Shown: one piece after another, positions 1 through 64,000 of the stretch
Layout: each line of letters opens with the position of its first letter
How positions within the stretch are numbered: position 1 is the first letter of the stretch
Assembly (NCBI RefSeq): GCF_001005305.1
Contig: NZ_LBMH01000003.1
Coordinates: 62,001-126,000, forward strand
Reading direction: 5' to 3'
From: Kordia zhangzhouensis
Lineage (GTDB): Bacteria; Bacteroidota; Bacteroidia; Flavobacteriales; Flavobacteriaceae
Length of the DNA: 64,000 nucleotides
Notes under the pieces: model-generated
The model's input: only the letters and a program-made list of their open reading frames with translations
The model's database searches: none
What the model was told of the DNA's origin: nothing
Translations under genes and position numbers: made by a program

Positions 1-133
1 GTATTCTTGCACGTTTGATGCCCTTATGACGTCTGTTATCGGAAAAATGGTCAAAGTCGTCGGATGGTACGATAACGAAATTGGCTATTCTAACAGATTA
101 ATTGATTTAATGTTATATATTTCAAATAAATAA
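1..133 (+). CDS. gap: Glyceraldehyde-3-phosphate dehydrogenase, C-terminal fragment (5' cut by window edge)
   Basis: Only the last 43 codons are visible, read in the frame beginning at base 2. The peptide contains TFDALMTSV, then [20 protein letters not shown], which is the hallmark C-terminal helix and strand of phosphorylating GAPDH (the WYDNExGYSxR block). The enzyme oxidises glyceraldehyde-3-phosphate with NAD(P) and phosphate in glycolysis/gluconeogenesis. The catalytic Cys and the Rossmann domain lie outside the window, so cofactor preference cannot be judged. It ends in TAA 25 bases before the next gene on the same strand. Confidence 0.88.
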
Positions 134-158
134 GTATTTTTGAATAAATTCATCCTTC

Positions 159-2360
159 ATGGTGTGTAAAGTAAAACACATTCTATATTTCTGGTTTGCT
201 TTATTCTCTGTATTGTCCCAAGCTCAATCCGATGAACATATCAAGGACAGTATAGAACGCTCTTTTGTTGACGTATATGAATACAAAAAGAAGGCTAAAA
301 TGGGAAGTGCTCTTGAAAAACTAACCACTATTTTAGAACTTTCAGATAGCATTCAAGACAAAAAAAGTAAAGCCAGAGCTTACTTACTTCGCGCCGAATT
401 AGGTATTGAAGAAAACTACGATAATTTTAACATCTCTGAAATTGAAAGCTACTTACAAAGAGCGGAACAAATTCAAAATGAAGAAGATGACTCTTTAGGA
501 TTAGGATACAACTATGTATTGAGAGCTTTAACCGCAACTCGAAACACTTCCTACAGCAATGCAGATGCATATTTTAGCAAAGCAGAAAAAATTTTTGACA
601 AATACCATTCGCTTGATGATATCAATAAATTAAAATACTATCGAGGACTTTTCTATTTAAGTCAAGGAATTAATGGGCGCGCTATTGAACGATTTGAAAA
701 TTCACTTCCTATTAATGATCCATACCAACCAAATTATTTACGCGCCAAAGTACACTTAAACCTTGCAAAAGCATATAAAAACATTAAAAAGTTTGAAGAT
801 GCTAAACTTAATGCAGAAACTGCCTTGGCTATTGGTAAATCTTATGATTTTCCACTTATCAAGCTTCAAAGTACTAAAATTATTAGTGAAACGTATGCTA
901 GTTTAAATGATTTAGAAAAAGCATATCAATTTCAAGAGAATTACATCAAAATTAAAGATTCTATTTTTAACGTAATCAGTTTACAAAGTGTTGCAGAAGC
1001 AAACGCATATTTTGATAATGAATTCCAAAAGCGCCATATAGAGCAATTAAAAATTGATTATGAAGATTCTTCTGAAAAAGGGAAGCGAAACAAGCTTACT
1101 TCTATTTTGAGTTCTGCTCTCTTAATCATTATTTCTCTCTTAACAATTTCGTTGTATAGAAACAATCAAATCAAAGTAAAAACTAACAACTTATTGTTAA
1201 AGAAAAATTCTGAGTTGCAACTTGCTAAAGACAATGCAGAAAAAGCAATGAAAGCAAAAGCTCAGTTCTTATCTACTGTAACTCATGAATTGCGCACACC
1301 TTTATATGCAGTTACTGGATTAACGCATTTACTATTAGAAGAAAATCCTAGTGAAAGTCAAAAAGAGCATTTGAAGTCATTAAAATTTTCTGGAGATTAT
1401 TTATTGACATTTATTAATGACATTTTACAGGTCAATAAAATAGAAGCCAAAAAATTGGCAGTAGAAAAAGCTCCTCTAAACCTTAAAAAGGTCTTAAACG
1501 ATGTTGTAAATTCTCTAACTCAAACATCGAAAGAAAACAACAATAAGATTGTTCTAAATATTGATGAAGATATTCCTAAAAAGCTTATTGGAGATTATTT
1601 GAAAATGTCTCAAATATTTATCAATTTAATCAGTAACGCCTTAAAATTCACCAAAAACGGAACTGTTGAAATCAATGCTAAAATTGTCAACGAAACGGAA
1701 TTGCAACAAACTATTGCATTCGAAATAAAAGATAACGGAATCGGGATTTCTAAAGAAATGCAAGAAACTATTTTTGATAGCTTCTCGCAAGGTTCTGTAC
1801 AAATCAACCGTAAATATGGTGGAACAGGTTTGGGATTGACAATTGTAAAGAGTTTATTAGAATTGCTTGAAAGCGATATTCAACTAGAAAGTAAACTTGG
1901 AAAAGGATCTACTTTCCGATTTGCTTTAGTGTTAGACAAACTAAAACCTGAAGCAGTAAATACTGAGACTATTGGTGAAGAAAAAACTGATTTAAAAAGC
2001 CGAAAGTTCAAAGTATTACTGGTAGAAGACAACAAAATCAACCAAGTAATTACAAAGAAAATCATTGCAAAGCAAAATATGACTTGCGATATAGCAGATG
2101 ATGGGTATCAAGCTATTGATCATGCTCGCAGCAATCGTTATGACTTCATTTTGATGGATATTCACATGCCTGGAATTAGCGGTATTGAAGCCACTAAAGA
2201 AATTAGAAAGTTTGACGTATCCACACCAATCATTGCGCTTACCGCAATTTCGTTAGATGATAATAAAGATGATTTTTTAAATGAAGGTTTCAATGAGGTT
2301 ATTTCAAAACCGTTTGACCCAGAAATTTTCTATAAGAAAATCTCAAATATATTGACGTAA
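159..2360 (+). CDS. TPR-containing hybrid sensor histidine kinase/response regulator
   Basis: A 733-residue one-component phosphorelay sensor. An N-terminal signal sequence (about 1-22) is followed by a periplasmic helical region with TPR-like repeats (about 40-290), one membrane helix (about 315-335) and a short coiled coil. The HisKA domain has the H-box THELRTPLY with the phosphorylated His near residue 376. The HATPase_c domain shows the N-box (INLISNALKFT), the G1 box (DNGIGIS) and GGTGLGL. A C-terminal receiver domain starts with VLLVEDNKINQ, has its phospho-Asp in ILMDIHMPG near residue 667 and a conserved Lys in ISKPFDP. No DNA-binding domain is attached, so the output partner is elsewhere. 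The ligand is unknown. It is followed by an intrinsic terminator at 2521. Confidence 0.93.
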   Translation: MVCKVKHILYFWFALFSVLSQAQSDEHIKDSIERSFVDVYEYKKKAKMGSALEKLTTILELSDSIQDKKSKARAYLLRAELGIEENYDNFNISEIESYLQRAEQIQNEEDDSLGLGYNYVLRALTATRNTSYSNADAYFSKAEKIFDKYHSLDDINKLKYYRGLFYLSQGINGRAIERFENSLPINDPYQPNYLRAKVHLNLAKAYKNIKKFEDAKLNAETALAIGKSYDFPLIKLQSTKIISETYASLNDLEKAYQFQENYIKIKDSIFNVISLQSVAEANAYFDNEFQKRHIEQLKIDYEDSSEKGKRNKLTSILSSALLIIISLLTISLYRNNQIKVKTNNLLLKKNSELQLAKDNAEKAMKAKAQFLSTVTHELRTPLYAVTGLTHLLLEENPSESQKEHLKSLKFSGDYLLTFINDILQVNKIEAKKLAVEKAPLNLKKVLNDVVNSLTQTSKENNNKIVLNIDEDIPKKLIGDYLKMSQIFINLISNALKFTKNGTVEINAKIVNETELQQTIAFEIKDNGIGISKEMQETIFDSFSQGSVQINRKYGGTGLGLTIVKSLLELLESDIQLESKLGKGSTFRFALVLDKLKPEAVNTETIGEEKTDLKSRKFKVLLVEDNKINQVITKKIIAKQNMTCDIADDGYQAIDHARSNRYDFILMDIHMPGISGIEATKEIRKFDVSTPIIALTAISLDDNKDDFLNEGFNEVISKPFDPEIFYKKISNILT

Positions 2361-2520
2361 GCAAAAATCCCAACCATTTATTTAACAACTATTTAGCGTT
2401 TAAAAAAGTTTACTTTTAACTTTTGGCATATGTTTTGTATTTGTATCGATGAAATCAAAAAAAGCAATTAAGCTTTGTTTTCATTTCATATAAATTTTTG
2501 GATTGGTTAGTTAAAAGAAC

Positions 2521-2551
2521 AAGGCGAGTTATAAAACTCGCCTTTCTTTTT
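2521..2551 (+). terminator. Intrinsic terminator after the hybrid kinase
   Basis: A perfect 10-bp stem AAGGCGAGTT/AACTCGCCTT with a 4-base loop is followed by a T-rich run (TTCTTTTTT). It lies 160 bases after the kinase stop codon. The interval 2361-2520 shows no coding sequence beyond a 14-codon ATG frame at 2449. Confidence 0.85.
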
Positions 2552-2623
2552 TATATCGCTACGTTTGATGCTTATTTCAATAATATAATAGAAGAATGGT
2601 GTTTATATTCATATAAAAAACCA

Positions 2624-3652
2624 TCATGACTCTTTAGTGAGGCATTCCACAAATGTTTGCACTTTTTCCTTAAACACCTCTTCATCTTTTACAAATTGTA
2701 CGCTGATTGGCAAATAATACACCTTTTCTATACTATCTTGCAATCGCATAAAATCTTTTTCCGTAGTCAAAATACGGGTATTTATTGCTTTTTGTTTGAT
2801 CTGTTGAATATCACTTTCGCTAAAATGGTGATGATCTGGATATTTTAAATGTGTATACCGCAACTGCTGCTCATTCAAGTATTGTAACAATGGGGTTGGA
2901 TTTGCTATTCCTGTAATAAGTATAAATTCCGACTCACTAAATGATGACAATAACATTGTATCATGAGTACCAATTACTTCTTCTGCATAAGCAATTGTGG
3001 TAAAAAATAACTGTTGGTACGATTTAGGATGTATCTTCCCCACTATCTTTTTTTGCATTTCCACAGAAAGAAACATCGGACATTTAGTAACTATAATTAT
3101 ATCTGCACGTTTTGCTCCTGCAATAGGTTCTCGTAAATTTCCCGCCGGCAACATCCAGTCGTCTGTATATAAATCTGCAAACGGTGTTAACAAAATATGA
3201 AACCCTGCTTTTACCTTTCGATGCTGAAAGGCGTCATCCAACAAAATAACTTCGGGTGGATTGGGCAAGTTTCGTAATCTTTCAATTCCAACCGTTCGTT
3301 CGGCTTCGACTGCTACACGAATTTCATTTTTAAATTTATGATAAAATTGCAAAGGCTCGTCTCCAATGTCTTCGGCAGTTGTTGATGAATTTGCAAGTAC
3401 AAATCCTCTTGTTTTTCGTTTATAACCACGACTTAATGTTGCAATTTTATAATCGTCTTTAAGTACCCGAATTAAATACTCAATCATAGGAGATTTTCCC
3501 GTGCCACCAACGCTTACATTTCCAACACAGATAACAGGAAAATCATAGGAAGTTGATTTCAAAATTCCTTTATCAAATAGCCAATTGCGTATCCATACTA
3601 TAATGCCGTATATCAAAGCAAAGGGTACTAATAACAATCGAAGTCGTCGCAT
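2624..3652 (-). CDS. lpxK: Tetraacyldisaccharide 4'-kinase
   Basis: LpxK phosphorylates the 4' position of the tetraacyldisaccharide-1-phosphate precursor of lipid A at the inner face of the cytoplasmic membrane. The 342-residue protein has the family's N-terminal membrane-associated helix (about 5-25) and a P-loop GNVSVGGTGKS at residues 44-54. The following YKRKTRGF and EPLQFYHKF blocks and ILLDDAFQHRKV are typical of LpxK. Length agrees with the roughly 330-350 residues usual for the family. It is transcribed convergently with the upstream kinase and stands apart from other lipid A genes. Confidence 0.95.
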   Translation of the reverse strand: MRRLRLLLVPFALIYGIIVWIRNWLFDKGILKSTSYDFPVICVGNVSVGGTGKSPMIEYLIRVLKDDYKIATLSRGYKRKTRGFVLANSSTTAEDIGDEPLQFYHKFKNEIRVAVEAERTVGIERLRNLPNPPEVILLDDAFQHRKVKAGFHILLTPFADLYTDDWMLPAGNLREPIAGAKRADIIIVTKCPMFLSVEMQKKIVGKIHPKSYQQLFFTTIAYAEEVIGTHDTMLLSSFSESEFILITGIANPTPLLQYLNEQQLRYTHLKYPDHHHFSESDIQQIKQKAINTRILTTEKDFMRLQDSIEKVYYLPISVQFVKDEEVFKEKVQTFVECLTKES

Positions 3653-3695
3653 AACAACGAAAGTATAATTTTTTAAGGAATTGTCAATATCAACT

Positions 3696-4127
3696 TCACT
3701 CCTTTTTCACATATAGTTTTTCATTGGACGCAAATAACACTAATTGTTGTTCTTGTTCCTTTCCATGTGTAATTAGTATCTTGAAAAATTTATAGCTATC
3801 AGGATACACCATGAGTTGTGGCGAAATCAAATGGCTTGTTTTATACAATTTCCCATTCGGAGATTCTTCATAATCTGCAATTACTATATAGTAAAAGCTT
3901 TTAAATACTTGAATATCTTCATCATCAATAGCACGCTCGTCACTGGTTACTTTTATAGCCTGCATTCTAAAATATTCATTACTTCTTGATATGACTGTAT
4001 GCTCATTCATGTTTACCAATATTTTAAACAACTCTGCATCTTCAATAGGTGTTATACTATTTTGTGACTGCACAAAAAATGTAGACGATATATAAATGAT
4101 TAGATATGCGTAGAAATATGTTTTCAT
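3696..4127 (-). CDS. Hypothetical secreted protein
   Basis: A 143-residue protein from the ATG at 4127, preferred over the ATG three codons upstream because it puts a Lys directly before the hydrophobic signal segment (MKTYFYAYLIIYISSTFFVQ). The mature part contains an acidic stretch (DERAIDDEDIQ) and a predicted beta-rich C-terminus, and no motif I recognise. It lies 43 bases upstream of lpxK on the same strand and could be co-transcribed with it, but nothing ties it to lipid A synthesis. Function unknown. Confidence 0.7.
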   Translation of the reverse strand: MKTYFYAYLIIYISSTFFVQSQNSITPIEDAELFKILVNMNEHTVISRSNEYFRMQAIKVTSDERAIDDEDIQVFKSFYYIVIADYEESPNGKLYKTSHLISPQLMVYPDSYKFFKILITHGKEQEQQLVLFASNEKLYVKKE

Positions 4128-4298
4128 ATGACACATTTAAGATTTACTGTATTGAAAATAAACTTTCTACACTAACTGTAGAAAAATATTGTACGAATAG
4201 CAAAATAAATTCGTAAGCGTTCTAAATAAACTTGCTTTTCCTTTTTTAATATCTATATTAACAAGCTAATTTTTATATTTGAGTCAAAGCATACATAC

Positions 4299-5393
4299 AT
4301 GAAAGTTCAAGATATTATTACTCATATTGAGGAATTATGTCCTCTTGCCTACGCTGAAGATTTTGACAACGTTGGTTTGCTCGTAGGTGACCGAAATCAA
4401 CAAACAAATGGCGTTCTTATCTCCTTAGATACGTTAGAGAATGTTGTTGACGAAGCCATTGAAAAAAATTGCAATATGATTGTGAGTTTTCATCCAATCA
4501 TTTTTTCTGGTCTTAAAAAGATTACTGGAAAAACCTATGTGGAACGTGTAGTACAGAAAGCAATCAAAAATGATATTGCTATTTATGCAATGCATACTGC
4601 GCTAGACAATTCATGGAATGGTGTTAGTGATCGTATTTGTGACGAGTTAGGACTAACTCAAAAATCTATATTAATTCCACAAAAAGCAACCATCAAAAAA
4701 CTAATTACGTTTGCTCCTAAGGCTTCTGCAGAAAAAGTACGCAACGCTTTGTTTGCCGTTGGTGCTGGAAGTATTGGCAACTACGATCATTGCAGTTTTA
4801 ATACTGAAGGATTAGGAAGTTTTAGAGGAAATGAAGCATCTAACCCTACAATTGGTATCAAAGGCGAAACACATTTTGAAGAAGAAGTACAACTTGGAAT
4901 TACATTTGCTAGGCACTTGGAAGGAAAAATAATAAATACACTGCAACAAGTACATCCTTATGAAGAAGTTGCTTATGAGGTTACAACTCTTGAAAATACA
5001 AACCAACATATAGGTATGGGAATGATTGGTCATTTTGAAAAACCAATCAATGAAATGCATTTCATGACACTTTTAAAGACAAAAATGAAAGTTCCTGTGG
5101 TGCGTCACTCGCATTTATTAGGAAAAATGATTCAAAAAGTAGCTGTTTTGGGTGGTAGCGGAAGCTTTGCAATTGAAGCTGCCAAACGTGCTGGTGTAGA
5201 CGCGTATGTCACAGCAGACTTGAAATATCATGATTTTTACAAAGCGGAAGGACAGTTGATTTTGGCTGATATTGGACATTATGAAAGTGAGCAGTATACA
5301 AAAAATCTTTTATTTGAGTATCTTACAAAAAAAATTCCTAATTTTGCGTTCATTTTATCAGCAGAAAATACAAATCCAATCAAGTATTCATAA
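4299..5393 (+). CDS. NIF3-like dinuclear metal centre protein (YbgI/YqfO family, long form)
   Basis: A 364-residue NIF3 family protein, often annotated as Nif3-like or GTP cyclohydrolase 1 type 2. The N-terminal half has FDNVGLLVGD and the metal-ligand region SFHPIIFSGLKKITG. The C-terminal half has LGGSGSFAIEAAKRAGVDAYVTADLKYHD and DIGHYESEQ, which supply the remaining His/Asp/Glu ligands. The length and the central segment (about 125-235, HPYEEVAYEV) indicate the long form with a PII/CutA-like inserted domain. It ends 2 bases before the next gene, forming a two-gene unit common in Bacteroidota. The physiological substrate is not established. Confidence 0.93.
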   Translation: MKVQDIITHIEELCPLAYAEDFDNVGLLVGDRNQQTNGVLISLDTLENVVDEAIEKNCNMIVSFHPIIFSGLKKITGKTYVERVVQKAIKNDIAIYAMHTALDNSWNGVSDRICDELGLTQKSILIPQKATIKKLITFAPKASAEKVRNALFAVGAGSIGNYDHCSFNTEGLGSFRGNEASNPTIGIKGETHFEEEVQLGITFARHLEGKIINTLQQVHPYEEVAYEVTTLENTNQHIGMGMIGHFEKPINEMHFMTLLKTKMKVPVVRHSHLLGKMIQKVAVLGGSGSFAIEAAKRAGVDAYVTADLKYHDFYKAEGQLILADIGHYESEQYTKNLLFEYLTKKIPNFAFILSAENTNPIKYS

Positions 5394-5395
5394 AT

Positions 5396-6175
5396 ATGGC
5401 AAAGAAGAAAGAAGTTACGGTCGAAGAAAAATTACGCGCACTTTTTGATTTACAACTTATTGACTCTCGTGTTGACGAGATTAGAAATGTTCGCGGAGAG
5501 CTTCCTTTGGAAGTGGAAGATCTGGAAGACGAAGTGGCTGGATTAAACACAAGACTTGAAAAGTTTAATAATGATCTTGATCAGATTGATGAAGATATTA
5601 AAAGCAAAAAAAATATTATTGAGGAGGCAAAAAGCTTAATCAAAAAATATACGGAGCAGCAAAAAAATGTTCGTAACAACAGAGAATACAACGCATTATC
5701 TAAAGAAGTAGAATACCAAGAATTGGAAATGCAATTAGCTGAAAAGCATATTAAAGAATTTAAAGCTGCCATCGAACAAAAGAAAGCTGTTATTGATCAA
5801 ACAAAAGAGCGTTTAAGTGAAAGAGAATCACACTTAAAGCACAAAAAAGCAGAATTAAACGACATCTTAGAAGAAACTAAGCGTGAAGAAGAGTTCTTAA
5901 TGAAGAAGTCTGAAGAATTTGAAAAATTAATCGAAGATCGCTTATTAGCTGCTTACAAACGCATCCGTAGCAACGTACGTAATGGATTAGCAGTAGTACA
6001 AATTGAACGCGGAGCTTCTGGAGGTTCATATTTTACAATTCCTCCACAAGTACAAGTGGAAATTGCTTCAAGAAAGAAAATCATTACTGATGAGCATAGT
6101 GGTCGTATTTTAGTAGATCCTGCATTAGCTGATGAAGAAAGAGAAAAAATGGATAAGCTTTTTGCAAAGTTTTAA
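5396..6175 (+). CDS. Coiled-coil zinc-ribbon family protein (DUF164/CdsZ-like) with cysteines lost
   Basis: A 259-residue protein with two long antiparallel coiled-coil helices (about 8-185, very rich in Glu/Lys) and a short C-terminal domain. The layout matches the DUF164/CT398 family, whose C-terminus is normally a four-Cys zinc ribbon with CGGC and CPNCGRIL motifs. Here the equivalent positions read ASGGSYFTIPPQ and ITDEHSGRIL, so the metal-binding cysteines are replaced while the surrounding fold residues are kept. It starts 2 bases after the NIF3-like gene and is surely co-transcribed with it. Homologues have been linked to rod-like scaffolding of secretion or flagellar parts; the role here is unknown. 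Confidence 0.88.
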   Translation: MAKKKEVTVEEKLRALFDLQLIDSRVDEIRNVRGELPLEVEDLEDEVAGLNTRLEKFNNDLDQIDEDIKSKKNIIEEAKSLIKKYTEQQKNVRNNREYNALSKEVEYQELEMQLAEKHIKEFKAAIEQKKAVIDQTKERLSERESHLKHKKAELNDILEETKREEEFLMKKSEEFEKLIEDRLLAAYKRIRSNVRNGLAVVQIERGASGGSYFTIPPQVQVEIASRKKIITDEHSGRILVDPALADEEREKMDKLFAKF

Positions 6176-6193
6176 TTCGAATATAATCTTAAA

Positions 6194-6223
6194 AAAACCT
6201 CGCTACTTAGCGAGGTTTTTTTA
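6194..6223. terminator. Bidirectional intrinsic terminator
   Basis: The stem ACCTCGCT/AGCGAGGT (6197-6204 and 6209-6216) has loop ACTT, with an A-run on the left and a T-run on the right, so it works in both directions. It lies between convergent genes. The last codons and stop of the minus-strand methyltransferase (6207) fall inside the hairpin. Confidence 0.85.
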
Positions 6224-7010
6224 TGGCCTTTAACTCATAAATTAACGGATATAATTGGTCTTTAGTTTCATACAACCCTTCTTTATTTTGAGTAAGATTG
6301 GGTAATACATTATAAGGTGAAGCATCGTGCTCTGTTAAAAACTCAATAGTAAGTCCTGCTGAAATCAAAGCATTAATTACATCGCCTAAACCATGATTCC
6401 AAGCGTATTCCTTACTAATCATAGTTGTTTCTCCATCTTCAGCATATGTTCCTTCATATTCCTCATAAATAACCTCTTCTTGACTATATGCATACGCTAA
6501 CTTAGGAGGAGTTTGTAAATAATCAAACATCCACACAATAGGATGAAACTCAACCATATAAAATGTACCTCCTTCTTTTAATCGAGAAGCAATAATTTGT
6601 GCCCACTCATGGAGATTGGGTAGCCAACCTATTACACCATAACTTGTAAAAACAATATCAAATGTATCTGTAACATGAGTATTTACATCATATAAATTAC
6701 AACAATGAAATTGTGCATCCAATGATAATTCTTCGTTCAATGAACGTGCTAGCTTAATAGCTTCATCCGACAAATCAATCCCTGTACACTTTGCTCCCAT
6801 CCGAGCCCAACTAAGCGTATCCTGCCCAAAGTGACATTGCAAATGCAGTAATGATTTTCCTTGTATGTCAGGCAAACTAGCGAGCTCATATTTCATCAAC
6901 GAAGTGGCTCCAAGCTTAAAAGCTTCCATCGCATACATTTCACTTTTAGCATGAATAGCTACTTTTTGATTCCAAGTTTCTTTATTGGTCTTAAAATAAT
7001 TATCATTCAT
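6207..7010 (-). CDS. Class I SAM-dependent methyltransferase
   Basis: A 267-residue soluble methyltransferase. Motif I is degenerate (SLLHLQCHFGQDTLSW), followed by an acidic ribose-binding Asp (CTGIDLSDEAI) and a motif IV-like FDIVFTSYGVIGWL. This QCHFGQDT variant is common in Bacteroidota members of the UbiE/Methyltransf_11/25 type. The substrate cannot be inferred; it stands alone between two convergent or divergent neighbours. The start at 7010 is the first ATG after a stop and is preceded by an A/T-rich leader. Confidence 0.88.
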   Translation of the reverse strand: MNDNYFKTNKETWNQKVAIHAKSEMYAMEAFKLGATSLMKYELASLPDIQGKSLLHLQCHFGQDTLSWARMGAKCTGIDLSDEAIKLARSLNEELSLDAQFHCCNLYDVNTHVTDTFDIVFTSYGVIGWLPNLHEWAQIIASRLKEGGTFYMVEFHPIVWMFDYLQTPPKLAYAYSQEEVIYEEYEGTYAEDGETTMISKEYAWNHGLGDVINALISAGLTIEFLTEHDASPYNVLPNLTQNKEGLYETKDQLYPLIYELKAIKKPR

Positions 7011-7129
7011 TTTATCGATTTTTTATGTCATTTATCGTATTATTGTGTTTAGGTTTTCTCCTTGACTACAATTGTAAGGAAAAAATTCTAAATCGTACCC
7101 TAATTAATCTTACACTAAATAATTGACCT

Positions 7130-9064
7130 ATGAGAAAAACTACTTTTTCTTTATTTAAAAGTATTTTGATTTGTTGCTTATTGATGAGCGCTTCAACTTT
7201 TGCTCAAAATGTTGATGTAATTCTAACAGTAAACTGGCCAAACTGGTCTACAGAAAACAAAGTAGAATTCTATAATCCTAGTGGAACACTTTTGCAAACT
7301 ATTGACAATGGTTATGATGGAAGTGCCAATACCTCTTATAATGAAACTACGATGTCTGTTTCGTATCCTGTAGATGATAATATGCCTGCTGGTACGGGGT
7401 ATTATGTGATTGTATACGATACGTATGGAGATGGCTGGAATGGAGGTGGTAGTTTAAGCATTACTGCTGATGGACAAACTGCTTTTACATTTGATGGAAA
7501 TTTTGATACTAGCGGAACCAACACCGAAATTACACAAACTATCTATTTTGCATTAGAGCAACCTACCCCAGCACCAACACCTGTACCTGAGCCTTCACAA
7601 TTTGACACCAGTGGAAATGAGTACATTGAATACATTCCAGGAAATATGCCTATTATTATTTCGGCTCCACATGGAGGTGTAAAACAATCAGGACAAACTA
7701 TTGGAGGTGTATTTTATCCAGATAACGACAGTACGCTACCAGATAGAAACTGTGGTACTAATGAAAGAGACGATAATACAGACATTCTAATTCGTGAAAT
7801 TCAACAGTCAGTATACGATCAAACGGGCTGTTATCCATATATCATTATCAACAATTTACATAGAAGTAAACTTGATCCAAACAGAGAACAGAACGAGGCT
7901 ACGTGTGGAGATGCTGATGCCTTATTCTATTGGAATGCATTTCACAACTTTATCGATCAAGCAAGTGCCGATGTAATGAGCAAATGGGGAAAAGGATTGT
8001 ACATTGATTTACATGGACAAAGTCACAGTATTCCTAGAATTGAAGCTGGGTACAATATCTCTTCATCTGATTTAAACAATACAACAACCAATTATTTAAA
8101 CTCTGTTTCAAATACTACAATTACAAATTTGGTAAATAACAACTTAGGAAACCTAACACAAGAAGAATTGGTAAGAGGACCTAATAGCCTTGGAGGTCTT
8201 TTTGCTTCTACAGGTGGTGCTTTTTACAACGCTCAAGGATATTCTGGTTGTGGTGTTACTTCGGGATACCGTACCTTACCAAGTAACGTAAATGGAGGTT
8301 CATCTTCATGTGATGATACTCGCCCATATTCTAATGCTTATTTTGATGGAGATTATTACAATAATAGACGTCATGGATCTGGACCAGCTGCGAGTGACGG
8401 ACAAGGCGGTGGCGGAACAATTGATGGTATCATGACAGAAGTAAATCGTAGAGTGCGTGATTTAGGAACATATAATGGAAATGTATACGATACACGTCCA
8501 CAAACTTTAGTTCCATTTGCAGACGACTATGCCACTGTTATTAAAAACTATATTGACTTACATTATAATGACTTTGCAGATTTTGCCTATGCTTCTAACA
8601 CGTATGCAACAGATGACTCAGATCCAACACCTACTCGTACTACTGGTGTAACGGGTGTATTTACTGCTGAACCTGCTGGATTAGTAATCAACGCTACTAC
8701 TGGAGAAATTGATTTATCTGCTTCAACTGATGGAACATACACCATTACACACACCGTTGGCGATTGTAATTTATATAGCGCTTCTACAAGTATGACCATT
8801 ACAAACACATTAAGTACTCCTGATGTATCAGCTACTTCATTTGCTTTGTATCCAAATCCTACTACTGGAAAGCTACAAATTGAATCTTCGGAAGCTATTC
8901 AACAAGTAATCATATACAATCTTGTAGGACAAAAAGTAAAAACTTTTTTACTACAAGCCTCACAACAATCAATTGATATGAGCGAACTAAAAACAGGAAG
9001 TTATTTTGTGAGCTTACAAGGTACTTCTGGAAACCTATATACAAAACTTATTGTGAAGCAGTAA
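7130..9064 (+). CDS. T9SS-exported N-formylglutamate amidohydrolase-like protein
   Basis: A 644-residue secreted protein. A signal peptide (about 1-25, ending STFAQN) precedes a beta-rich domain (about 28-140) with a Gly-rich YGDGWNGGGS loop and a proline-rich linker (TPAPTPVPEP). The main domain (about 155-500) has SAPHGG, NNLHRSKLDPNR and YIDLHGQ, matching the metal/substrate motifs of N-formylglutamate amidohydrolase-like hydrolases, which cleave N-acyl amino acids. An Ig-like segment (about 515-565) follows. The C-terminus (LYPNPTTGKL ... GSYFVSL ... LIVKQ) is a type A sorting signal for the type IX secretion system. The substrate outside the cell is unknown. A terminator follows. Confidence 0.87.
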   Translation: MRKTTFSLFKSILICCLLMSASTFAQNVDVILTVNWPNWSTENKVEFYNPSGTLLQTIDNGYDGSANTSYNETTMSVSYPVDDNMPAGTGYYVIVYDTYGDGWNGGGSLSITADGQTAFTFDGNFDTSGTNTEITQTIYFALEQPTPAPTPVPEPSQFDTSGNEYIEYIPGNMPIIISAPHGGVKQSGQTIGGVFYPDNDSTLPDRNCGTNERDDNTDILIREIQQSVYDQTGCYPYIIINNLHRSKLDPNREQNEATCGDADALFYWNAFHNFIDQASADVMSKWGKGLYIDLHGQSHSIPRIEAGYNISSSDLNNTTTNYLNSVSNTTITNLVNNNLGNLTQEELVRGPNSLGGLFASTGGAFYNAQGYSGCGVTSGYRTLPSNVNGGSSSCDDTRPYSNAYFDGDYYNNRRHGSGPAASDGQGGGGTIDGIMTEVNRRVRDLGTYNGNVYDTRPQTLVPFADDYATVIKNYIDLHYNDFADFAYASNTYATDDSDPTPTRTTGVTGVFTAEPAGLVINATTGEIDLSASTDGTYTITHTVGDCNLYSASTSMTITNTLSTPDVSATSFALYPNPTTGKLQIESSEAIQQVIIYNLVGQKVKTFLLQASQQSIDMSELKTGSYFVSLQGTSGNLYTKLIVKQ

Positions 9065-9093
9065 TTGCTGAACAAAGTAATAGTGCTAAATCG

Positions 9094-9122
9094 AAAAGCC
9101 TTGCAAATGCAAGGCTTTTTTT
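9094..9122 (+). terminator. Intrinsic terminator after the T9SS protein
   Basis: The stem AAAAGCCTTGC/GCAAGGCTTTT has a 4-base loop AAAT and a following run of Ts. It lies 30 bases after the stop codon at 9064, between convergent genes, and the left A-run may let it serve the minus strand too. Confidence 0.85.
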
Positions 9123-9187
9123 GTGAAAAAATTGCTAGCTCTTTCGCTACAAATAAACAAAAGGATAACTTTCTTTTCCTCTTTTGA

Positions 9188-10732
9188 TTAATGAACGCCG
9201 CTCATCAACTTTTTAATAAAAGGCGATATCAACATTACAAGTATTCCAATTCCAGCAGTTAGCACACCAAATACAGCATACACAGAGACATATTGGTATA
9301 ATTGTTCAAATGCCGCTTGGTTACTTCCTGTGAAATTGCTTGTAAGTCCTGTGATTGTTTCAGTAATTTGACCAAAAATCCCACTCGCAAACACATTTTC
9401 TTCCTCAGAAACAGTTGTTAACTTAGCTATTTTTCCAGCAAAAAAGTGTCCATAAAAAGACGCTGAAAAGAACACTCCCATAATGAATGCTAAATACTTT
9501 TTTGGAGAAAGCTCTGTCATTTTAGAAAGTCCTATTGGAGAAATACACAATTCCCCTACTGTTAAAATAAAATACCCTACAAACAAATACCACATAGGCG
9601 TTTTAGCAAATGCATCAACTGAATTTGCCGACATTGCAAAAACAATAAAACCCATTCCTAAAAAGAACAATCCTAACCCTGCTTTAATGGCCGAATTTGG
9701 GTTTTTATTCCTTTGAATCAACACTGTCCATAACCATGAAAAAGGAATAGCCAGTAAAATAATGAATCCTGAGTTGATGCTATTAGTTTGTGCGGCATTC
9801 ATTCCTACAAGATTGATATTACGATCGGCAAATAAAGTCAATGAACTGCCTGCTTGTTCAAAAATTGCCCAAAACAAAGCCATCAAAATGGTAAAATATG
9901 CAGTTACTAACAATCGCCTTTTTGCAATACTTCCCACCGAGCGATAAATGTAAATCATCATTCCAGTAATTGCAATCGTAGCAATCCATACTATATAATG
10001 TTCATACTCATTAAAACGCACAATCATTGCAAAAATAGGAACTGCCAAGAAAGCGCTTAACCAAACCAATTGTCCTTTATTCATCCCTAAAAATCGTTTG
10101 TCATATATTTTTTGATCAGGTACATTTCCTTTTCCTTGAAACACATTTTTTTGGGTTCCTCTATAAAAGAAAAACAGCCCTAACATCATCCCTATTCCTG
10201 CCAACATAAAGCCATAATGCCATCCATATACCTCAGCAAACCATGCACATAGTAATGGAGCAACTGCTCCTCCTATGTTAATTCCCATATAAAAAATGGT
10301 AAATCCAGAATCTCGTCGTTTGTCTTGTTCATCATACAACGCACCAACAAAGGTTGAAATATTCGGTTTAAAAAATCCGTTACCCACTATAATCAAAGCT
10401 AGTGATCCATAAAAAAATACTGGCAATTCTATAGTCAGAAAAAAATGTCCCAATGCCATTAATACACCTCCAAGAAAAATTGCCTTCCGATAGCCTATAT
10501 AATGGTCGGCAATAATACCTCCTAATACTGGTGTCACGTAGACAAGCGACATGTACGCTGCAAAAATTCCAATAGACATATCATCACTAAACAGCAATTG
10601 TTTGGTCATATATAAAATAAGCAATGCTTTCATGCCATAAAAAGAGAAACGCTCCCATAATTCAGCAAAAAACAAATAAAAAAGTCCTTTAGGATGTCCA
10701 AAACGTGTTTCGGAAACTGTAGATGATGTCAT
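9188..10732 (-). CDS. POT/PTR-family peptide:H+ symporter
   Basis: A 514-residue inner-membrane proton-coupled di/tripeptide transporter. The N-terminus carries FAELWERFSFYGMKALLILY, the PTR2 family signature containing the ExxERFxYY-type proton-coupling motif (here ELWERFSFYG). The GGIIADHYIGYRKAI loop and the FTIFYMGINIGGAVAPLL segment in helices 4-5 are also family signatures. About 12-14 membrane helices are visible. Similar proteins are named DtpT or YdgR. It is the last gene of a minus-strand run but is separated by 121 bases, with its own leader. It would import peptides, consistent with the many secreted peptidases in this genome. Confidence 0.93.
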   Translation of the reverse strand: MTSSTVSETRFGHPKGLFYLFFAELWERFSFYGMKALLILYMTKQLLFSDDMSIGIFAAYMSLVYVTPVLGGIIADHYIGYRKAIFLGGVLMALGHFFLTIELPVFFYGSLALIIVGNGFFKPNISTFVGALYDEQDKRRDSGFTIFYMGINIGGAVAPLLCAWFAEVYGWHYGFMLAGIGMMLGLFFFYRGTQKNVFQGKGNVPDQKIYDKRFLGMNKGQLVWLSAFLAVPIFAMIVRFNEYEHYIVWIATIAITGMMIYIYRSVGSIAKRRLLVTAYFTILMALFWAIFEQAGSSLTLFADRNINLVGMNAAQTNSINSGFIILLAIPFSWLWTVLIQRNKNPNSAIKAGLGLFFLGMGFIVFAMSANSVDAFAKTPMWYLFVGYFILTVGELCISPIGLSKMTELSPKKYLAFIMGVFFSASFYGHFFAGKIAKLTTVSEEENVFASGIFGQITETITGLTSNFTGSNQAAFEQLYQYVSVYAVFGVLTAGIGILVMLISPFIKKLMSGVH

Positions 10733-10853
10733 GTATTTTTGGTTTAAAAATTAGTAACATGACAAATATGTTTGGAATAAAAAGGAAATAGAAGTTGTGT
10801 AGTAAAGTATTATAAAAAATAATAAGTTGTGTGAAATTGTAAGTAAAACACAA

Positions 10854-11993
10854 TTAATTACAAATATCCTTATACAATTCATTTTCAGCCTTCTGCACAA
10901 ACTCATGCAGCAATCCTTCATCAATAAAAATGTTCTCAGGAATCATACGCAATCTGTACTTTCCTTCTCCCAAAAACGTAAACAAATCTCTACGTTCTAG
11001 TTGCTGATCAGTTTCTAACTGTAAAATTTCATTGACATTCTCTATAATACGGGTAAGGTAAGTTTGGTTTTTTATTTCTCCGGCAGTACTTACCAACATA
11101 CTTTGTTGATCACTACTTGCATGTGCACGACGAATGGCAAATTTTAGTAAGTTTTTGTATTGAGTAGTTTTAGAGCCAAAATCGACTGTAGCGTTATTGA
11201 TATTTTTTGACGGAATACTCAATTGAATCAATGCCCAGTCCAAAAACCTAATTCGCATTTCATTAGGTCTTGGTGTATTTGCCAATTGAATTACCCAACT
11301 GGTAGCCAGTACCAAAAACAAAGAGATTAAAGAGGTTTTGGCAATAATTTTAATGAGTAACGTAGTAAATTCATCATTGATACTTAAAAACACTTCTGGC
11401 AACTGAGATACCAAAATTAAAAACATGATTACTACCGAAATCATTGCAACCAACTTGAGTCCACGATATAAAAAGGTTTTGTAAAACGATAGCATCAATA
11501 AAAAACATAAAAACCCCGATAGTAGTAAGTCAGGCAATGCATTTAGTTTTACATTATGATAAATATTATTTTCACCTAAAATGGCCGCCATAATCAAAGT
11601 GATTGATGCAACTCCAAATATAATTCCAATTATAATTCGGACATTTTTAGTATTGTTATAAATGAATTTGGGCGCATAATAAAAGTAAAAAAGCGCCATT
11701 AATAAAAATAGGTTGTTGATGATAGACAACAAGTTAACACCTATTTGATAAGTCATACTTTCCGAAAAGTGAAAATGCTTGGACGCATACGCCCATATTC
11801 CAGAGCCAACCCACACAAACATTGCCAAACTCAAATACAACAAACCACTATCAACACGTTTTTGCGACTCATCTTCTTCAAGAATTTGACGGAAACGCTT
11901 CCGAATATTTGAATAAATAGCTAATAGCAGTATCGCTCCAATGAAGGAAATAAAAATATGCGCTAAATTGTGAAATTGCTCTACTGCTGTCAT
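10854..11993 (-). CDS. Hypothetical integral membrane protein in the ACMSD operon
   Basis: A 379-residue protein with about seven to eight predicted membrane helices in the first 235 residues and a cytoplasmic C-terminal domain of about 145 residues (IRFLDWALIQLS ... ERRDLFTFLGEGKYRLRMIPENI). The C-terminal part could be a ligand or protein-binding module; I do not recognise it. It starts 3 bases after the stop of the upstream ACMSD-like gene, so the two are in one transcript. The layout (7TM plus C-terminal module) resembles membrane sensors more than transporters, but that is inference. Confidence 0.72.
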   Translation of the reverse strand: MTAVEQFHNLAHIFISFIGAILLLAIYSNIRKRFRQILEEDESQKRVDSGLLYLSLAMFVWVGSGIWAYASKHFHFSESMTYQIGVNLLSIINNLFLLMALFYFYYAPKFIYNNTKNVRIIIGIIFGVASITLIMAAILGENNIYHNVKLNALPDLLLSGFLCFLLMLSFYKTFLYRGLKLVAMISVVIMFLILVSQLPEVFLSINDEFTTLLIKIIAKTSLISLFLVLATSWVIQLANTPRPNEMRIRFLDWALIQLSIPSKNINNATVDFGSKTTQYKNLLKFAIRRAHASSDQQSMLVSTAGEIKNQTYLTRIIENVNEILQLETDQQLERRDLFTFLGEGKYRLRMIPENIFIDEGLLHEFVQKAENELYKDICN

Positions 11994-11996
11994 TGA

Positions 11997-13082
11997 TTAT
12001 TTTGCTAATATTTTATCCACCAGCTTTTTCTTTGTCTCTTCATCGTTTCCAAATAACCAACGTAGTACATTATCTTCCCAAATGTCATCGTATTGTTGTT
12101 GTGTAATGATATCGCGTTCAATTGCCAAATCCAATAACTTTCCTGGATAAGAAGATTGTGGCTTACTTTCCATTTCTCCTAACGGATAAGGATCGTCAAG
12201 TCCCATAATAATTTGCTGACTTCCTTGACGTTGCACCATTAATTTAAACGAATCTGTATCGTGTACCAATGTGTCAAAATAAATATTTGGATGTCCCACT
12301 GCTTTTCGTGGGTGTACTTTTCCTTCAAACAAATCTGGACGACCATCAAACCCTTGAATCCTTCTCCCGAGATTCATTTGTGCCAACTGTCCACCGTGTG
12401 CAAAACAAGTTCTTATATTAGGAAATCGTTCCTGCATTCCGTTCAACGTATAAAAATGATAAGCATCTCCACATTGAGCCAACATCCATATTAAATGAAA
12501 ACGCCAGTTTACATTTTCTAGTTTAATCATTTTATCTCCGTCATACGGATGAATCTCAATAGCGAGTTTATATTTATTAGCCAATTCGAAAATTGGATCA
12601 TTTTCTTCATCAAACACACATCGCCACTGCCCTATGGAATCCATAAAATGTGTAGGCAAACACAGTACGCGCAATCCTAATTCTTCCACACAACGCTCAA
12701 TTTCCCATAAAGCACCATGAATAAACCCAGGATGCACAACAAATCCGCATGTAAATTTAGCAGGATGATTTCGTTGTACTTCTGCGTTAAAATCATTTTG
12801 AAAACGCAATGCATGTTTCATCATTTCCAAACGCAAACCATTTCCGTACAATTGCGATAAATTTAAAATCACAGCATGGTCAATTTTATTGCGTTCCATC
12901 CACTCTAGTTTTTCATTTAAAAAAAAACTTGAATCAGTCACAGGTCGTTTCCAATCGGATTGCAACATATATTTTCGTTCGTCGTCTACCCAAAAAATCT
13001 TTTTCTCCTTCATAAATTGAGGAATTTGTTCAGGGTAAGGCAACAAATGTGAATGTCCGTTAATGCGCAGTTTTCTTTTCAA
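11997..13082 (-). CDS. Amidohydrolase-family decarboxylase, ACMSD-like (2-amino-3-carboxymuconate-6-semialdehyde decarboxylase)
   Basis: A 361-residue amidohydrolase-2 protein. Metal ligands are visible as NGHSHLLP (the HxH of strand 1, residues 10 and 12), AIEIHPYD, CFAHGG and IIMGLDDPYPLGEM (the conserved Asp region). ACMSD removes CO2 from the ring-opened product of 3-hydroxyanthranilate and so commits carbon to catabolism rather than NAD synthesis. Its length is close to the roughly 335-residue bacterial ACMSD. The assignment rests on the fold plus proximity to the ALDH and RidA genes. Other amidohydrolase-2 decarboxylases (e.g. for hydroxybenzoates) are the main alternative. Confidence 0.82.
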   Translation of the reverse strand: MKRKLRINGHSHLLPYPEQIPQFMKEKKIFWVDDERKYMLQSDWKRPVTDSSFFLNEKLEWMERNKIDHAVILNLSQLYGNGLRLEMMKHALRFQNDFNAEVQRNHPAKFTCGFVVHPGFIHGALWEIERCVEELGLRVLCLPTHFMDSIGQWRCVFDEENDPIFELANKYKLAIEIHPYDGDKMIKLENVNWRFHLIWMLAQCGDAYHFYTLNGMQERFPNIRTCFAHGGQLAQMNLGRRIQGFDGRPDLFEGKVHPRKAVGHPNIYFDTLVHDTDSFKLMVQRQGSQQIIMGLDDPYPLGEMESKPQSSYPGKLLDLAIERDIITQQQYDDIWEDNVLRWLFGNDEETKKKLVDKILAK

Positions 13083-13379
13083 GGTGGTGTTGTTTTTGAG
13101 CGTGGTTAAAATGATGTGTTCTTTGTTTTGATTAGTATATTAGTAATGAGAGTTTAATTGTGCTAAAAGAAACTCTTATATACTCGTACTAAGTATAGCC
13201 AAAGTATTTCCTTCACTCACGCATAAATTATCCTATAAAAATACTATTTCTTCTAAAAAATGTGATGTATTTAACAGTATAATATTTTAATCATAAAAAA
13301 AAGAAGCCTTTACTCCTTCTTGCTTATGCAAAAAAGTATAAAGACTTTCTCTGTCTAATAATATGGTATAACTCCTTGC
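13083..13379. other. Intergenic interval upstream of the ACMSD-like gene
   Basis: This A/T-rich interval has no credible coding frame. It should hold the promoter of the ACMSD-like operon. A weak 6-bp hairpin (AAGAAG at 13301, CTTCTT at 13316) with a T-run on the minus strand could terminate the gene ending at 13380. Confidence 0.4.
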
Positions 13380-13964
13380 TTAGCTTACAACGACTGAGGC
13401 TGTTTTTCGTTGTTGCTTCAAGGTGATTGTATTGTTGAGCTTGTTTTGATAAACAAATAAAGTTTCTCTTCCTTGTGTTTGTTGTACTACCCTTGTAGGA
13501 AATACAAATGATGCCGCATCTAAGTTTAGTTCATGTGATGCCGAATTTTGGCTAAAATTCTCAATTAATCCTGCAAATTCAGTTGCTAGTTTTTCATTTA
13601 AGATATAAAACTTGCTCACACCATTATGTTTTACGATCAATGCTAATTCGTTACTCGCAAACCCTAGAATCGGTTTTTTATGCAATGGCACTGCATAACA
13701 AGAGCTGTTAAATTTAATTACTCGTGCAGCATTGTATGTATATCCTTCGTTTTGTAAAGTAGTCATAAGTCGTTGATGCGCATTGGCTACACTACCTGTT
13801 AAATGAGAGGCTGAAACATACTCAACTGCATGCAATAAGCGATCAAATCCTTTTCCGATTCGCGATAGGGAAATTCCGTTGGTACTCGCTAGTGCTGAGC
13901 TCGGAAACATGGAAATAGCTCCAGCGCCCATTACACTAGATACAATAAAGTTTCTTCTATTCAT
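13380..13964 (-). CDS. Hypothetical exported protein with twin-arginine-like signal
   Basis: A 194-residue protein from the ATG at 13964; an in-frame ATG nine codons upstream is less likely because it would bury the signal. The N-terminus MNRRNFIVSSVMGAGAISMF has paired arginines followed by a hydrophobic stretch and an alanine-rich cleavage region, as in Tat substrates, though the motif is short of the full SRRxFLK. The remainder is beta-rich with no recognised motif. It sits between the ACMSD and SDR genes on the same strand, so a link with the kynurenine genes is possible by position only. Confidence 0.72.
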   Translation of the reverse strand: MNRRNFIVSSVMGAGAISMFPSSALASTNGISLSRIGKGFDRLLHAVEYVSASHLTGSVANAHQRLMTTLQNEGYTYNAARVIKFNSSCYAVPLHKKPILGFASNELALIVKHNGVSKFYILNEKLATEFAGLIENFSQNSASHELNLDAASFVFPTRVVQQTQGRETLFVYQNKLNNTITLKQQRKTASVVVS

Positions 13965-14202
13965 ATTGGTTAGTTTATTAGTCTGCAACACATAAGCGTT
14001 GCAAAAAATGGTTTTCGGTGTTGTAATTTAGGAATTTTTTAACACTTTTTTTTAATTAATGTTAAAAAAATAAAAAGTTACGTAGTTCTACGGTACTGTT
14101 TGTAAGAGATTTAACAAAGTACAAAAGATTCCTCTAAAAGCCATATCAATTAATCATTCACCCCATCAAAATAAAGTTCAAAAAATGTTTTGAGTAACTT
14201 AT

Positions 14203-14991
14203 TTACAACGACTTAGTTCGTCCTCCATCTACAGGCACATTGATTCCATTTATGTAAGAAGCTGCTTCACTTGCCAAAAACGCAATCGCATTGGCAATCT
14301 CGCTAGGTTGTGCAAATCGTTTGGCAGGAATCGCACTTTTCATGGCTTCACCTACTTCTTCAATACTCTTTCCTGTTTTATTTGCTTTGTTTTGTATGAT
14401 TTCCGATAAACGTTCTGTTGCTGTAGCACCAGGTAATACATTATTGACCGTAATTCCAAATTGTCCGAGTTCATTTGCTAACGTTTTTGACCAATTCGCC
14501 ACAGCGCCTCGAATGGTATTCGAAACGCCCAAACCATCCAATGGTTGTTTTACGGAAGTAGAAATTACATTGATAATACGTCCGTAACCCGCCTCTTTCA
14601 TACCTTCTACAACACTTTGCACCAATACATGGTTACATTTTAAATGTTGTGTAAAAGCGCGTTCAAATTCATCAACTTTAGCATTGAATACCGGGCCGCC
14701 TGCAGGACCACCCGTATTGTTGACCAAAATATGAAAGGAATGATTTTTAGCAATAAACGCTTCAATCTTTTCACGAAGTTCATCAGGTTTTTGAAAATCT
14801 GCTACAATATACTTGTGTTGCTGTCCTTGCGAAGTGTCCAATTCGGAAAGTACATTTTTGAGTTTTTCTTCGTTTCTAGCAGTCAACACCACGTTGGCTC
14901 CGAGAGTTGCCAATTCTATAGCTGCCGCTTTTCCGATGCCTTGCGTGCTTCCACAAACGAGGGCGTTTTTGTTTTGTATGTTTAGGTTCAT
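14203..14991 (-). CDS. SDR-family oxidoreductase in the aminomuconate cluster
   Basis: A 262-residue classical short-chain dehydrogenase/reductase. The NAD(P)-binding motif is ALVCGSTQGIGKAAA near residue 10, with an NNTGGPAGG segment (replacing the usual NNAG). The active-site Ser lies in NVISTS, but the usual YxxxK is altered: the segment reads SNTIRGAVANWSKTLA, so the catalytic Tyr is missing. That places it among divergent SDRs, and activity should not be assumed. It is 102 bases downstream of the ALDH gene on the same strand. Its place in the pathway is unassigned. Confidence 0.85.
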   Translation of the reverse strand: MNLNIQNKNALVCGSTQGIGKAAAIELATLGANVVLTARNEEKLKNVLSELDTSQGQQHKYIVADFQKPDELREKIEAFIAKNHSFHILVNNTGGPAGGPVFNAKVDEFERAFTQHLKCNHVLVQSVVEGMKEAGYGRIINVISTSVKQPLDGLGVSNTIRGAVANWSKTLANELGQFGITVNNVLPGATATERLSEIIQNKANKTGKSIEEVGEAMKSAIPAKRFAQPSEIANAIAFLASEAASYINGINVPVDGGRTKSL

Positions 14992-15093
14992 TTTTTTATT
15001 ATTCGTTGTTTGTGATTAGTTAATTTGTGGATTTGTCAATATGTCGATTTATTGTTTATACTAATGCCTAATGCCCAAGACCTAATACCTAAA

Positions 15094-16539
15094 TCAAGAA
15101 TACTTAATACACACATTTTTCGGTTCAGTGAAGAAGCGTAGTGCTTCTAGTCCGCCCTCACGTCCTACGCCAGAATTTTTCATTCCTCCAAAAGGGGTAC
15201 GCAAATCCCGTAACAACCATGTATTTACCCAAATAATTCCTGCTTCTAATTGCTTGCTCATTCGCATGGTTCGGTTCAAGTTATTTGTCCACAAAGTAGC
15301 TGATAACCCGTAACGAACTCCATTTGCCATTTGCAAGACTTCTGCTTCGGTATCAAAAGGCATGATTGTGACAATAGGACCAAATATTTCCTCTTGATTT
15401 ACACGACATTGATCGGTGGGTACTTCTATAACTGTTGGTGCTAAATAGTACCCGTTTTCAAATCCTTCAACCGTAACTTCTTTTCCGCCACAAAGTACAA
15501 TTCCGCCTTCGTCTTTGGCAATTTCTATATATGATTTTACTTTTTCTAAATGCGGTTTCGATACTAATGCGCCAACTTTTGTAGTTGCTTCAAATGGATT
15601 TCCTACCTTGAGTTGTTTCACACGTTCCACAAAATCTCTTTTAAACTTATCATAGATACTTCGTTCTACGAAGATACGCGAACCACATAAGCAGATTTGT
15701 CCTTGATTCGCAAAAGACGAACGCACGGTCACATTTAACATTTCTTCATAATCACAGTCTGCAAAAATGATGTTTGGGTTTTTTCCACCTAGTTCTAACG
15801 AAAGTTTTTTAAACATTGGTGCTGCTGTTCGAGCAATATGTGCTCCTGTAGCCGTTCCGCCAGTAAAAGATATTGCTTTGATGTTGGGATGTTCCGTAAT
15901 GGCTTGTCCCGTAGTGTGTCCCAAACCGTGTACAATGTTTAAAACACCGTTTGGCAGACCAGCTTTTGTACAAATGTCTCCTAACAAATAGGCAGTCATC
16001 GGGGTAACTTCACTTGGTTTGGCAACTACCGTATTTCCTGCGGCGAGCGCTGGTGCAATTTTCCATGTGAATAAGTACAGCGGTAAATTCCAAGGAGAAA
16101 TACATCCCACAACACCAATCGGTTGACGCAGTGTGAAATTCATCGCATTCAGACCGACACTTTCGTGGGCTTCACTTGAAAATTGTGTGATAGCTTGCGC
16201 AAAGAATTTAAAATTACTCGTGGCACGTGGAATATCAATTTGAGTAGCTAAACTGAGTGGTTTTCCATTATCCAACGATTCTGCATATGCGAGATCTGGT
16301 AAGTTTTCTTGAATCAGAAAAGCAATTTTATTCAGTATACGACTGCGTTCTTCTAGTGTGGTTTGCGACCAATCGGGAAATGCTGCTTTTGCCGCTTGAT
16401 AGGCAGCCTCTACATCATCGGCAGAAGAGTTTGGAATGTGTCCGTACACTTCTCCATTGGACGGATTGTAATTATCAATCCACTCATTACTTTTAGGTTC
16501 TACATACGTTCCGTTGATATAGTTGAGAATTTTTTTCAT
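15094..16539 (-). CDS. Aldehyde dehydrogenase, probable 2-aminomuconate (or 2-hydroxymuconate) 6-semialdehyde dehydrogenase
   Basis: A 481-residue NAD(P)-dependent aldehyde dehydrogenase. It has the substrate-channel block CISPWNLPLYLFTWKIAPAL, the NAD-binding SFTGGTATG, the general-base Glu in LSLELGGKNP (about 255) and the catalytic Cys in NQGQICLCGSRI (about 282-284). The C-terminal FGGMKNSGVGREGG also fits. Sequence style and the neighbouring RidA and ACMSD-like genes point to oxidation of 2-aminomuconate 6-semialdehyde, the product of ACMSD. It starts 4 bases after the RidA gene. The precise substrate is inferred from context. Confidence 0.87.
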   Translation of the reverse strand: MKKILNYINGTYVEPKSNEWIDNYNPSNGEVYGHIPNSSADDVEAAYQAAKAAFPDWSQTTLEERSRILNKIAFLIQENLPDLAYAESLDNGKPLSLATQIDIPRATSNFKFFAQAITQFSSEAHESVGLNAMNFTLRQPIGVVGCISPWNLPLYLFTWKIAPALAAGNTVVAKPSEVTPMTAYLLGDICTKAGLPNGVLNIVHGLGHTTGQAITEHPNIKAISFTGGTATGAHIARTAAPMFKKLSLELGGKNPNIIFADCDYEEMLNVTVRSSFANQGQICLCGSRIFVERSIYDKFKRDFVERVKQLKVGNPFEATTKVGALVSKPHLEKVKSYIEIAKDEGGIVLCGGKEVTVEGFENGYYLAPTVIEVPTDQCRVNQEEIFGPIVTIMPFDTEAEVLQMANGVRYGLSATLWTNNLNRTMRMSKQLEAGIIWVNTWLLRDLRTPFGGMKNSGVGREGGLEALRFFTEPKNVCIKYS

Positions 16540-16543
16540 GAGT

Positions 16544-16948
16544 TTACTGCTTTTTATACGCTACCACTTTGATTTCTATCACCAAATCTGGATGTGGTAA
16601 TTGATGTACAGCAACCGTGGTTCGTGTTGGCCCTGTTTCTTTGTCAAAAAATTCTCCGTAGGCTTCGTTATATCCTGCAAAATCGTTCATATTTACCAAG
16701 AACGAGGTGACATCTACCACATCTGCCAAGCTAGCGCCTACATTTTGTAAATTTTTGTCAATGTTTTTGAGCACTTCACGAGTTTGTGTACGAATGTTTA
16801 AGTGCTTCGTTCCCATTTCGTCAATAATATCCACGCCTGCAATGCTATTATCTGGTCGTCTTGAACTAGTTCCCGACACAAATATAAAATCGCCCACACG
16901 TTTGGTATGTGGATAGGCGCCTCTTGGAGTTACTTTCTTTTCTTGCAT
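16544..16948 (-). CDS. RidA-family protein, probable 2-aminomuconate deaminase
   Basis: A 134-residue YjgF/YER057c/UK114 fold protein. Motifs are [20 protein letters not shown] near the N-terminus, and [20 protein letters not shown], which carries the conserved Arg that binds the substrate carboxylate. Canonical RidA hydrolyses reactive enamines/imines. Members embedded in 3-hydroxyanthranilate or 2-aminophenol clusters act as 2-aminomuconate deaminases, and that is the likely job here, directly before the ALDH gene and first in the run. It is the promoter-proximal gene of the operon. Confidence 0.87.
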
Positions 16949-17004
16949 ATTTTTTTGTTTGGTTATTGGTCAATATATTTTCTATTTATTTACCTATTTT
17001 GAAT

Positions 17005-17104
17005 CGTCATTACGAGAAACATATGTGACGACGTAATCTCATTATCAAATAACAATCATATTATAGGATACGACAGATTGCCACGGCTCTGCCTCGCAAT
17101 GACG
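17005..17104. repeat. Imperfect palindromic intergenic repeat (REP/MITE-like, 100 bp)
   Basis: The element begins CGTCATTACGAG and ends CTCGCAATGACG, so the ends form a 12-bp inverted repeat with one mismatch. Inside, ACGTAATCTC and AGATTGCCACGG are further arms of the family consensus seen as dispersed Cys/Gly-independent noncoding repeats in many genomes. It fills the gap between two minus-strand genes and carries no ORF. Only this copy is in the window. Confidence 0.75.
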
Positions 17105-17139
17105 TACCAACTATTCCTAAATTTATAATTCAACGTTTA

Positions 17140-17664
17140 TTACTCCATCGCTTCCGCTATTTCCAACAGTTTATATATTGTTTTCCAATTTCGTGTGGTG
17201 GCTTGTGTTTTTAGTTTTCGTTCAAAAAAATTGTTATTTAATTTGGTCCGAGCAAAACCACTCGGACAATAGAGATAGACTTCCGAATTGATGATTTCAA
17301 ATTTATCATCTTTACTATCTATTTCGATAGTCGTTTCTTTGGGCGCAGTTGCTAAAAACGTGATTGCTTGTTTGGAAATGTCTTCTTCAGTAAACGGATT
17401 ATTTGCCACCGCTGTTTTCCATTGTGCAATTGTCTTGACCAACACAGGCACATCGTAATCATACTGCTTTTTGATGGCTTCAGAAATGTGTTCTTCTAAC
17501 TTTTCTTGATTTTTTTCATCGGACGTAAATACTACATTTCCACTTTGAATATAGGTTTGAACCTTTTGAAAACCAAGTTTCGCAAGCAATATTCTAAGTT
17601 CTGCCATGGGCAGTTTTTTACTTCCAGAAACATTAATTCCGCGTAAAATGGCGATGTAAGTCAT
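17140..17664 (-). CDS. DUF1697 domain-containing protein
   Basis: A 174-residue protein of the DUF1697 family, recognisable by the opening YIAILRGINVSGSKKLPM, the following LRILLAKLGFQKVQTYIQSG and GNVVFTSD, and a C-terminal helix rich in Asn/Lys (LNNNFFERKLKTQATTRNWK). Length is typical. No enzymatic residues are known for the family; structures are ferredoxin-like. It stands between a palindromic repeat and the 42-bp tandem repeat array, separate from the kynurenine genes. Confidence 0.87.
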   Translation of the reverse strand: MTYIAILRGINVSGSKKLPMAELRILLAKLGFQKVQTYIQSGNVVFTSDEKNQEKLEEHISEAIKKQYDYDVPVLVKTIAQWKTAVANNPFTEEDISKQAITFLATAPKETTIEIDSKDDKFEIINSEVYLYCPSGFARTKLNNNFFERKLKTQATTRNWKTIYKLLEIAEAME

Positions 17665-17805
17665 GTTTGTTGATTGTATGTTTTCAAAGATACGGTTTTT
17701 CTTTTTTCTTGTTTTTTGTTGTTTGTTGTTTGTTTACACTGAGCTTGTCGAAGTGTGGATTTGTCTTTTTGTCTTGGCTCTTAAAACTATAAAAACTATT
17801 TGATA

Positions 17806-18097
17806 GCTTGTCGCATGATTGCAGGAAGGTTTCAAATGCGTTGGAAAGCTTGTTGCACTTTTGCAGGAACGTTTCGAATGTGTTGGAAAGTCTCTCGCAG
17901 CGCTGCGAGACGTTTTCCGACGGAAACAAAAGCTTCCTGTAGGTCTACGAGGCGGTTTTGTACGCTCCCGAAAGCTTCTCGCACGGCTGCAGGAACGTTT
18001 CGGGGTTTCCCGAAAGCTTCTCGCAACTCTGCAGGAACACATTGTCCACGTAGAAAGTGTGCTGTACATCTACAGGAAGGTTTCTAATACACTGAAA
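17806..18097. repeat. Array of seven imperfect 42-bp tandem repeats
   Basis: Units start at 17806, 17848, 17890, 17932, 17974, 18016 and 18057. The first five are exactly 42 bp and the last two are 41 bp. Each opens GCTT or GT, has CTGCAGGAACGTTTC-like sequence in the middle and closes with GAAA. The array is richer in G+C than its surroundings. Because 42 is a multiple of 3 the array stays open in several frames on both strands, giving 14-residue repeat peptides (for example CNKLSNAFETFLQS on the minus strand). None has a clearly credible start, so I treat the peptides as by-products of the repeat. One unit holds the palindrome CTCGCAGCGCTGCGAG. Confidence 0.85.
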
Positions 18098-18256
18098 TTT
18101 AAAGGCTATTAATCGGAAACGATTGTTTCAATTTCCAACCTAACTGTGTTTATGTAAAAAAATAATGCTGGAAAGTTTACTGAAGTTCTTGAAATATTTT
18201 CCAACAGTTCTATATTTACTACATTAGCTGCTTCCATATTTTAATTAACACAACTC

Positions 18257-18940
18257 ATGAAAAACGTATTTGTATTTTTACTATTGATAGTTTCTACCGT
18301 AAGTTTCGGACAAAATATTGAAAAAGAAAAACTGTGGCGAACTAAAGGCGTGTATGACTCTTTAGGTAATTTTATAGAGCGTGCTAAAATTCAAAGTTTC
18401 CTAGTTAGCACTAATTCTAAGGAGTTTCATAGGTTGCAGACTCAGGACAAAATTAATATGGAAACTGGGGAAACGAAAGTTTTCGTATATCGAGATACGT
18501 TACGCTTGGTCTCCTTAGGCAAGAATCATTACCAAGCCAGTGATAAAGAAGTATTAACACTACATTCTAAAGATTCACTTACAATTACGTTTAAAGGATA
18601 TACGTTGCCTTATGTCAAACTTAGCGAAAAAGCTAACAGTGTAGATTTGGAAAAGCTAAAAGCTGAATTGATAAATACTCCATTTGTAGAAACAGTCGCC
18701 GATGTTAATAAGTATCAACTCACATATCAAGATACTAACCTTGTAAAAGTGCATCCTTTGGAAAGTAGTTCTGAATGGGAATCTGATTACAAGATTATTG
18801 ATTTTGATGGTTTTATTATTATTCAAGGAATTGTTTCCGCTCCAAAACTTATCACAAAGTTAAAAAAAGGAGAAGTTTACTTTTTAGAGATTGATTATCG
18901 ATTTGAAAATAAGAAAGGTAAATTGACAAAGAGTAATTAA
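18257..18940 (+). CDS. Hypothetical secreted protein
   Basis: A 227-residue protein with a clear signal peptide (MKNVFVFLLLIVSTVSFGQ). The mature part is mixed alpha/beta with a KDSLTITFKGYTLPYVKL segment and a lysine-rich tail. No family is recognised. It is an isolated gene read convergently with the LytTR regulator that ends 10 bases away, and it lies beside the 42-bp repeat array. Confidence 0.75.
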   Translation: MKNVFVFLLLIVSTVSFGQNIEKEKLWRTKGVYDSLGNFIERAKIQSFLVSTNSKEFHRLQTQDKINMETGETKVFVYRDTLRLVSLGKNHYQASDKEVLTLHSKDSLTITFKGYTLPYVKLSEKANSVDLEKLKAELINTPFVETVADVNKYQLTYQDTNLVKVHPLESSSEWESDYKIIDFDGFIIIQGIVSAPKLITKLKKGEVYFLEIDYRFENKKGKLTKSN

Positions 18941-18949
18941 AACTTACCT

Positions 18950-19654
18950 TTACCCCAACAACCCATTCACATTCGCTTTGTAAAGTTTCCCAATAGGAAC
19001 GAACTGTTCGCCCATATAGATTCGGTTGCCTTCAATACTATGAATGTGTTTGATAGCCACAGCAAAGGACTTGTGTACCTGTAAAAAATCTTTTGATGGT
19101 AATATTGCAATAATGTCCGACAGTTTTTCACGAATTACAATGGTATCTTCCTTTGTAATGATTTTAGTGTAGTTCCCCGATGCTTCTATGTAGTATATTT
19201 TATCTAAAAATACTTGTACGTACTTTTGCTGTGAACGCAAGAAGATACTTTGCGTTGTTTCGTTTCGTATCACAGTTGGTTGATGTGTATGCTTGACTGG
19301 AATTCCAATTGCTTTGTTTATGGCTTTTAAAAATCGTTCAAACGAAAAAGGCTTGAGTAGATAGTCTACAATATTCAATTCATACCCTTCTAGAGCATAT
19401 TCTTGATACGCTGTTGTAACAATCACTTTAGGTGGATGTGGCACTGTTCTAAGAAATTCAAATCCTTTGAGTTTGGGCATGTTTAAATCTAAAAAAATTA
19501 AATCGACAGAGTGTTGATTAAGATATTCCATTGCTTCCAAAGCATTGTAGCAATGTTTTTTTAATTCCATATTGGGCAACAAATCACAATATCCTTTAAT
19601 GATATCATGTGCAATATGTTCGTCGTCTACAATCAAATACTGTATGTTCGGCAT
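18950..19654 (-). CDS. LytTR-family response regulator
   Basis: A 234-residue two-component regulator. The receiver domain (1-120) has acidic residues DDEH, the phospho-Asp in LIFLDLNMPKLKG, and the Lys in YLLKPFSFERFL. The C-terminal LytTR DNA-binding domain (about 135-234) has IYYIEASGNYTKI and FLQVHKSFAVAIKHI. It follows its sensor kinase gene by 36 bases, and the pair forms one transcript. Target sites for this pair are not obvious in the window. Confidence 0.95.
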   Translation of the reverse strand: MPNIQYLIVDDEHIAHDIIKGYCDLLPNMELKKHCYNALEAMEYLNQHSVDLIFLDLNMPKLKGFEFLRTVPHPPKVIVTTAYQEYALEGYELNIVDYLLKPFSFERFLKAINKAIGIPVKHTHQPTVIRNETTQSIFLRSQQKYVQVFLDKIYYIEASGNYTKIITKEDTIVIREKLSDIIAILPSKDFLQVHKSFAVAIKHIHSIEGNRIYMGEQFVPIGKLYKANVNGLLG

Positions 19655-19690
19655 CTTTTATTTTTCTTATTGAATCAGATTTTTCACAAT

Positions 19691-20530
19691 TTAATTTCGT
19701 TCGTTTGTTCTTTGTATCCGCAGTTGTGCTTTGTATACATCTGTATGTTTATCGAAAGATAGCAAATGTTTTTTAGGGTAAATCAATTCTAAACGACGTT
19801 TCAAATTTTGAAGTCCGATTCCTTTTTCCGTAGAAAGTGCTGCTGCATCAAAATTGTTTGTCACGGCAAAATAAATTTCGTTTGTTGTCACAGCAAGGTG
19901 TATATGTACAAATGCATCTTCTGGTTTATTTTCCACACCGTGTTTGAATGCATTTTCTAATAAAATAATACATAACAACGGAACAATAGTGGCGTTTTCA
20001 TCTTGAATGTCAGTATGAAATTGTATATCAATCTTTTTATGATAGCGCATGGTATGCAACTCAATGTAATTTTGTAGATACGCTATTTCTTGTAAAATGT
20101 TCACACTGGTTTGTTGCCCATCATAAATACTGTATCGCATCATGTCTGACAATTTTAGAATCAATGCCTGAGCCTTTTCCGTATCCTTTGCCACCAAACC
20201 GTATAGATTATTCAACATGTTAAAGAAAAAATGTGGGTTTACTTGACTTTGTAAGTGTTGGAGTTCCATTTTTTGTTGCTCAGTTCGCAATACCAACGTT
20301 GTTTGAATTAATTGAACGAGTTTATAAATACCAAAACTTACCAAAACAACAAATAGCACAATGTAGGCACTAAGAAGTGTGATACTAACTACTGTAGGAT
20401 AACCTTCAAAAAACACCACAGCATTCTTATCGGAAATTGATACTTCTATAAATGCTATCAACAGTGGCAATAACAAAATAATAATTCCACTGATAACGAA
20501 GAGACGTATGTTTTGCTTTGTAAGTAACAT
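19691..20530 (-). CDS. LytS/YehU-type sensor histidine kinase
   Basis: A 279-residue membrane kinase from the ATG at 20530. The frame is open for 37 more codons upstream, but a textbook promoter (TTG-N19-TACATTTG at 20536-20565) lies inside that extension, so the shorter start is right. Two membrane helices (about 8-30 and 45-75) are followed by a His_kinase domain. Its phospho-His is in QSQVNPHFFFNMLNNLYG, then come the N-box LLENAFKHGVE and GIGLQNLKRRLELIYP. It has no periplasmic ligand domain, so it may sense membrane state or partner proteins. It is co-transcribed with the LytTR regulator. Confidence 0.92.
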   Translation of the reverse strand: MLLTKQNIRLFVISGIIILLLPLLIAFIEVSISDKNAVVFFEGYPTVVSITLLSAYIVLFVVLVSFGIYKLVQLIQTTLVLRTEQQKMELQHLQSQVNPHFFFNMLNNLYGLVAKDTEKAQALILKLSDMMRYSIYDGQQTSVNILQEIAYLQNYIELHTMRYHKKIDIQFHTDIQDENATIVPLLCIILLENAFKHGVENKPEDAFVHIHLAVTTNEIYFAVTNNFDAAALSTEKGIGLQNLKRRLELIYPKKHLLSFDKHTDVYKAQLRIQRTNERN

Positions 20531-20535
20531 AGTGA

Positions 20536-20565
20536 CAAATGTAACCGAAAAGTGTACGTTCACAA
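20536..20565 (-). promoter_or_regulatory. Bacteroidota-type promoter of the LytS/LytTR pair (leaderless)
   Basis: On the minus strand a TTTTG (-33, its TTG at 20563-20565) is separated by exactly 19 bases from TACATTTG (20536-20543), an exact TAnnTTTG -7 element. The ATG starts 6 bases after it, so transcription should begin at or within a base or two of the start codon, giving an almost leaderless mRNA. Confidence 0.7.
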
Positions 20566-20568
20566 AAC

Positions 20569-20730
20569 ATGTTGATAAACGATATCCAAACGAGGTTCTA
20601 CGGTGTTGTCCCTGTGATGAACGTTTTTGGTACTTATCCACAAACTGTATATCACAGCTATAAAGGTGTTGAACCCAAAAGTTTTGACATAGATGAAACT
20701 GTATCTAGGTTTGCTGACATCATTAAATAA
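20569..20730 (+). CDS. Small ORF, 53 codons, possibly a gene remnant
   Basis: ATG to TAA encodes a 53-residue peptide containing FYGVVPVMNVFGTYPQTVYH, SYKGVEPKSFDID and ETVSRFADIIK. Its composition looks protein-like rather than random, and it ends 6 bases before the phosphoesterase gene on the same strand. No signal peptide or known domain. It may be a small translated gene or the 3' remnant of a longer one. It abuts the divergent kinase promoter. Confidence 0.35.
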   Translation: MLINDIQTRFYGVVPVMNVFGTYPQTVYHSYKGVEPKSFDIDETVSRFADIIK

Positions 20731-20736
20731 TACATC

Positions 20737-21909
20737 ATGAAAAAACGAATAGTACGATATTTTAAACATCTCTTTTTTACTTTTTTAGTATTGACAATTA
20801 CCGCAATTTCTTTTGGGCTGTATCACGGTGCCTCTCTTCAGTATGGCGATCATCCTGCCCGCATGAATCTTAACAAAGAAGGACCCTACGTTTTTTATGA
20901 AACAGATTCCACACTAAGTGTAAATTACCTCAATGGTTCTAAAGATGATGGTTTTTACACTACAAAAGAAACGTTCACAGTAAATGACACAATTACTGCT
21001 CATTGTTATTTCCCATTGGAAGAGACCAACTTTCACTTCACTATATCAAACACTATAAAAACACCTCCAAGTGTGTATGATGATGAACAACCTATCATTG
21101 CAATTTCAGATATAGAAAGTGGCTTTAAATGTTTTCGTGATTTCTTGATTAACCACAAAGTCATTGATACTAAATTGAACTGGATTTTTAAGAAAGGACA
21201 CTTGGTATTGGTTGGCGATTTTGTCGATCGAGGATTTTCTACCACACAAGTGCTATGGTTTATTTATAAGTTGGAGCAAGATGCTCAGAAACATGGCGGC
21301 ATGGTACATTTCATTATTGGAAATCACGAACTAAAAAATATGCAAGCTAAGTTTGGAGCTGCTGCACAAAAGTATTTGGCTGTTTCAGCAATTTTAGACA
21401 AGCAACAATACCAATTGTACAATCAGCAATCATTTTTAGGAAAATGGTTGTCGAGCAAAAATACTATTGAGAAAATCAACGGACATTTATTTGTTCATGG
21501 CGGGATTCATCCAGAAGTAGCCGCATTGAAGATGTCTTTGGAAACAATGAATCGTATTTCACGAGCACATTATTACAAAGCCTATTTTCCTCAACCTCAA
21601 CAAACACCAGCACAATTGCTCACTTCTACACGCAAAGGACTTTCATGGTATCGTGGATATTTTAGAGAAGATATATCGCAAACACAAATTGATGCACAGT
21701 TAAAAACATTTGAAGCAAAATCAGTAGTGGTTGGTCACACATTACAGTCAAAAGTGAAGCGTTTCTTTAATGGAAAAGTTGTAGCGATTGACGTAAAACA
21801 TCCTAAAGATTATAGCAAAAGTTGGCCTAACGCTTCTTCCGAAGGATTAAGTATAGATCATACTGCCATGTACCGCTTATTAAATGATGGAACTAGAATA
21901 AAATTATAG
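20737..21909 (+). CDS. Calcineurin-like metallophosphoesterase
   Basis: A 390-residue protein with an N-terminal membrane anchor or signal (about 10-30) and the dinuclear-metal phosphoesterase motifs in order: IAISDIESG (usual GDxH altered at the start), LVGDFVDRG, IIGNHELKNM, LFVHGGI and VVVGHTLQS. This is the Shewanella-like/PPP-related architecture seen in flavobacteria. The substrate is not known; it would act in the periplasm or on the outer face of the inner membrane. The first motif has Ile-Glu where the canonical His sits (DIES rather than DxH), which may affect metal binding. Confidence 0.88.
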   Translation: MKKRIVRYFKHLFFTFLVLTITAISFGLYHGASLQYGDHPARMNLNKEGPYVFYETDSTLSVNYLNGSKDDGFYTTKETFTVNDTITAHCYFPLEETNFHFTISNTIKTPPSVYDDEQPIIAISDIESGFKCFRDFLINHKVIDTKLNWIFKKGHLVLVGDFVDRGFSTTQVLWFIYKLEQDAQKHGGMVHFIIGNHELKNMQAKFGAAAQKYLAVSAILDKQQYQLYNQQSFLGKWLSSKNTIEKINGHLFVHGGIHPEVAALKMSLETMNRISRAHYYKAYFPQPQQTPAQLLTSTRKGLSWYRGYFREDISQTQIDAQLKTFEAKSVVVGHTLQSKVKRFFNGKVVAIDVKHPKDYSKSWPNASSEGLSIDHTAMYRLLNDGTRIKL

Positions 21910-22019
21910 AGATGTTGTTGCTGTTTTTTGCCTTGATGCGACTTTTCTTAAGCTGAGAAAGCGAATTTTAAAGTCATGAAGTTTCCGTAACTTTAAGGAA
22001 ACCAAAAAAAATTGTAATC

Positions 22020-22907
22020 ATGAATGAGTTAAAAAAAGAAGATATTCAACAAGAAGTATTTGACTTGTATGACGATTATGCACATAATAAGATTGGCAGA
22101 CGTCAGTTTGTAGAACGACTTTCCTTATACGCTGCAGGCAGTATTACTGTTGGTTCGTTACTCAGCTTTATGTCGCCAAATTATACAACCACAGCCGAAG
22201 TTGCGAAAGACGATGAAAGGTTGGAATCAAGTTACATTATGTACGATTCACCCAAAGGTGGTGGAAACATGAAAGGCCTGCTTTCGTTGCCAAAAGACAC
22301 AAAAACTAAAGTACCAGGTGTGATTGTAGTACACGAAAACAGGGGATTAAATCCATACATTGAAGATGTTGGCAGGCGAACTGCTTTGGAAGGTTTTATC
22401 AGTTTAGCTCCAGATGCATTAACACCGCTTGGTGGTTATCCTGGCAATGACGACGATGGAAGAGCTTTGCAAAAAAAACGCAATAGGAATGAAATGCTGG
22501 AAGATTTTATTGCTGCGTTCGAGTATGTAAAAAAACACCCTAATTGCAACGGAAAAGTAGGTGTAGTTGGTTTTTGCTTTGGCGGCTGGATTTCCAACAT
22601 GATGGCCGTTCGTTTGCCCGATTTACAAGCTGCCGTACCATTTTACGGTAGGCAACCTAATGACGACGAAGCCGCAAAAATCAAAGCGCCATTGTTGTTG
22701 CAGTATGCGGAGCTAGACAAGCGTGTGAATGCCGGTTGGGAAGCTTTTGAAAAAGTATTGAAAGCACATAAAATTGAGTATACAACTCACTTCTATCCAA
22801 ATGTTAATCATGGCTTTCATAACAATACGACACCTCGTTATGATAAAAAAGCTGCAACCTTAGCGTGGGAACGAACGATTGCTTTTTTTAAAAAACATTT
22901 AACATAA
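22020..22907 (+). CDS. Dienelactone hydrolase family protein, Tat-type N-terminus
   Basis: A 295-residue alpha/beta hydrolase. The nucleophile is Cys in VGFCFGGW (about residue 186), with Asp in AELDKRVN and His in NVNHGFHNNT completing the triad. This is the dienelactone hydrolase pattern, in which Cys replaces Ser. The N-terminus contains GRRQFVERLSLYAAG and a hydrophobic stretch, which looks like a twin-arginine signal and implies a periplasmic enzyme. The natural substrate of these exported members is unknown. An inverted repeat GTTTCC/GGAAAC lies just upstream (about 21990-22005). Confidence 0.88.
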   Translation: MNELKKEDIQQEVFDLYDDYAHNKIGRRQFVERLSLYAAGSITVGSLLSFMSPNYTTTAEVAKDDERLESSYIMYDSPKGGGNMKGLLSLPKDTKTKVPGVIVVHENRGLNPYIEDVGRRTALEGFISLAPDALTPLGGYPGNDDDGRALQKKRNRNEMLEDFIAAFEYVKKHPNCNGKVGVVGFCFGGWISNMMAVRLPDLQAAVPFYGRQPNDDEAAKIKAPLLLQYAELDKRVNAGWEAFEKVLKAHKIEYTTHFYPNVNHGFHNNTTPRYDKKAATLAWERTIAFFKKHLT

Positions 22908-23065
22908 CTCAATTACTAGGATTTCAAAAAAACTTGTAAAGAATTACATGCTATTGGCTAACTGAAAAGAGGCGTTAACTCATTCTTCATTGCAAATGAA
23001 AATATTCATATATACATTTTGAATAAATTTTTAACTAATTGGTTATTTATATATACCGTATTTTT

Positions 23066-24310
23066 ATGAAGAAACTATTTTTACTTTTTATCGGCCTTTT
23101 CTTTTGCTCTTTACAACTCCTACATAGCCAAGAATTCACCACATATAACAATGGACTAATTTACAGTGAGCCTACTATAAACAAGCTAACTCGTATTGTC
23201 GATTCATTAAACTTAAAGTATATGTATTGTGAACTTAACAAAACTTACTATGCCAAAAAGCAAGCAATTGGACATATTGTACGAATAGAAAAAGGAAACA
23301 TTGCAAAAGCCAAGAAAGACATGGACTCGCAAATGGATTTCAATACTTTTGTAACCACATATCCTTCTGCAACCATTGAGAAAAATGTACTTATCATTCG
23401 TTCTGCTTACAAGAATTATGAAGATAAACAAGTTGTAGATTTTGATAAAGTGGTATTGAATGGAAATTATGGTTTTGGCTTATATTTTTCAGAAAATTTG
23501 ACTCAATATGACACTGTTAAAGCGCAAACCTGGTTATATAACTATGATAAAGAAGATGCCACTATAAACGCTATTTACTTTACTACTGACATGAATGCAC
23601 CTGCTCTTACGGAAAAGTATGCTCGAATGGTTGGCTATGCAGATTGCTTGATTGATACGACTAGTACTAAATTTAAGAAAGAAGCCACTCGAAGATATTA
23701 CAATACCCGACTTCCTGACAACTGGCAAAATTTACCCATGAAAGAAAAAGAAAATCTGCTAGATACATTGAGAAGTGTCAAAGTAGTTGGCTCCTGTAGC
23801 ATGGACACAAGTCCAAGATTTCATTCCGTGAATATTGCATTACTCTCTGCTGAAACTTTGCATTGGGAAGTTTTTTTGAGATCGCATTTAGACATTATGA
23901 ACGATCGTTTTGACAGAGCTTCTGATGGAAGCTATGCACAAGCGTCAAGACAAACATATATCAAAGAATTAGAGACACTTAATATCAATACTTATGATCT
24001 TATTTTTGGAATCTCATTGCGTATAGAAAATCCTGCTGAAAATCATTACTATGGAACTATTTTCAGGATTGGAAGAGCCTTAGCCGAATCTAAATACAAA
24101 GATCAAATTGAACACCAATTAGCATCAATGATGAAAGACCCAACCTTGGATGATTATAATAGAGTCATTGCGTTTTACTTATATCGCAATTATATTTACT
24201 ATTTGAGTGATGAAACACAAAAAGAAAAAAGTACTGTGGCATTTAAAAATGCTGTAGCTACACTTCCAAATTATATTCATGAAAAAATCGAATTCACTAA
24301 TCAAGAATAA
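23066..24310 (+). CDS. Hypothetical secreted protein
   Basis: A 414-residue protein from the ATG at 23066 (nine codons after the first in-frame ATG). This start gives a good signal peptide (MKKLFLLFIGLFFCSLQLLH). The rest is helical and soluble with TYIKELETLNINTYDL and SESKYK-like segments; no domain is recognised. Its last 32 bases overlap the start of the following dioxygenase gene in another frame, so the two are translationally linked. Function unknown. Confidence 0.78.
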   Translation: MKKLFLLFIGLFFCSLQLLHSQEFTTYNNGLIYSEPTINKLTRIVDSLNLKYMYCELNKTYYAKKQAIGHIVRIEKGNIAKAKKDMDSQMDFNTFVTTYPSATIEKNVLIIRSAYKNYEDKQVVDFDKVVLNGNYGFGLYFSENLTQYDTVKAQTWLYNYDKEDATINAIYFTTDMNAPALTEKYARMVGYADCLIDTTSTKFKKEATRRYYNTRLPDNWQNLPMKEKENLLDTLRSVKVVGSCSMDTSPRFHSVNIALLSAETLHWEVFLRSHLDIMNDRFDRASDGSYAQASRQTYIKELETLNINTYDLIFGISLRIENPAENHYYGTIFRIGRALAESKYKDQIEHQLASMMKDPTLDDYNRVIAFYLYRNYIYYLSDETQKEKSTVAFKNAVATLPNYIHEKIEFTNQE

Positions 24311-25004
24311 TTTACAACAATTTGGTTATGCCGTAGTAGATTCTATATACTCCGGTAAGGAAGTAGAGAATATTATTGCATGTATTGAAACAGCAAGTAC
24401 CCAACAGATCTTTGCAGAAAGCTCTACACATTTGTTTGCTATTCGACAAGTGATGAAAAAGATTCCAACGCTAAAATCGGTAATCTTTACGGATAAGCTT
24501 CGTTCATTATTAACTGTTCTTTTTGAGGAATCGTATTTTTTGACCAAATCTATTTATTTTGACAAACCGAGTGAATCAAATTGGTTTGTAGCCTACCATC
24601 AAGATTTGAGTATTTCTGTAAATCACAAAGCCGATGTAAATAATTACACTCATTGGACTTTTAAAAAAGGGCAATACGGCGTGCAACCACCTGTAGCTAT
24701 TTTGGAGAATATTGTCACGGTAAGAATTCACTTAGACGATACCAAAAAAGAAAATGGCGCACTAAAAGTCATTCCAAAATCACACTGTAAAGGTATTTAC
24801 AGAGCAGAAACCATTGATTGGAATACAGAAACAGAACATACATGTGAGGTTGAGAAAGGCGGCATAATGCTAATGAAACCGTTAACGCTTCACGCTTCCA
24901 ACCGCACTACGAATGGCAACCAACGACGTGTTTTACATTTAGAATTTAGCAGTAAAAATTTAGCTCCTCCATTAAAATGGTTGGAATTTGATAATCTATT
25001 TTGA
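24279..25004 (+). CDS. Phytanoyl-CoA dioxygenase family protein (Fe(II)/2-oxoglutarate oxygenase)
   Basis: A 241-residue non-haem iron oxygenase. The HxD metal pair lies in YHQDLSI (about 107-109). The distal His is in LTLHASNRTTNGNQRR, followed by the Arg that binds 2-oxoglutarate. The conserved GALKVIPKSH block lies between them. Members hydroxylate diverse small molecules, including free amino acids and lipids, so the substrate cannot be named. It overlaps the preceding gene by 32 bases. Confidence 0.87.
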   Translation: MKKSNSLIKNNLQQFGYAVVDSIYSGKEVENIIACIETASTQQIFAESSTHLFAIRQVMKKIPTLKSVIFTDKLRSLLTVLFEESYFLTKSIYFDKPSESNWFVAYHQDLSISVNHKADVNNYTHWTFKKGQYGVQPPVAILENIVTVRIHLDDTKKENGALKVIPKSHCKGIYRAETIDWNTETEHTCEVEKGGIMLMKPLTLHASNRTTNGNQRRVLHLEFSSKNLAPPLKWLEFDNLF

Positions 25005-25082
25005 CGTAGACTATTAATTTTACTGACGATTTAAAAGGAATTTCTTATATTGCAGTTACCCAACCGATCTTAATAATCAACC

Positions 25083-25604
25083 ATGAAGTTTAGTAACCTG
25101 CTCTACTCTTTGCTCGTTATTGTATGCATAGGCTGTGAAGCCGCGCATAGCACACATAATCATCGACATTTAACTGCTCAAAACGATACTGTTCATTTTC
25201 CCATTCCTGTAGGGCTCATTAATGATTTTGACCATGTATTATCACATGAACAAGAAGCTAAATTGTTGCAATTGGTAAAACAGCACGAAGCAGAAACTAC
25301 CAACCAAATTGCAATTGCCACACTTACTTCACTCCAAAATTATGAAGGCTTAGAAGAATATTCGTTAGACTTGGCAAATCATTGGAAAATTGGTCAAGCC
25401 GATCAAGATAATGGTGTTTTAATTGCTATTTACATGAAAGACCGCCGCATTTGGATTCAAAATGGCACTGGTATTATGCACAAATTGACCGATGATGAAA
25501 CGCTAGATATTATCAAAAAAGTAATTGTCCCAGAGTTTAAAAAGAACGACTTTTATACGGGTTTACACAATGGTATTCAAGAGATTATTAGAGAATTGAA
25601 ATAA
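25083..25604 (+). CDS. TPM-domain lipoprotein (YgcG family)
   Basis: A 173-residue protein with a lipoprotein signal (lipobox VCIGC) and a TPM domain (about 45-170): VGLINDFDHVLSHEQEAKLL, TNQIAIATL, HWKIGQADQDNGVLIAIYMK and IRELK. TPM domains bind metal or act as accessory phosphatase-like folds, often in photosystem or membrane repair contexts. Function here is unknown. It lies convergent with kmo, 7 bases apart. Confidence 0.87.
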   Translation: MKFSNLLYSLLVIVCIGCEAAHSTHNHRHLTAQNDTVHFPIPVGLINDFDHVLSHEQEAKLLQLVKQHEAETTNQIAIATLTSLQNYEGLEEYSLDLANHWKIGQADQDNGVLIAIYMKDRRIWIQNGTGIMHKLTDDETLDIIKKVIVPEFKKNDFYTGLHNGIQEIIRELK

Positions 25605-25610
25605 TCTTTT

Positions 25611-27008
25611 TTAATGTTTCATTGTTTTTGCAACGTTGTCTTCGTTTAATATTTCGTTGGTTTCTTCTTGTACTTTTGCTAGGATAGCTTTCAAATCTTC
25701 AGTGGTATCAATTTGATCATCTGCAATCATATTAAGCAGCGCTTTGTCTTGTGCACGACCTATTTCCATTGCTTTGCTATATGGCAAATCTTCATTGAAC
25801 GTTACCATTGAATATTTCGAGAAATATTGCTTTGGAAAGTTTTTCTCAAGAGCCATTTCGAGCGTACGTTTTTCTTTAAAAATTGGATTGGCTACATGAT
25901 CTCTCATTTCATAAAAATTGTCAATCGCCAAGTCTGCAATAGCGTCGGTATCTTTTTTACGACGTTTTTCATAGGTTTTAAAAACGGCTTGCCAATCACC
26001 TTCTAGTTCATCTAAAACACTATCTAACACCACTACATCTTCAAAAGAAGCGTTCATTCCTTGTCCATAAAATGGTACAATTGCATGCGCAGCGTCACCT
26101 ATGAGCATAGTATTGTTTTTGTACGACCATGGAGAACATTTTACTGTTCCCAACGGAGATGTTGGATTGTCAAAATACTCTTTGGTTAAATCTGGAATCA
26201 ATGGTACTAAATCAGGGAATTGTTTATTAAAAAATTCTTCTACACGTGCTGGTGTCGTGAGATTATTAAAGTTATATTCACCTTCTTCATACGATAAAAA
26301 TAATGTTACCGTAAAACTCCCATCCAAATTTGGTAAGGCAATAATCATATAATCTCCTCGCGGCCATATATGCAATGCATTTTTCTCTGTGCGAAATCCT
26401 CCCGTTGCTGTTGGCGGAATACTGAGTTCTTTATAACCATGCGTAAGATAGTTTTGCGAATAGCTGAATAAGAATTTACGTTCTAAATAATAGCTTTTAC
26501 GTAAAGCAGATCCTGCTCCATCTGCACCAAAAATGACATCCGCTTGAATGGTAATTTCTTTTTTGGTTTCATAACAGTAAAAGGTAGCTATATTTGTTTC
26601 AATATCAACACTTGTACATTTTTTATTGAATTGGATATGAACAGCTTTATGCTCTTCTGCTTCTGTTAATAGTAATGCATTCAAATCACCTCTTGAGATA
26701 GAGTTAATATATTCGTTTGAACGCCCAGAGTAGTTAGACATGAAAGTGTTTCCTTCCGTATCATGAATTAAGCGTCCATGCATTGGAATGCATAAAGGCA
26801 TTACTTTATGCGCTATTCCTACCATATTCATTGCTTTGATTCCTCTATCAGAAAATGCCAAATTGATTGATCGTCCGGCAGAAATATCAACTTTTCGAAG
26901 GTCAGGACGACGCTCCATTACTGTGACATTGTACCCACGTTGTCCTAAACGTAATGCCAATAGAGAACCGCACAAACCTGCACCAATAATAAGTATATTT
27001 TCTTTCAT
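25611..27008 (-). CDS. kmo: Kynurenine 3-monooxygenase
   Basis: A 465-residue FAD-dependent aromatic hydroxylase that converts L-kynurenine to 3-hydroxykynurenine with NADPH and O2. The start at 27008 is chosen because it places the Rossmann motif ILIIGAGLCGSLLALRLG at residues 5-22 and leaves only one base after the kynureninase stop. Also visible are GRSINLAFSDRG, the ADGAGSALR second FAD motif and LIGDAAHAIVPFYGQGMNA, typical of KMO. A C-terminal hydrophobic helix is not obvious, consistent with a soluble bacterial form. It is co-transcribed after kynU. Confidence 0.94.
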   Translation of the reverse strand: MKENILIIGAGLCGSLLALRLGQRGYNVTVMERRPDLRKVDISAGRSINLAFSDRGIKAMNMVGIAHKVMPLCIPMHGRLIHDTEGNTFMSNYSGRSNEYINSISRGDLNALLLTEAEEHKAVHIQFNKKCTSVDIETNIATFYCYETKKEITIQADVIFGADGAGSALRKSYYLERKFLFSYSQNYLTHGYKELSIPPTATGGFRTEKNALHIWPRGDYMIIALPNLDGSFTVTLFLSYEEGEYNFNNLTTPARVEEFFNKQFPDLVPLIPDLTKEYFDNPTSPLGTVKCSPWSYKNNTMLIGDAAHAIVPFYGQGMNASFEDVVVLDSVLDELEGDWQAVFKTYEKRRKKDTDAIADLAIDNFYEMRDHVANPIFKEKRTLEMALEKNFPKQYFSKYSMVTFNEDLPYSKAMEIGRAQDKALLNMIADDQIDTTEDLKAILAKVQEETNEILNEDNVAKTMKH

Positions 27009-27009
27009 G

Positions 27010-28290
27010 TTATAAGCATTTTTTGAGTTCATCAACCATGTTGTATACATCTTCAAATGAGTTGTATAGTGGAACTGGCGCACAACGAATTACGTCTGGT
27101 TCACGCCAATCGGAAATGATATGTTTATCTAATAGTTTTTGATGTAATGACTTGTCAGCATCTTTCACTTGAATGGATAATTGACAACCTCTTTCAGCAG
27201 GATTTTTTGGAGTAATAATTTTGATGCGATCTGTATCAATCTCGTTAATCAAATACTCAAAATATGCTGTTAATTTTTCAGATTTTTCACGCAAAGCATC
27301 CATGCCTACTTCGTTAAACATGTCTAACGATGCTTTGATTGCCGCCATCGATAAAATTGGCGGATTGCTTAATTGCCAACTTTCCGCTCCTGGAATTGGA
27401 TTAAAGTCATGACGCATATTAAAACGTGTTTCTTTATCGTGTCCCCACCAACCTGCAAAGCGATTTAACTCTTTGTTGTGTGCATGCTTTTCATGAACAA
27501 ATAGTCCAGCCAAGCTTCCTGGTCCGGAGTTAAGGTATTTATAAGTACACCACGCAGCAAAGTCTACATTGGAATCATGTAAATTTGGCTGAATATTTCC
27601 TGCCCCGTGTGCAAGATCAATCCCTACCATTGCTCCTTTTGCATGTCCTAGTGCTGCTATTTTTTTGATATCAAGGTATTGTCCTGTGTAATAATTTACT
27701 CCACCTATCATTAATAAAGCGATTTCGTCGCCTTGTTCATTGAGTATCGCTTCCAAATCTTCCATTCGAAGCAATTCTTCACCTTTTCGAGGTTTCCACT
27801 CTAACAACCCTTCTTTAGGATCAAAACCATGAAACTTGAGCTGCGATTCTACTGCATAACGATCAGAAGGAAAAGCATCACTTTCAATAACAATTTTATA
27901 TTTTGTCTTGGTAGGTTGATAAAACGAAACCATCAGCAAGTGAAGGTTTGTCGTTAAGGTATTCATAATCACGACTTCTATCGGTTTCGCACCTACAATT
28001 TTTGCCATATTTTCTGTGAGAAATTCATGGTATGGCATCCATGGGTTTTTAGCATCAAAATGTCCTTCTACACCTAAGTTTGCCCAGTCATTCAATTCTT
28101 GCTGAATGTATTCTTGTGTAATTTTTGGCTGTAACCCTAGGGAATTTCCACAAAAGTACAACCATTGATTTCCATGGGCATCTTTTGGAATGTGAAATTT
28201 ATCTCGGTAATTTCTTAATGGATCATTAGCGTCTTGTGCTTGCGCGTACGAGCGTGTGTTTTGAAACATGTGAAATGCTATTTTCCTCAA
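27010..28290 (-). CDS. kynU: Kynureninase
   Basis: A 426-residue PLP enzyme (about 419 if the ATG at 28269 is used, which fits the family better). It cleaves 3-hydroxykynurenine to 3-hydroxyanthranilate and alanine. The PLP lysine is in WCTYKYLNSGPGSLAGLFVH, and MIGGVNYYTGQYLDI and IDLAHGAGN are kynureninase blocks. Its product is the substrate of the dioxygenase missing from this window, and ring cleavage would then feed the ACMSD/ALDH/RidA cluster 10 kb upstream. It is first in a two-gene operon with kmo. Confidence 0.95.
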   Translation of the reverse strand: MRKIAFHMFQNTRSYAQAQDANDPLRNYRDKFHIPKDAHGNQWLYFCGNSLGLQPKITQEYIQQELNDWANLGVEGHFDAKNPWMPYHEFLTENMAKIVGAKPIEVVIMNTLTTNLHLLMVSFYQPTKTKYKIVIESDAFPSDRYAVESQLKFHGFDPKEGLLEWKPRKGEELLRMEDLEAILNEQGDEIALLMIGGVNYYTGQYLDIKKIAALGHAKGAMVGIDLAHGAGNIQPNLHDSNVDFAAWCTYKYLNSGPGSLAGLFVHEKHAHNKELNRFAGWWGHDKETRFNMRHDFNPIPGAESWQLSNPPILSMAAIKASLDMFNEVGMDALREKSEKLTAYFEYLINEIDTDRIKIITPKNPAERGCQLSIQVKDADKSLHQKLLDKHIISDWREPDVIRCAPVPLYNSFEDVYNMVDELKKCL

Positions 28291-28336
28291 AAATACATAT
28301 TACATCGGTCTAAAAAAAGTACAATTTCACAGAGTT

Positions 28337-28633
28337 TTATTTTAATTCATTTTTCTTTGGAAACCACAACCACATACCGATGATACCCAAAAGCAAGATC
28401 ATGAACGTATTTGTTATTTTTTTGCTTTTTGTGATTGTCATTTTCTTCCATGTATACCATATACAACATCCAGTTATTACCAAATGAAATCCTATTATAA
28501 TACTATTGATTTTGTAATTTCGGTCTAGCAATATCTAAAGCTTTGTATCTGTTATTGAAATAAAGATATAGAGTATTGTCACAATTGTGAGGATGCTAAG
28601 AAAGAATCGTAATGTTTGTATATACATAGTCAT
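28337..28633 (-). pseudogene. Small three-helix membrane protein gene interrupted by an in-frame TAG
   Basis: Reading from ATG 28633 (MTMYIQTLRFFLSILTIVTI), a TAG at 28535-28537 ends the frame after 32 codons. The same frame then continues for 65 more codons to a stop at 28337. The downstream half has two further membrane helices (IIIGFHLVITGCCIWYTWKK and ITNTFMILLLGIIGMWLWF). Read through, it would be a plausible 98-residue membrane protein with three helices. Either the TAG is a recent nonsense change (CAG to TAG would do it), or two peptides are made, the second from a TTG at 28531. Family unrecognised. Confidence 0.5.
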
Positions 28634-28650
28634 TTCATTAGAAATTATAT

Positions 28651-28692
28651 AAAAAAAGGAATAAAGGTGATGTTAAGACCTCTATTCCTTTT
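28651..28692 (-). terminator. Intrinsic terminator after the DUF3857 gene
   Basis: The stem AAAAGGAATA (28654-28663) pairs with TATTCCTTTT (28683-28692), with a partly paired loop. On the minus strand the stem is followed by a run of Ts. It lies 21 bases beyond the stop of the large DUF3857 gene. Confidence 0.75.
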
Positions 28693-28712
28693 GTATGAAA
28701 ATGTATATGTTA

Positions 28713-31700
28713 TTATTTGTAACCTATAAAACCTTCTTTTCCTTCAATTGTAGACGCCACATATTTTTTGAATGCCTGATAATCTTCAGGGAGAATTAAA
28801 TTTGCTTTGTCAACTTTTGCAATAATCTCTACATGTAGTTCATTATCCTTTTCTAGTTTATAACTAATTTTATAGGAATGTCCTTTATAGTTCAACGCAA
28901 TATTTTCAGGGAATTCAATGAATTTTTTTCCCTCCGGAATGATGATTTGATATTCCGTAATGTAGTTGTCTACGTTTTCATATTGAATGTATTCGATTGG
29001 ATAGTTTCTTTCTTCAAAGTTAATAATACTTGTATTGTATGCATTAGAAACGTTTGGTAATTGAAATACACTGATGGAACCAATTTTCTTCGCTTTTTCA
29101 GAAATAGTCGCTACCGTTTTGAATTTGAATACTTCACTTTCTTTTTTGTTTGTAATATTTGTGATAGTATCAATGGTAACATTCCCGCCTATTCTTCCTT
29201 TAAGGTCATCTTGCAAATCGCTCTTCATAAGTTCGTAGCTCCTGTTGGTAAGTGTACTTGAAAAGAAAGAAACAATTTCTCCTGTAAGTTCAGTATCCAT
29301 TTCAACCAATTGCTTATCTTCTTGAATTGTTACTTTTACTGTATTCTTGAATACACTTGGCGTTCTATTAACTTCCTTGATTTTCATTAAATCAAACTTT
29401 TGATTTGTTTTGGCATCAAAAGGAATTTTTAAGGCAGTAGCTCCTTGTAAGCTTACAGGTAATGCTTTGAATGGGAGATTTTTGTCTGTTAATTCCAAAA
29501 ATTGAGATTCGCCATTCAATTGTACTTCTGCTATACAGTGGTTAAAATCTTGACTTGGTAAAACTAATGAGTTTTGACCGTAATCAGAAGTTAAAATTAA
29601 TACTAAGTTGGTGTTTAATTTGGCTTTTTTAGCCAATGCTACAAATAGTGTTGAAAAATCTTTACAGTCTCCCAATTTGGTTTTAATCGTTTTAGAAGGG
29701 CGTTGTGGAATGAAACCACTTTGTCTAAAACTCACATAACTATAATTCAAATTTCCAGTGATGTAGTAATAAATTCGCTTTGCACGTTCTTCTTCTGATA
29801 ACTTAGTCACGTCTTTTTCAGGAAATAATTGCTTGAAAATTTCTTCCACTGTCGTGTCAACATCAATTTGCGTTCGTACAAGGTCAGAATACCATTTTGC
29901 AATATCGTCCCATGAATCAATTGTGCTTATGTGTAAATATCTTGCTAAATCAACTTCTCGTGGCATGTAATATTCTTGCTCAGGAAGTACATCGTCCGTA
30001 ATTAATTGCCAAGTATATAAATCGTAGTCACCTTTATCTTTTTTGGTATGAGCAAGCTCTCCATTCATCATTTTATAATAAAAGTCTTGTCCTTTTGGCA
30101 CTAAGATGCTGTAATTGGATTTTAAACAAGGAACAAAAGCATCAAATTGATAAGAATCTGTGTAATCCTTATAAAACCTACCATTACCACTAAAACTGAT
30201 TTCGTAATCAATATGAATTACATCTCCAATTTCCAATCCATTAAAAACCAAGTTGGAGTATTGACTGTCAGCAGGCACTACTGAACCGTCTTTTTTTACA
30301 ATTTCAGATTTGATGATGCTATAATTCCCTGAAAGTCCAAGGTTGTATTCTTTAAAAAAGGTAACTCCTTCTTCAGCAATAATTTCATAAGCAGATGTAT
30401 AACGAGCTTTTCCGCCTCCTTCTTTAAAAAGTATAACGTCTTTGTCGTCTAATAAAATTGTATATCCAAAACTACTTTCTTTGATTCGACCTCGTTCTTT
30501 TTCAATATATTTATACATATCTGGCTCGTGCAATTCTTCCAAGAAGTCTTTTTGGTTCAAGATATCCTGAATTTTTTTACGCAACGATGAATTTTCCATG
30601 TTGTGTAATAAAGAAGCCTTGTAGGCTGCTACTGCTTTTTCTTTTTCTCCAAGTTTTATATATACATCTCCTTCATAACGATCAGCAACAAAAGAATATG
30701 GAAAATTTTCTTTTAGTTCTTTGATGTAAGGCAACGATTTTTCGTGGCGATCATATTTATGAAGTTTCGCAATGATATCTTTGATGATAAAGTTATCTCC
30801 TTTGATGTTTTTGTATACTTCTTTGAAAAGTTTGAGCGCTTTATCTTTTTTATTTTGCTTTTCATAATAATAAGCCAAGCTATTAATCGCTCTGTAATCA
30901 AAGTGGTCTTCCACTAAATCTTCAAGAATTTCAATCGTTTTATCGTCATCTTTTAAAATTGAAGCATACAAAGGTGCATAGGTATTTAATAATTTCGGGT
31001 AACCTTGAGCGGCAGTAATTAATTTTTTCATGCTTTTTTCCAATCCTTGACGATCTGAATTACGCAATTGCCACATGATTTCCGCAGAAAGCTTGAAGAC
31101 TTCAAAATCGGTTGCTTTTGAGAATTTCTGTAAAAACTTCTCCATTTCATTGATGTCCATACGGAACAGTTCTTCCGAATCACGAAATTTGAATGTCAAT
31201 GAAAGGTAGTAATCAGGATCATCCAATTCTAAATTCTTCTTCACTTCTTCAACTGTTGTAAAGTCTTTTTCTAAAGACAATATTTTTACATTCAATTTTC
31301 GAAGTATTGAACTTTTAGGGTACATTTTTAACAGCGGATCAATATGCTTGCGTGCTTGCTTGAAATTTTCGTTACGAATGTATAATTTGATTAAGCAGTA
31401 ATCGTAGAAAAAGTTATCTGGATTTGCTGCTTTTTTAGCTTTGAAAAATGTTTCAAATTCATTTTGAACAGTAGTTGTTGCTACTTTTTGTCCTTTTGGA
31501 TAGTCTGTTACTTTACTGCTATAAGTTACTCCTTGAATTGGCACTCCTTTTTCATCTGTAAGTCTAGCAATAAAATAACTAGAGCTACTGCTGTCTGCAT
31601 TTTTGATAAGCAAACGACTTGTTCCTTTAGGCAAGGTAAAAGCAACAGTATATGCGTCAATATCAGTTTGTACGTCTTCTGAATTGGTAAGAATCAATTC

Positions 31701-32468
31701 GTCGTTTAGCCATACTTTAAAGGCTGCAGAATTCCCCAAACGAAGTACAACATTTCTAGCTGAGTCTGTTGTAATGAATGTTTGTGCATAATTTACACCG
31801 CTTCCATATTCATTATGATTGGTAAAAAAATGGTATCCATCGGCTCCTTGATGAGTTGGTGTATACCAATTTACATAACCATTACTGTTAGCATTAAAAT
31901 CTTCATTGGAAGCTGCTTTTTTTTCTGGCTCATAGATTTCATCTAAACCACTTTCGTTTAAGTTTTCAAAAACTCCACAGTATTGCCAATCATTTATAAA
32001 GTTCATTTTAGCAATGTTCTTGTGATAACGATCCCAATCATTTTCATGTCTACCTGCAATTGCGTTTAGATAGTACATTGCATCAATTATAGTTTGGTTT
32101 TGCAGTGTTTTTTTGTTAACCTCTTCAATATTTTCTAACACTTTAGGATTAAATCCTGTATCAATGTATGTGTTAAAGAAATATGGATCATTCCATAACG
32201 CATAGAGGTACATTTCAAAATCATTGTCGTCAATTATCTCAGGAATGATTTGATCGCCCCCAAAAAGTTTTCCTTCTTCTACAAGCAGTATTTGTTCTGT
32301 AATCTGTTTTTCAATGTTGGAAGAAGGCTTTTCTTGATTAAATTTTTCAATAGCTGCCTTGCGATCATTTTGTAGGAGTGCTTCCCAATATTTCTTTTGT
32401 GGTGTTTGCCCGATACAGTTAAGGGAAAAAATTAAAGAAAATACGAAAAGCCAGTACACTTTTTTCAT
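28713..32468 (-). CDS. Large DUF3857/transglutaminase-like secreted protein with TPR region
   Basis: A 1251-residue exported protein from the ATG at 32468; an upstream ATG at 32579 would hide the signal. It has a signal peptide (MKKVYWLFVFSLIFSLNCIG), a PA14-like beta domain around 180-330, helical TPR-like repeats around 350-640, a DUF3857 domain around 700-900 and a transglutaminase-like domain. The last has the nucleophile in KTKLGDCKDFSTLFVALAKK, His in DFNHCIAEV and Asp in FLELTDKNLPF. A DUF2569/3858-like C-terminal beta domain ends the protein. Most members are thought to be periplasmic cross-linking or amidase-like enzymes of unknown substrate. It is followed by a terminator. Confidence 0.88.
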   Translation of the reverse strand: MKKVYWLFVFSLIFSLNCIGQTPQKKYWEALLQNDRKAAIEKFNQEKPSSNIEKQITEQILLVEEGKLFGGDQIIPEIIDDNDFEMYLYALWNDPYFFNTYIDTGFNPKVLENIEEVNKKTLQNQTIIDAMYYLNAIAGRHENDWDRYHKNIAKMNFINDWQYCGVFENLNESGLDEIYEPEKKAASNEDFNANSNGYVNWYTPTHQGADGYHFFTNHNEYGSGVNYAQTFITTDSARNVVLRLGNSAAFKVWLNDELILTNSEDVQTDIDAYTVAFTLPKGTSRLLIKNADSSSSSYFIARLTDEKGVPIQGVTYSSKVTDYPKGQKVATTTVQNEFETFFKAKKAANPDNFFYDYCLIKLYIRNENFKQARKHIDPLLKMYPKSSILRKLNVKILSLEKDFTTVEEVKKNLELDDPDYYLSLTFKFRDSEELFRMDINEMEKFLQKFSKATDFEVFKLSAEIMWQLRNSDRQGLEKSMKKLITAAQGYPKLLNTYAPLYASILKDDDKTIEILEDLVEDHFDYRAINSLAYYYEKQNKKDKALKLFKEVYKNIKGDNFIIKDIIAKLHKYDRHEKSLPYIKELKENFPYSFVADRYEGDVYIKLGEKEKAVAAYKASLLHNMENSSLRKKIQDILNQKDFLEELHEPDMYKYIEKERGRIKESSFGYTILLDDKDVILFKEGGGKARYTSAYEIIAEEGVTFFKEYNLGLSGNYSIIKSEIVKKDGSVVPADSQYSNLVFNGLEIGDVIHIDYEISFSGNGRFYKDYTDSYQFDAFVPCLKSNYSILVPKGQDFYYKMMNGELAHTKKDKGDYDLYTWQLITDDVLPEQEYYMPREVDLARYLHISTIDSWDDIAKWYSDLVRTQIDVDTTVEEIFKQLFPEKDVTKLSEEERAKRIYYYITGNLNYSYVSFRQSGFIPQRPSKTIKTKLGDCKDFSTLFVALAKKAKLNTNLVLILTSDYGQNSLVLPSQDFNHCIAEVQLNGESQFLELTDKNLPFKALPVSLQGATALKIPFDAKTNQKFDLMKIKEVNRTPSVFKNTVKVTIQEDKQLVEMDTELTGEIVSFFSSTLTNRSYELMKSDLQDDLKGRIGGNVTIDTITNITNKKESEVFKFKTVATISEKAKKIGSISVFQLPNVSNAYNTSIINFEERNYPIEYIQYENVDNYITEYQIIIPEGKKFIEFPENIALNYKGHSYKISYKLEKDNELHVEIIAKVDKANLILPEDYQAFKKYVASTIEGKEGFIGYK

Positions 32469-32661
32469 ACGTAATTTTGATTTTTCTATTTGACTCTTAG
32501 CTAGTAAAAATATAACCTTTTGCTTCGGTAACAAAATAAAGAACAATGAGTTTGTCCCTTTTTCTGTAGATTTCACCAATTTTTAGATGTATTCCCCTTT
32601 TGAAATTCATTTTCGAGAATTTTTGTGGATTTAATTAATATTTTTGAAAAAAATCTGAGTT

Positions 32662-33303
32662 ATGCATTTTTTACCTGAAGCTTTAGACGATTATGTAGTA
32701 GCGCATTCACAAGACGAACCTGAACTTTTGAAAGCCTTAACACGTGAAACACATCAAAAAATTTTACAGCCTCGAATGCTGAGTGGTCACTATCAAGGGA
32801 GATTGTTAAGTATGCTTTCTAAACTAATTCGTCCTAAGACCATTTTGGAAATTGGCACGTATACAGGTTATTCTGCTTTGTGTATGGCTGAAGGTATGCA
32901 AACAGATGGAACCTTACATACAATTGATATCAATGAAGAACTTCATGATTTTCAACGTAAGTACTTTGATGCTTCTCCTTTTGGAGATCGTATTTTTCAG
33001 TATACTGGAAATGCATTAGATATTATCCCTACATTACAAACTACATTCGATCTAGTTTTTATTGATGCTGATAAGCCAAATTACCCTGCATATTTCGATA
33101 AGATTATTGACAAGATGAATCCTAATGGAATTATTTTATCAGATAATGTATTGTGGAGTGGAAAAGTGGTAGAACCTCTACAAGAAAAAGACAGCTCTAC
33201 CAAAGCTTTGCTAACATACAATCGTCTTTTAAAAGAGGATCCTCGAATAGAAACGGTCATTTTACCTATTAGAGATGGACTCACTATTAGTCGCGTAAAA
33301 TAA
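32662..33303 (+). CDS. Class I SAM O-methyltransferase (Methyltransf_3)
   Basis: A 213-residue catechol-O-methyltransferase-like enzyme. It shows TILEIGTYTGYSALCMAEG (motif I), HTIDINEEL (ribose-binding acidic residue), DLVFIDADKPNYPAYFD (the metal-binding DAD pattern) and ILSDNVLWSG (second Asp/Asn ligand). Members methylate catechols or lipid/peptide hydroxyls with a divalent metal. The physiological substrate is unknown. It is a single-gene unit, divergent from the large DUF3857 gene. Confidence 0.9.
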   Translation: MHFLPEALDDYVVAHSQDEPELLKALTRETHQKILQPRMLSGHYQGRLLSMLSKLIRPKTILEIGTYTGYSALCMAEGMQTDGTLHTIDINEELHDFQRKYFDASPFGDRIFQYTGNALDIIPTLQTTFDLVFIDADKPNYPAYFDKIIDKMNPNGIILSDNVLWSGKVVEPLQEKDSSTKALLTYNRLLKEDPRIETVILPIRDGLTISRVK

Positions 33304-33347
33304 GTACGTGATTTCGTTATCCGAAAAACTTACTATAAAAATAGTAT

Positions 33348-33379
33348 ATAAAAAAACTCTCGTCATACGACGAGAGTTT
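33348..33379. terminator. Terminator hairpin between convergent genes
   Basis: The stem AAACTCTCGTC/GACGAGAGTTT has loop ATAC (33354-33379). On the minus strand it is followed by a T-run, so it best serves the S8 protease gene ending at 33414. The plus-strand side is weaker (TTTCTCC). Confidence 0.8.
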
Positions 33380-33413
33380 CTCCCTATTTACTAAACTAAA
33401 TATGCCAACTGTT

Positions 33414-34931
33414 CTATTGAACTGCCTGCAATGCGTCTATATTTCCATATCCATAATTAGAATCTTTGTATGGATACAAATCAGCAGATTGTTTCAATCT
33501 GTTTAATACCTGCGTTTTTGTCCAGCTTGGATGTCTTGACCAAACTAGTGCTGCGATTCCTGCCGTTGTTGCTGTAGCTACAGATGAACCTCCAACATAA
33601 TCTGTTTGTCCATTGTAGTAGCTTAGTACTGGCGTAGTTCTACTTGCATTTCCATTGCGTTGCATAACTACTGTGAAATCAATTTTCCCTCCTTTGTGGC
33701 AAATGTTACATTCTTTGTAGTAACTAGCGTCTGTTACACCTGTTACTGCAACTGTTTCATCCATCCATGCTGGGAATATAACTCCTACAAAGTTAGTAAA
33801 ACTTGTGGAAGTTCCACCAGCCGCAAAGATTAATTTTCCTCTATTGTTCGCATAACGGATTGCATCTTCGATTCTTCCTACAGAAAAAATGTGACCAATA
33901 GACATTGAAATTACCTTTACATCACTTCTATTTCCTAGAGCTGTTAGCGCATTTGCAACCCCTTTTTGCTCATGATAGCCATCCAAAACTACGTTTTTTG
34001 TAGCACGATAACTAATTAAATTTGCATTATATGCAACTCCTACTGGCATTCCGTCGTTATTTCTTGGAGCAGTAGCCACTGAAGTCATACTCGTTCCGTG
34101 TCCACATTTATCATTTGGTCCATCAGTACTTGTTGACCATGGCCACCATGAATCTACATATGTTCCGTAACGTTGTCTGTATCTTCCAGAAGAATACCCA
34201 TCATTAAAGTTACCGTTCATTAAAGAGTTGTCTGGAGTCAATCCTGTATCGATTACACCAATTCCAACTCCTGATCCAGTACTATAACTCCAAGCAGATG
34301 GAATATTGTGTTTATAAAATGTCCAAGGCACTTTAGCTCCTGGCGCAACTGTTGTATAATCTCCTGAGTTTAACGATTGAGATTCATACCCACATCCTGA
34401 ATCAGATTCAGCAGTACCACCTTGATGCAACATGTATCGGTAACCTGCTGGTTCTATATAACGAATACCTTTTTGCTCAAGAAGATCTTGAACCGTTTCT
34501 ATGTTTTCAATTTTTACATCGATAACATTTAGTTTTTCATCTTCATCAATCAAGATATCGCTTGATTTTTTTTGCCCATTTCCTTCTAAAGAAACAATGC
34601 GTTGCAAAAGTCTGTTTTTAATTCCTTCAGCACTTGAGTTTTCTTTACTAAAGTCATTGGCATCATCTCCATATCCAACCGTTAAGATTTGGTCTCCATG
34701 CACAGTTGCACTCCAAATAAAGTGTGCATCCATCTTGGTCCACTCAAATTTTTCTCGACTTTGAATAGTTTCGTTGATTTTTGCGTTGATTTGTGTAGGC
34801 GTAAGAGGTGTCTTTTGTACGACAACAACGCTTTCTTCTTCAGGATTTTCTGTAACGTTTACATCTTTTGAACAAGAAACAATGCCTAGTGCTGCCATTA
34901 CCAGTACTAGTTTCAAATTGGTTTTTTTCAT
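33414..34931 (-). CDS. S8 (subtilisin-like) serine protease, lipoprotein
   Basis: A 505-residue secreted protease. The N-terminus is a lipoprotein signal (MAALGIVSC), followed by a pro-domain-like region (about 40-165). The catalytic domain has Asp in GIGVIDTGLT (about 226), His in DKCGHGTSMTSVA (about 277), an oxyanion Asn/Gly region (FAAGGTST, with G instead of the usual N) and Ser in VGGSSVATATTAG (about 447). All three triad residues are present. It would degrade proteins at the cell surface, consistent with a peptide-using lifestyle. The AAGGTS segment is a deviation from the usual NxG oxyanion Asn. Confidence 0.92.
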   Translation of the reverse strand: MKKTNLKLVLVMAALGIVSCSKDVNVTENPEEESVVVVQKTPLTPTQINAKINETIQSREKFEWTKMDAHFIWSATVHGDQILTVGYGDDANDFSKENSSAEGIKNRLLQRIVSLEGNGQKKSSDILIDEDEKLNVIDVKIENIETVQDLLEQKGIRYIEPAGYRYMLHQGGTAESDSGCGYESQSLNSGDYTTVAPGAKVPWTFYKHNIPSAWSYSTGSGVGIGVIDTGLTPDNSLMNGNFNDGYSSGRYRQRYGTYVDSWWPWSTSTDGPNDKCGHGTSMTSVATAPRNNDGMPVGVAYNANLISYRATKNVVLDGYHEQKGVANALTALGNRSDVKVISMSIGHIFSVGRIEDAIRYANNRGKLIFAAGGTSTSFTNFVGVIFPAWMDETVAVTGVTDASYYKECNICHKGGKIDFTVVMQRNGNASRTTPVLSYYNGQTDYVGGSSVATATTAGIAALVWSRHPSWTKTQVLNRLKQSADLYPYKDSNYGYGNIDALQAVQ

Positions 34932-34967
34932 TTTTTTTATTGATTGGTTAAAGTGTTAACGAATATA

Positions 34968-35531
34968 TTAATAAATTCGTAATTTTACTATGCGTGCATT
35001 ACAAAATCGATGAAATGCAATTCCAACCAAAATTCCCACAATCATTCCTACAAAAATATCAACAGGATAATGGACTCCAAAATATAAACGGCTGTAAGCA
35101 AAAAGAAGCGGCCAAATGTAGAGAAAACGAATTCTAGGTAATGTTTTCCTGACCATTAAAAATAAAAAAGTGGTTAAAGCAAATGATACAGTTGCATGCC
35201 CTGAAAAGAAAGTAAAATTTGTGGGCTGTATTATGATATTTAAAAAAGGGGCAACAGTTGGGTCATTGCAAGGACGTATACGCTCAACTCCTATTTTTGT
35301 CAATTCTACAATTGCTAATGAGAAAAATAAGATAAAAAGTCCGTAGCTTATGATATATTTAGCTTGCGGTTTGCTAAATTTTTTAAATATCCTATAAAAA
35401 ATGAACAGTAGTAAAGGAATCCAATAGACAAAGTTCGTGACGAAAATCCAAAAAGTATCGAATCTTAATTCGCCTAAGTTGTTAAGATAGATTAGTAGTT
35501 CTTTATCGTATGTTACCAGTACCTCAAGCAT
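34968..35531 (-). CDS. PAP2-family phosphatase
   Basis: A 187-residue membrane phosphatase with about five to six membrane helices. The three PAP2 motifs are ELTKIGVERIRP, FFSGHATVSFA and SRLYFGVHYPVDI. Members dephosphorylate undecaprenyl pyrophosphate or phosphatidic/lipid phosphates. It overlaps the end of tatA by one base, giving a two-gene unit. Confidence 0.93.
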   Translation of the reverse strand: MLEVLVTYDKELLIYLNNLGELRFDTFWIFVTNFVYWIPLLLFIFYRIFKKFSKPQAKYIISYGLFILFFSLAIVELTKIGVERIRPCNDPTVAPFLNIIIQPTNFTFFSGHATVSFALTTFLFLMVRKTLPRIRFLYIWPLLFAYSRLYFGVHYPVDIFVGMIVGILVGIAFHRFCNARIVKLRIY

Positions 35532-35803
35532 TAAAATTGCCTTTTGATAGGACCTGACATATCTTCGATATCTTCTTTTACTTTATTGATTTCTTTTTGA
35601 ACGTCTCCAGCAATGTCAGTATCTATTCCATTGTCTTCTGCACTTTTTTGAATTTCATGCTTGATTTCATTGGTTGCATCTTTTAATTGTCGCATTCCTT
35701 TTCCTAAGCCTCTCGCTATTTCAGGAATCTTGTCTGCCCCAAAGACCATCACAATGATGAGCATAATTACAAATATTTCTCCTCCACTGATGAATAATGC
35801 CAT
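35531..35803 (-). CDS. tatA: Sec-independent protein translocase TatA/TatE
   Basis: A 90-residue TatA-family protein: an N-terminal membrane helix (GGEIFVIMLIIVMVFGADKI) with the conserved FG hinge, an amphipathic helix (PEIARGLGKGMRQLKDAT) and a charged tail. It forms the pore of the twin-arginine export system. tatB and tatC are not next to it, so this is an isolated copy, as is common in Bacteroidota. Proteins in this window with paired-Arg signals (at 13380 and 22020) could be clients. Confidence 0.94.
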   Translation of the reverse strand: MALFISGGEIFVIMLIIVMVFGADKIPEIARGLGKGMRQLKDATNEIKHEIQKSAEDNGIDTDIAGDVQKEINKVKEDIEDMSGPIKRQF

Positions 35804-35851
35804 ACTTCGTATTATTATTTTACAAATATAATCAAGTAAATATTATGATAT

Positions 35852-35881
35852 AAAAAAACCAGCTTATTTGCTGGTTTTTTA
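35852..35881 (-). terminator. Intrinsic terminator after the M1 peptidase gene
   Basis: The stem AAAACCAGC/GCTGGTTTT around loop TTATTT has long A and T runs on both sides. It lies 24 bases beyond the stop at 35905 and before tatA on the same strand, separating the two transcripts. Confidence 0.85.
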
Positions 35882-35904
35882 TGATTTTATGATGTTCTTA
35901 AAGC

Positions 35905-38178
35905 TTATTGCTTCATCTTGTCATTTTTGAATTGGTCAAAATCAGACTTTCCTTCTTCTCTTGGCCATGCATTGTTTGAAGTATCAATATCAGCCGTTTC
36001 AAGTTTAGGATCTAATTGAATGCTTTTCAATTCTTTACTAGATGCTATTACAACAGTAGCATTTCGATCATTCTTTCTCCAAATTTGAACTGGATATTTC
36101 ATCATTTCAGTAGTTCCATCAGCATAAGTACATTCAAAAATGATAGGCATTACCAAACCTCCTGGCTTGTTGAAAGTTACTTCATAGAAGTATTTTGGAT
36201 TTTTCATTTGCGCTCTTTCCTCAGCAGAAAAGTTATCCATCAAATATTCTTTCAAAGCCGCATTGGCTTCTGTATCCAATACAGATTTTCCTTCGTCAGT
36301 TTTTTTGTAACGCTCATCCTCTTCTCCAATATAGTATACATAGCTATTGTTTCCTGCTGTACGAGTTCCCACTTGATATTTATCAACTTTTTCAATACCA
36401 ATATCTACATAGTCTGTTGTATAAAACCATCCTCTCCAAAACCAATCAAGATCAATTCCTGAAGCGTCTTCCATTGTTCTAAAAAAGTCTTCTGGAGTTG
36501 GATGTTTAAACTTCCAACGTTGCGCATATGTTTTAAATGCATGATCAAATGCATCATGCCCCATGATAGTTTCACGTAAAATATTTAGCCCTGTTGCTGG
36601 CTTTCCATAAGCATTTGGTCCTAATTGATATACGTTTTCTGGGTTAGACATGATTGGAGACAATCTATCTTGACTTCCTTTCATGTATGGAACTATTTTA
36701 GAAGCTTCTCCTCTACGTGAAGGATATTTCCCTCCGGTTGAAGCTACTGATTCTGGATGCGTTTTTCCAAAGTCTTGCTCTGCTAGGTACTGCATGAATG
36801 TGTCTAGTCCTTCATCCATCCATCCCCATTGGCGCTCGTCAGAGTTCACAATCATTGGAAAAAAGTTATGTCCTACTTCATGAATAATTACACTAATCAT
36901 TCCAAACTTTGTACGCTCAGAGTAACTTCCATCTTCATTTGGACGCCCATAGTTCCAACAAATCATAGGATATTCCATTCCTTGATTCTTTGCATGTACA
37001 GAAATTGCCTTGTGGTATGGATAATCAAATGTGTGTCTTGAATAGGTTTTTAATGTACTTACAACTGCTTTCGTAGAGTATTCTTCCCAAAGCGGATTTC
37101 CTTCTTTAGGATACATCGATACAGCCATTACTTTTTTCCCATTAATGTCAACCGCTTGCATATCCCAAATGAACTTGCGCGACGTAGCAAAAGCAAAGTC
37201 TCTTACATTTTCAGCGTGGAATTTCCATGTTTTCTTTTTATTTGAAAAGTTTTTCTCAGCTGCTTCCGCTTCTTCTTGAGTTACGATGATTACTGGCTTA
37301 TCATACGACTCCAATGCACGCTCATAGCGATTCATCATTTCTCTTGAATATACATTTTTTCTATTTTGAAGTTTCCCTGTAGCATCTAATACGTGATCTG
37401 CAGGAACTGTAATATTTACTTTGTAATCTCCAAAAGGTAATGCAAACTCACCATTTCCCCAAAACTGATAGTTTTGCCATCCTTCAACATCATTGTACAC
37501 AGCCATACGAGGGAAAAACTGTGCAATTACATACGCATTATTTCCATCTTTCGGAAAATGCTCATATCCAGAACGCGCTCTATTCGTAACGTGATTGTTA
37601 ATGTTGTACCACCATTTGATAGAAAATGAAATCTTATCTCCTGATTTTAATGCTTCTGGAAGGTCTATGCGCATCATTGTTTCATTGATTACAAATGACA
37701 TAGGCTTTCCTTTATCATTTTTTACATAATCAATATTGAAACCTCCATCAAACGGATCTGCTACGTAGCTACTTACAAAAGTAGACGTTCTTTGTAAACG
37801 TGGAATTCGCTCTCCATTTTTTAGTTTGGCAACCGAGTTTTTTGCTCTGATATTTTGATCTAACTGTACCCATAGATATTCTAGATTGTCAGGAGAATTA
37901 TTATGATATGTAATGGTTTCTACACCATATAATTTTTGATTTTTATCATCTAATTCAATATCCATTTCATAGTCTGCTTGTTGTTGGTAGTATGCCTTTC
38001 CTGGCGCACCAGAAGCAGTACGGTACATGTTGGGAGTTGAAAATTCTTGGTAGAGTTGCCTAAACTTGTTTTCATTTGTGTGTCCTTGCGGCTTCTCATC
38101 ACCTTGGCTATTCTGAGCAAGTGCTAAATTCATCCCTGCAAAAAGAAATGCAAGAAGGTAAAAATGTATATGTCTCAT
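35905..38178 (-). CDS. M1-family (gluzincin) metallopeptidase
   Basis: A 757-residue exported zinc aminopeptidase from the ATG at 38178, which gives a good signal peptide (HIHFYLLAFLFAGMNLALAQ). The catalytic HEVGH zinc motif is in VIIHEVGHNFFPM (about 430), with the third ligand Glu 18 residues downstream in WGWMDEGLDTFMQY. The GAMEN exopeptidase motif appears as QGMEYPM. The N-terminal beta domain (about 60-290) and C-terminal domain fit the M1 family. The next gene upstream starts 33 bases beyond the first in-frame ATG. Confidence 0.92.
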   Translation of the reverse strand: MRHIHFYLLAFLFAGMNLALAQNSQGDEKPQGHTNENKFRQLYQEFSTPNMYRTASGAPGKAYYQQQADYEMDIELDDKNQKLYGVETITYHNNSPDNLEYLWVQLDQNIRAKNSVAKLKNGERIPRLQRTSTFVSSYVADPFDGGFNIDYVKNDKGKPMSFVINETMMRIDLPEALKSGDKISFSIKWWYNINNHVTNRARSGYEHFPKDGNNAYVIAQFFPRMAVYNDVEGWQNYQFWGNGEFALPFGDYKVNITVPADHVLDATGKLQNRKNVYSREMMNRYERALESYDKPVIIVTQEEAEAAEKNFSNKKKTWKFHAENVRDFAFATSRKFIWDMQAVDINGKKVMAVSMYPKEGNPLWEEYSTKAVVSTLKTYSRHTFDYPYHKAISVHAKNQGMEYPMICWNYGRPNEDGSYSERTKFGMISVIIHEVGHNFFPMIVNSDERQWGWMDEGLDTFMQYLAEQDFGKTHPESVASTGGKYPSRRGEASKIVPYMKGSQDRLSPIMSNPENVYQLGPNAYGKPATGLNILRETIMGHDAFDHAFKTYAQRWKFKHPTPEDFFRTMEDASGIDLDWFWRGWFYTTDYVDIGIEKVDKYQVGTRTAGNNSYVYYIGEEDERYKKTDEGKSVLDTEANAALKEYLMDNFSAEERAQMKNPKYFYEVTFNKPGGLVMPIIFECTYADGTTEMMKYPVQIWRKNDRNATVVIASSKELKSIQLDPKLETADIDTSNNAWPREEGKSDFDQFKNDKMKQ

Positions 38179-38240
38179 TAGGTTCTTAAAATAGGTTTTT
38201 AAATTCAATCTCTAAAAGTAACTATTTTGCAGGGTATGTG

Positions 38241-38738
38241 TTAAAATTTTAACAAACCTTTATCGTTTTCTTTAACTAATAGTAAACTCTTTCGTTGATC
38301 TCCTATTTTGGTATGCACTAAATTTTGCTGATCTTCTTCTATTTCATAGAGGATTCCGTTTTCAATTTCTAATGAGTGTACGTTCTCTACACCAATAATT
38401 TCGAGGTAACACACAGTTACATCGTCTTCATATTTTTTACCTAAAAAAGTATGCGTTTTTAATTCTCCATTTACTGAAATTTTGAGCTTCTTGCCAATAT
38501 AGGAAGCCATCATTTGCTCTACCTCTTTTACTTTTTTCTCCGTTGTAAGCTCTTCTTTTAGGTCATAGCGCTCTTGTAGCAATCGTTGAAAATCATCAAT
38601 AAAGATTCGTGTTGTTATTTGCAACGTTTTGGCACTTTTGTTATATTCTATGTTTGTTACACTTACGTAAAATTTGTGAGCCGAGACAAAAGCTACCAAT
38701 GGAATGCACAGAAATAATAGTATTTTATGAATTTTCAT
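38241..38738 (-). CDS. DUF6702 family protein
   Basis: A 165-residue protein with a signal peptide (LFLCIPLVAFVSAHKFYVS) followed by TNIEYNKSAKTLQITTRIFI and DDFQRLLQERYD, the family pattern of DUF6702, a Bacteroidota-specific exported beta-rich protein. Function unknown. It often sits beside an M1 peptidase gene, and here it lies 63 bases upstream of that gene's annotated start, so a functional link is plausible. Confidence 0.88.
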   Translation of the reverse strand: MKIHKILLFLCIPLVAFVSAHKFYVSVTNIEYNKSAKTLQITTRIFIDDFQRLLQERYDLKEELTTEKKVKEVEQMMASYIGKKLKISVNGELKTHTFLGKKYEDDVTVCYLEIIGVENVHSLEIENGILYEIEEDQQNLVHTKIGDQRKSLLLVKENDKGLLKF

Positions 38739-38818
38739 AACGCTTAAAAGAGTTTATATACTGAACAAAGATATTCAAAAAGCATTCCAAATACAGTGTA
38801 TATCAGTAGACTATTTTT

Positions 38819-39580
38819 CTAGTTTTTGGTTTGCAAAGAATCTAAATACGTTTTACTGTTTTTTACCATAAAATCAATCATTAAAAATTCATTCTTTTTA
38901 AGAAAAATGTCTTCTGAAGGCTTCTGATCATCTAAAAAGTATAAAAATGCACTAATGTTGTCTTTAGGAATTCCTAAATTCTCTGTAAAAAATTCGTCTT
39001 TGTAGCGATGACGAATTTCATTAAAACTAGTACGTTCGTATATTGGTTTTTCTTTTTCTTTCTTTTTCCCTCCTTTAAAAATAGAGCTTAATAACATTCC
39101 TGCTAATCCTAGCACATTGACCCCTCTAAAATCTGCCTGCCCTAAGGCTTCATTCTTAACTTGCGAATAACGGTCGTCAGAGAATTGATAGTTTTTATAT
39201 TTTACAATTTGCTCTTCTTGAAAATCCAGAAATTTATCTCTGTTCTCTGGACTTATCACAACTTCGTCTAATTCTTCTACTTTCTCTTTAACCTCAACTA
39301 CCAATCTATTTTTTTGAATAATCGCTGCCGTAATAGACACCTCTTTGATTATATATTGCACCGAAGAAAATATCAATACATCACCTTCTTTAACTAGTAT
39401 TTCGTACTCTCCTTTTTGATTGGTAGTTGTCCCTCTACTCGTTGAATTGTTAACAATATTTACGCCTGTAACTTTCACGTCTCTATACACCACAGCTCCT
39501 CGCAAAAGTTTGCGTTCGGCATCTTGGGCGATTAATATTGTGGAAGCAAGTAAAAAGAATACGAGTATTTGTTGTTTCAT
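38819..39580 (-). CDS. Carboxypeptidase-like regulatory domain protein
   Basis: A 253-residue exported protein: signal peptide (MKQQILVFFLLASTILIAQ), then a carboxypeptidase-regulatory-like beta domain (about 25-95, containing GRGAVVYRDVKVTGVNIV-like repeats and NQKGEYEILVKEGD), followed by a helical region with KKGGKKKEKEKP. Such proteins are frequent partners of surface proteins in Bacteroidota. It is encoded 81 bases upstream of DUF6702 on the same strand. Function unknown. Confidence 0.8.
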   Translation of the reverse strand: MKQQILVFFLLASTILIAQDAERKLLRGAVVYRDVKVTGVNIVNNSTSRGTTTNQKGEYEILVKEGDVLIFSSVQYIIKEVSITAAIIQKNRLVVEVKEKVEELDEVVISPENRDKFLDFQEEQIVKYKNYQFSDDRYSQVKNEALGQADFRGVNVLGLAGMLLSSIFKGGKKKEKEKPIYERTSFNEIRHRYKDEFFTENLGIPKDNISAFLYFLDDQKPSEDIFLKKNEFLMIDFMVKNSKTYLDSLQTKN

Positions 39581-39736
39581 GGTTATTTGGCGTTTTGGTT
39601 GAAAAGTAATGTTCTATTTTTGGGTAAAGTAATTATTTATTCTCCTTAAAAAAATGTCAACTTACATTAAACTTTTGTTAAAACCTTTTAATCGTTATTT
39701 TTACGTTCTTAATAATTAAATTTAGCGTAAACCCTC

Positions 39737-40444
39737 ATGAAAAATATCATTGTTGCAAGCACTTCAACCGTTCATGGAAGCGGCTATTTAGCATATATCC
39801 TTGATGAACTAGTCACTTTTTATAAAGATACGGAAGAAATTTTATTTATCCCATACGCTAGGCCTGGTGGAATTACTCATGATGAATATACGGCTACTGT
39901 ATCAAAAGCTTTTGCTAGCATTGGTAAAAAAATATATGGAATTCACGAATGTAAAGATCCTGTTGCAGCAATTACAAAAGCTAAAGGCATCTTTACAGGA
40001 GGAGGCAACACATTTTTATTAGTATCACAATTATATAAACACAATGTTCTTTTACCATTAAGAGAAGCTATTTTTAACGGAACTCCATATTTGGGAACAA
40101 GCGCAGGAAGTAATATTTGTGGATTGACAATGCAAACTACTAATGATATGCCCATCATATATCCGCCTAGCTTTAAAACGTTAGGTGTCATTCCTTTCAA
40201 TATCAATCCTCACTATTTAGACCCTATTGAGGGCAGTACACATATGGGAGAAACACGAGAAACACGTATTAAAGAATTTCATAAATTCAACACTTTACCT
40301 GTTGTGGGTATTAGAGAAGGTAGTTGGCTTCGAGTACAAGGAGAAAGTATTACTATAGAAGGACCTCACACAGCACGTATTTTTGAACAGGCTAAAACTC
40401 CTTACGAATTGGAAACTGGAGCCAAAATTCAGTTTTTATACTAA
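39737..40444 (+). CDS. pepE: Dipeptidase E
   Basis: A 235-residue S51 serine peptidase that cleaves Asp-X dipeptides in the cytoplasm. The nucleophile is in YLGTSAGSNICG, with GIFTGGGNTFLLVSQL as the substrate-binding turn and IPFNINPHYLD near the His/Asp region. Length matches the family (about 230). A terminator follows immediately. Confidence 0.93.
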   Translation: MKNIIVASTSTVHGSGYLAYILDELVTFYKDTEEILFIPYARPGGITHDEYTATVSKAFASIGKKIYGIHECKDPVAAITKAKGIFTGGGNTFLLVSQLYKHNVLLPLREAIFNGTPYLGTSAGSNICGLTMQTTNDMPIIYPPSFKTLGVIPFNINPHYLDPIEGSTHMGETRETRIKEFHKFNTLPVVGIREGSWLRVQGESITIEGPHTARIFEQAKTPYELETGAKIQFLY

Positions 40445-40482
40445 AGGCTGTTTAACTTAGGTTACACAGCCTTTGTTTTTTT
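40443..40482 (+). terminator. Intrinsic terminator of pepE
   Basis: The stem AAAGGCTGT/ACAGCCTTT (40443-40451, 40466-40474) is followed by GTTTTTTTATT. The stem begins at the pepE stop codon. Confidence 0.85.
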
Positions 40483-40633
40483 ATTCATTTTCTAAATTAC
40501 ACGGAAATTCGGTCCATCCTTTTTCGCACCATTCGTAATGTGTTCCTTCAGCTCTTCCTCCAGCTATGTTTGATAAATCAATTACTGCAACTTTTGAAAA
40601 GTTTAGTTTTTTCTTGAATTCTCTTTTCTTCAT
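40481..40633 (-). CDS. GG-leader peptide precursor (class I lanthipeptide-like)
   Basis: A 50-residue peptide. The leader MKKREFKKKLNFSKVAVIDL is followed by SNIAGG and the core RAEGTHYEWCEKGWTEFPC, ending NLENE, with two Cys. It follows the pattern of Bacteroidota GG-leader ribosomal peptides: an opening MKK, a leader rich in Lys/Asn/Leu, a Gly-Gly site and a short core. No modifying or export enzyme lies nearby. The core has only one Thr besides its two Cys, so lanthionine formation would be limited. Confidence 0.6.
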   Translation of the reverse strand: MKKREFKKKLNFSKVAVIDLSNIAGGRAEGTHYEWCEKGWTEFPCNLENE

Positions 40634-40701
40634 GATAATGTATTTTAACAGTTAATAAGCTCACAAGCTAAAAATAGAAAATGAATTTCAAGTAAGGTTT
40701 T

Positions 40702-40736
40702 TCCATAAAAAAAGCCGATTCAGACTGAATCGGCTT
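40702..40736 (-). terminator. Intrinsic terminator after tRNA-Gly
   Basis: The stem AAGCCGATTCA/TGAATCGGCTT has loop GAC. On the minus strand it is followed by a run of Ts, just 7 bases beyond the 3' end of the tRNA gene. Confidence 0.85.
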
Positions 40737-40742
40737 GAGTTG

Positions 40743-40815
40743 AGCGAGAGACCGGGTTCGAACCGGCGACATTCAGCTTGGAAGGCTGACGCTCTACCAA
40801 CTGAGCTACTCTCGC
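40743..40815 (-). tRNA. tRNA-Gly (anticodon TCC)
   Basis: The minus strand reads a 7-bp acceptor GCGAGAG/CTCTCGC, a D arm with AGCTCAGTTGGTAGAGC, and the anticodon arm TCAGC-CTTCCAA-GCTGA giving TCC. The T arm has the canonical GGTTCGAACC loop. The length is 72 bases plus the discriminator, with no encoded CCA. A strong TATATTTG promoter lies upstream and a terminator downstream, so it is a single-gene unit. Confidence 0.97.
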
Positions 40816-40825
40816 AAAGCGGATG

Positions 40826-40857
40826 CAAATATAGAAAAATAAGATTTCTTTTTCCAA
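40826..40857 (-). promoter_or_regulatory. Promoter of tRNA-Gly
   Basis: On the minus strand TATATTTG (40826-40833) is an exact TAnnTTTG -7 element 10 bases before the tRNA 5' end. A TTG (40855-40857) lies 21 bases further upstream, slightly longer than the usual 17-19 spacing. Confidence 0.6.
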
Positions 40858-40865
40858 ATATTTTT

Positions 40866-41291
40866 TTACATTTTTTTCAAAAAATGATATCCTCGCGCCA
40901 CAAATCCCTGATTATAATAGAATTTATGCGACGGAAAATTTTCTATGTATGTGTTCAATTCAATTGTCGTTACGCCTTTTTCCTTTCCGTAAGACTCAAT
41001 CCACTGAAAAAGTTGAGCTCCTATTCCTTTACTTCGATAGGTATCTTTAATGTATACATGATCTGGCTCAAGACTTTTTCCGCAGTAATGTCGTGTCATA
41101 TGCCACAAACCAAAACACCCAATAATTTCATCTTGATCATAAATAGCAAATGCCTCATAATTCTGTGTTAACATTTCTTCAAACCGTTCTTTGAGGATTT
41201 CCATCGGAACTTTGTGCTGATTCATGATGTCTAAATATGGTAAAATTATAGACGCTTTGTTCGCTTCCAATCGCTTGAACGTAATTTGCAT
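40866..41291 (-). CDS. GNAT-family N-acetyltransferase
   Basis: A 141-residue acetyltransferase from the ATG at 41291. The frame stays open for 58 codons upstream, but that would run into the divergent neighbour's coding region, and the sequence there is not protein-like. The GNAT core is visible: DEIIGCFGLWHM, VYIKDTYRSKGIGAQLFQW (acetyl-CoA binding Q/RxxGxG/A loop) and FPSHKFYYNQGFVARGYHF. The acyl acceptor is unknown. It is divergent from another GNAT gene. Confidence 0.85.
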   Translation of the reverse strand: MQITFKRLEANKASIILPYLDIMNQHKVPMEILKERFEEMLTQNYEAFAIYDQDEIIGCFGLWHMTRHYCGKSLEPDHVYIKDTYRSKGIGAQLFQWIESYGKEKGVTTIELNTYIENFPSHKFYYNQGFVARGYHFLKKM

Positions 41292-41382
41292 ATTCTTAGT
41301 TTTTGGTAAAATTAATCGATTTCCATAAAACTCAACTCCGAAATTAGTTATACTTTTGAGTGTCTCGATAAATTTTGTGATT

Positions 41383-41832
41383 ATGCCAACTCCTGCTATT
41401 TGCATACAAGAAATTTCCGCTCGCAAAGCTTTTGAAGTACGCCATCCTGTATTGCGTGAAGGCAAACCATTAGAGTCTTGCCATTTTGAAGGTGATACGT
41501 TAGCAACTACATTTCACTTAGGCTATTTTATCAATCAACAATTAGTTGGCGTCGTGACAATGATGGAAAATAAACTAGCTTCAATCAACTCGGAAAAATC
41601 ATTTCAATTACGTGGTATGGCAGTATTAGCTTCATTTCAAAAAAGAGGTATTGGTGATGCCTTGGTAAAAAAAGCTGAAGAAATTACCATAGCACGCAGA
41701 GGAACTTTTATTTGGATGAATGCTAGAGAAATTGCTGTTTGCTTTTATGAAAAGCTAGGCTATCAAAAATATGGAAACCCTTTTACCATTCCAAAAATAG
41801 GGTTACATTATGTAATGATTAAAACCTTATAA
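41383..41832 (+). CDS. GNAT-family N-acetyltransferase
   Basis: A 149-residue acetyltransferase from the ATG at 41383; the ATG nine codons upstream is less likely. It has the YFINQQLVGVVTMME core strand and MAVLASFQKRGIGDALVKKA as the acetyl-CoA loop, then AVCFYEKLGYQKYG near the C-terminus. It is a different branch from its divergent neighbour, with the opening IQEISARKAFEVRHPVLREG of the ElaA/PaiA-like type. Substrate unknown. Confidence 0.86.
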   Translation: MPTPAICIQEISARKAFEVRHPVLREGKPLESCHFEGDTLATTFHLGYFINQQLVGVVTMMENKLASINSEKSFQLRGMAVLASFQKRGIGDALVKKAEEITIARRGTFIWMNAREIAVCFYEKLGYQKYGNPFTIPKIGLHYVMIKTL

Positions 41833-41851
41833 TCTGTTTTCGTTAGATTTT

Positions 41852-42844
41852 ATGAACGCGTCAATCAATTTGTATAGAAAGTTTATTATGTATTGTTTGC
41901 TTTTTTTGCACTTATCATTGCTAGCGCAAGAAAATGCAAACATTAAATTTGAAAATGATTTTAGTACTCCTAAAGTTTTTATTGAGCTTCCTAATTTTAA
42001 AAATATCAACGTTAGAGATTGTACCATTTCTCCTGGGTATGATGAACTTTTTTTTACACTAGATGCACCCAAAAATGCTTTCCGAACTATTTTGACCACC
42101 AAAAAAGTAAATGGACAATGGACTCCTTTTTCTATTGCCTCTTTCTCTGGAAATTATCACGACATTGAGCCTGCTTTTTCACCAGATGGCACGCAATTAT
42201 TTTTTGCCTCCAAACGTCCTGTAGATTCCGACTCTATTCCTAAAAAAGATTATGACTTGTGGGTTACCACCAAAGAAAATGGAATCTGGAAAAAGCCTGT
42301 ACGATTACCAGAACTTATTAATTCTTCCAAAAATGAATATTATCCTTCAATTGCGAAGAATGGAACTATCTATTTTACTGCGGAACGAGAAGATGGAAAA
42401 GGTAAAGAAGATATTTATAAAAGTGAAAACATCAATGGTGTATACCAAACACCTGTAAGTTTAGGAACTGGTATCAACACAAAAACTTATGAATACAACG
42501 CCTATGTAAGTCCGGACGAGCGTTTTTTAATTTTTGGTTCTTACGGCAGAGAAAAAAGCTTGGGTAGAGGCGATTTGTATATCAGTTTTTATAAAGATGG
42601 TGCTTGGCAAGAAGCTATTCACCTTGGAGCACTAATTAATTCTAATCAAATTGATTATTGTCCATTTGTCTCATTTGATCAAAAATATTTTTTCTTTACT
42701 AGTGAAAAATCAACCATACAAAGTTCGTATCAAAAAATGTCCATAGACATTTTACAAAGCGTTTTCAATAACAATAGCAATGGAACTTCAAAAATTTATT
42801 ATCTTCCGTTTGACAAATTGTTAACATCTCTCAATCGTGAATAG
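41852..42844 (+). CDS. PD40/TolB-like beta-propeller exported protein
   Basis: A 330-residue exported protein with signal sequence (MYCLLFLHLSLLAQ; the first ATG at 41852 or the one at 41888). The rest is a WD40-like PD40 propeller of repeats such as YHDIEPAFSPDGTQLFFASK, KNEYYPSIAKNGTIYFTAER and YNAYVSPDERFLIFGSYG. Propellers of this kind bind proteins or peptides. It overlaps the start of the M15 peptidase by 8 bases, so the two are translated together and the propeller may present substrate to the peptidase. Confidence 0.85.
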   Translation: MNASINLYRKFIMYCLLFLHLSLLAQENANIKFENDFSTPKVFIELPNFKNINVRDCTISPGYDELFFTLDAPKNAFRTILTTKKVNGQWTPFSIASFSGNYHDIEPAFSPDGTQLFFASKRPVDSDSIPKKDYDLWVTTKENGIWKKPVRLPELINSSKNEYYPSIAKNGTIYFTAEREDGKGKEDIYKSENINGVYQTPVSLGTGINTKTYEYNAYVSPDERFLIFGSYGREKSLGRGDLYISFYKDGAWQEAIHLGALINSNQIDYCPFVSFDQKYFFFTSEKSTIQSSYQKMSIDILQSVFNNNSNGTSKIYYLPFDKLLTSLNRE

Positions 42845-43568
42845 AACTAAATTTCTAAAACTTCTCGGTCTTGGAAGCGCCACTTTATACAGTATTCCAA
42901 GTATGGCGTTTGCGAGTCAAACATATACAACAAAAGAATTGATTGGTAAAGGAAATCCTGTCGTTTTTGGCAATGGTTTTTCTTTACGAAAAGAAGCGTA
43001 TGATGCATTTATACAAATGCGTTCGGCAGCGGCTAAAGAAGGAATCGCTATTCACGTAGTATCAAGTTACCGCAATTACGCACATCAAAATAGAATTTGG
43101 GAACGCAAGTTTAAACGATATACAAAACAAGGACTTACTCCCTTAAAAGCTATTGAAAAAATTATTGCTTATTCAACTATTCCAGGGACTTCTAGACATC
43201 ATTGGGCAACAGATATTGATATTATTGACCGTAATGCCAACTATAGTGGCGATGTACTTGTTCCTGACAAATTTCACGGAGATGGTCCTTTTTGCAAGTT
43301 GAGAGAATGGCTTGAAAAAAATGCAGAAACTTATGGTTTTTATATTGTATATACTGATAATGCACAACGTAAAGGCTTTAAATACGAACCTTGGCATTAC
43401 AGTTATGCACCACTTTCCAAACCAATGTTATCTGCTTACCGAAAGTTACATTTAAAAGAAATGCTCCAAGCCGAAAAACTTATGGGTAGCGAGCATTTCA
43501 ACGAAAAATTTATCAATTCATATATTGATGAGAATATTCTCGATATCAATCCTGTGCTTTTGTCGTAG
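42837..43568 (+). CDS. M15 (VanY-type) D,D-carboxypeptidase
   Basis: A 243-residue exported zinc carboxypeptidase with a GTG start at 42837 that overlaps the PD40 gene. A short signal (about 1-28) precedes the catalytic domain. The VanY signature appears as GTSRHHWATDIDI (with Ala and Asp at the usual Gly and Ala positions), and the zinc/Glu region is FKYEPWHYSY. It trims the D-Ala end of peptidoglycan stem peptides in the periplasm. The signature substitutions are conservative; activity is likely. Confidence 0.9.
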   Translation: MNRTKFLKLLGLGSATLYSIPSMAFASQTYTTKELIGKGNPVVFGNGFSLRKEAYDAFIQMRSAAAKEGIAIHVVSSYRNYAHQNRIWERKFKRYTKQGLTPLKAIEKIIAYSTIPGTSRHHWATDIDIIDRNANYSGDVLVPDKFHGDGPFCKLREWLEKNAETYGFYIVYTDNAQRKGFKYEPWHYSYAPLSKPMLSAYRKLHLKEMLQAEKLMGSEHFNEKFINSYIDENILDINPVLLS

Positions 43569-43604
43569 GTTTTGTACTTTTATACAACACCTAAGTAATA
43601 TATC

Positions 43605-44369
43605 ATGAGAGGGAGCAGATTAAAAATTCGTTTATTGATTGGACTTGCTATTGTAGCGTTTGCCTTTTTTAAGAAATGTGCCAATCGTGAAACCAATCCG
43701 TACACAAATCGCGTACAAACTATCAACATGACTTCTGAAGAAGAAATCCAATTAGGTTTTGCCAACAGAGATGCAATGGCTCAACAACACGGAGGTCTGT
43801 ATCCTGATGCTGGTGCGCAGGCTCGTGTAGATATGATTGGAGAAAAACTAGTTCACTCTAATACAATGGCTGCGGAATCTCCATATAAATTTCAATTTCA
43901 TTTACTTGCTGACAATAGAGCCATTAACGCTTTTGCTTTGCCTGGCGGACAAATTTTTATTACAAATGCTTTGTATAGTAAACTCAATGACGATCAATTG
44001 GCAGGTGTATTAGGCCATGAAATTGGTCATGTATTGGGGAGGCATTCTGCGGAACGAATTGCAGAAACAGATTTTTGGCAAACATTGCAAACGGGCGCTT
44101 CTGTTGGTGCTGATATGGGCAATATGATTGGAGGGATTGGACAACAAACATTATTAAAAAATGGTCGTGAAGATGAATTGGAAAGTGATGAACTTGGTGT
44201 CGTTTTAATGATGTATGCTGGTTATGAACCTGAAGCAATGATTGAAGTAATGCAAATTTTAAAAGCTGCGGGAGGTCCAAATAGAGTTCCTGAATTTCAA
44301 AGCACACATCCAGATCCTGAAAACCGGATAGAGAAAATTAAAGAAGCTATTGCAAAATATCGAGGTTAG
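43605..44369 (+). CDS. M48-family metallopeptidase
   Basis: A 254-residue membrane-anchored or exported zinc peptidase (Oma1/LoiP/BepA group). An N-terminal hydrophobic segment ends at a Cys (FFKKC), so it may be a lipoprotein. The HExxH motif is in GHEIGHVLGRHSAERIAE, and the third ligand Glu in LESDELGVVLMMYAGY. Such enzymes degrade damaged outer-membrane or periplasmic proteins. It lies 36 bases downstream of the M15 gene in the same direction. Confidence 0.93.
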   Translation: MRGSRLKIRLLIGLAIVAFAFFKKCANRETNPYTNRVQTINMTSEEEIQLGFANRDAMAQQHGGLYPDAGAQARVDMIGEKLVHSNTMAAESPYKFQFHLLADNRAINAFALPGGQIFITNALYSKLNDDQLAGVLGHEIGHVLGRHSAERIAETDFWQTLQTGASVGADMGNMIGGIGQQTLLKNGREDELESDELGVVLMMYAGYEPEAMIEVMQILKAAGGPNRVPEFQSTHPDPENRIEKIKEAIAKYRG

Positions 44370-44564
44370 TATTTTTCTTAGCCCGATTTCTTCTTCATTA
44401 AAAAAATAGTATTTATCAAACCCAACCATGAGGTTATAACAAATTATTCTACCTAAAAACCATCACATCTATAGGGAACACTACCTTTATGGCGGTAAAA
44501 CTGTAACACAAGACTACTTTTTCTATTTATATTTCAAGTTGTTATCAACTTAAATAATTAAACC

Positions 44565-44738
44565 ATGAAGAAAAAAGTAAGTCAATTACGATTGAACAAG
44601 AAACAAATTAGTATGCTAAATGCTTCTACTGTAAAAGGAGGTTTGCCTATGTGGACAAATGCTTGTCCAGAAGAAACTGTACAAATTACAATGTGCTATG
44701 GAGCTATAAGATGCCAAAAATGGCCACCAATGCCATAA
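44565..44738 (+). CDS. GG-leader peptide precursor (class I lanthipeptide-like)
   Basis: A 57-residue peptide. The leader MKKKVSQLRLNKKQISMLNA is followed by STVKGG and the core LPMWTNACPEETVQITMCYG, then AIRCQKWPPMP, with three Cys and three Thr. A strong terminator follows directly and a -7-like TATATTTC lies at 44528-44535, so it is transcribed as a single small gene. No maturase or transporter is adjacent. The leader resembles the one at 50705 (LNKKxIS pattern). Confidence 0.65.
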   Translation: MKKKVSQLRLNKKQISMLNASTVKGGLPMWTNACPEETVQITMCYGAIRCQKWPPMP

Positions 44739-44743
44739 TAAAC

Positions 44744-44776
44744 AAAAAGCCGCTTCCTAATGGAAGCGGCTTTTTT
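44744..44776. terminator. Bidirectional intrinsic terminator
   Basis: The perfect 14-bp stem AAAAAGCCGCTTCC/GGAAGCGGCTTTTT with loop TAAT and a following TTTATTT serves both the peptide gene on the plus strand and the ankyrin gene ending at 44795. Confidence 0.9.
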
Positions 44777-44794
44777 ATTTGCATTAGATTCTTA

Positions 44795-45187
44795 TTATTC
44801 TGCTGCTTGTTTTAAAACTTTTTGCACAGCTGTTGCTTTCGAAATTTTAGCATAATCGCTAGCCGTTTGTCCATTACTATCCTTGTAATCTAATTTTGCG
44901 CCATTTTCTAATAACAAAGCAGCAATTTTTGCTCTATTATATCTTGCCGCATACATTAGCGGAGTTTTTCCATTAGATGTTTTATTTACATTTTCTCCAA
45001 ATTCGATCATTTTCTTCACCGTTTCAAAATCACCTTTTGATATTGCGATACAAAATGCATTTACTTTCACAACTTTAGTTACTGTAACTTTGTTTGTTGT
45101 TGTTGGTTCGTTGTTTCCTTCTGTTGCGTTAGCCGTTGTGAATGAAGCTCCTACTATAAGAGCGATCATAAAGATTGTTTTTCTCAT
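44795..45187 (-). CDS. Ankyrin-repeat exported protein
   Basis: A 130-residue protein with a signal peptide (MRKTIFMIALIVGASFTTAN) and two to three ankyrin repeats: FCIAISKGDFETVKKMIEFG, GKTPLMYAARYNRAKIAALL and NGAKLDYKDSNGQTASDYAK. Such small periplasmic ankyrin proteins usually protect against or assist catalase-like or peroxidase partners, or bind toxic partners. No partner is adjacent. It is monocistronic. Confidence 0.87.
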   Translation of the reverse strand: MRKTIFMIALIVGASFTTANATEGNNEPTTTNKVTVTKVVKVNAFCIAISKGDFETVKKMIEFGENVNKTSNGKTPLMYAARYNRAKIAALLLENGAKLDYKDSNGQTASDYAKISKATAVQKVLKQAAE

Positions 45188-45538
45188 AATGATTGTTGTT
45201 TTTTGTAATTGATGATTGTCGATTTTTTATAATTTGATTACACCAAAGAGACGATACTTATCCTAAATTGTTGCAACCAAAATCCAATTATAACACTTCC
45301 TTAACCATTAGGCCTAAAATCTGTTAAAGACATCTTAAAAATCACAATTTTATTAAGAGTTTCTACAGAAATCATTAAGAATTCCTTAATCCATATTTTT
45401 TGACATTTTTACGAAAAAAACATCTTTTTACTGCTAATATGATAAACCTTGATAAAAATAGTTCGTTTTTCTAGTTAGCATTGTGTTATGTAAGCAAATA
45501 GACTTATTTTTATTTTTTAAAAAAGAATCACTCTCAAT
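45188..45538. other. 351-bp intergenic region between the ankyrin gene and gpmI
   Basis: This A/T-rich interval between divergent genes has no credible coding frame on either strand. A TTG at 45481-45483 and a TATTTTTA at 45505-45512 could be an imperfect gpmI promoter. I see no hairpin or repeat worth naming. Confidence 0.4.
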
Positions 45539-47056
45539 ATGAATAAGAAAGTCATGCTAATGATATTGGATGGATGGGGAAAATCTCCCAACCCTAAAGT
45601 ATCTGCTATTGCCAATGCCAATGTTCCTTTTATAGATAGTTTATACCAAAATTATCCCAATGCTAATTTACTCACTGATGGAATGAATGTAGGATTACCT
45701 GATGGTCAAATGGGCAATAGTGAAGTTGGACACATGAATTTGGGTGCAGGACGAATAGTCTATCAAGATTTAGCTAAAATCAATTTAGCCATACAAAACC
45801 ATACGCTTTCTGATGAAATAGTCTTAAAAGAAGCGCTACAACACGCTAAAAATCATGGGAAAGCAGTTCACTTTTTGGGGTTAGTTTCTGATGGCGGTGT
45901 CCATTCGCATATTAATCACTTAGAAGGTTTGTTGACCATAGCCCACAATAAGGGACTTGATAAAGTATTTGTACACGCATTTACAGATGGAAGAGATGTA
46001 GATCCTAAGTCTGGAAAAGAGTTCATTGCTCAAACTGAGCAGTTTTGCAACCAAAATAACGCAAAATTAGCCTCTATCACCGGGCGTTATTATGCAATGG
46101 ATAGAGATAAGCGTTGGGAACGTGTGCAACTAGCCTATAATGCCTTAGTTCATGGACAAGGGACTCTAAGCAAAAATGCGACACAGAGTATTCAAGAAAG
46201 CTATGAAGCAGGCATTACTGATGAATTTATTACACCTATCGTACTAACCGATGATACTAATTTGCCTATTGCTACGATTAAAGCAAATGATGTGGTTATC
46301 TTTTTTAATTTTAGAACAGATCGCGGACGCCAACTAACAGAAGCTTTGTCTCAAAAAGATTTCCCTGAGTTTCGCATGCAAAAGCTTCCACTCTATTACG
46401 TCACAATGACCAACTATGATGCTTCCTTTAAAGAGATTCACGTTATATTCAATAAAGAGAACATCAAAGATACTTTGGGAGAAATATTAGCAATACACGG
46501 AAAGAAGCAAATTCGTATTGCTGAAACAGAAAAATATCCTCATGTAACATTCTTTTTTAATGGTGGACAAGAAACTCCGTTTAAGGGCGAAGAGCGCATC
46601 TTATGCCCTTCTCCAAAAGTGGCTACCTATGATCTAAAACCAGAGATGAGCGCATATGAAATTCGCGATAAAATTATTCCTGAACTCCAAAAAGAAATAG
46701 CAGACTTTATTTGTTTAAATTTTGCCAATCCAGATATGGTTGGACACACAGGTAATTTTGCAGCAGCTGTTACAGCCTGTGAAGTGGTAGATCAATGTGC
46801 GAATGATATCATCACTACAGCTCAAAAACATGGCTATAGTACCATTGTAATTGCCGATCATGGAAATTGCGATACTATGATAAATCCTGACGGAAGCCCT
46901 AATACAGCACATACCACGAATCCTGTACCAATTATTTTGGTTGACGAAGACATCAAACATGTAAAAGATGGCGTGCTGGGCGACATTGCTCCTACCATTT
47001 TACAAATGATTGGATTGCCACAATCTGAATTAATGACGCAACACTCACTTATATAA
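45539..47056 (+). CDS. gpmI: 2,3-bisphosphoglycerate-independent phosphoglycerate mutase
   Basis: A 505-residue cytoplasmic Mn-dependent glycolytic enzyme interconverting 3- and 2-phosphoglycerate. It opens with MLMILDGWGKSP and has the catalytic Ser61 in MGNSEVGHMNLGAGR, DGGVHSHINHL, TDGRDVDP, RYYAMDRDKRWERV and, at the C-terminus, IADHGNCDTM. Length is normal. It precedes a thioredoxin-like lipoprotein by 12 bases, so they may be co-transcribed. Confidence 0.96.
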   Translation: MNKKVMLMILDGWGKSPNPKVSAIANANVPFIDSLYQNYPNANLLTDGMNVGLPDGQMGNSEVGHMNLGAGRIVYQDLAKINLAIQNHTLSDEIVLKEALQHAKNHGKAVHFLGLVSDGGVHSHINHLEGLLTIAHNKGLDKVFVHAFTDGRDVDPKSGKEFIAQTEQFCNQNNAKLASITGRYYAMDRDKRWERVQLAYNALVHGQGTLSKNATQSIQESYEAGITDEFITPIVLTDDTNLPIATIKANDVVIFFNFRTDRGRQLTEALSQKDFPEFRMQKLPLYYVTMTNYDASFKEIHVIFNKENIKDTLGEILAIHGKKQIRIAETEKYPHVTFFFNGGQETPFKGEERILCPSPKVATYDLKPEMSAYEIRDKIIPELQKEIADFICLNFANPDMVGHTGNFAAAVTACEVVDQCANDIITTAQKHGYSTIVIADHGNCDTMINPDGSPNTAHTTNPVPIILVDEDIKHVKDGVLGDIAPTILQMIGLPQSELMTQHSLI

Positions 47057-47068
47057 AACCCAACACTC

Positions 47069-47650
47069 ATGAAAAAAACCTTATACATTTTGATTCTTGT
47101 AAGTTTTATGGCTTGCAAAAATGAAAAGAAAGAATCTACACCTGAAAATACAGCTACCTCTACAGAAGAAACCAACACTGAAGTTTCTTCAGAAGAAGAG
47201 GAAGAAGAACTGCCTATTTTAACAGGGATACAATCACGTACTGCAATTTCTGAAGCGCCATATAATGTTTGGTTTGAACCAACATATGCAGTATATCCTG
47301 TTGACAAAGAATTAGCTACACAAATAAAACCTTTATTTGAAGACGTACATGTAAAAGTTTTCATGGGAACGTGGTGTGAAGACAGTCAGCGAGAAGTTCC
47401 TCAATTCTATAAGATTCTCGATATGATGGACATCAGCGAAAAGAAAGTAGAATTAATTACTGTAGATGAAGATAAAACAACTCCTCAAAACCTTGAAGAA
47501 GGACTAGATATTACAAATGTTCCTACGTTGATTTTTTATCGAAACGGCAAAGAACTGAACAGAATCGTTGAATCTCCCGTAATTTCTTTGGAACAAGATA
47601 TGCTTGATATTTTATCAGGAAAAGACTATAAGCATACCTATGCTGAATAA
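47069..47650 (+). CDS. Thioredoxin-fold lipoprotein with a CxxS motif
   Basis: A 193-residue lipoprotein (signal ending FMAC), with a Glu/Ser/Thr-rich linker (about 22-53) and a thioredoxin domain. The active site reads FMGTWCEDSQ, so the second Cys of the usual CxxC is Ser. Such monothiol forms cannot do the normal disulfide exchange and more often bind partners, isomerise disulfides or act with glutathione-like thiols. A cis-Pro is present (TNVPTLIFYR). It is exposed to the periplasm. Confidence 0.9.
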   Translation: MKKTLYILILVSFMACKNEKKESTPENTATSTEETNTEVSSEEEEEELPILTGIQSRTAISEAPYNVWFEPTYAVYPVDKELATQIKPLFEDVHVKVFMGTWCEDSQREVPQFYKILDMMDISEKKVELITVDEDKTTPQNLEEGLDITNVPTLIFYRNGKELNRIVESPVISLEQDMLDILSGKDYKHTYAE

Positions 47651-47695
47651 CAAAGTATTTCTTTGTAGCTTTGCAGGCACAAAATAGGAAGCAGA

Positions 47696-48106
47696 ATGAT
47701 TGTGAAAGAGAGCTTATTAATTGCCGTAGATTTTGATGGCACTATCGTAGAAGATGCATATCCCAAAATTGGAAGTCCGAAAATCTTTGCATTTGAAACA
47801 CTCAAACGTTTAGAGCAAGACGGACATCGATTGATTTTGTGGACATACCGAAGCGGAAAGTATTTGGAAGAAGCAGTAGCCTTTTGTAAAGAAAAAGGCA
47901 TTACTTTTTACGCTGTAAATAAGAGCTATCCTGAAGAAGTTTATGAAGGAAAACTAAGCAGAAAAATTAACGCTGACTATTTTATTGACGATAGAAATAT
48001 TGGCGGTTTTATTGGCTGGGGAAAAATATATCAACTCCTTACCAACGAAACACCAAATGTAAACCTTAAAAAGAAAAAAGGATTGTTTTCCTTTCTAAAG
48101 AAATGA
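47696..48106 (+). CDS. HAD-like hydrolase, BT_0820 family
   Basis: A 136-residue small HAD phosphatase. Motif I is AVDFDGTIVEDAYPKIGSP; motif II falls in RLILWTYRSGK; motif IV is in YFIDDRNIGGF. This matches the BT_0820-type family conserved in Bacteroidota, whose substrate is unknown. Its stop overlaps the start of map by 4 bases (ATGA). Confidence 0.92.
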   Translation: MIVKESLLIAVDFDGTIVEDAYPKIGSPKIFAFETLKRLEQDGHRLILWTYRSGKYLEEAVAFCKEKGITFYAVNKSYPEEVYEGKLSRKINADYFIDDRNIGGFIGWGKIYQLLTNETPNVNLKKKKGLFSFLKK

Positions 48107-48912
48107 TCATACCTAAAACACGAGAAGAAATTGAGTTGATGCGCCATAGCGCAAATATCGTTTCCCAAACATTGGGAATGATTGCTAGTGAAATTAAACC
48201 AGGTGTTACCTCTTTATATTTAGACAAACTAGCAGAAGAATTTATCCGTGATCACGGAGCAGTGCCTGCTTTCCTTGGGTTATATGACTTCCCTAATAGT
48301 TTATGCATGAGCCCTAATGCGCAAGTTGTACACGGAATACCTAACAACACTCCTTTAGAAGAAGGCGACATTATTTCGGTAGACTGTGGTGCTTTGAAAA
48401 ATGGATTTTATGGAGATCATGCTTATACATTTGCGGTGGGTAACATTGCTCCAGAAACTGAAAAACTTCTACAAGTAACCAAAGAATCTCTATATGTAGG
48501 TATTCGAGAATTTAAAGTAGGTAATCGTGTGGGCGACGTAGGCCATGCCATTCAACAATATACTGAAGCACATGGCTACGGAGTTGTAAGAGAATTGGTA
48601 GGACACGGACTCGGACGAAAAATGCACGAAGATCCAGAAATGCCAAATTATGGACGTCGTGGACGTGGTAAAAAATTTGTAGAAGGTATGGTTGTTGCCA
48701 TTGAGCCAATGATTAATATGGGAACAAAAAACATCAAACAATTACGTGACGGTTGGACTATTTTAACGCGCGATGGAAAACCTAGTGCTCACTTTGAACA
48801 TGACGTAGCTATAATTGACGGAAAACCAGAATTGCTTTCTACTTTCCAATATATTTATGATGCATTAGGCATTGAAAGTAATGAAGAGGAAGAGTTTAAA
48901 CAAAAAGTATAA
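48103..48912 (+). CDS. map: Methionine aminopeptidase, type I
   Basis: A 269-residue cytosolic enzyme that removes the initiator Met from nascent proteins. The five metal ligands are visible: Asp in ISVDCGALKN, Asp in FYGDHAYTF, His in LVGHGLGRKMHED, Glu in VAIEPMI and Glu in AHFEHDVAI. Length is normal for type I. It is translationally coupled to the HAD gene and followed 12 bases later by a methyltransferase. Confidence 0.96.
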   Translation: MIIPKTREEIELMRHSANIVSQTLGMIASEIKPGVTSLYLDKLAEEFIRDHGAVPAFLGLYDFPNSLCMSPNAQVVHGIPNNTPLEEGDIISVDCGALKNGFYGDHAYTFAVGNIAPETEKLLQVTKESLYVGIREFKVGNRVGDVGHAIQQYTEAHGYGVVRELVGHGLGRKMHEDPEMPNYGRRGRGKKFVEGMVVAIEPMINMGTKNIKQLRDGWTILTRDGKPSAHFEHDVAIIDGKPELLSTFQYIYDALGIESNEEEEFKQKV

Positions 48913-48924
48913 GGCTTTACTTTA

Positions 48925-49692
48925 GTGAGAAAACTTTTTAAATATATACTCAATAACATTCCAAGACCTCTTTTAATTAAAATGAGTTATTGGATTCGCC
49001 CAATCATTACACTGGTATTAAAAGGTAATAAATATACCGATCCTATTGATGGAAAAAGTTTTCGATCATTCCTATCTTATGGATATGCAATCAATAGAGA
49101 AAATGCACTGTCTCCAAGCACACTATCCTTAGAACGTCATCGGTTGTTGTGGCTGTATTTAAAAAATGAAACAGACTTTTTTACCAAACCTCAAAAAGTA
49201 TTACACTTTGCACCTGAGCAAGCATTTTATAAACGTTTCAAGAAACAGAAAAATTTAGACTATACTACAACCGATCTTTTTTCTCCTTTGGCAGATGTAA
49301 AAGCAGATATATGTGATTTGCCTTTTGAAGACAATTCATTTGATACCATTCTTTGCAACCACGTATTAGAACATATTCCTGACGATACCAAAGCCATGGA
49401 AGAATTGTATCGCATATTAAAACCAAATGGCATGGCTATCTTACAGATTCCGCAAGATTTGGAACGCAAAAAAACTTTTGAAGATGATTCCATCACCGAT
49501 AAAAAAGAGCGAACTAAAATCTTTGGGCAGTATGACCATGTGCGTGTGTATGGACTCGATTATTTTGACAAACTCAGAAGCGTAGGTTTTACCGTTAAAG
49601 AAGTATCCTATACCAATCATTTCACTCCCGAAGAGATTGAAAGATATTGCTTAATGGAAGGCGAAATTATTCCTGTGTGTTTTAAGAAGTAA
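48925..49692 (+). CDS. Class I SAM-dependent methyltransferase
   Basis: A 255-residue methyltransferase with a GTG start at 48925, the first start codon in the frame after the map stop. An N-terminal helical segment (about 1-90) precedes the SAM domain: LHFAPEQAFYK (motif I), ADICDLPFEDNSFDTILCNH (motif II/III) and the conserved EELYRILKPNGMAILQIPQD. Substrate unknown. It is probably the last gene of the HAD-map-methyltransferase operon. Confidence 0.88.
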   Translation: MRKLFKYILNNIPRPLLIKMSYWIRPIITLVLKGNKYTDPIDGKSFRSFLSYGYAINRENALSPSTLSLERHRLLWLYLKNETDFFTKPQKVLHFAPEQAFYKRFKKQKNLDYTTTDLFSPLADVKADICDLPFEDNSFDTILCNHVLEHIPDDTKAMEELYRILKPNGMAILQIPQDLERKKTFEDDSITDKKERTKIFGQYDHVRVYGLDYFDKLRSVGFTVKEVSYTNHFTPEEIERYCLMEGEIIPVCFKK

Positions 49693-49990
49693 GTAGCAGG
49701 TTTTAGTAATCAACTATGAGATTCTTCCTAAATCTCTCGTTCCCGTAAATTGTAAGCTCAAATACTTCCTTCACAGTAGTATTTCCAAATTGCGATTTGA
49801 ATATAAAATGCCAAATCGGGCGCAGCGAGATTGCTTAAAAAAACACCCTAGTTTCTGCTCTTCTCAAAAGCAACCAACTTGACAAAGATTCATTCTTCCA
49901 TTTATTTTTTTAGAACACTTAAGCAACATTTGATGAAGAGGAAAAATAATTATGCAAAGGTGCTATATTCCATTTGAAAAGCTATAAAAC

Positions 49991-50022
49991 AAAAAAGAGA
50001 ATCTTTATCGTAAAGATTCTCT
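49991..50022 (-). terminator. Intrinsic terminator of a short minus-strand transcript
   Basis: The stem AGAGAATCTTTA/TAAAGATTCTCT has loop TCG. On the minus strand it is followed by TTTTTT. No ORF ends just upstream of it, so it may terminate a noncoding RNA. Confidence 0.85.
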
Positions 50023-50080
50023 TGTAAATAATTAAGAAAGTGATGCTTTCTTCTGTATAAAAAGCCCCTATCCTTTGTTT
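49996..50080 (-). ncRNA. Candidate short noncoding RNA under a LytTR-type tandem site
   Basis: On the minus strand a -7-like TATTTTAG (50087-50094, 7 of 8 matches to TAnnTTTG) lies 29 bases downstream of the tandem site at 50123-50156 and 65 bases before the terminator stem ends. Transcription should start near 50080 and stop near 49996, giving about 85 bases. Inside is a further hairpin (AAGAAAG/CTTTCTT around 50034-50052). The longest ORF is about nine codons. The claim rests only on promoter-terminator geometry. Confidence 0.35.
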
Positions 50081-50122
50081 CGTAATCTAAAATACATGAG
50101 ATGATTTATCAACAATGGCAAT

Positions 50123-50156
50123 AGTTGCTGAAAGTGTTTTTTAAGTTGCTGAAAGT
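50123..50156 (-). promoter_or_regulatory. Tandem LytTR-type binding site, two identical 13-mers
   Basis: AGTTGCTGAAAGT occurs at 50123-50135 and again at 50144-50156, exactly 21 bp apart, in direct orientation. LytTR-family regulators bind direct repeats about two helical turns apart. The site lies 29 bases upstream of a -7-like element on the minus strand. Confidence 0.6.
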
Positions 50157-50243
50157 TGATTTTTGTTTAATTACTCGATACTCCACCTAAATTTCTTAAC
50201 ACGTGTCTAACATATGATTCTTTAGTTGTATTTCGAAATAAAA

Positions 50244-50270
50244 ATCCTGCGATAGTAACTATCGCAGGAT
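50244..50270 (-). terminator. Intrinsic terminator downstream of the 35-codon ORF
   Basis: The stem ATCCTGCGATAG/CTATCGCAGGAT has a 3-base loop TAA, with TTTTATTT on the minus strand after it. It follows a short minus-strand ORF ending at 50294. Confidence 0.8.
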
Positions 50271-50293
50271 AACAGTAAAAACTAAACTATAAA

Positions 50294-50401
50294 TTATTGC
50301 TTGATAAAACGTTTGGTTACTCTAGTCACCGCTTTGTCCCTTATAATTGCACAGCCACAATCTTTAGTACTTCTATTGTTATGTTGCATCGTATAGTTCA
50401 T
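50294..50401 (-). CDS. Small ORF of 35 codons, possible peptide gene
   Basis: ATG at 50401 to TAA at 50294 encodes MNYTMQHNNRSTKDCGCAII then RDKAVTRVTKRFIKQ, with a Cys-Gly-Cys and a basic C-terminus. It sits between terminators at 50453 and 50244 on the same strand, so the interval is likely transcribed on its own. It has no GG leader. The case is that a minus-strand promoter-terminator unit contains just this frame; coding is not proven. Confidence 0.35.
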   Translation of the reverse strand: MNYTMQHNNRSTKDCGCAIIRDKAVTRVTKRFIKQ

Positions 50402-50446
50402 CCATCCAAAAGTGTATTACTTTCTGTAGTATATAAAGTAAGGAGA

Positions 50447-50472
50447 AAAGAAAAGCGAACCGAAGTTCGCTT
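50447..50472 (-). terminator. Intrinsic terminator after the peptide precursor at 50499
   Basis: The stem AAGCGAAC/GTTCGCTT has loop CGAA, and on the minus strand it is followed by TTTTCTTTTCT. It lies 27 bases beyond the stop of the precursor gene. Confidence 0.75.
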
Positions 50473-50498
50473 AAAATTAAACGATTAATACGTTAAAA

Positions 50499-50705
50499 CT
50501 AACATAATCTTGAATCACCACATAATACATTTGTATATACACAATCCAAACCAGCTATTGTCGCAAGCGTATTACAATTATCACCTTCCGTATAAGGAGG
50601 CACATCACAATAAGCAAGAGTTCTAGGAAGTGCTCCTCCATTAACTTCAAAGTTAGAAATAGACTTTTTGTTTAGCTTCAAAGATTTAAGATTTCTTTTT
50701 TTCAT
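50499..50705 (-). CDS. GG-leader Cys-rich peptide precursor next to the LytTR system
   Basis: A 68-residue peptide from the ATG at 50705; an in-frame ATG 19 codons earlier only adds a hydrophobic stretch unlike the sister peptides' starts. The leader MKKRNLKSLKLNKKSISNFE ends with VNGG. The core ALPRTLAYCDVPPYTEGDNC continues to NTLATIAGLDCVYTNVLCGD and SRLC, with five Cys and Thr/Ser residues suited to thioether formation. It is 180 bases downstream of the LytTR regulator gene on the same strand, with a tandem LytTR-type site in the gap and a terminator after it. Confidence 0.75.
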   Translation of the reverse strand: MKKRNLKSLKLNKKSISNFEVNGGALPRTLAYCDVPPYTEGDNCNTLATIAGLDCVYTNVLCGDSRLC

Positions 50706-50822
50706 AATGAATGATTTTACAATTAATAATGCAGTAAATAAATGAAAAAAAACAAGCGTCAAAAAGAAGAGTAATAGACGTTTTATAAAACATCAAGCCT
50801 GAAAATTAATAATTTACGAAGG

Positions 50823-50831
50823 CAAAAAGTA
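50823..50831 (-). promoter_or_regulatory. Likely -7 element of the peptide gene at 50705
   Basis: The minus strand reads TACTTTTTG, one base longer than TAnnTTTG, 24 bases below the tandem LytTR-type site at 50855. The distance to the peptide ATG implies a leader of about 110 bases. Confidence 0.35.
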
Positions 50832-50854
50832 TGCAGCATGCTGTATATATTGCT

Positions 50855-50888
50855 AGTTGCTGAAAGTAGGTTTTGAATTGCTAAACTA
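50855..50888 (-). promoter_or_regulatory. Tandem LytTR-type binding site upstream of the peptide gene
   Basis: AGTTGCTGAAAGT at 50855-50867 is followed 21 bp later by AATTGCTAAACTA at 50876-50888 (8 of 13 matches, 8 of the first 10). The second half overlaps the stop codon of the LytTR regulator gene. Confidence 0.6.
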
Positions 50889-51641
50889 GCATCCAATGTT
50901 TTGAACAATAGCTAAGAACTCTTCTTTTTTGTCTTTAGAAATTGAAACCGTTTGATTATTATCCATAACAATATATCCTCCATCTTTTTTGATATATTCT
51001 TTAATGAATTTTAAGTTGATAAGATATGAACGATGTGGTTTGTAAAAAACAGTTACTTTTTCTAGAAGAGATACAAAATGTTTTAGAGGTTTACTGACTA
51101 AGATTTCCGAGTTATTGATTGTCGTAATTTTGGTATACATTCCATCTGCTTCGAGCAAAATAATCTCATTGAAGTTTACAAATTTGAAACCGTCTGAAAA
51201 TGGCAGTCCAATTTTATGAAAGTTTGAAGAAGCTAGACTTTGTTTGAGTTCTTCTAGTTTTATGTTGATTTGTGATTTGCCTATATGTGCCATTGCTTTT
51301 TCTACAGCATTTAGTATTTGTGTAGCACGTACTGGTTTCAAGAGATAATCAATAGCAGACAACTCAAAGGCTTTAATTGCATATTCGCTGTATGCCGTAG
51401 TAAAAATGATTTCAAAATTGAACTGTTCTTTTCCTATAAAATCAAGAATTTCTAGCCCCGAATGTTGTGGCATTTCTATGTCTAAAAATACAATATGTGG
51501 TTGTTCTTTTTTGATGAGTTCTACACCTGCTAACAAATCTTCTGCTTCATATATTTTTTTTATGTTAGGGCAATTTTCATCAAGCAACACATGTAGTAAG
51601 TTTCTAGCTTTACGCTCATCATCTATAATTAATGCTTTCAT
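50886..51641 (-). CDS. LytTR-family response regulator of the peptide-linked system
   Basis: A 251-residue regulator. The receiver domain has DDERKARN at the start, phospho-Asp in IVFLDIEMPQHSG and Lys in YLLKPVRATQIL. The C-terminal LytTR domain has FKFVNFNEIILLEADGMYTKI and the HRSYLINLKFIKEYIKKDGG beta region. It lies 18 bases downstream of its kinase gene. Tandem copies of a 13-mer at 21-bp spacing around this locus are the likely targets, including the kinase promoter (autoregulation). Confidence 0.95.
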   Translation of the reverse strand: MKALIIDDERKARNLLHVLLDENCPNIKKIYEAEDLLAGVELIKKEQPHIVFLDIEMPQHSGLEILDFIGKEQFNFEIIFTTAYSEYAIKAFELSAIDYLLKPVRATQILNAVEKAMAHIGKSQINIKLEELKQSLASSNFHKIGLPFSDGFKFVNFNEIILLEADGMYTKITTINNSEILVSKPLKHFVSLLEKVTVFYKPHRSYLINLKFIKEYIKKDGGYIVMDNNQTVSISKDKKEEFLAIVQNIGC

Positions 51642-51659
51642 GGTTTTTTGGTTTTTTAT

Positions 51660-54584
51660 TTATAGGTTTTTTATAGGGATTGTGATGATTACTTTTGTTC
51701 CACAAGATTGCCCGTGAACATCGTACAAGTCTTCTATTGAAACTCCTATTTGTTTTTCTTTTCCATAATTCAGTAAATGCAATCTATCTTGTGTGGCTTG
51801 TGTTCCAAACGATTGATGCATTTTATCTTTTTTTTCTTTTATAGCCACTGCTTTCTCCCTGCCAATCCCGTTATCTTCAATAATACAAGTAATTACATCC
51901 GTAACATCCGAACCAAGCAAAGTAATGTATAGCTTTCTATCATTTTTTTTATGCAATAATCCATGTTTCAGAGCATTTTCTACATATGGCTGAATAAGCA
52001 TCGTAGGAATCGTGACTGTTTCAGTGTCTATAGTCTTTGCAATGTTAAAAGAGTACTGTAATTTATCCTCAAAACGCAATTTTTCTAATTCCAGATACAT
52101 TTGCAAACATTCTATTTCATCCTGTAAAGAGATTGTTCCGCGATTACTATGATTGAGGTATGTGCGAATTAGATCGGCAAATTTACCCAGATAATCACTT
52201 GCAAGATTTTTTTTGTTGAGGATAATGTATTCTTGAATGGAATTTAGCGCATTGAATATAAAGTGTGGATTCATTTGTGAACGCAAGTTTTCAAGTTTTA
52301 AGAAAACAAGTTCACGCTCTTGTGCCAGTTTTTCTAGTTCTTTATTTTTTTGTTTCTCACGCTTGCTCAAAATTGTCCTATAATACAGAACTATGAGCAG
52401 TAACAGTATAAAAATGACAATTAAAATAAACCATGTTCGTTTCCAAAAAGGACTTTCAATTGCAATATTAATTGCTGCTATTTTAGATTCTCCTGCTAGA
52501 GAGGTAGACACCGCTTTTACTTGAAAAGTATAGTTTCCTACGGGTAAACTATTATATTTTACAAAATCGATTTCTTCATCTACAGGAATCCAATCATCTT
52601 TATATCCTAGTAAACGACTGAAATAACGAATGTGTTCCTTAGAACGAAAACCATTGGCATTGAAACTTAGTTTGATTGCGTTTTGATAGTGAGGCAATCT
52701 ATATTTTTTGTGAAGCAATGTGTCTTTTTCATTGATTTGAATTCCTGTAAAATAGATTTCAGGCTGAGTTTTAGGCTGAAAAGCCGTTTTTCGGTCAATT
52801 GAAAAAATTCCTTTGTTGGTTGCAAATACAACATGATTTTTAAATGGAATTATATCACTTACTAAAAAAGTGTTTATACCATCACTTTTTGTGAGCGTTT
52901 TAAATGTATTGCTTTTTGTGTCTAATAATTGGATTCCTTTATTTGTAATAATCCACAATTGATCTCCATCACTCTGAATGGTTTGTGTACGATCGGATAT
53001 CAGTCCGTTTTTAATAGAGTAGTTAATGACGACACTATCGTTTTGAATACCATATATTCCATCTTTGAAGGTAGATGCCCAAATCATTCCATCGTTAGTT
53101 TTTGTAATTCCCATGGCATGAATTCGTTTTCCTTGATACCTAATTTTGGTTGCTTTGAAATCTTCATCAAACTTTACAAAATCATCTACGTAGGATATGT
53201 AACTATGTTTACTAATCGTATCATGAAAGCCTTTGTAACCACGTACACCCCTAAAACGCATGATTTCCTTCCCATTCTTTATACGAACACCTCCGTTATA
53301 GTTTGTATAGAAAAATTCAAAAGCATTAAGATAAGACAAGCTCAGGGCATTGTTAAATAAATCATTCGATTGGTAACTTTTGGTTTTTAAATCGTAGATG
53401 TACGACTTAGATTTTGAACTTATATAAAGTAGCTCTTGATTTTTATCATACAGTGCTGCATTTATTTTTGCATTGGTTGGTAAATCTGTCTCTTGATACG
53501 TATGTGTTTTCACATTATAAAAACCTGTTTTTCCATTGGTTGTCCCATAAAAGAATGTGTGTTCATTGATTTTTTCAATACAGTTAAAATCTTTTATTTC
53601 TTCCGGAAAATCATAGTAATAATTATTGATATTGGGAATTACTACAACTCCATTACGCAATGTTGTCAACCAATAATTTTCGTTTTTATCAACGATTAAC
53701 TGTGAAACATATAGATTTTTAAAATATCTATTTTTATACACTACTTGATTCTCTTCTAAGGCATAAACCCACAAACCACTTGATGAAGATAAAAGCATTT
53801 GATCATCATGGAAACTAACGGCAACAATGTAACTATTCTTGAGTTCCTCCATAAGTTCAATCTCTTGATACTGCCCGGTATTCACATCAAATATGTATAG
53901 ACTTGATTTATTTTCTTTGTCTACAAACCGTAAATATGTCTTTTTTTTGTAGCCAATAATCATTGACTTACCAAGTATTCGATGATGAAGGTCATTATAG
54001 ATTGCTTCTGAAGTAATGCGTTTAGTAATATTTAATTCTAAATCTAGTGTAATGATACTCTCTCCTGTCGTAATATATATTTCGTCTTTATATTTGTAAG
54101 GATACCCAATTAAATCATCTGAAACTTTTACACGAGCTTCAATTTTTTTGGTTTCTAATGATATTTTATAGATTACTCGCGAAGCAAATACCAACAAATG
54201 GGTTTTGGTAATGAGAAAACTTCCCAAACGCCAGTTAATTTCTTGACCTAGATCGATAAAGGTAACCAACTTGTCATTTTCTACGTAGAAAAATTGCCCT
54301 GAAACATTACAGCACCACACTCTTCCTTTATGGTCTTCACGTGGTTCAAAAACAGATAGTCCACGTTTTTCCTTATTTGTATAAATCTTGAACTCGTTTC
54401 CATCATACCGATAAAATCCTTTGTCGGCTGCTAACCATATAAATCCTTTACTATCTTCTACCACGTTATAGAATTCTATATCTGGCAATCCATCTTTTTC
54501 TGTGAATTGGGTATAGATAGGATGCTGACCATATGCAGTATAGAAAAGCAGAAGAATAAATAAGCAGTGTATTTTTTTTATCAA
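51660..54584 (-). CDS. Two-component propeller sensor histidine kinase (ligand-binding propeller, Y_Y_Y, His_kinase)
   Basis: A 974-residue membrane kinase with a TTG start at 54584, forced by a TGA stop three codons upstream and by the signal (LFILLLFYTAYGQ). The N-terminal two-thirds is a double-propeller reporter domain (repeats such as SKGFIWLAADKGFYRYDG and NDGMIWASTFKDGIYG), then a Y_Y_Y domain (about 640-710). One membrane helix near 725-745 leads into the His_kinase domain. Its phospho-His is in RSQMNPHFIFNALNSIQEYI, with the N-box PYVENALKHGLLH and G-box EDNGIGREKA. Its LytTR partner follows. The ligand could be a peptide or a saccharide. Confidence 0.93.
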   Translation of the reverse strand: MIKKIHCLFILLLFYTAYGQHPIYTQFTEKDGLPDIEFYNVVEDSKGFIWLAADKGFYRYDGNEFKIYTNKEKRGLSVFEPREDHKGRVWCCNVSGQFFYVENDKLVTFIDLGQEINWRLGSFLITKTHLLVFASRVIYKISLETKKIEARVKVSDDLIGYPYKYKDEIYITTGESIITLDLELNITKRITSEAIYNDLHHRILGKSMIIGYKKKTYLRFVDKENKSSLYIFDVNTGQYQEIELMEELKNSYIVAVSFHDDQMLLSSSSGLWVYALEENQVVYKNRYFKNLYVSQLIVDKNENYWLTTLRNGVVVIPNINNYYYDFPEEIKDFNCIEKINEHTFFYGTTNGKTGFYNVKTHTYQETDLPTNAKINAALYDKNQELLYISSKSKSYIYDLKTKSYQSNDLFNNALSLSYLNAFEFFYTNYNGGVRIKNGKEIMRFRGVRGYKGFHDTISKHSYISYVDDFVKFDEDFKATKIRYQGKRIHAMGITKTNDGMIWASTFKDGIYGIQNDSVVINYSIKNGLISDRTQTIQSDGDQLWIITNKGIQLLDTKSNTFKTLTKSDGINTFLVSDIIPFKNHVVFATNKGIFSIDRKTAFQPKTQPEIYFTGIQINEKDTLLHKKYRLPHYQNAIKLSFNANGFRSKEHIRYFSRLLGYKDDWIPVDEEIDFVKYNSLPVGNYTFQVKAVSTSLAGESKIAAINIAIESPFWKRTWFILIVIFILLLLIVLYYRTILSKREKQKNKELEKLAQERELVFLKLENLRSQMNPHFIFNALNSIQEYIILNKKNLASDYLGKFADLIRTYLNHSNRGTISLQDEIECLQMYLELEKLRFEDKLQYSFNIAKTIDTETVTIPTMLIQPYVENALKHGLLHKKNDRKLYITLLGSDVTDVITCIIEDNGIGREKAVAIKEKKDKMHQSFGTQATQDRLHLLNYGKEKQIGVSIEDLYDVHGQSCGTKVIITIPIKNL

Positions 54585-54605
54585 GTTACTTCACATTTTA
54601 ACTTT

Positions 54606-54613
54606 CAAAATTA
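54606..54613 (-). promoter_or_regulatory. -7 element of the sensor kinase operon
   Basis: The minus strand reads TAATTTTG, an exact TAnnTTTG, 21 bases before the TTG start. It has no good -33 TTG; instead the tandem LytTR-type site lies 28 bases upstream, as in an activator-dependent promoter. Confidence 0.6.
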
Positions 54614-54640
54614 CAATATATAATGTAGAGGCTATGTGTT

Positions 54641-54674
54641 ACTTTTTGAAAGTACTATTTCAGTTGCTAAAAAG
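54641..54674 (-). promoter_or_regulatory. Tandem LytTR-type binding site upstream of the kinase operon
   Basis: ACTTTTTGAAAGT (54641-54653) and AGTTGCTAAAAAG (54662-54674) are each 10 of 13 matches to AGTTGCTGAAAGT and are 21 bp apart. This is the third such tandem site in the region. It implies that the regulator controls its own operon. Confidence 0.55.
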
Positions 54675-54690
54675 GATACGTAAAAAACAT

Positions 54691-54730
54691 AAAAAAAGAT
54701 CTGTAATAAAAATTACAGACCTTCTTTTTT
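54691..54730 (-). terminator. Intrinsic terminator after the peptide precursor at 54747
   Basis: The stem AGATCTGTAAT pairs with ATTACAGACCT (one mismatch) around an AAAA loop. T-runs flank both sides; on the minus strand it ends the transcript of the gene stopping at 54747. Confidence 0.75.
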
Positions 54731-54746
54731 TAAGAATACGATTTTA

Positions 54747-54995
54747 TTAGCAAATCCCTACAGGTTCACATGAAATACTTGGTTGACAGTTTCCTGTTGG
54801 AGGACAGCCATTCGTTGGGCATCCTGCGCTTGGACAACCTATATTAGTTCCACATACATCTGTGGCACAATTGGTATCTGCGTCTGCTAAACATGATTCT
54901 GTTCTAAGTCCACCAGTAATTGCTGCTGAATTTAGGTGAGATACCATGTTTTTGGTCAATTTTAATCCGTTGTGTTTTAAATTTCTTTTTTTCAT
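54747..54995 (-). CDS. GG-leader Cys-rich peptide precursor (paralogue 1)
   Basis: An 82-residue peptide. The leader MKKRNLKHNGLKLTKNMVSH leads to LNSAAITGG. The core starts LRTESCLADADTNC and has nine Cys in a spaced pattern (ATDVCGTNIGCPSAGCPTNG, CPPTGNCQPSISCEPVGIC). It is clearly related to the gene at 55110, sharing CxADADTNC and the CEPxGIC end. Thr/Ser residues between the Cys make it a candidate for lanthionine or other thioether modification. No modification enzyme is nearby. It has its own promoter block. Confidence 0.8.
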   Translation of the reverse strand: MKKRNLKHNGLKLTKNMVSHLNSAAITGGLRTESCLADADTNCATDVCGTNIGCPSAGCPTNGCPPTGNCQPSISCEPVGIC

Positions 54996-55060
54996 GATAT
55001 TGTTTAAGTTTTGTGGTTAATTCCTAATATACATGATTATAAACACTTTACACGAATTAC

Positions 55061-55097
55061 AACCTCACAAAGTATACACTAAAACCGTAGTTAACAA
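55061..55097 (-). promoter_or_regulatory. Conserved upstream block of paralogue 1
   Basis: A 37-base segment (AACCTCAC ... ACTAAAACC ... GTTAACA) matches the block upstream of the second paralogue at 26 of 37 positions without gaps, and sits 66 bases before the ATG. It includes a minus-strand TTG-N18-TATACTTTG promoter-like pair. Such conservation between paralogues suggests a shared regulatory site. Confidence 0.5.
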
Positions 55098-55109
55098 TTT
55101 TAGAAATCG

Positions 55110-55358
55110 CTAGCAAATTCCGTTAGGCTCACATGAAATGGAAGGAATACACAACTCTGTTGGTTCGCAATCAACTGTATACGGGCATCCTAATGCTGTT
55201 TGGCATGTTCCTGTAACCGCTCCACAATTGGTGTCTGCGTCAGCAAAACAAGAAAAAGTTGCTATACGGATTCCTCCTTTTAGATTGTCAGTAGATAATT
55301 TTGAAACAATGTTTTTGTTCAAACTAAGTCCTCTGTGTTTTAAATTCTTTTTTTTCAT
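55110..55358 (-). CDS. GG-leader Cys-rich peptide precursor (paralogue 2)
   Basis: An 82-residue peptide of the same length and style as its neighbour. The leader MKKKNLKHRGLSLNKNIVSK is followed by LSTDNLKGG. The core opens IRIATFSCFADADTNCGAVT and continues GTCQTALGCPYTVDCEPTEL to CIPSISCEPNGIC, with eight Cys. The leader is the best conserved part of the family and the core is diversified, as expected for a peptide whose leader is read by a shared enzyme. The two copies are 114 bases apart, in tandem, downstream of apbE. Confidence 0.82.
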   Translation of the reverse strand: MKKKNLKHRGLSLNKNIVSKLSTDNLKGGIRIATFSCFADADTNCGAVTGTCQTALGCPYTVDCEPTELCIPSISCEPNGIC

Positions 55359-55421
55359 GATATGATTTTTAGATAGTTTGTGTTAAAAATACTTCTATTT
55401 TAACCACAACCTATCTATAAA

Positions 55422-55458
55422 AACCTCACGATAAGTATTTTAAAACCTTAATTAACAT
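55422..55458 (-). promoter_or_regulatory. Conserved upstream block of paralogue 2
   Basis: The gap-free partner of the block at 55061: AACCTCACG, then TTTTAAAACCTTAATTAACA. It lies 64 bases before the ATG at 55358, the same distance as in the paralogue. Confidence 0.5.
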
Positions 55459-55479
55459 TTTACATTGGTTTTACTACGC

Positions 55480-56508
55480 TTATTTAATGATTAAATCTTG
55501 AAAGCCCTTGGTTACATATTTTTGAATATTACCAAATTGATCGCGACTTACCACATACGCATCAACGTCTTCCAATTCACTTAATAACTTTTTGGTTTTT
55601 TCGTATGGCATTACCATGAATGCAGTTGCATATGCATCTGCTTTCATACAATTATCTGCAATTACAGAAACACTCAACACATTATTCTTCATCGGATAGC
55701 CTGTTTTTGCATTTAGTATGTGTACATAGTGATCTCCTGTTTCAGGGTCAATTCTGAATTTACGATAGTTTCCAGATGTTGCCATTGCTTTATTTTCTAG
55801 AAAAATGTATTCCATGTATTGACGCTCTGCGTCATCATCTTGCACAGGACTATCAATTGCTACTGTCCATGGTTGTACCCTTTTGGTATTTTTACCTTTT
55901 GTTAGAATTTCTCCTCCTACCTCGATAATGTAGTTGTTAATTCCTTTTTCATCAAACATTTTCCCAATAAGATCAATCGCATATCCTTTTCCTAATGCAT
56001 TAAAGTCAAAAGTTACAGACGGATGTGCTTTAGAGATTTTCCTATCAGGAGAAAGACTTACCTTATCAAATCCGGTAAACTCCATAATACTATCAACTTG
56101 TTTTCCTGTAAGATTGTTGATAGGTTTTTCTGGACCAAATCCCCAAGCGTTTACCAAAGCACCCACACTTGGATCAAAGTAGCCATCTGTTTTTTGATAC
56201 ACTTCTCTGGAGAATTCATACACTTCTTTAAAATAATCATCTACCACAACTCCTTCTTCTCCTCTATTGATTCTAGAAATGTCTGAAGTAGGAATGTAAG
56301 CGGACATTGATTTGTTTACAATATGAAAAACATTTTCTATATCTTCTTGAAAATCTTGTTTTTCATTTTCTATTTCGTATTGAATTGTATACGTAGTTCC
56401 TAAAGCAAAGCCAGTATTAGCACGCATAATTACGTCTTTAGGTTTGTTGACACAGGAGGTCATTAAAAAAGCTATACATATGTATAGGGGAAATGTAATT
56501 GCTTTCAT
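55480..56508 (-). CDS. apbE: FAD:protein FMN transferase (lipoprotein)
   Basis: A 342-residue ApbE that attaches FMN by phosphodiester linkage to Thr residues in NqrB and NqrC. The lipoprotein signal ends at LMTSC. Flavin and metal signatures are TGFALGTTYTIQY, FDFNALGKGYAIDL, YIIEVGGEI and AMATSGNYRKF; MKADAYATAFMVM is near the end. It is the last gene of the nqr-associated minus-strand run, which explains its presence here. Confidence 0.95.
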   Translation of the reverse strand: MKAITFPLYICIAFLMTSCVNKPKDVIMRANTGFALGTTYTIQYEIENEKQDFQEDIENVFHIVNKSMSAYIPTSDISRINRGEEGVVVDDYFKEVYEFSREVYQKTDGYFDPSVGALVNAWGFGPEKPINNLTGKQVDSIMEFTGFDKVSLSPDRKISKAHPSVTFDFNALGKGYAIDLIGKMFDEKGINNYIIEVGGEILTKGKNTKRVQPWTVAIDSPVQDDDAERQYMEYIFLENKAMATSGNYRKFRIDPETGDHYVHILNAKTGYPMKNNVLSVSVIADNCMKADAYATAFMVMPYEKTKKLLSELEDVDAYVVSRDQFGNIQKYVTKGFQDLIIK

Positions 56509-56510
56509 GT

Positions 56511-56975
56511 TTATTTAATTTGAATTAAACCATCATAATCTAGTATGTATGGCTGATCTTTCATTACTTCTTCTAAAGGATTTTCAGCGTTACCTAATCC
56601 AACTCCCGCAAAATAAAGTTCGGCTTCAAATTTCTCTACATGTTGCTTGAATGTTTCCATCCACAACACATCATACTCTTTCGGGTCATCAGGATAGGAT
56701 ACTGCCTTTACTAATATAAATTTCTTTTTATTGTTTTTGTCAATGCAAACAAATTGAGGATGCTTATTAAGTGTACTGTTGACGGCTAGAAATTCATAAC
56801 CTTTTGCTTCTAATTCCTTACCCACAATATTCATAGCAAGATTATGCAGTTCTTGCTTTGTTAACTTCTCCATTCGCGCATTGTAGTTACTATACTTGCT
56901 AAAGTATTGATTCGTTGATAATTTGTAAAGTGTTTTTTCTTTTTCTAATAAATATCGATGAAATTCAATTTTCAT
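56511..56975 (-). CDS. Conserved small protein linked to the nqr-apbE region
   Basis: A 154-residue soluble protein (about 120 if the ATG at 56873 is used) with no recognised motif. It contains KQELHNLAMNIVGKELEAKG and NKHPQFVCIDKNNKKKFILV, seen in homologues in flavobacteria that are sometimes mislabelled as an NQR subunit. A TATCTTTG -7 element at 56996-57003, 21 bases from the upstream ATG, supports the longer form. Its stop lies 2 bases before the apbE start. Function unknown, probably an NQR assembly or flavin-related role by position. Confidence 0.75.
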   Translation of the reverse strand: MKIEFHRYLLEKEKTLYKLSTNQYFSKYSNYNARMEKLTKQELHNLAMNIVGKELEAKGYEFLAVNSTLNKHPQFVCIDKNNKKKFILVKAVSYPDDPKEYDVLWMETFKQHVEKFEAELYFAGVGLGNAENPLEEVMKDQPYILDYDGLIQIK

Positions 56976-56995
56976 CTATGAAATGTATTTACATA

Positions 56996-57003
56996 CAAAG
57001 ATA
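56996..57003 (-). promoter_or_regulatory. -7 element upstream of the small nqr-region gene
   Basis: The minus strand reads TATCTTTG, an exact TAnnTTTG, about 21 bases before the ATG at 56975. A TTG-like -33 is not convincing. Its position supports the longer start of the gene. Confidence 0.5.
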
Positions 57004-57187
57004 CTGCTATTCAATCGTATAATAACGGCTGAAACTTCTTTTTTGATTTTAAAAAAGAAAAATCGTAAAAACATTTCTACAACCCTCATTTTGAGATTGA
57101 TTGAGAGTTGATTTGCGATGATTTTTTATAATGATAAAGAGAAACGCAAACTCAATTGACAAAATTTAACCTTTCTTTGTTTTCTTC

Positions 57188-59953
57188 TTAGCTTTTATCC
57201 AATTCGTACCCAAAGTTAATTCCTTTTTCTGCTCTTGGAACTCCTTGCGTCATCCATACGGGTGCTGGTTTGTCTTTTAGGTAGTGATCAAAAAACTGCA
57301 TCATTCGAATGGAAAGGTCTTGACGATTTTTCATTTTACGTAAGTTATGCGCTTCGTTATTGTAAACTAATAACCAAGCAGGCTTTTTTAATCGTCGCAT
57401 TCCCATAAAAAGTTCTATTCCTTGATAATAAGGAACTGCTCCGTCATTATCGTTATGCATGATAAGCAAAGGAGTTTCTACATTTGGCAAATGGAATAAT
57501 GGAGAATTTTTGATGTATAAGTCAAAGCCTTCCCATAGATTTTTCCCGATTCTACTTTGTGTATTTTCATACTGAAACATTCGGCTATATCCAGTTTTCC
57601 AACGTATGCCTCCATATGCAGAAGTCATATTGCTTACTGGCGCTCCCGCCATAGCTGCTTTAAACTTATTAGTCTTCGTAATCAGGTACGCCACTTGATA
57701 GCCTCCCCAACTTTGTCCTTGTAACGCCATACGACTACTGTCAATATACCCTTTCTTTTCCATCATTTCTACTCCCGAGATTACACAATTGTATGCGTCA
57801 TCTCCTGGTTGCCCTGCTTTGTATACAATATCAGGCACAAACAAAATATACCCATTACTTGCTAAATATGTTGGGTTTACTGTAGAAGCGCTTGGTTTTG
57901 GAACGACGTAATTATTTAGTTTATGAGAGCTTCTTTCATAAAAGTAAACAATCATCGGGTATTTTTTTTGAGGATCAAAATCTTCAGGTTTATATACAAT
58001 ACCTTCTAGTTTTGTTCCATCATAGGCATTCCAAGAAACCAATTCTGAAGTTCCCCATTTGAAGTCTTTTTGTTGGGGATTGATATTTGTGATTTTTTGA
58101 TGTGATTTAAAGTTGTTGAGCGTTATGTATTGGTCATATGCTTCGTTAAAATTTCCAACTCGATACGCCATAACATTTGCTTCCTTGGCTTTTACGAATG
58201 AAGAAATTTGTTTGTTGCTAGGTGCTATACATTCTCTTAACCTTTTACCATCTAATAAGTAAATAGCATCTGCTTTTAAAGTTTCATCAAAAGCAACAAT
58301 AAATAGTTTACCATCTATGTATTGAGCCATCCATTCATCATCTTTATCTCGTTGAGTTCGGTAGGTAATTTTGTTTTCCCTTCCATTTTTTGTAATATTT
58401 TTTGCTTTTTTAGCACCATCAACAGGGACACTCCAAATATCATATTTATCATATAAGAGAATATTTCCTTTTTTATCATAGCCGCCTAATCCATAGAAAT
58501 TGGCTTTTGCCGGAACATCATTGTCCTCATCTTCAAATGAAACTTCTATACCTTCCGTAAGATTGTGTTTTTCAAACGTTTCTAGGTTGACCGAATACCA
58601 ATCATTAGTAGTATAATTAAAATAGATTCCATAGTCTCCAGATTTGGAAATTTCTACTTGTGTGATTGTTTGTTTAAAGAGTAACCGCTTAACGCCTGTT
58701 TCACGATTGATTACATAGTAATCTTTTTCCCAGGGCGATTTCCAAGTTTCTATTGCATAAGGAGAATAATCAATTCCCAGTACATATTTTGAAGCGTATT
58801 TATCAGACAATACAATTTCGTCAATGATACCATCTTGCAGTTTGACTATTTTTTCATTTTGGATATCATAGCTATACAAGCGTGTATCTTCATCAAGCTC
58901 TTTACTCAAAACTTTTTGGCGTGGCTGAGTTTTTTCATCATTCCAACTCCAAACATCTACTTCAGGAATTTCATCATCTAGTAATGTGGTATCTTTTTTA
59001 TGTTCGCTTTTGAGTTTTGTATAAAAATACAATCGCTTTCCATCTTCGGAAAAAGTGAGTGGTTGATTGCCACTTATTTCTTCTTTTTCTTGAAAATACT
59101 GCAATTCTTTCGCTACTAAATCATGTAACTTTTTATTCTTATAAAGAAAAAGCTTGTATCGCGCAGAATTTGCTTTTACTGAGTCATATTCAGCAATATA
59201 GCTCACTTGTGTTCCTTCTTTATTTACAGCAAGATTTTTATAGTCAAACAAAGAACTGTCTAGTTGTTTTCTCGTATGAGTTTTAGCATCATACGCACAT
59301 ACAGCATTTGCCTTCTTTTTATTTTTTTCATCTAATGTTGTGTAATAAAAAACAGTGCCCTTTTCAGGAACAATATATTCTTTGAAATTGAATAGAGTAT
59401 CTTGTTTTTTTGACGCTAAGTGATATACAATTGCATAGTTATATTTCCATGCTGGTAAGCTATCTTTATGTGAAGTATTTTTTTTGTTTTTGAATTTCTC
59501 TATAACAAAGTAGTCGTTGCTTTTTTCTCCTATTTTATATGATTTTACCCGTTCAATAGAGTCATATATTTGATGATTTGCCACATCATAAATATATAGC
59601 ACTTCTTTTTTTTGATCCTCACTCTTAACCTTATTCTTTTTTTCTAATCGCATGCTTTGATATGAAGGTGCTTTCGTAAAAATGACAAATTTTTCATCAT
59701 CTGTAATTTCCCCATTCTTACCATTAAAATAGTTTGCCTTTTGTCCTGTCCTAGTATTATATATTTGCAAATATCCATCTCCTCTATCAGTTGCTGTTAC
59801 TACTGTAGAAAGAATCAGTTTTCCTGTTTTGGAAACTTTTGTTTCTTGTAATTGTTTCCACAAATCATAATCAGCATGCGTTATTATCTTTTTTTGGGCT
59901 TGTAGAATTCCAAAGACAAAAATAAAGAGTAAGGATAATATATTGCGTCCCAT
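57188..59953 (-). CDS. S9-family prolyl oligopeptidase-type peptidase
   Basis: A 921-residue exported serine peptidase. A signal peptide (ILSLLFIFVFGILQAQ) is followed by a long beta-propeller region (about 30-620) and an alpha/beta hydrolase domain. The triad is Ser in LQGQSWGGYQ (about 747), Asp in HNDNDGAVPY (about 832) and His in NNEAHNLRK (about 868). It would hydrolyse peptides in the periplasm. It lies inside the nqr-apbE run but has no known link to respiration. Confidence 0.9.
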   Translation of the reverse strand: MGRNILSLLFIFVFGILQAQKKIITHADYDLWKQLQETKVSKTGKLILSTVVTATDRGDGYLQIYNTRTGQKANYFNGKNGEITDDEKFVIFTKAPSYQSMRLEKKNKVKSEDQKKEVLYIYDVANHQIYDSIERVKSYKIGEKSNDYFVIEKFKNKKNTSHKDSLPAWKYNYAIVYHLASKKQDTLFNFKEYIVPEKGTVFYYTTLDEKNKKKANAVCAYDAKTHTRKQLDSSLFDYKNLAVNKEGTQVSYIAEYDSVKANSARYKLFLYKNKKLHDLVAKELQYFQEKEEISGNQPLTFSEDGKRLYFYTKLKSEHKKDTTLLDDEIPEVDVWSWNDEKTQPRQKVLSKELDEDTRLYSYDIQNEKIVKLQDGIIDEIVLSDKYASKYVLGIDYSPYAIETWKSPWEKDYYVINRETGVKRLLFKQTITQVEISKSGDYGIYFNYTTNDWYSVNLETFEKHNLTEGIEVSFEDEDNDVPAKANFYGLGGYDKKGNILLYDKYDIWSVPVDGAKKAKNITKNGRENKITYRTQRDKDDEWMAQYIDGKLFIVAFDETLKADAIYLLDGKRLRECIAPSNKQISSFVKAKEANVMAYRVGNFNEAYDQYITLNNFKSHQKITNINPQQKDFKWGTSELVSWNAYDGTKLEGIVYKPEDFDPQKKYPMIVYFYERSSHKLNNYVVPKPSASTVNPTYLASNGYILFVPDIVYKAGQPGDDAYNCVISGVEMMEKKGYIDSSRMALQGQSWGGYQVAYLITKTNKFKAAMAGAPVSNMTSAYGGIRWKTGYSRMFQYENTQSRIGKNLWEGFDLYIKNSPLFHLPNVETPLLIMHNDNDGAVPYYQGIELFMGMRRLKKPAWLLVYNNEAHNLRKMKNRQDLSIRMMQFFDHYLKDKPAPVWMTQGVPRAEKGINFGYELDKS

Positions 59954-60036
59954 GATTGTGATGAAAATTAAGGTTTAAATATAAGGAGATTATTCTTTTT
60001 TATGAAGATAATTACTACGAATTAGAACCGCATAAA

Positions 60037-60065
60037 AAAAGACCGTCAATAAATGACGGTCTTTT
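60037..60065 (-). terminator. Intrinsic terminator of the nqr operon
   Basis: The stem AAAAGACCGTCA/TGACGGTCTTTT with a 5-base loop lies 22 bases beyond the nqrF stop codon at 60087. On the minus strand it is followed by a T-run. Confidence 0.85.
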
Positions 60066-60086
60066 ATGTTTTTGAAATGATTGGGT

Positions 60087-61397
60087 TTATCCTCCGAAAT
60101 CATCAAATCGAATGTTTTCATCTGGAATACCGAAATCTTCTCCCATTTTTTGAACAGCTTGGTTCATTAATGGTGGTCCACAGAAATATAGTTCAATATC
60201 TTCTGGTGCCTCATGAAGATTTAGATAATTGTCAATTACACAATTGTGTATAAATCCAACAAAACCATCACCTTCTTCATCGTGAATATCTTTTTTCACT
60301 TTCCAGTTATCCTCTTCTAATGGCTCAGAAAGTGCCATGTAAAATTTAAAGTTTGGAAAGTCTCTCTCTAATTCTCTAAAGTGTTCAATGTAGAATAACT
60401 CTCGTTTTGAACGTCCTCCATACCAATAAGTAACTTTTCTACCAGTTTTTATCGTTTTGAACAAGTGGTATAAGTGCGAACGCATAGGTGCCATTCCTGC
60501 TCCTCCACCAACGTATAGCATTTCTGCATTAGACTCATTGATAAAGAACTCACCGTAAGGTCCAGAAATTACTACTTTGTCACCAGGTTTGCGTGCAAAG
60601 ATGTACGAGGAAGCAACTCCTGGATTTACATTCATCCATTGATTTTTGGCTCTATCCCAAGGCGGAGTTGCAATACGAACGTTCAACATAATCTCACGTC
60701 CTTCTGCTGGATACGACGCCATTGAATAGGCACGCTCTACTGTTTCTGTATTTTTCATTACCAAAGGCCATAATCCGAACTTATCCCATTCTGCTTGGAA
60801 CTTGTCTGGTCTTTCATGCTCTTCAGGGTGTGCCGTGATGTCAATCTCCTCATATTTTACTTCACATGGTGGAATTTCAATTTGAATATACCCACCTGCT
60901 TTGTAGTCCATATCTTCAGGAATTTCCACAACAAATTCTTTGATAAAAGAAGCAACATTGTAGTTACGAACCACGACAGCTTCCCACTTTTTAATTCCAA
61001 ATACTTCTTCTGGAATAGTGATGTTCATGTCTTGCTTTACTTTTACTTGACAAGCTAGACGAGCTCCATGTTGTAGTTCTTTTCTAGTAAAGTGAGGAGT
61101 TTCTGTTGGCAATGCTTCTCCACCACCTTCTAGTACGTGGCATTCACATTGAATACATGTTCCTCCACCTCCACAAGCAGATGGTAAGAATATTTTTTCA
61201 TTTCCTAATGTAGATAAAAGCGTACCTCCTGATGCTACTTCGATTTCTCTTTCACCATTAATTGTGATCTTTACAGGACCAGATGGAGATAGTTTTTGTT
61301 TTACAAACAACAATAAAGAGACTAATACTAAGGTGATTAGTAAAAAGGCACTTACTGTTGCTATAATCGTTCCTGTTGTACTTGCTGCTAATATCAT
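60087..61397 (-). CDS. nqrF: Na+-translocating NADH:quinone reductase subunit F
   Basis: A 436-residue membrane-anchored flavoprotein, the entry point for NADH. An N-terminal helix (about 10-30) is followed by a 2Fe-2S ferredoxin domain (SACGGGGTCIQCECHV with a fourth Cys in RLACQVK). The FAD domain has RAYSMAS and the NADH domain has GGGAGMAPMRSH. Length is slightly above the usual 405-425. It is the last nqr gene in the transcript, 4 bases after nqrE. Confidence 0.95.
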   Translation of the reverse strand: MILAASTTGTIIATVSAFLLITLVLVSLLLFVKQKLSPSGPVKITINGEREIEVASGGTLLSTLGNEKIFLPSACGGGGTCIQCECHVLEGGGEALPTETPHFTRKELQHGARLACQVKVKQDMNITIPEEVFGIKKWEAVVVRNYNVASFIKEFVVEIPEDMDYKAGGYIQIEIPPCEVKYEEIDITAHPEEHERPDKFQAEWDKFGLWPLVMKNTETVERAYSMASYPAEGREIMLNVRIATPPWDRAKNQWMNVNPGVASSYIFARKPGDKVVISGPYGEFFINESNAEMLYVGGGAGMAPMRSHLYHLFKTIKTGRKVTYWYGGRSKRELFYIEHFRELERDFPNFKFYMALSEPLEEDNWKVKKDIHDEEGDGFVGFIHNCVIDNYLNLHEAPEDIELYFCGPPLMNQAVQKMGEDFGIPDENIRFDDFGG

Positions 61398-61401
61398 ATT
61401 A

Positions 61402-62121
61402 TTAATCGATTACTTTTGTATTGTTAGCGATTTCTTTTGTCGCACTGTTATCTTGTACCGTTTCAATTTGAGCTGCTTTGTCATTTGCTTCAGTTGGCTC
61501 ATCGCCTCCTGTTAACATTCCTCCAAAACTCATAAAACCAATTGCCATTAATCCAGTGATGATAAATGTAATTCCTAACCCTCTTAATGGAGCTGGCACA
61601 CTAGAGTATCTGATTTTTTCACGAATAGCAGCAATAGCCAAGATTGCTAAAAACCATCCGATACCAGAACCGATACCATAAGTAGTTGCCAAACCTAATG
61701 TAGCAATTTCTCTAGATTGCATGAATAACGAACCTCCTAAGATTGCACAGTTTACCGCAATTAATGGTAAAAAGATTCCTAATGAGTTGTATAGCGAAGG
61801 TGAAAACTTTTCGACAACAATTTCTACTAATTGTACCATAGTTGCAATAGTTGCAATAAACATGATAAACGACAAGAAACTTAAGTCATACGAAGCGTAT
61901 TCTTCTCCTAACCATGATAAAGCACCTGGTTGTAATATGTATTGATCTAATAACCAGTTTAACGGCACTGTAATGGTTAGTACGAAAATCACGGCTGCTC
62001 CTAGTCCAACAGCAGTAGATACTTTTTTAGATACTGCAAGGTACGAACACATCCCTAAGAAGGTTGCAAATACCATGTTGTCTATGAATATTGATTTGAA
62101 AAATAATTCTACGTGTTCCAT
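61402..62121 (-). CDS. nqrE: Na+-translocating NADH:quinone reductase subunit E, with C-terminal extension
   Basis: A 239-residue integral membrane subunit with six helices. The conserved Cys pair region is [11 protein letters not shown] and [13 protein letters not shown]. Usual length is about 200; here a polar extension of about 40 residues ([20 protein letters not shown] and onward) is appended and should lie outside the membrane. It is 71 bases after nqrD. Confidence 0.94.
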
Positions 62122-62192
62122 ATTTTTTAGTATTGAGTTTTGAGCAATTTAGCATTGAGACATCTCATTTCTATAATAGCTCATTACTTCAT

Positions 62193-62825
62193 TTAGTCTT
62201 CTATTAAAGATTTATTTCTTGAACGTTGTACCCAAATAATGATTCCAACTACGATTAATGCCATTGGAGATAATAACATGAATCCGTTGTCTTCATATCC
62301 GATAGCATATAGCCCAGTTTTTTCAATTGGATCTCCTAGAACTTTCATTCCTAAAAGTGTTCCTGAACCTAGCAATTCTCTAAAGAATCCTACAATAATT
62401 AAGATGATTGCATATCCAAGCGCATTTCCAATTCCATCCAAAAATGATCTCCATGGTCCGTTACCCAACGCAAACGCTTCAAAACGCCCCATGATGATAC
62501 AGTTTGTAATAATTAATCCAACGAATACCGAAAGTGTTTTACTCAATTCATACGCAAAGGCTTTCAGCACCAAATCAACAATAATTACTAGTGTTGCAAC
62601 TACAATTAGCTGTACAATAATTCTAATTTTTGACGGAATGATATTACGCATTAATGAAATTACCACATTTCCTACACCTAATACGAATAATACCGAGATA
62701 GACATTACGATTGAAGCTTCTAACTCAGCCGTAATAGCTAGCGCAGAACAGATTCCTAATACCTGAATAGTAATTGGGTTATTGTCTGCTAATGGGTCTA
62801 AAATTAACTTACTATCTTTTCCCAT
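62193..62825 (-). CDS. nqrD: Na+-translocating NADH:quinone reductase subunit D
   Basis: A 210-residue membrane subunit with about six helices, including TNCIIMGRFEAFALGNGPWR, the conserved Cys-containing half-helix that pairs with NqrE around an iron site. Length matches the family. Its ATG is 3 bases after the nqrC stop. Confidence 0.95.
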   Translation of the reverse strand: MGKDSKLILDPLADNNPITIQVLGICSALAITAELEASIVMSISVLFVLGVGNVVISLMRNIIPSKIRIIVQLIVVATLVIIVDLVLKAFAYELSKTLSVFVGLIITNCIIMGRFEAFALGNGPWRSFLDGIGNALGYAIILIIVGFFRELLGSGTLLGMKVLGDPIEKTGLYAIGYEDNGFMLLSPMALIVVGIIIWVQRSRNKSLIED

Positions 62826-62828
62826 GAT

Positions 62829-63581
62829 TTATCCTTGTTTTTTTAAGTTTTGAAAATATGGCACATACAGACGTAGATCTTTTTTAATCATTGCTGTAAC
62901 TCCATCTCCTGTAATAGTTGCACCTGCAATTGCATCGATTTCAAAATCGTTTTTGTCTTCGTTTGTTGGGTCAGAGTTTGTTTTAGAAATTGTAATTCCT
63001 TTAAAAACACCCGCTTCTGTTAACAAATGCTCTCCGTAAAAATCGTCCATAAAATAACGCTGCTTGATGTTTGCTCCCAAACCTGGCGTTTCTCCTTTAT
63101 GGTCAAAGTATACACCTTGAACAACCATATTTTCATCCATAGCAACATATCCCCAAATTGCATCCCAAAGTCCTTTTCCTCTAATTGGAGCTATGTAGTA
63201 TTTTTTTCCGTCTTTTTCACCTACAAATAAAGGAAGTCTTCTAGCTTTTCCTTCTTTTGCTCTTGCTTGTTCTTTTTTAACGTCGATTAAGTATGCTTCA
63301 GCATTTTCTTTTACTTCTCCATTTTCGATAACCAATTGCTTTTTAATATACTTAGCAAACAGTTTTGGAGCTTCATCTGTAGAAACGAATGTGGCACTTC
63401 CTTCATCGTTATTATTGATTCCCATTGCATACAAAATGTTTTGTTGCTTTTCTAAACGCTCATTTTCGGAAATCAATGGTTTTAATGCTGATGCTAGATA
63501 CGCCAATAATGCACCCACTATTAATACCATTCCCACAGCGAATAGTACGGTATATGAATTTTTATCTGTTCTCTTTTCCAT
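62829..63581 (-). CDS. nqrC: Na+-translocating NADH:quinone reductase subunit C
   Basis: A 250-residue subunit with one N-terminal membrane helix (about 10-32) and a periplasmic FMN domain. The covalent-FMN site is the ApbE target motif seen as AIAGATITGDGVTAM, with Ala in place of the usual Ser of SGAT and Thr as the acceptor. Length is typical. It begins 2 bases after nqrB. Confidence 0.95.
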   Translation of the reverse strand: MEKRTDKNSYTVLFAVGMVLIVGALLAYLASALKPLISENERLEKQQNILYAMGINNNDEGSATFVSTDEAPKLFAKYIKKQLVIENGEVKENAEAYLIDVKKEQARAKEGKARRLPLFVGEKDGKKYYIAPIRGKGLWDAIWGYVAMDENMVVQGVYFDHKGETPGLGANIKQRYFMDDFYGEHLLTEAGVFKGITISKTNSDPTNEDKNDFEIDAIAGATITGDGVTAMIKKDLRLYVPYFQNLKKQG

Positions 63582-63583
63582 CG

Positions 63584-64000
63584 TTAAGCTGTTTTTACTT
63601 TTAGACGTTTCATTCGTTTCTTTACATTGGCTTGAACCACATAGTGATCAATGGTAGGTGCAAATACGTTCATCAACAAGATTGCTAAGAATACACCTTC
63701 AGGATATGCTGGGTTGAATACACGAATCATAATTGATATAAAACCAATTAAGAAACCATAAATCCATTTTCCTTTGTTTGTTTGTGCAGCTGTTACAGGA
63801 TCAGTTGCCATGTATACAGCTCCAAATAGAACACTTCCTATAATTAAGTGTTGCCAGAATGGCACATCCATTAATCCATAGAATTTGCTAGATTCAGTAA
63901 TCCAACCTGCATCGACTACACCATTAAATATTAATCCCATTACGAGTGCTCCAATAACAGTACTTAGCATGATTCTCCAACTTCCTATTTTTGTAAAAAT
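63584..64000 (-). CDS. nqrB: Na+-translocating NADH:quinone reductase subunit B, C-terminal part (start beyond window)
   Basis: The last 138 residues of NqrB, open to the window edge. FTKIGSWRIMLSTVIGALVM and PVTAAQTNKGKWIYG are typical of the C-terminal helices. The covalent-FMN site lies outside the window. The frame is continuous with the internal ATG at 63970. nqrA would be further upstream. Confidence 0.95.
   Translation of the reverse strand: MFTKIGSWRIMLSTVIGALVMGLIFNGVVDAGWITESSKFYGLMDVPFWQHLIIGSVLFGAVYMATDPVTAAQTNKGKWIYGFLIGFISIMIRVFNPAYPEGVFLAILLMNVFAPTIDHYVVQANVKKRMKRLKVKTA

What the first reader, a model, noticed from the sequence alone, without database searches (positions are those of the whole stretch)
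50123..54674. Three 21-bp-spaced tandem 13-mers point to a self-regulated LytTR circuit around peptide genes
The 13-mer AGTTGCTGAAAGT occurs twice at 50123/50144 (13 of 13 in both). Diverged tandem copies occur at 50855/50876 and 54641/54662, always exactly 21 bp apart and in the same orientation. A -7-like element lies 24-29 bases downstream of each tandem on the minus strand (50087-50094, 50823-50831, 54606-54613). The sites lie upstream of a predicted short RNA, a Cys-rich peptide gene and the kinase-regulator operon. Established knowledge: LytTR regulators bind direct repeats about two helical turns apart. Inference: this regulator switches on its own operon, the peptide and the RNA.
Basis: partly seen in the sequence, partly recalled or inferred. 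Interest (0 to 1): 0.82.

Follow-up and report, generated by a model that had tools for sequence, protein, structure and literature searches.

The report
Self-controlled LytTR switch with lost targets
A marine bacterium carries a sensor-regulator pair whose paired DNA sites, kept at the same spacing in related bacteria, probably let it switch on itself, surface-type proteins and a few small cysteine-rich peptides; here the neighbouring surface-protein genes are gone and mainly their switches remain.

Summary
The three tandem sites are real and not chance. On the minus strand they read TTYAGNAA-N13-TTYAGNAA, 21-bp period. In the window and 18 same-genus stretches that period occurs 54 times against 1-15 at 32 other distances, with a TAnnTTTG-like box exactly 28/29 bp downstream in 36 of 54. 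The arrangement recurs at orthologous pairs in 19 loci of other Bacteroidota: 16 of 19 have a site within 320 bp after the regulator, 11 of 19 in the 3.2 kb before it. In six Kordia relatives the sites precede the kinase, a large secreted-type protein operon and, in four, a 106-aa gene. The window's genome lost those genes: its 'short RNA' is leader plus terminator of the deleted 106-aa gene, and the site before the Cys-rich peptide is the relic promoter of the deleted operon, its spacing shortened to 24. Peptides are nevertheless a target class: 3 of 107 GG-leader genes found carry the site, syntenic peptide sites occur only in genomes with the regulator, and a two-base signature ties them to this regulator. 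First reading partly supported: autoregulation strongly, peptide circuit in general, this peptide doubtful, RNA a relic. Binding and expression untested.

The parts
50886..51641 (-). LytTR response regulator (251 aa): receiver domain plus LytTR DNA-binding domain
   Evidence: Pfam Response_reg 1.4e-21 and LytTR 7.5e-16; intact ORF
51660..54584 (-). Sensor kinase (974 aa): propeller repeats, Y_Y_Y domain, LytS-type His_kinase
   Evidence: Pfam His_kinase 1.1e-24, Y_Y_Y 2.7e-8, Reg_prop 5.5e-7
54641..54674 (-). Tandem site 1, promoter of the kinase-regulator operon; -7 box TAATTTTG at 54606-54613, gap 28
   Evidence: 34.6 bits with model R1 (in its training set)
50855..50888 (-). Tandem site 2, relic promoter of the deleted secreted-protein operon, now before the peptide gene; -7-like TACTTTTTG at 50823-50831, gap 24
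   Evidence: 23.2 bits with R1, not in its training set; tandem score 29.7, best of 107 peptide upstreams
50804..50885 (-). Relic promoter and start of the 5' leader of the large secreted-type protein gene
   Evidence: 72-74% DNA identity over 85-86 bp with that gene's promoter in G007, G004, G001, G003, G009 (about 30 bp of it is the site itself); only 26 bp in G008
50499..50705 (-). 68-aa Cys-rich GG-leader peptide precursor (leader LxLxKx5F...GG)
   Evidence: leader motif compared with PMC7268733 (passages); below the cut-off of NF038153 (7.7 against 22 bits)
50453..50472 (-). Terminator-like hairpin after the peptide gene
50262..50317 (-). Relic 3' end (last codons and start of terminator) of the deleted operon; terminator-like hairpin 50244-50270
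   Evidence: 100% over 34 bp with G001 and 86% over 57 bp with G007, at the end of their 271/272-aa gene with type IX tail; shorter matches in the other four; hairpin
50123..50156 (-). Tandem site 3, relic promoter of the deleted 106-aa gene; -7 box TATTTTAG at 50087-50094, gap 29
   Evidence: 36.4 bits with R1 (in its training set)
49978..50102 (-).
   Evidence: leader matches G001 (80% over 46 bp), 3' end matches G004, G009, G001 (74-78% over 63-78 bp); gene absent from own genome
54747..54995 (-). GG-leader Cys-rich peptide gene upstream of the kinase; no tandem site
55110..55358 (-). Second GG-leader Cys-rich peptide gene; no tandem site; class I lanthipeptide leader above NCBIfam cut-off
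   Evidence: NF038153 23.2 bits, cut-off 22

Best explanation
The regulator at 50886-51641 binds tandem TTYAGNAA-N13-TTYAGNAA sites as a dimer and, from there, recruits RNA polymerase to a TAnnTTTG box 28-29 bp downstream. It thereby switches on its own kinase-regulator operon and a small set of exported products: in relatives an adjacent operon of secreted-type proteins (some with type IX sorting tails) plus a 106-aa protein, and in Kordia also a few dispersed GG-leader, Cys-rich (lanthipeptide-like) peptide genes. The kinase has propeller and Y_Y_Y sensor domains, so the trigger is probably outside the cytoplasm. In the window's genome the adjacent target genes were deleted; sites 50855 and 50123 are relic promoters, one now standing before a peptide gene with altered -7 spacing, the other making at most a short read of a deletion scar. 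Shown: sequence, spacing, conservation, co-occurrence, deletion scars. Inferred: binding, activation (not repression), dimer, signal.
For: 21-bp period 54 against 1-15 at 32 other distances, four scrambled half-sites 0-11 at 21; -7 box at gap 28/29 in 36 of 54 pairs (related sequences, so not independent). Sites in Kordia orthologs before the kinase (7 of 7 genomes), the large gene (6 of 6 relatives) and the 106-aa gene (4 of 6). Out-of-genus replication: 19 of 19 loci have at least one site, 16 of 19 within 320 bp after the regulator, 40 sense hits against 5 antisense and 1 in two reversed controls, 29 of 40 with the -7 box at 28/29. Own genome: the five best R1 hits, among 150 candidates scored, are the three window sites and the two of one paralog pair. 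3 of 107 peptide upstreams score 22.9-29.7, the fourth 7.7; antisense and reversed none over 12. Synteny: group i, sites before peptides in G000, G001 (two), G008, G009; group ii, sites in G000, G003, G007, G008, G009; no peptide-linked site in either group in the four congeners without the ortholog. Two-base signature: YY at positions 9-10 in 19 of 20 main sites, 18 of 18 selected other-genus sites, 14 of 14 listed peptide sites, 0 of 22 paralog-system sites. Deletion scars.
Against: No binding or expression data. Group ii: G001 has two peptides there without a site, and in G003 the site is about 410 bp before the peptide. G004 has only the three sites of the main locus at E<=0.01; G007 and G008 have none over threshold before the 106-aa gene. 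In own genome only 3 of the 107 peptide genes found have the site, two of them with poor or misplaced -7 boxes. Site 50855 lies 24, not 28, from its -7-like box. R1 and the position matrix were trained on sites first picked by half-site score, four of the five own top hits were in training, and R1 scored only 150 candidates per genome, so it can miss sites (it did not list the C2 peptide site). In group i a 10.3-bit hit without a good -7 box lies in G006, which lacks the ortholog. The motif fades in loci at 43-55% identity: 2 of 12 had any intergenic hit. Four of 14 paralog or distant loci (G010 C10, G005, G055, G048) show no site of this form or only weak ones.
Confidence: 0.82

Rival explanations
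1. The sites are bound by a paralogous LytTR regulator (the genome has 21 LytTR matches), not by the adjacent one.
For: 21 LytTR matches in the genome; paralog pairs use very similar tandem sites with the same spacing.
Against: Sites sit beside this regulator or its orthologs in Kordia and in 19 other loci; positions 9-10 differ between main (YY 19/20) and paralog sites (YY 0/22); in the four congeners without the ortholog no listed hit at E<=0.01 precedes a peptide gene.
Confidence: 0.08
2. The sites repress rather than activate, or mark binding of another protein such as a dedicated repressor or nucleoid protein.
For: Direction of control is not shown by any data here.
Against: Sites lie upstream of, not over, the -7 box at a fixed distance, as at activated LytTR promoters (PMC6193735 and PMC4227749, passages); between tandem and -7 box only two A/T-rich columns of the 41 aligned sites exceed 0.7 bits, so no strong -33 element is seen.
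Confidence: 0.1
3. Site 50123 drives a functional small RNA, and the scar reading is wrong.
For: Stable fold, z-score -4.6, largely the terminator hairpin; two relatives (G003 15144, G009 14655) have an extra site before a short hairpin-ended stretch.
Against: Leader and 3' end align with those of the 106-aa gene of relatives, and that gene was not found in this genome; no Rfam match in 49600-55500 came near its gathering score, two weak ones lay elsewhere.
Confidence: 0.12
4. The tandem is a chance or coding repeat with no regulatory role.
For: Single 13-mers are at background; two of the four best pattern matches in the genome lie inside ORFs.
Confidence: 0.01

Closest known systems
LytTR Regulatory Systems of Streptococcus mutans (HdrRM, BrsRM; PMC6193735, abstract start and passages seen)
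   Same: LytTR regulator, two direct repeats of 9 bp separated by 12 bp (21-bp period) just upstream of the promoter, direct positive autoregulation, bacteriocin genes among targets
   Different: There the partner is an inhibitory membrane protein and the promoters are -35/-10; here a propeller-type histidine kinase, a receiver domain and the TAnnTTTG promoter of flavobacteria
Plantaricin regulon PlnABCD of Lactobacillus plantarum C11 (PMC2714321, abstract and passages seen)
   Same: Kinase plus LytTR response regulators, auto-regulatory operon, conserved tandem repeats before several operons including bacteriocin operons
   Different: The Pln regulatory operon encodes an inducing peptide; here no peptide gene lies inside the operon and the adjacent targets in relatives are large secreted-type proteins
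AgrA of Staphylococcus aureus (PMC4227749, abstract start and passages seen)
   Same: LytTR domain, two direct repeats upstream of the promoters of its own locus
   Different: Different promoter type; pheromone-fed system (recalled)
Class I lanthipeptide precursors of Bacteroidetes (PMC7268733, passages seen; NCBIfam NF038153)
   Same: Leader with LxLxKx5L-like motif ending in GG, Cys-rich core
   Different: The window peptide has F for the last L and scores below the family cut-off; modification genes were not looked for; over 100 such genes were found in the genome
sigma-A promoters of flavobacteria, TAnnTTTG at -12 to -5 (PMC9723704, passages seen)
   Same: -7 box
   Different: The word LytTR does not occur in its main text

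Membership tests
LytTR two-component response regulators | Receiver domain plus LytTR DNA-binding domain | tested here: met
   Pfam 77.2 and 58.6 bits, both over cut-off
LytTR two-component response regulators | Direct repeats about 21 bp apart upstream of the promoter | tested here: met
   Sequence only:
LytTR two-component response regulators | Binds DNA at these repeats | not testable with these tools
   Needs EMSA or footprinting
LytTR Regulatory System (LRS) sensu PMC6193735 | Regulator paired with an inhibitory membrane protein instead of a kinase | tested here: not met
   Partner is a His_kinase protein and the regulator has a receiver domain
Plantaricin-type peptide quorum-sensing regulon | Inducing peptide encoded in the regulatory operon | tested here: not met
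   No room for a peptide ORF between kinase and regulator in the window or in six orthologs
Plantaricin-type peptide quorum-sensing regulon | Regulator controls secreted GG-leader peptide genes | tested here: inconclusive
   3 of 107 own peptide genes found and several in relatives carry the site; expression and export untested
Class I lanthipeptide precursor (NF038153) | Leader over the curated cut-off of 22 bits | tested here: not met
   Window peptide 7.7 bits; of eight other site-bearing peptides scanned, six match below the cut-off (10.9-19.2 bits) and two not at all; the site-less neighbour 55110-55358 meets it with 23.2
Class I lanthipeptide precursor (NF038153) | LanB/LanC modification enzymes | not tested
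   Genome not searched for them

The most novel reading that the evidence does not exclude
Kordia uses this kinase-LytTR pair as a self-amplifying peptide circuit: one or more of the site-bearing GG-leader peptides, once exported, is read back by the propeller kinase, a Gram-negative counterpart of the plantaricin and Blp regulons (Blp recalled), with the secreted-protein operon as ancestral output.
Probability: 0.12. Interest if true: 0.88.

Novelty: new variant of a known kind. Interest (0 to 1): 0.63.

Why it matters
LytTR regulators are many in this genome (21 matches), yet the six literature searches that named LytTR listed no paper whose shown title or abstract start reports a binding site for one in Bacteroidota; I did not read all listed papers, and subscription journals are mostly not held. 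A site with defined half-sites, a two-base specificity signature and a fixed distance to the -7 box makes regulons of these proteins predictable, links a sensor to secreted-type proteins in many genera, and picks 3 of 107 orphan peptide genes in one genome as co-regulated and worth testing. The window also shows a regulon caught after losing its neighbouring targets.

Tried and rejected
Single 13-mer counts are uninformative. A loose tandem pattern genome-wide gives mostly weak matches; only its best were looked at. Rfam gave nothing near gathering level. One search read loci of minus-strand hits unturned (I reread their strands from the table); one search had the same fault for the synteny test and was repeated with the right strand. 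A search for the large protein in the own genome found C-terminal and repeat-domain relatives elsewhere (best 60-63% over about 250 aa), so the locus gene is absent but its C-terminal domain type is not. No structure was predicted; the 60 PDB matches shown cover the receiver part of the regulator only. L278-L322 (45 of 80 loci) were not scanned. Of 26 non-training R1 hits, 20 were fetched and read, three more lie at known systems by position (G007 C135 and C162, G008 C2:18415), three were not examined. R1 and A3 searches scored at most 150 candidates per genome, so their counts are lower bounds. No formal probability was computed because sites in relatives are not independent.
Full report
What was checked. 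A third exact 13-mer is at 50855. As single 13-mers they are at background; as tandems they are not: pattern GTTGCTRAA-N12-GTTGCTRAA, up to 3 mismatches, gives 4 matches in the window, three of them these sites, with 0.37 expected and no shuffle of 100 reaching 4. All three point the same way as the minus-strand genes; on that strand the site reads TTYAGNAA-N13-TTYAGNAA.

The genes. The operon on the minus strand is a 974-aa kinase (propeller repeats, Y_Y_Y, His_kinase) and a 251-aa LytTR response regulator. The window lies in a 4.03-Mb genome with 21 LytTR matches. Six of ten congeners have an ortholog at 84-87% (G001, G003, G004, G007, G008, G009); in G005, G006 and G010 the best match is 49-52% and in G002 none reaches E 1e-50.

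What the sites do in relatives. In those six the regulator is followed by a 1269-1502-aa protein with a signal-like start, in some a 271/272-aa one, and further on a 106-aa protein. Domains found are fn3 and choice-of-anchor Q in the large protein (two scanned, no type IX tail found) and a type IX sorting tail in the 271-aa protein. Tandem sites stand before the kinase, before the large gene (6 of 6) and before the 106-aa gene (4 of 6; none over threshold in G007 and G008), 28 or 29 bp from a TAnnTTTG-like box; G007's kinase site has a degenerate first half. Scanning 19 same-genus stretches (window, L061-L077, L080) without regard to genes, pairs of TTYAGNAA at distance 21 number 54; the other 32 distances between 12 and 44 give 1-15; four scrambled half-sites give 0-11 at 21. 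The -7 box (at least 7 of 8 positions, two of them free) is at gap 28 or 29 in 36 of the 54 pairs and at any other gap at most 3 times. These counts include orthologs and are not independent.

Paralogs share the design. Ten of 14 loci of paralogous or more distant pairs carry the same kind of tandem before the kinase, before a nearby gene with a signal-like start, or both, at gap 28/29; G010 C10, G005, G055 and G048 do not or only weakly. Forty-one sites were aligned and made into a sequence-only model R1.

Own genome. Among 150 candidates scored, R1 ranks the three window sites and the two of the C40 paralog pair first (36.4, 34.6, 33.6, 31.2, 23.2 bits). Four of the five were in training; the 23.2-bit one, site 50855, was not. 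The sixth (20.7 bits, not in training, L093) lies before another GG-leader Cys-rich peptide gene. Of the next ten, nine lie inside ORFs.

Other genera. I then took the loci that are not Kordia and have 56-76% identity (19 loci: L246, L248-L265, including records titled Winogradskyella, Tenacibaculum, Dokdonia, Ulvibacter, Aquimarina, Sediminicola and Marinoscillum). None was in training. With the tandem matrix at 13 bits: 40 sense hits, 5 antisense, 1 in the two reversed controls; 16 of 19 have a site within 320 bp after the regulator (the contig of L261 ends at the regulator), 11 of 19 in the 3.2 kb before it, 19 of 19 have at least one, and 29 of 40 have their best -7 box at 28/29. Winogradskyella L257 has four successive genes each with its own site. 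Of six target proteins scanned in these loci, three (L263, L257, L249) have type IX tails and laminin-G-like domains and three gave no family. In 12 further loci at 43-55% identity only two had any intergenic hit.

What happened in the window. The 106-aa gene was not found in the genome and is present in all six ortholog genomes and in G005. DNA comparison shows relics in order: window 50804-50885 matches the promoter and leader start of the large gene (72-74% over 85-86 bp in five relatives, the site itself included); 50262-50317 matches the last codons and terminator start of the 271/272-aa gene (34 of 34 with G001); 50057-50102 matches the leader (G001) and 49978-50053 the 3' end with terminator (G004, G009, G001) of the 106-aa gene (in one search local alignments beat the best of 30 shuffles clearly in G001, G004 and G008 and modestly in G003, G009 and G007). 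So the 'short RNA' is a deletion scar with its promoter and terminator, and the peptide gene 50499-50705 stands behind the relic promoter of the secreted-protein operon, whose spacing to the -7 box is 24 instead of 28. G010 (L167), and probably G002 (L164), look further along: beside the same two peptide genes and methyltransferase the kinase, regulator and targets are not seen and a relic of the last promoter is left.

Peptides. The GG-leader family is very large: 107 matches in this genome and 119 to 150 in the others, with at most 150 candidates scored per genome, so these are lower bounds. I read 260 bp upstream of all 107: three score 29.7 (window), 23.1 (C39) and 22.9 (C2), the next 7.7; antisense and reversed controls give none over 12, nor do 49 mechanical ATG ORFs of 150 aa or more in the window (the kinase's own site is out of their reach, because its listed start is TTG). 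In the six ortholog genomes R1 gave 54 hits at E<=0.01, 28 of them training sites. Of the other 26 I read 20: 3 inside ORFs; 8 with a GG-leader peptide starting 19-43 bp after the site match; 1 with a 71-aa GG peptide at 60 bp; 2 with a peptide at 197 and 346 bp; 4 before large genes with signal-like starts; 2 before peptidase S41-like genes (one of the two confirmed by Pfam). In the four congeners without the ortholog plus four other-genus genomes, R1 gave 20 hits: 8 training sites at paralog pairs, 12 others, of which 7 lie inside ORFs and none precedes a peptide gene. Two syntenic groups read in all 11 genomes: group i, each peptide found in a genome with the ortholog has the site (own, G001 twice, G008, G009), and the one peptide in a genome without it (G005) has none; group ii, sites in own, G003 (about 410 bp from the peptide), G007, G008, G009, none in G001 despite two peptides, none in G006 and G010, which have peptides but no ortholog. 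A 10.3-bit hit without a good -7 box and away from any peptide is seen in G006.

Which regulator. Positions 9-10 of the site are two pyrimidines in 19 of 20 main-system sites, 18 of 18 selected other-genus sites and 14 of 14 listed peptide sites, and in 0 of 22 paralog-system sites (the sites of L182 and L187 were not in the list). This ties the peptide genes to the window's regulator rather than to its paralogs. It is correlation, not binding.

Comparison with what is known. Direct repeats of 9 bp separated by 12 bp just upstream of the promoter, with positive autoregulation, are established for LytTR systems of Streptococcus mutans (PMC6193735, passages); tandem repeats before an auto-regulatory kinase-regulator operon and bacteriocin operons are known from plantaricin (PMC2714321, abstract and passages); AgrA binds two direct repeats upstream of P2 and P3 (PMC4227749, passages). 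TAnnTTTG is the flavobacterial -7 box (PMC9723704, passages). Bacteroidetes class I precursors with LxLxKx5L leaders, many ending in GG, are described in PMC7268733 (passages). So the mechanism is of a known kind; new are the site, its geometry and its regulon in this phylum, as far as listings of six searches naming LytTR show (not all listed papers were read). Papers on Kordia and Flavobacteriaceae genomes mention lanthipeptide clusters in the passages seen, without a LytTR link there (PMC7477175, PMC10734526, PMC7440613).

Verdict. Observation confirmed; interpretation partly supported and widened. Shown by sequence: sites, geometry, conservation, association, scars. Inferred: binding, activation, signal, and whether the window peptide is still under control.

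Noticed in passing
own genome and ten congeners: GG-leader Cys-rich peptide precursors number at least 107 in this genome and at least 119 to 150 in the other congeners; very many such genes for one genus.
   Followed up: partly
L062 about 15285-15320, L063 about 14785-14820, L066 about 16280-16315, L065 about 15710-15745, and the equivalents in L064 and L061: A hairpin (ATCGGATTGT...CAATCCGAT type) lies between the secreted-protein operon and the 106-aa gene in all six relatives; in G003 and G009 an extra tandem site precedes it, so a short regulated RNA may exist there.
   Followed up: no
L072:8608-8684, 9872-9948; L073:8954-9030, 10783-10859: In one paralog system an inverted repeat such as GCCTC-N6-GAGGC abuts the -7 box (CATTTTTG); it may be a second operator or an upstream terminator overlapping the promoter.
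   Followed up: no
L167 (G010) and L164 (G002): Beside the same two peptide genes and methyltransferase the kinase-regulator-target block is not seen while a relic of the last promoter remains, so the system may have been lost in steps.
   Followed up: partly
L175, L179, L154: A gene of about 330-419 aa (peptidase S41 by Pfam in L175, alike by eye in the others) has a tandem site in G008, G001 and, weaker, in G005, which lacks the main regulator ortholog but has the 106-aa gene.
   Followed up: partly
L257, L264 (Winogradskyella): L257 has four tandem sites in a row, each 66-69 bp before a gene with a signal-like start; L264 has four too, one before masked sequence. This suggests repeated duplication of promoter plus gene beside the regulator.
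   Followed up: no
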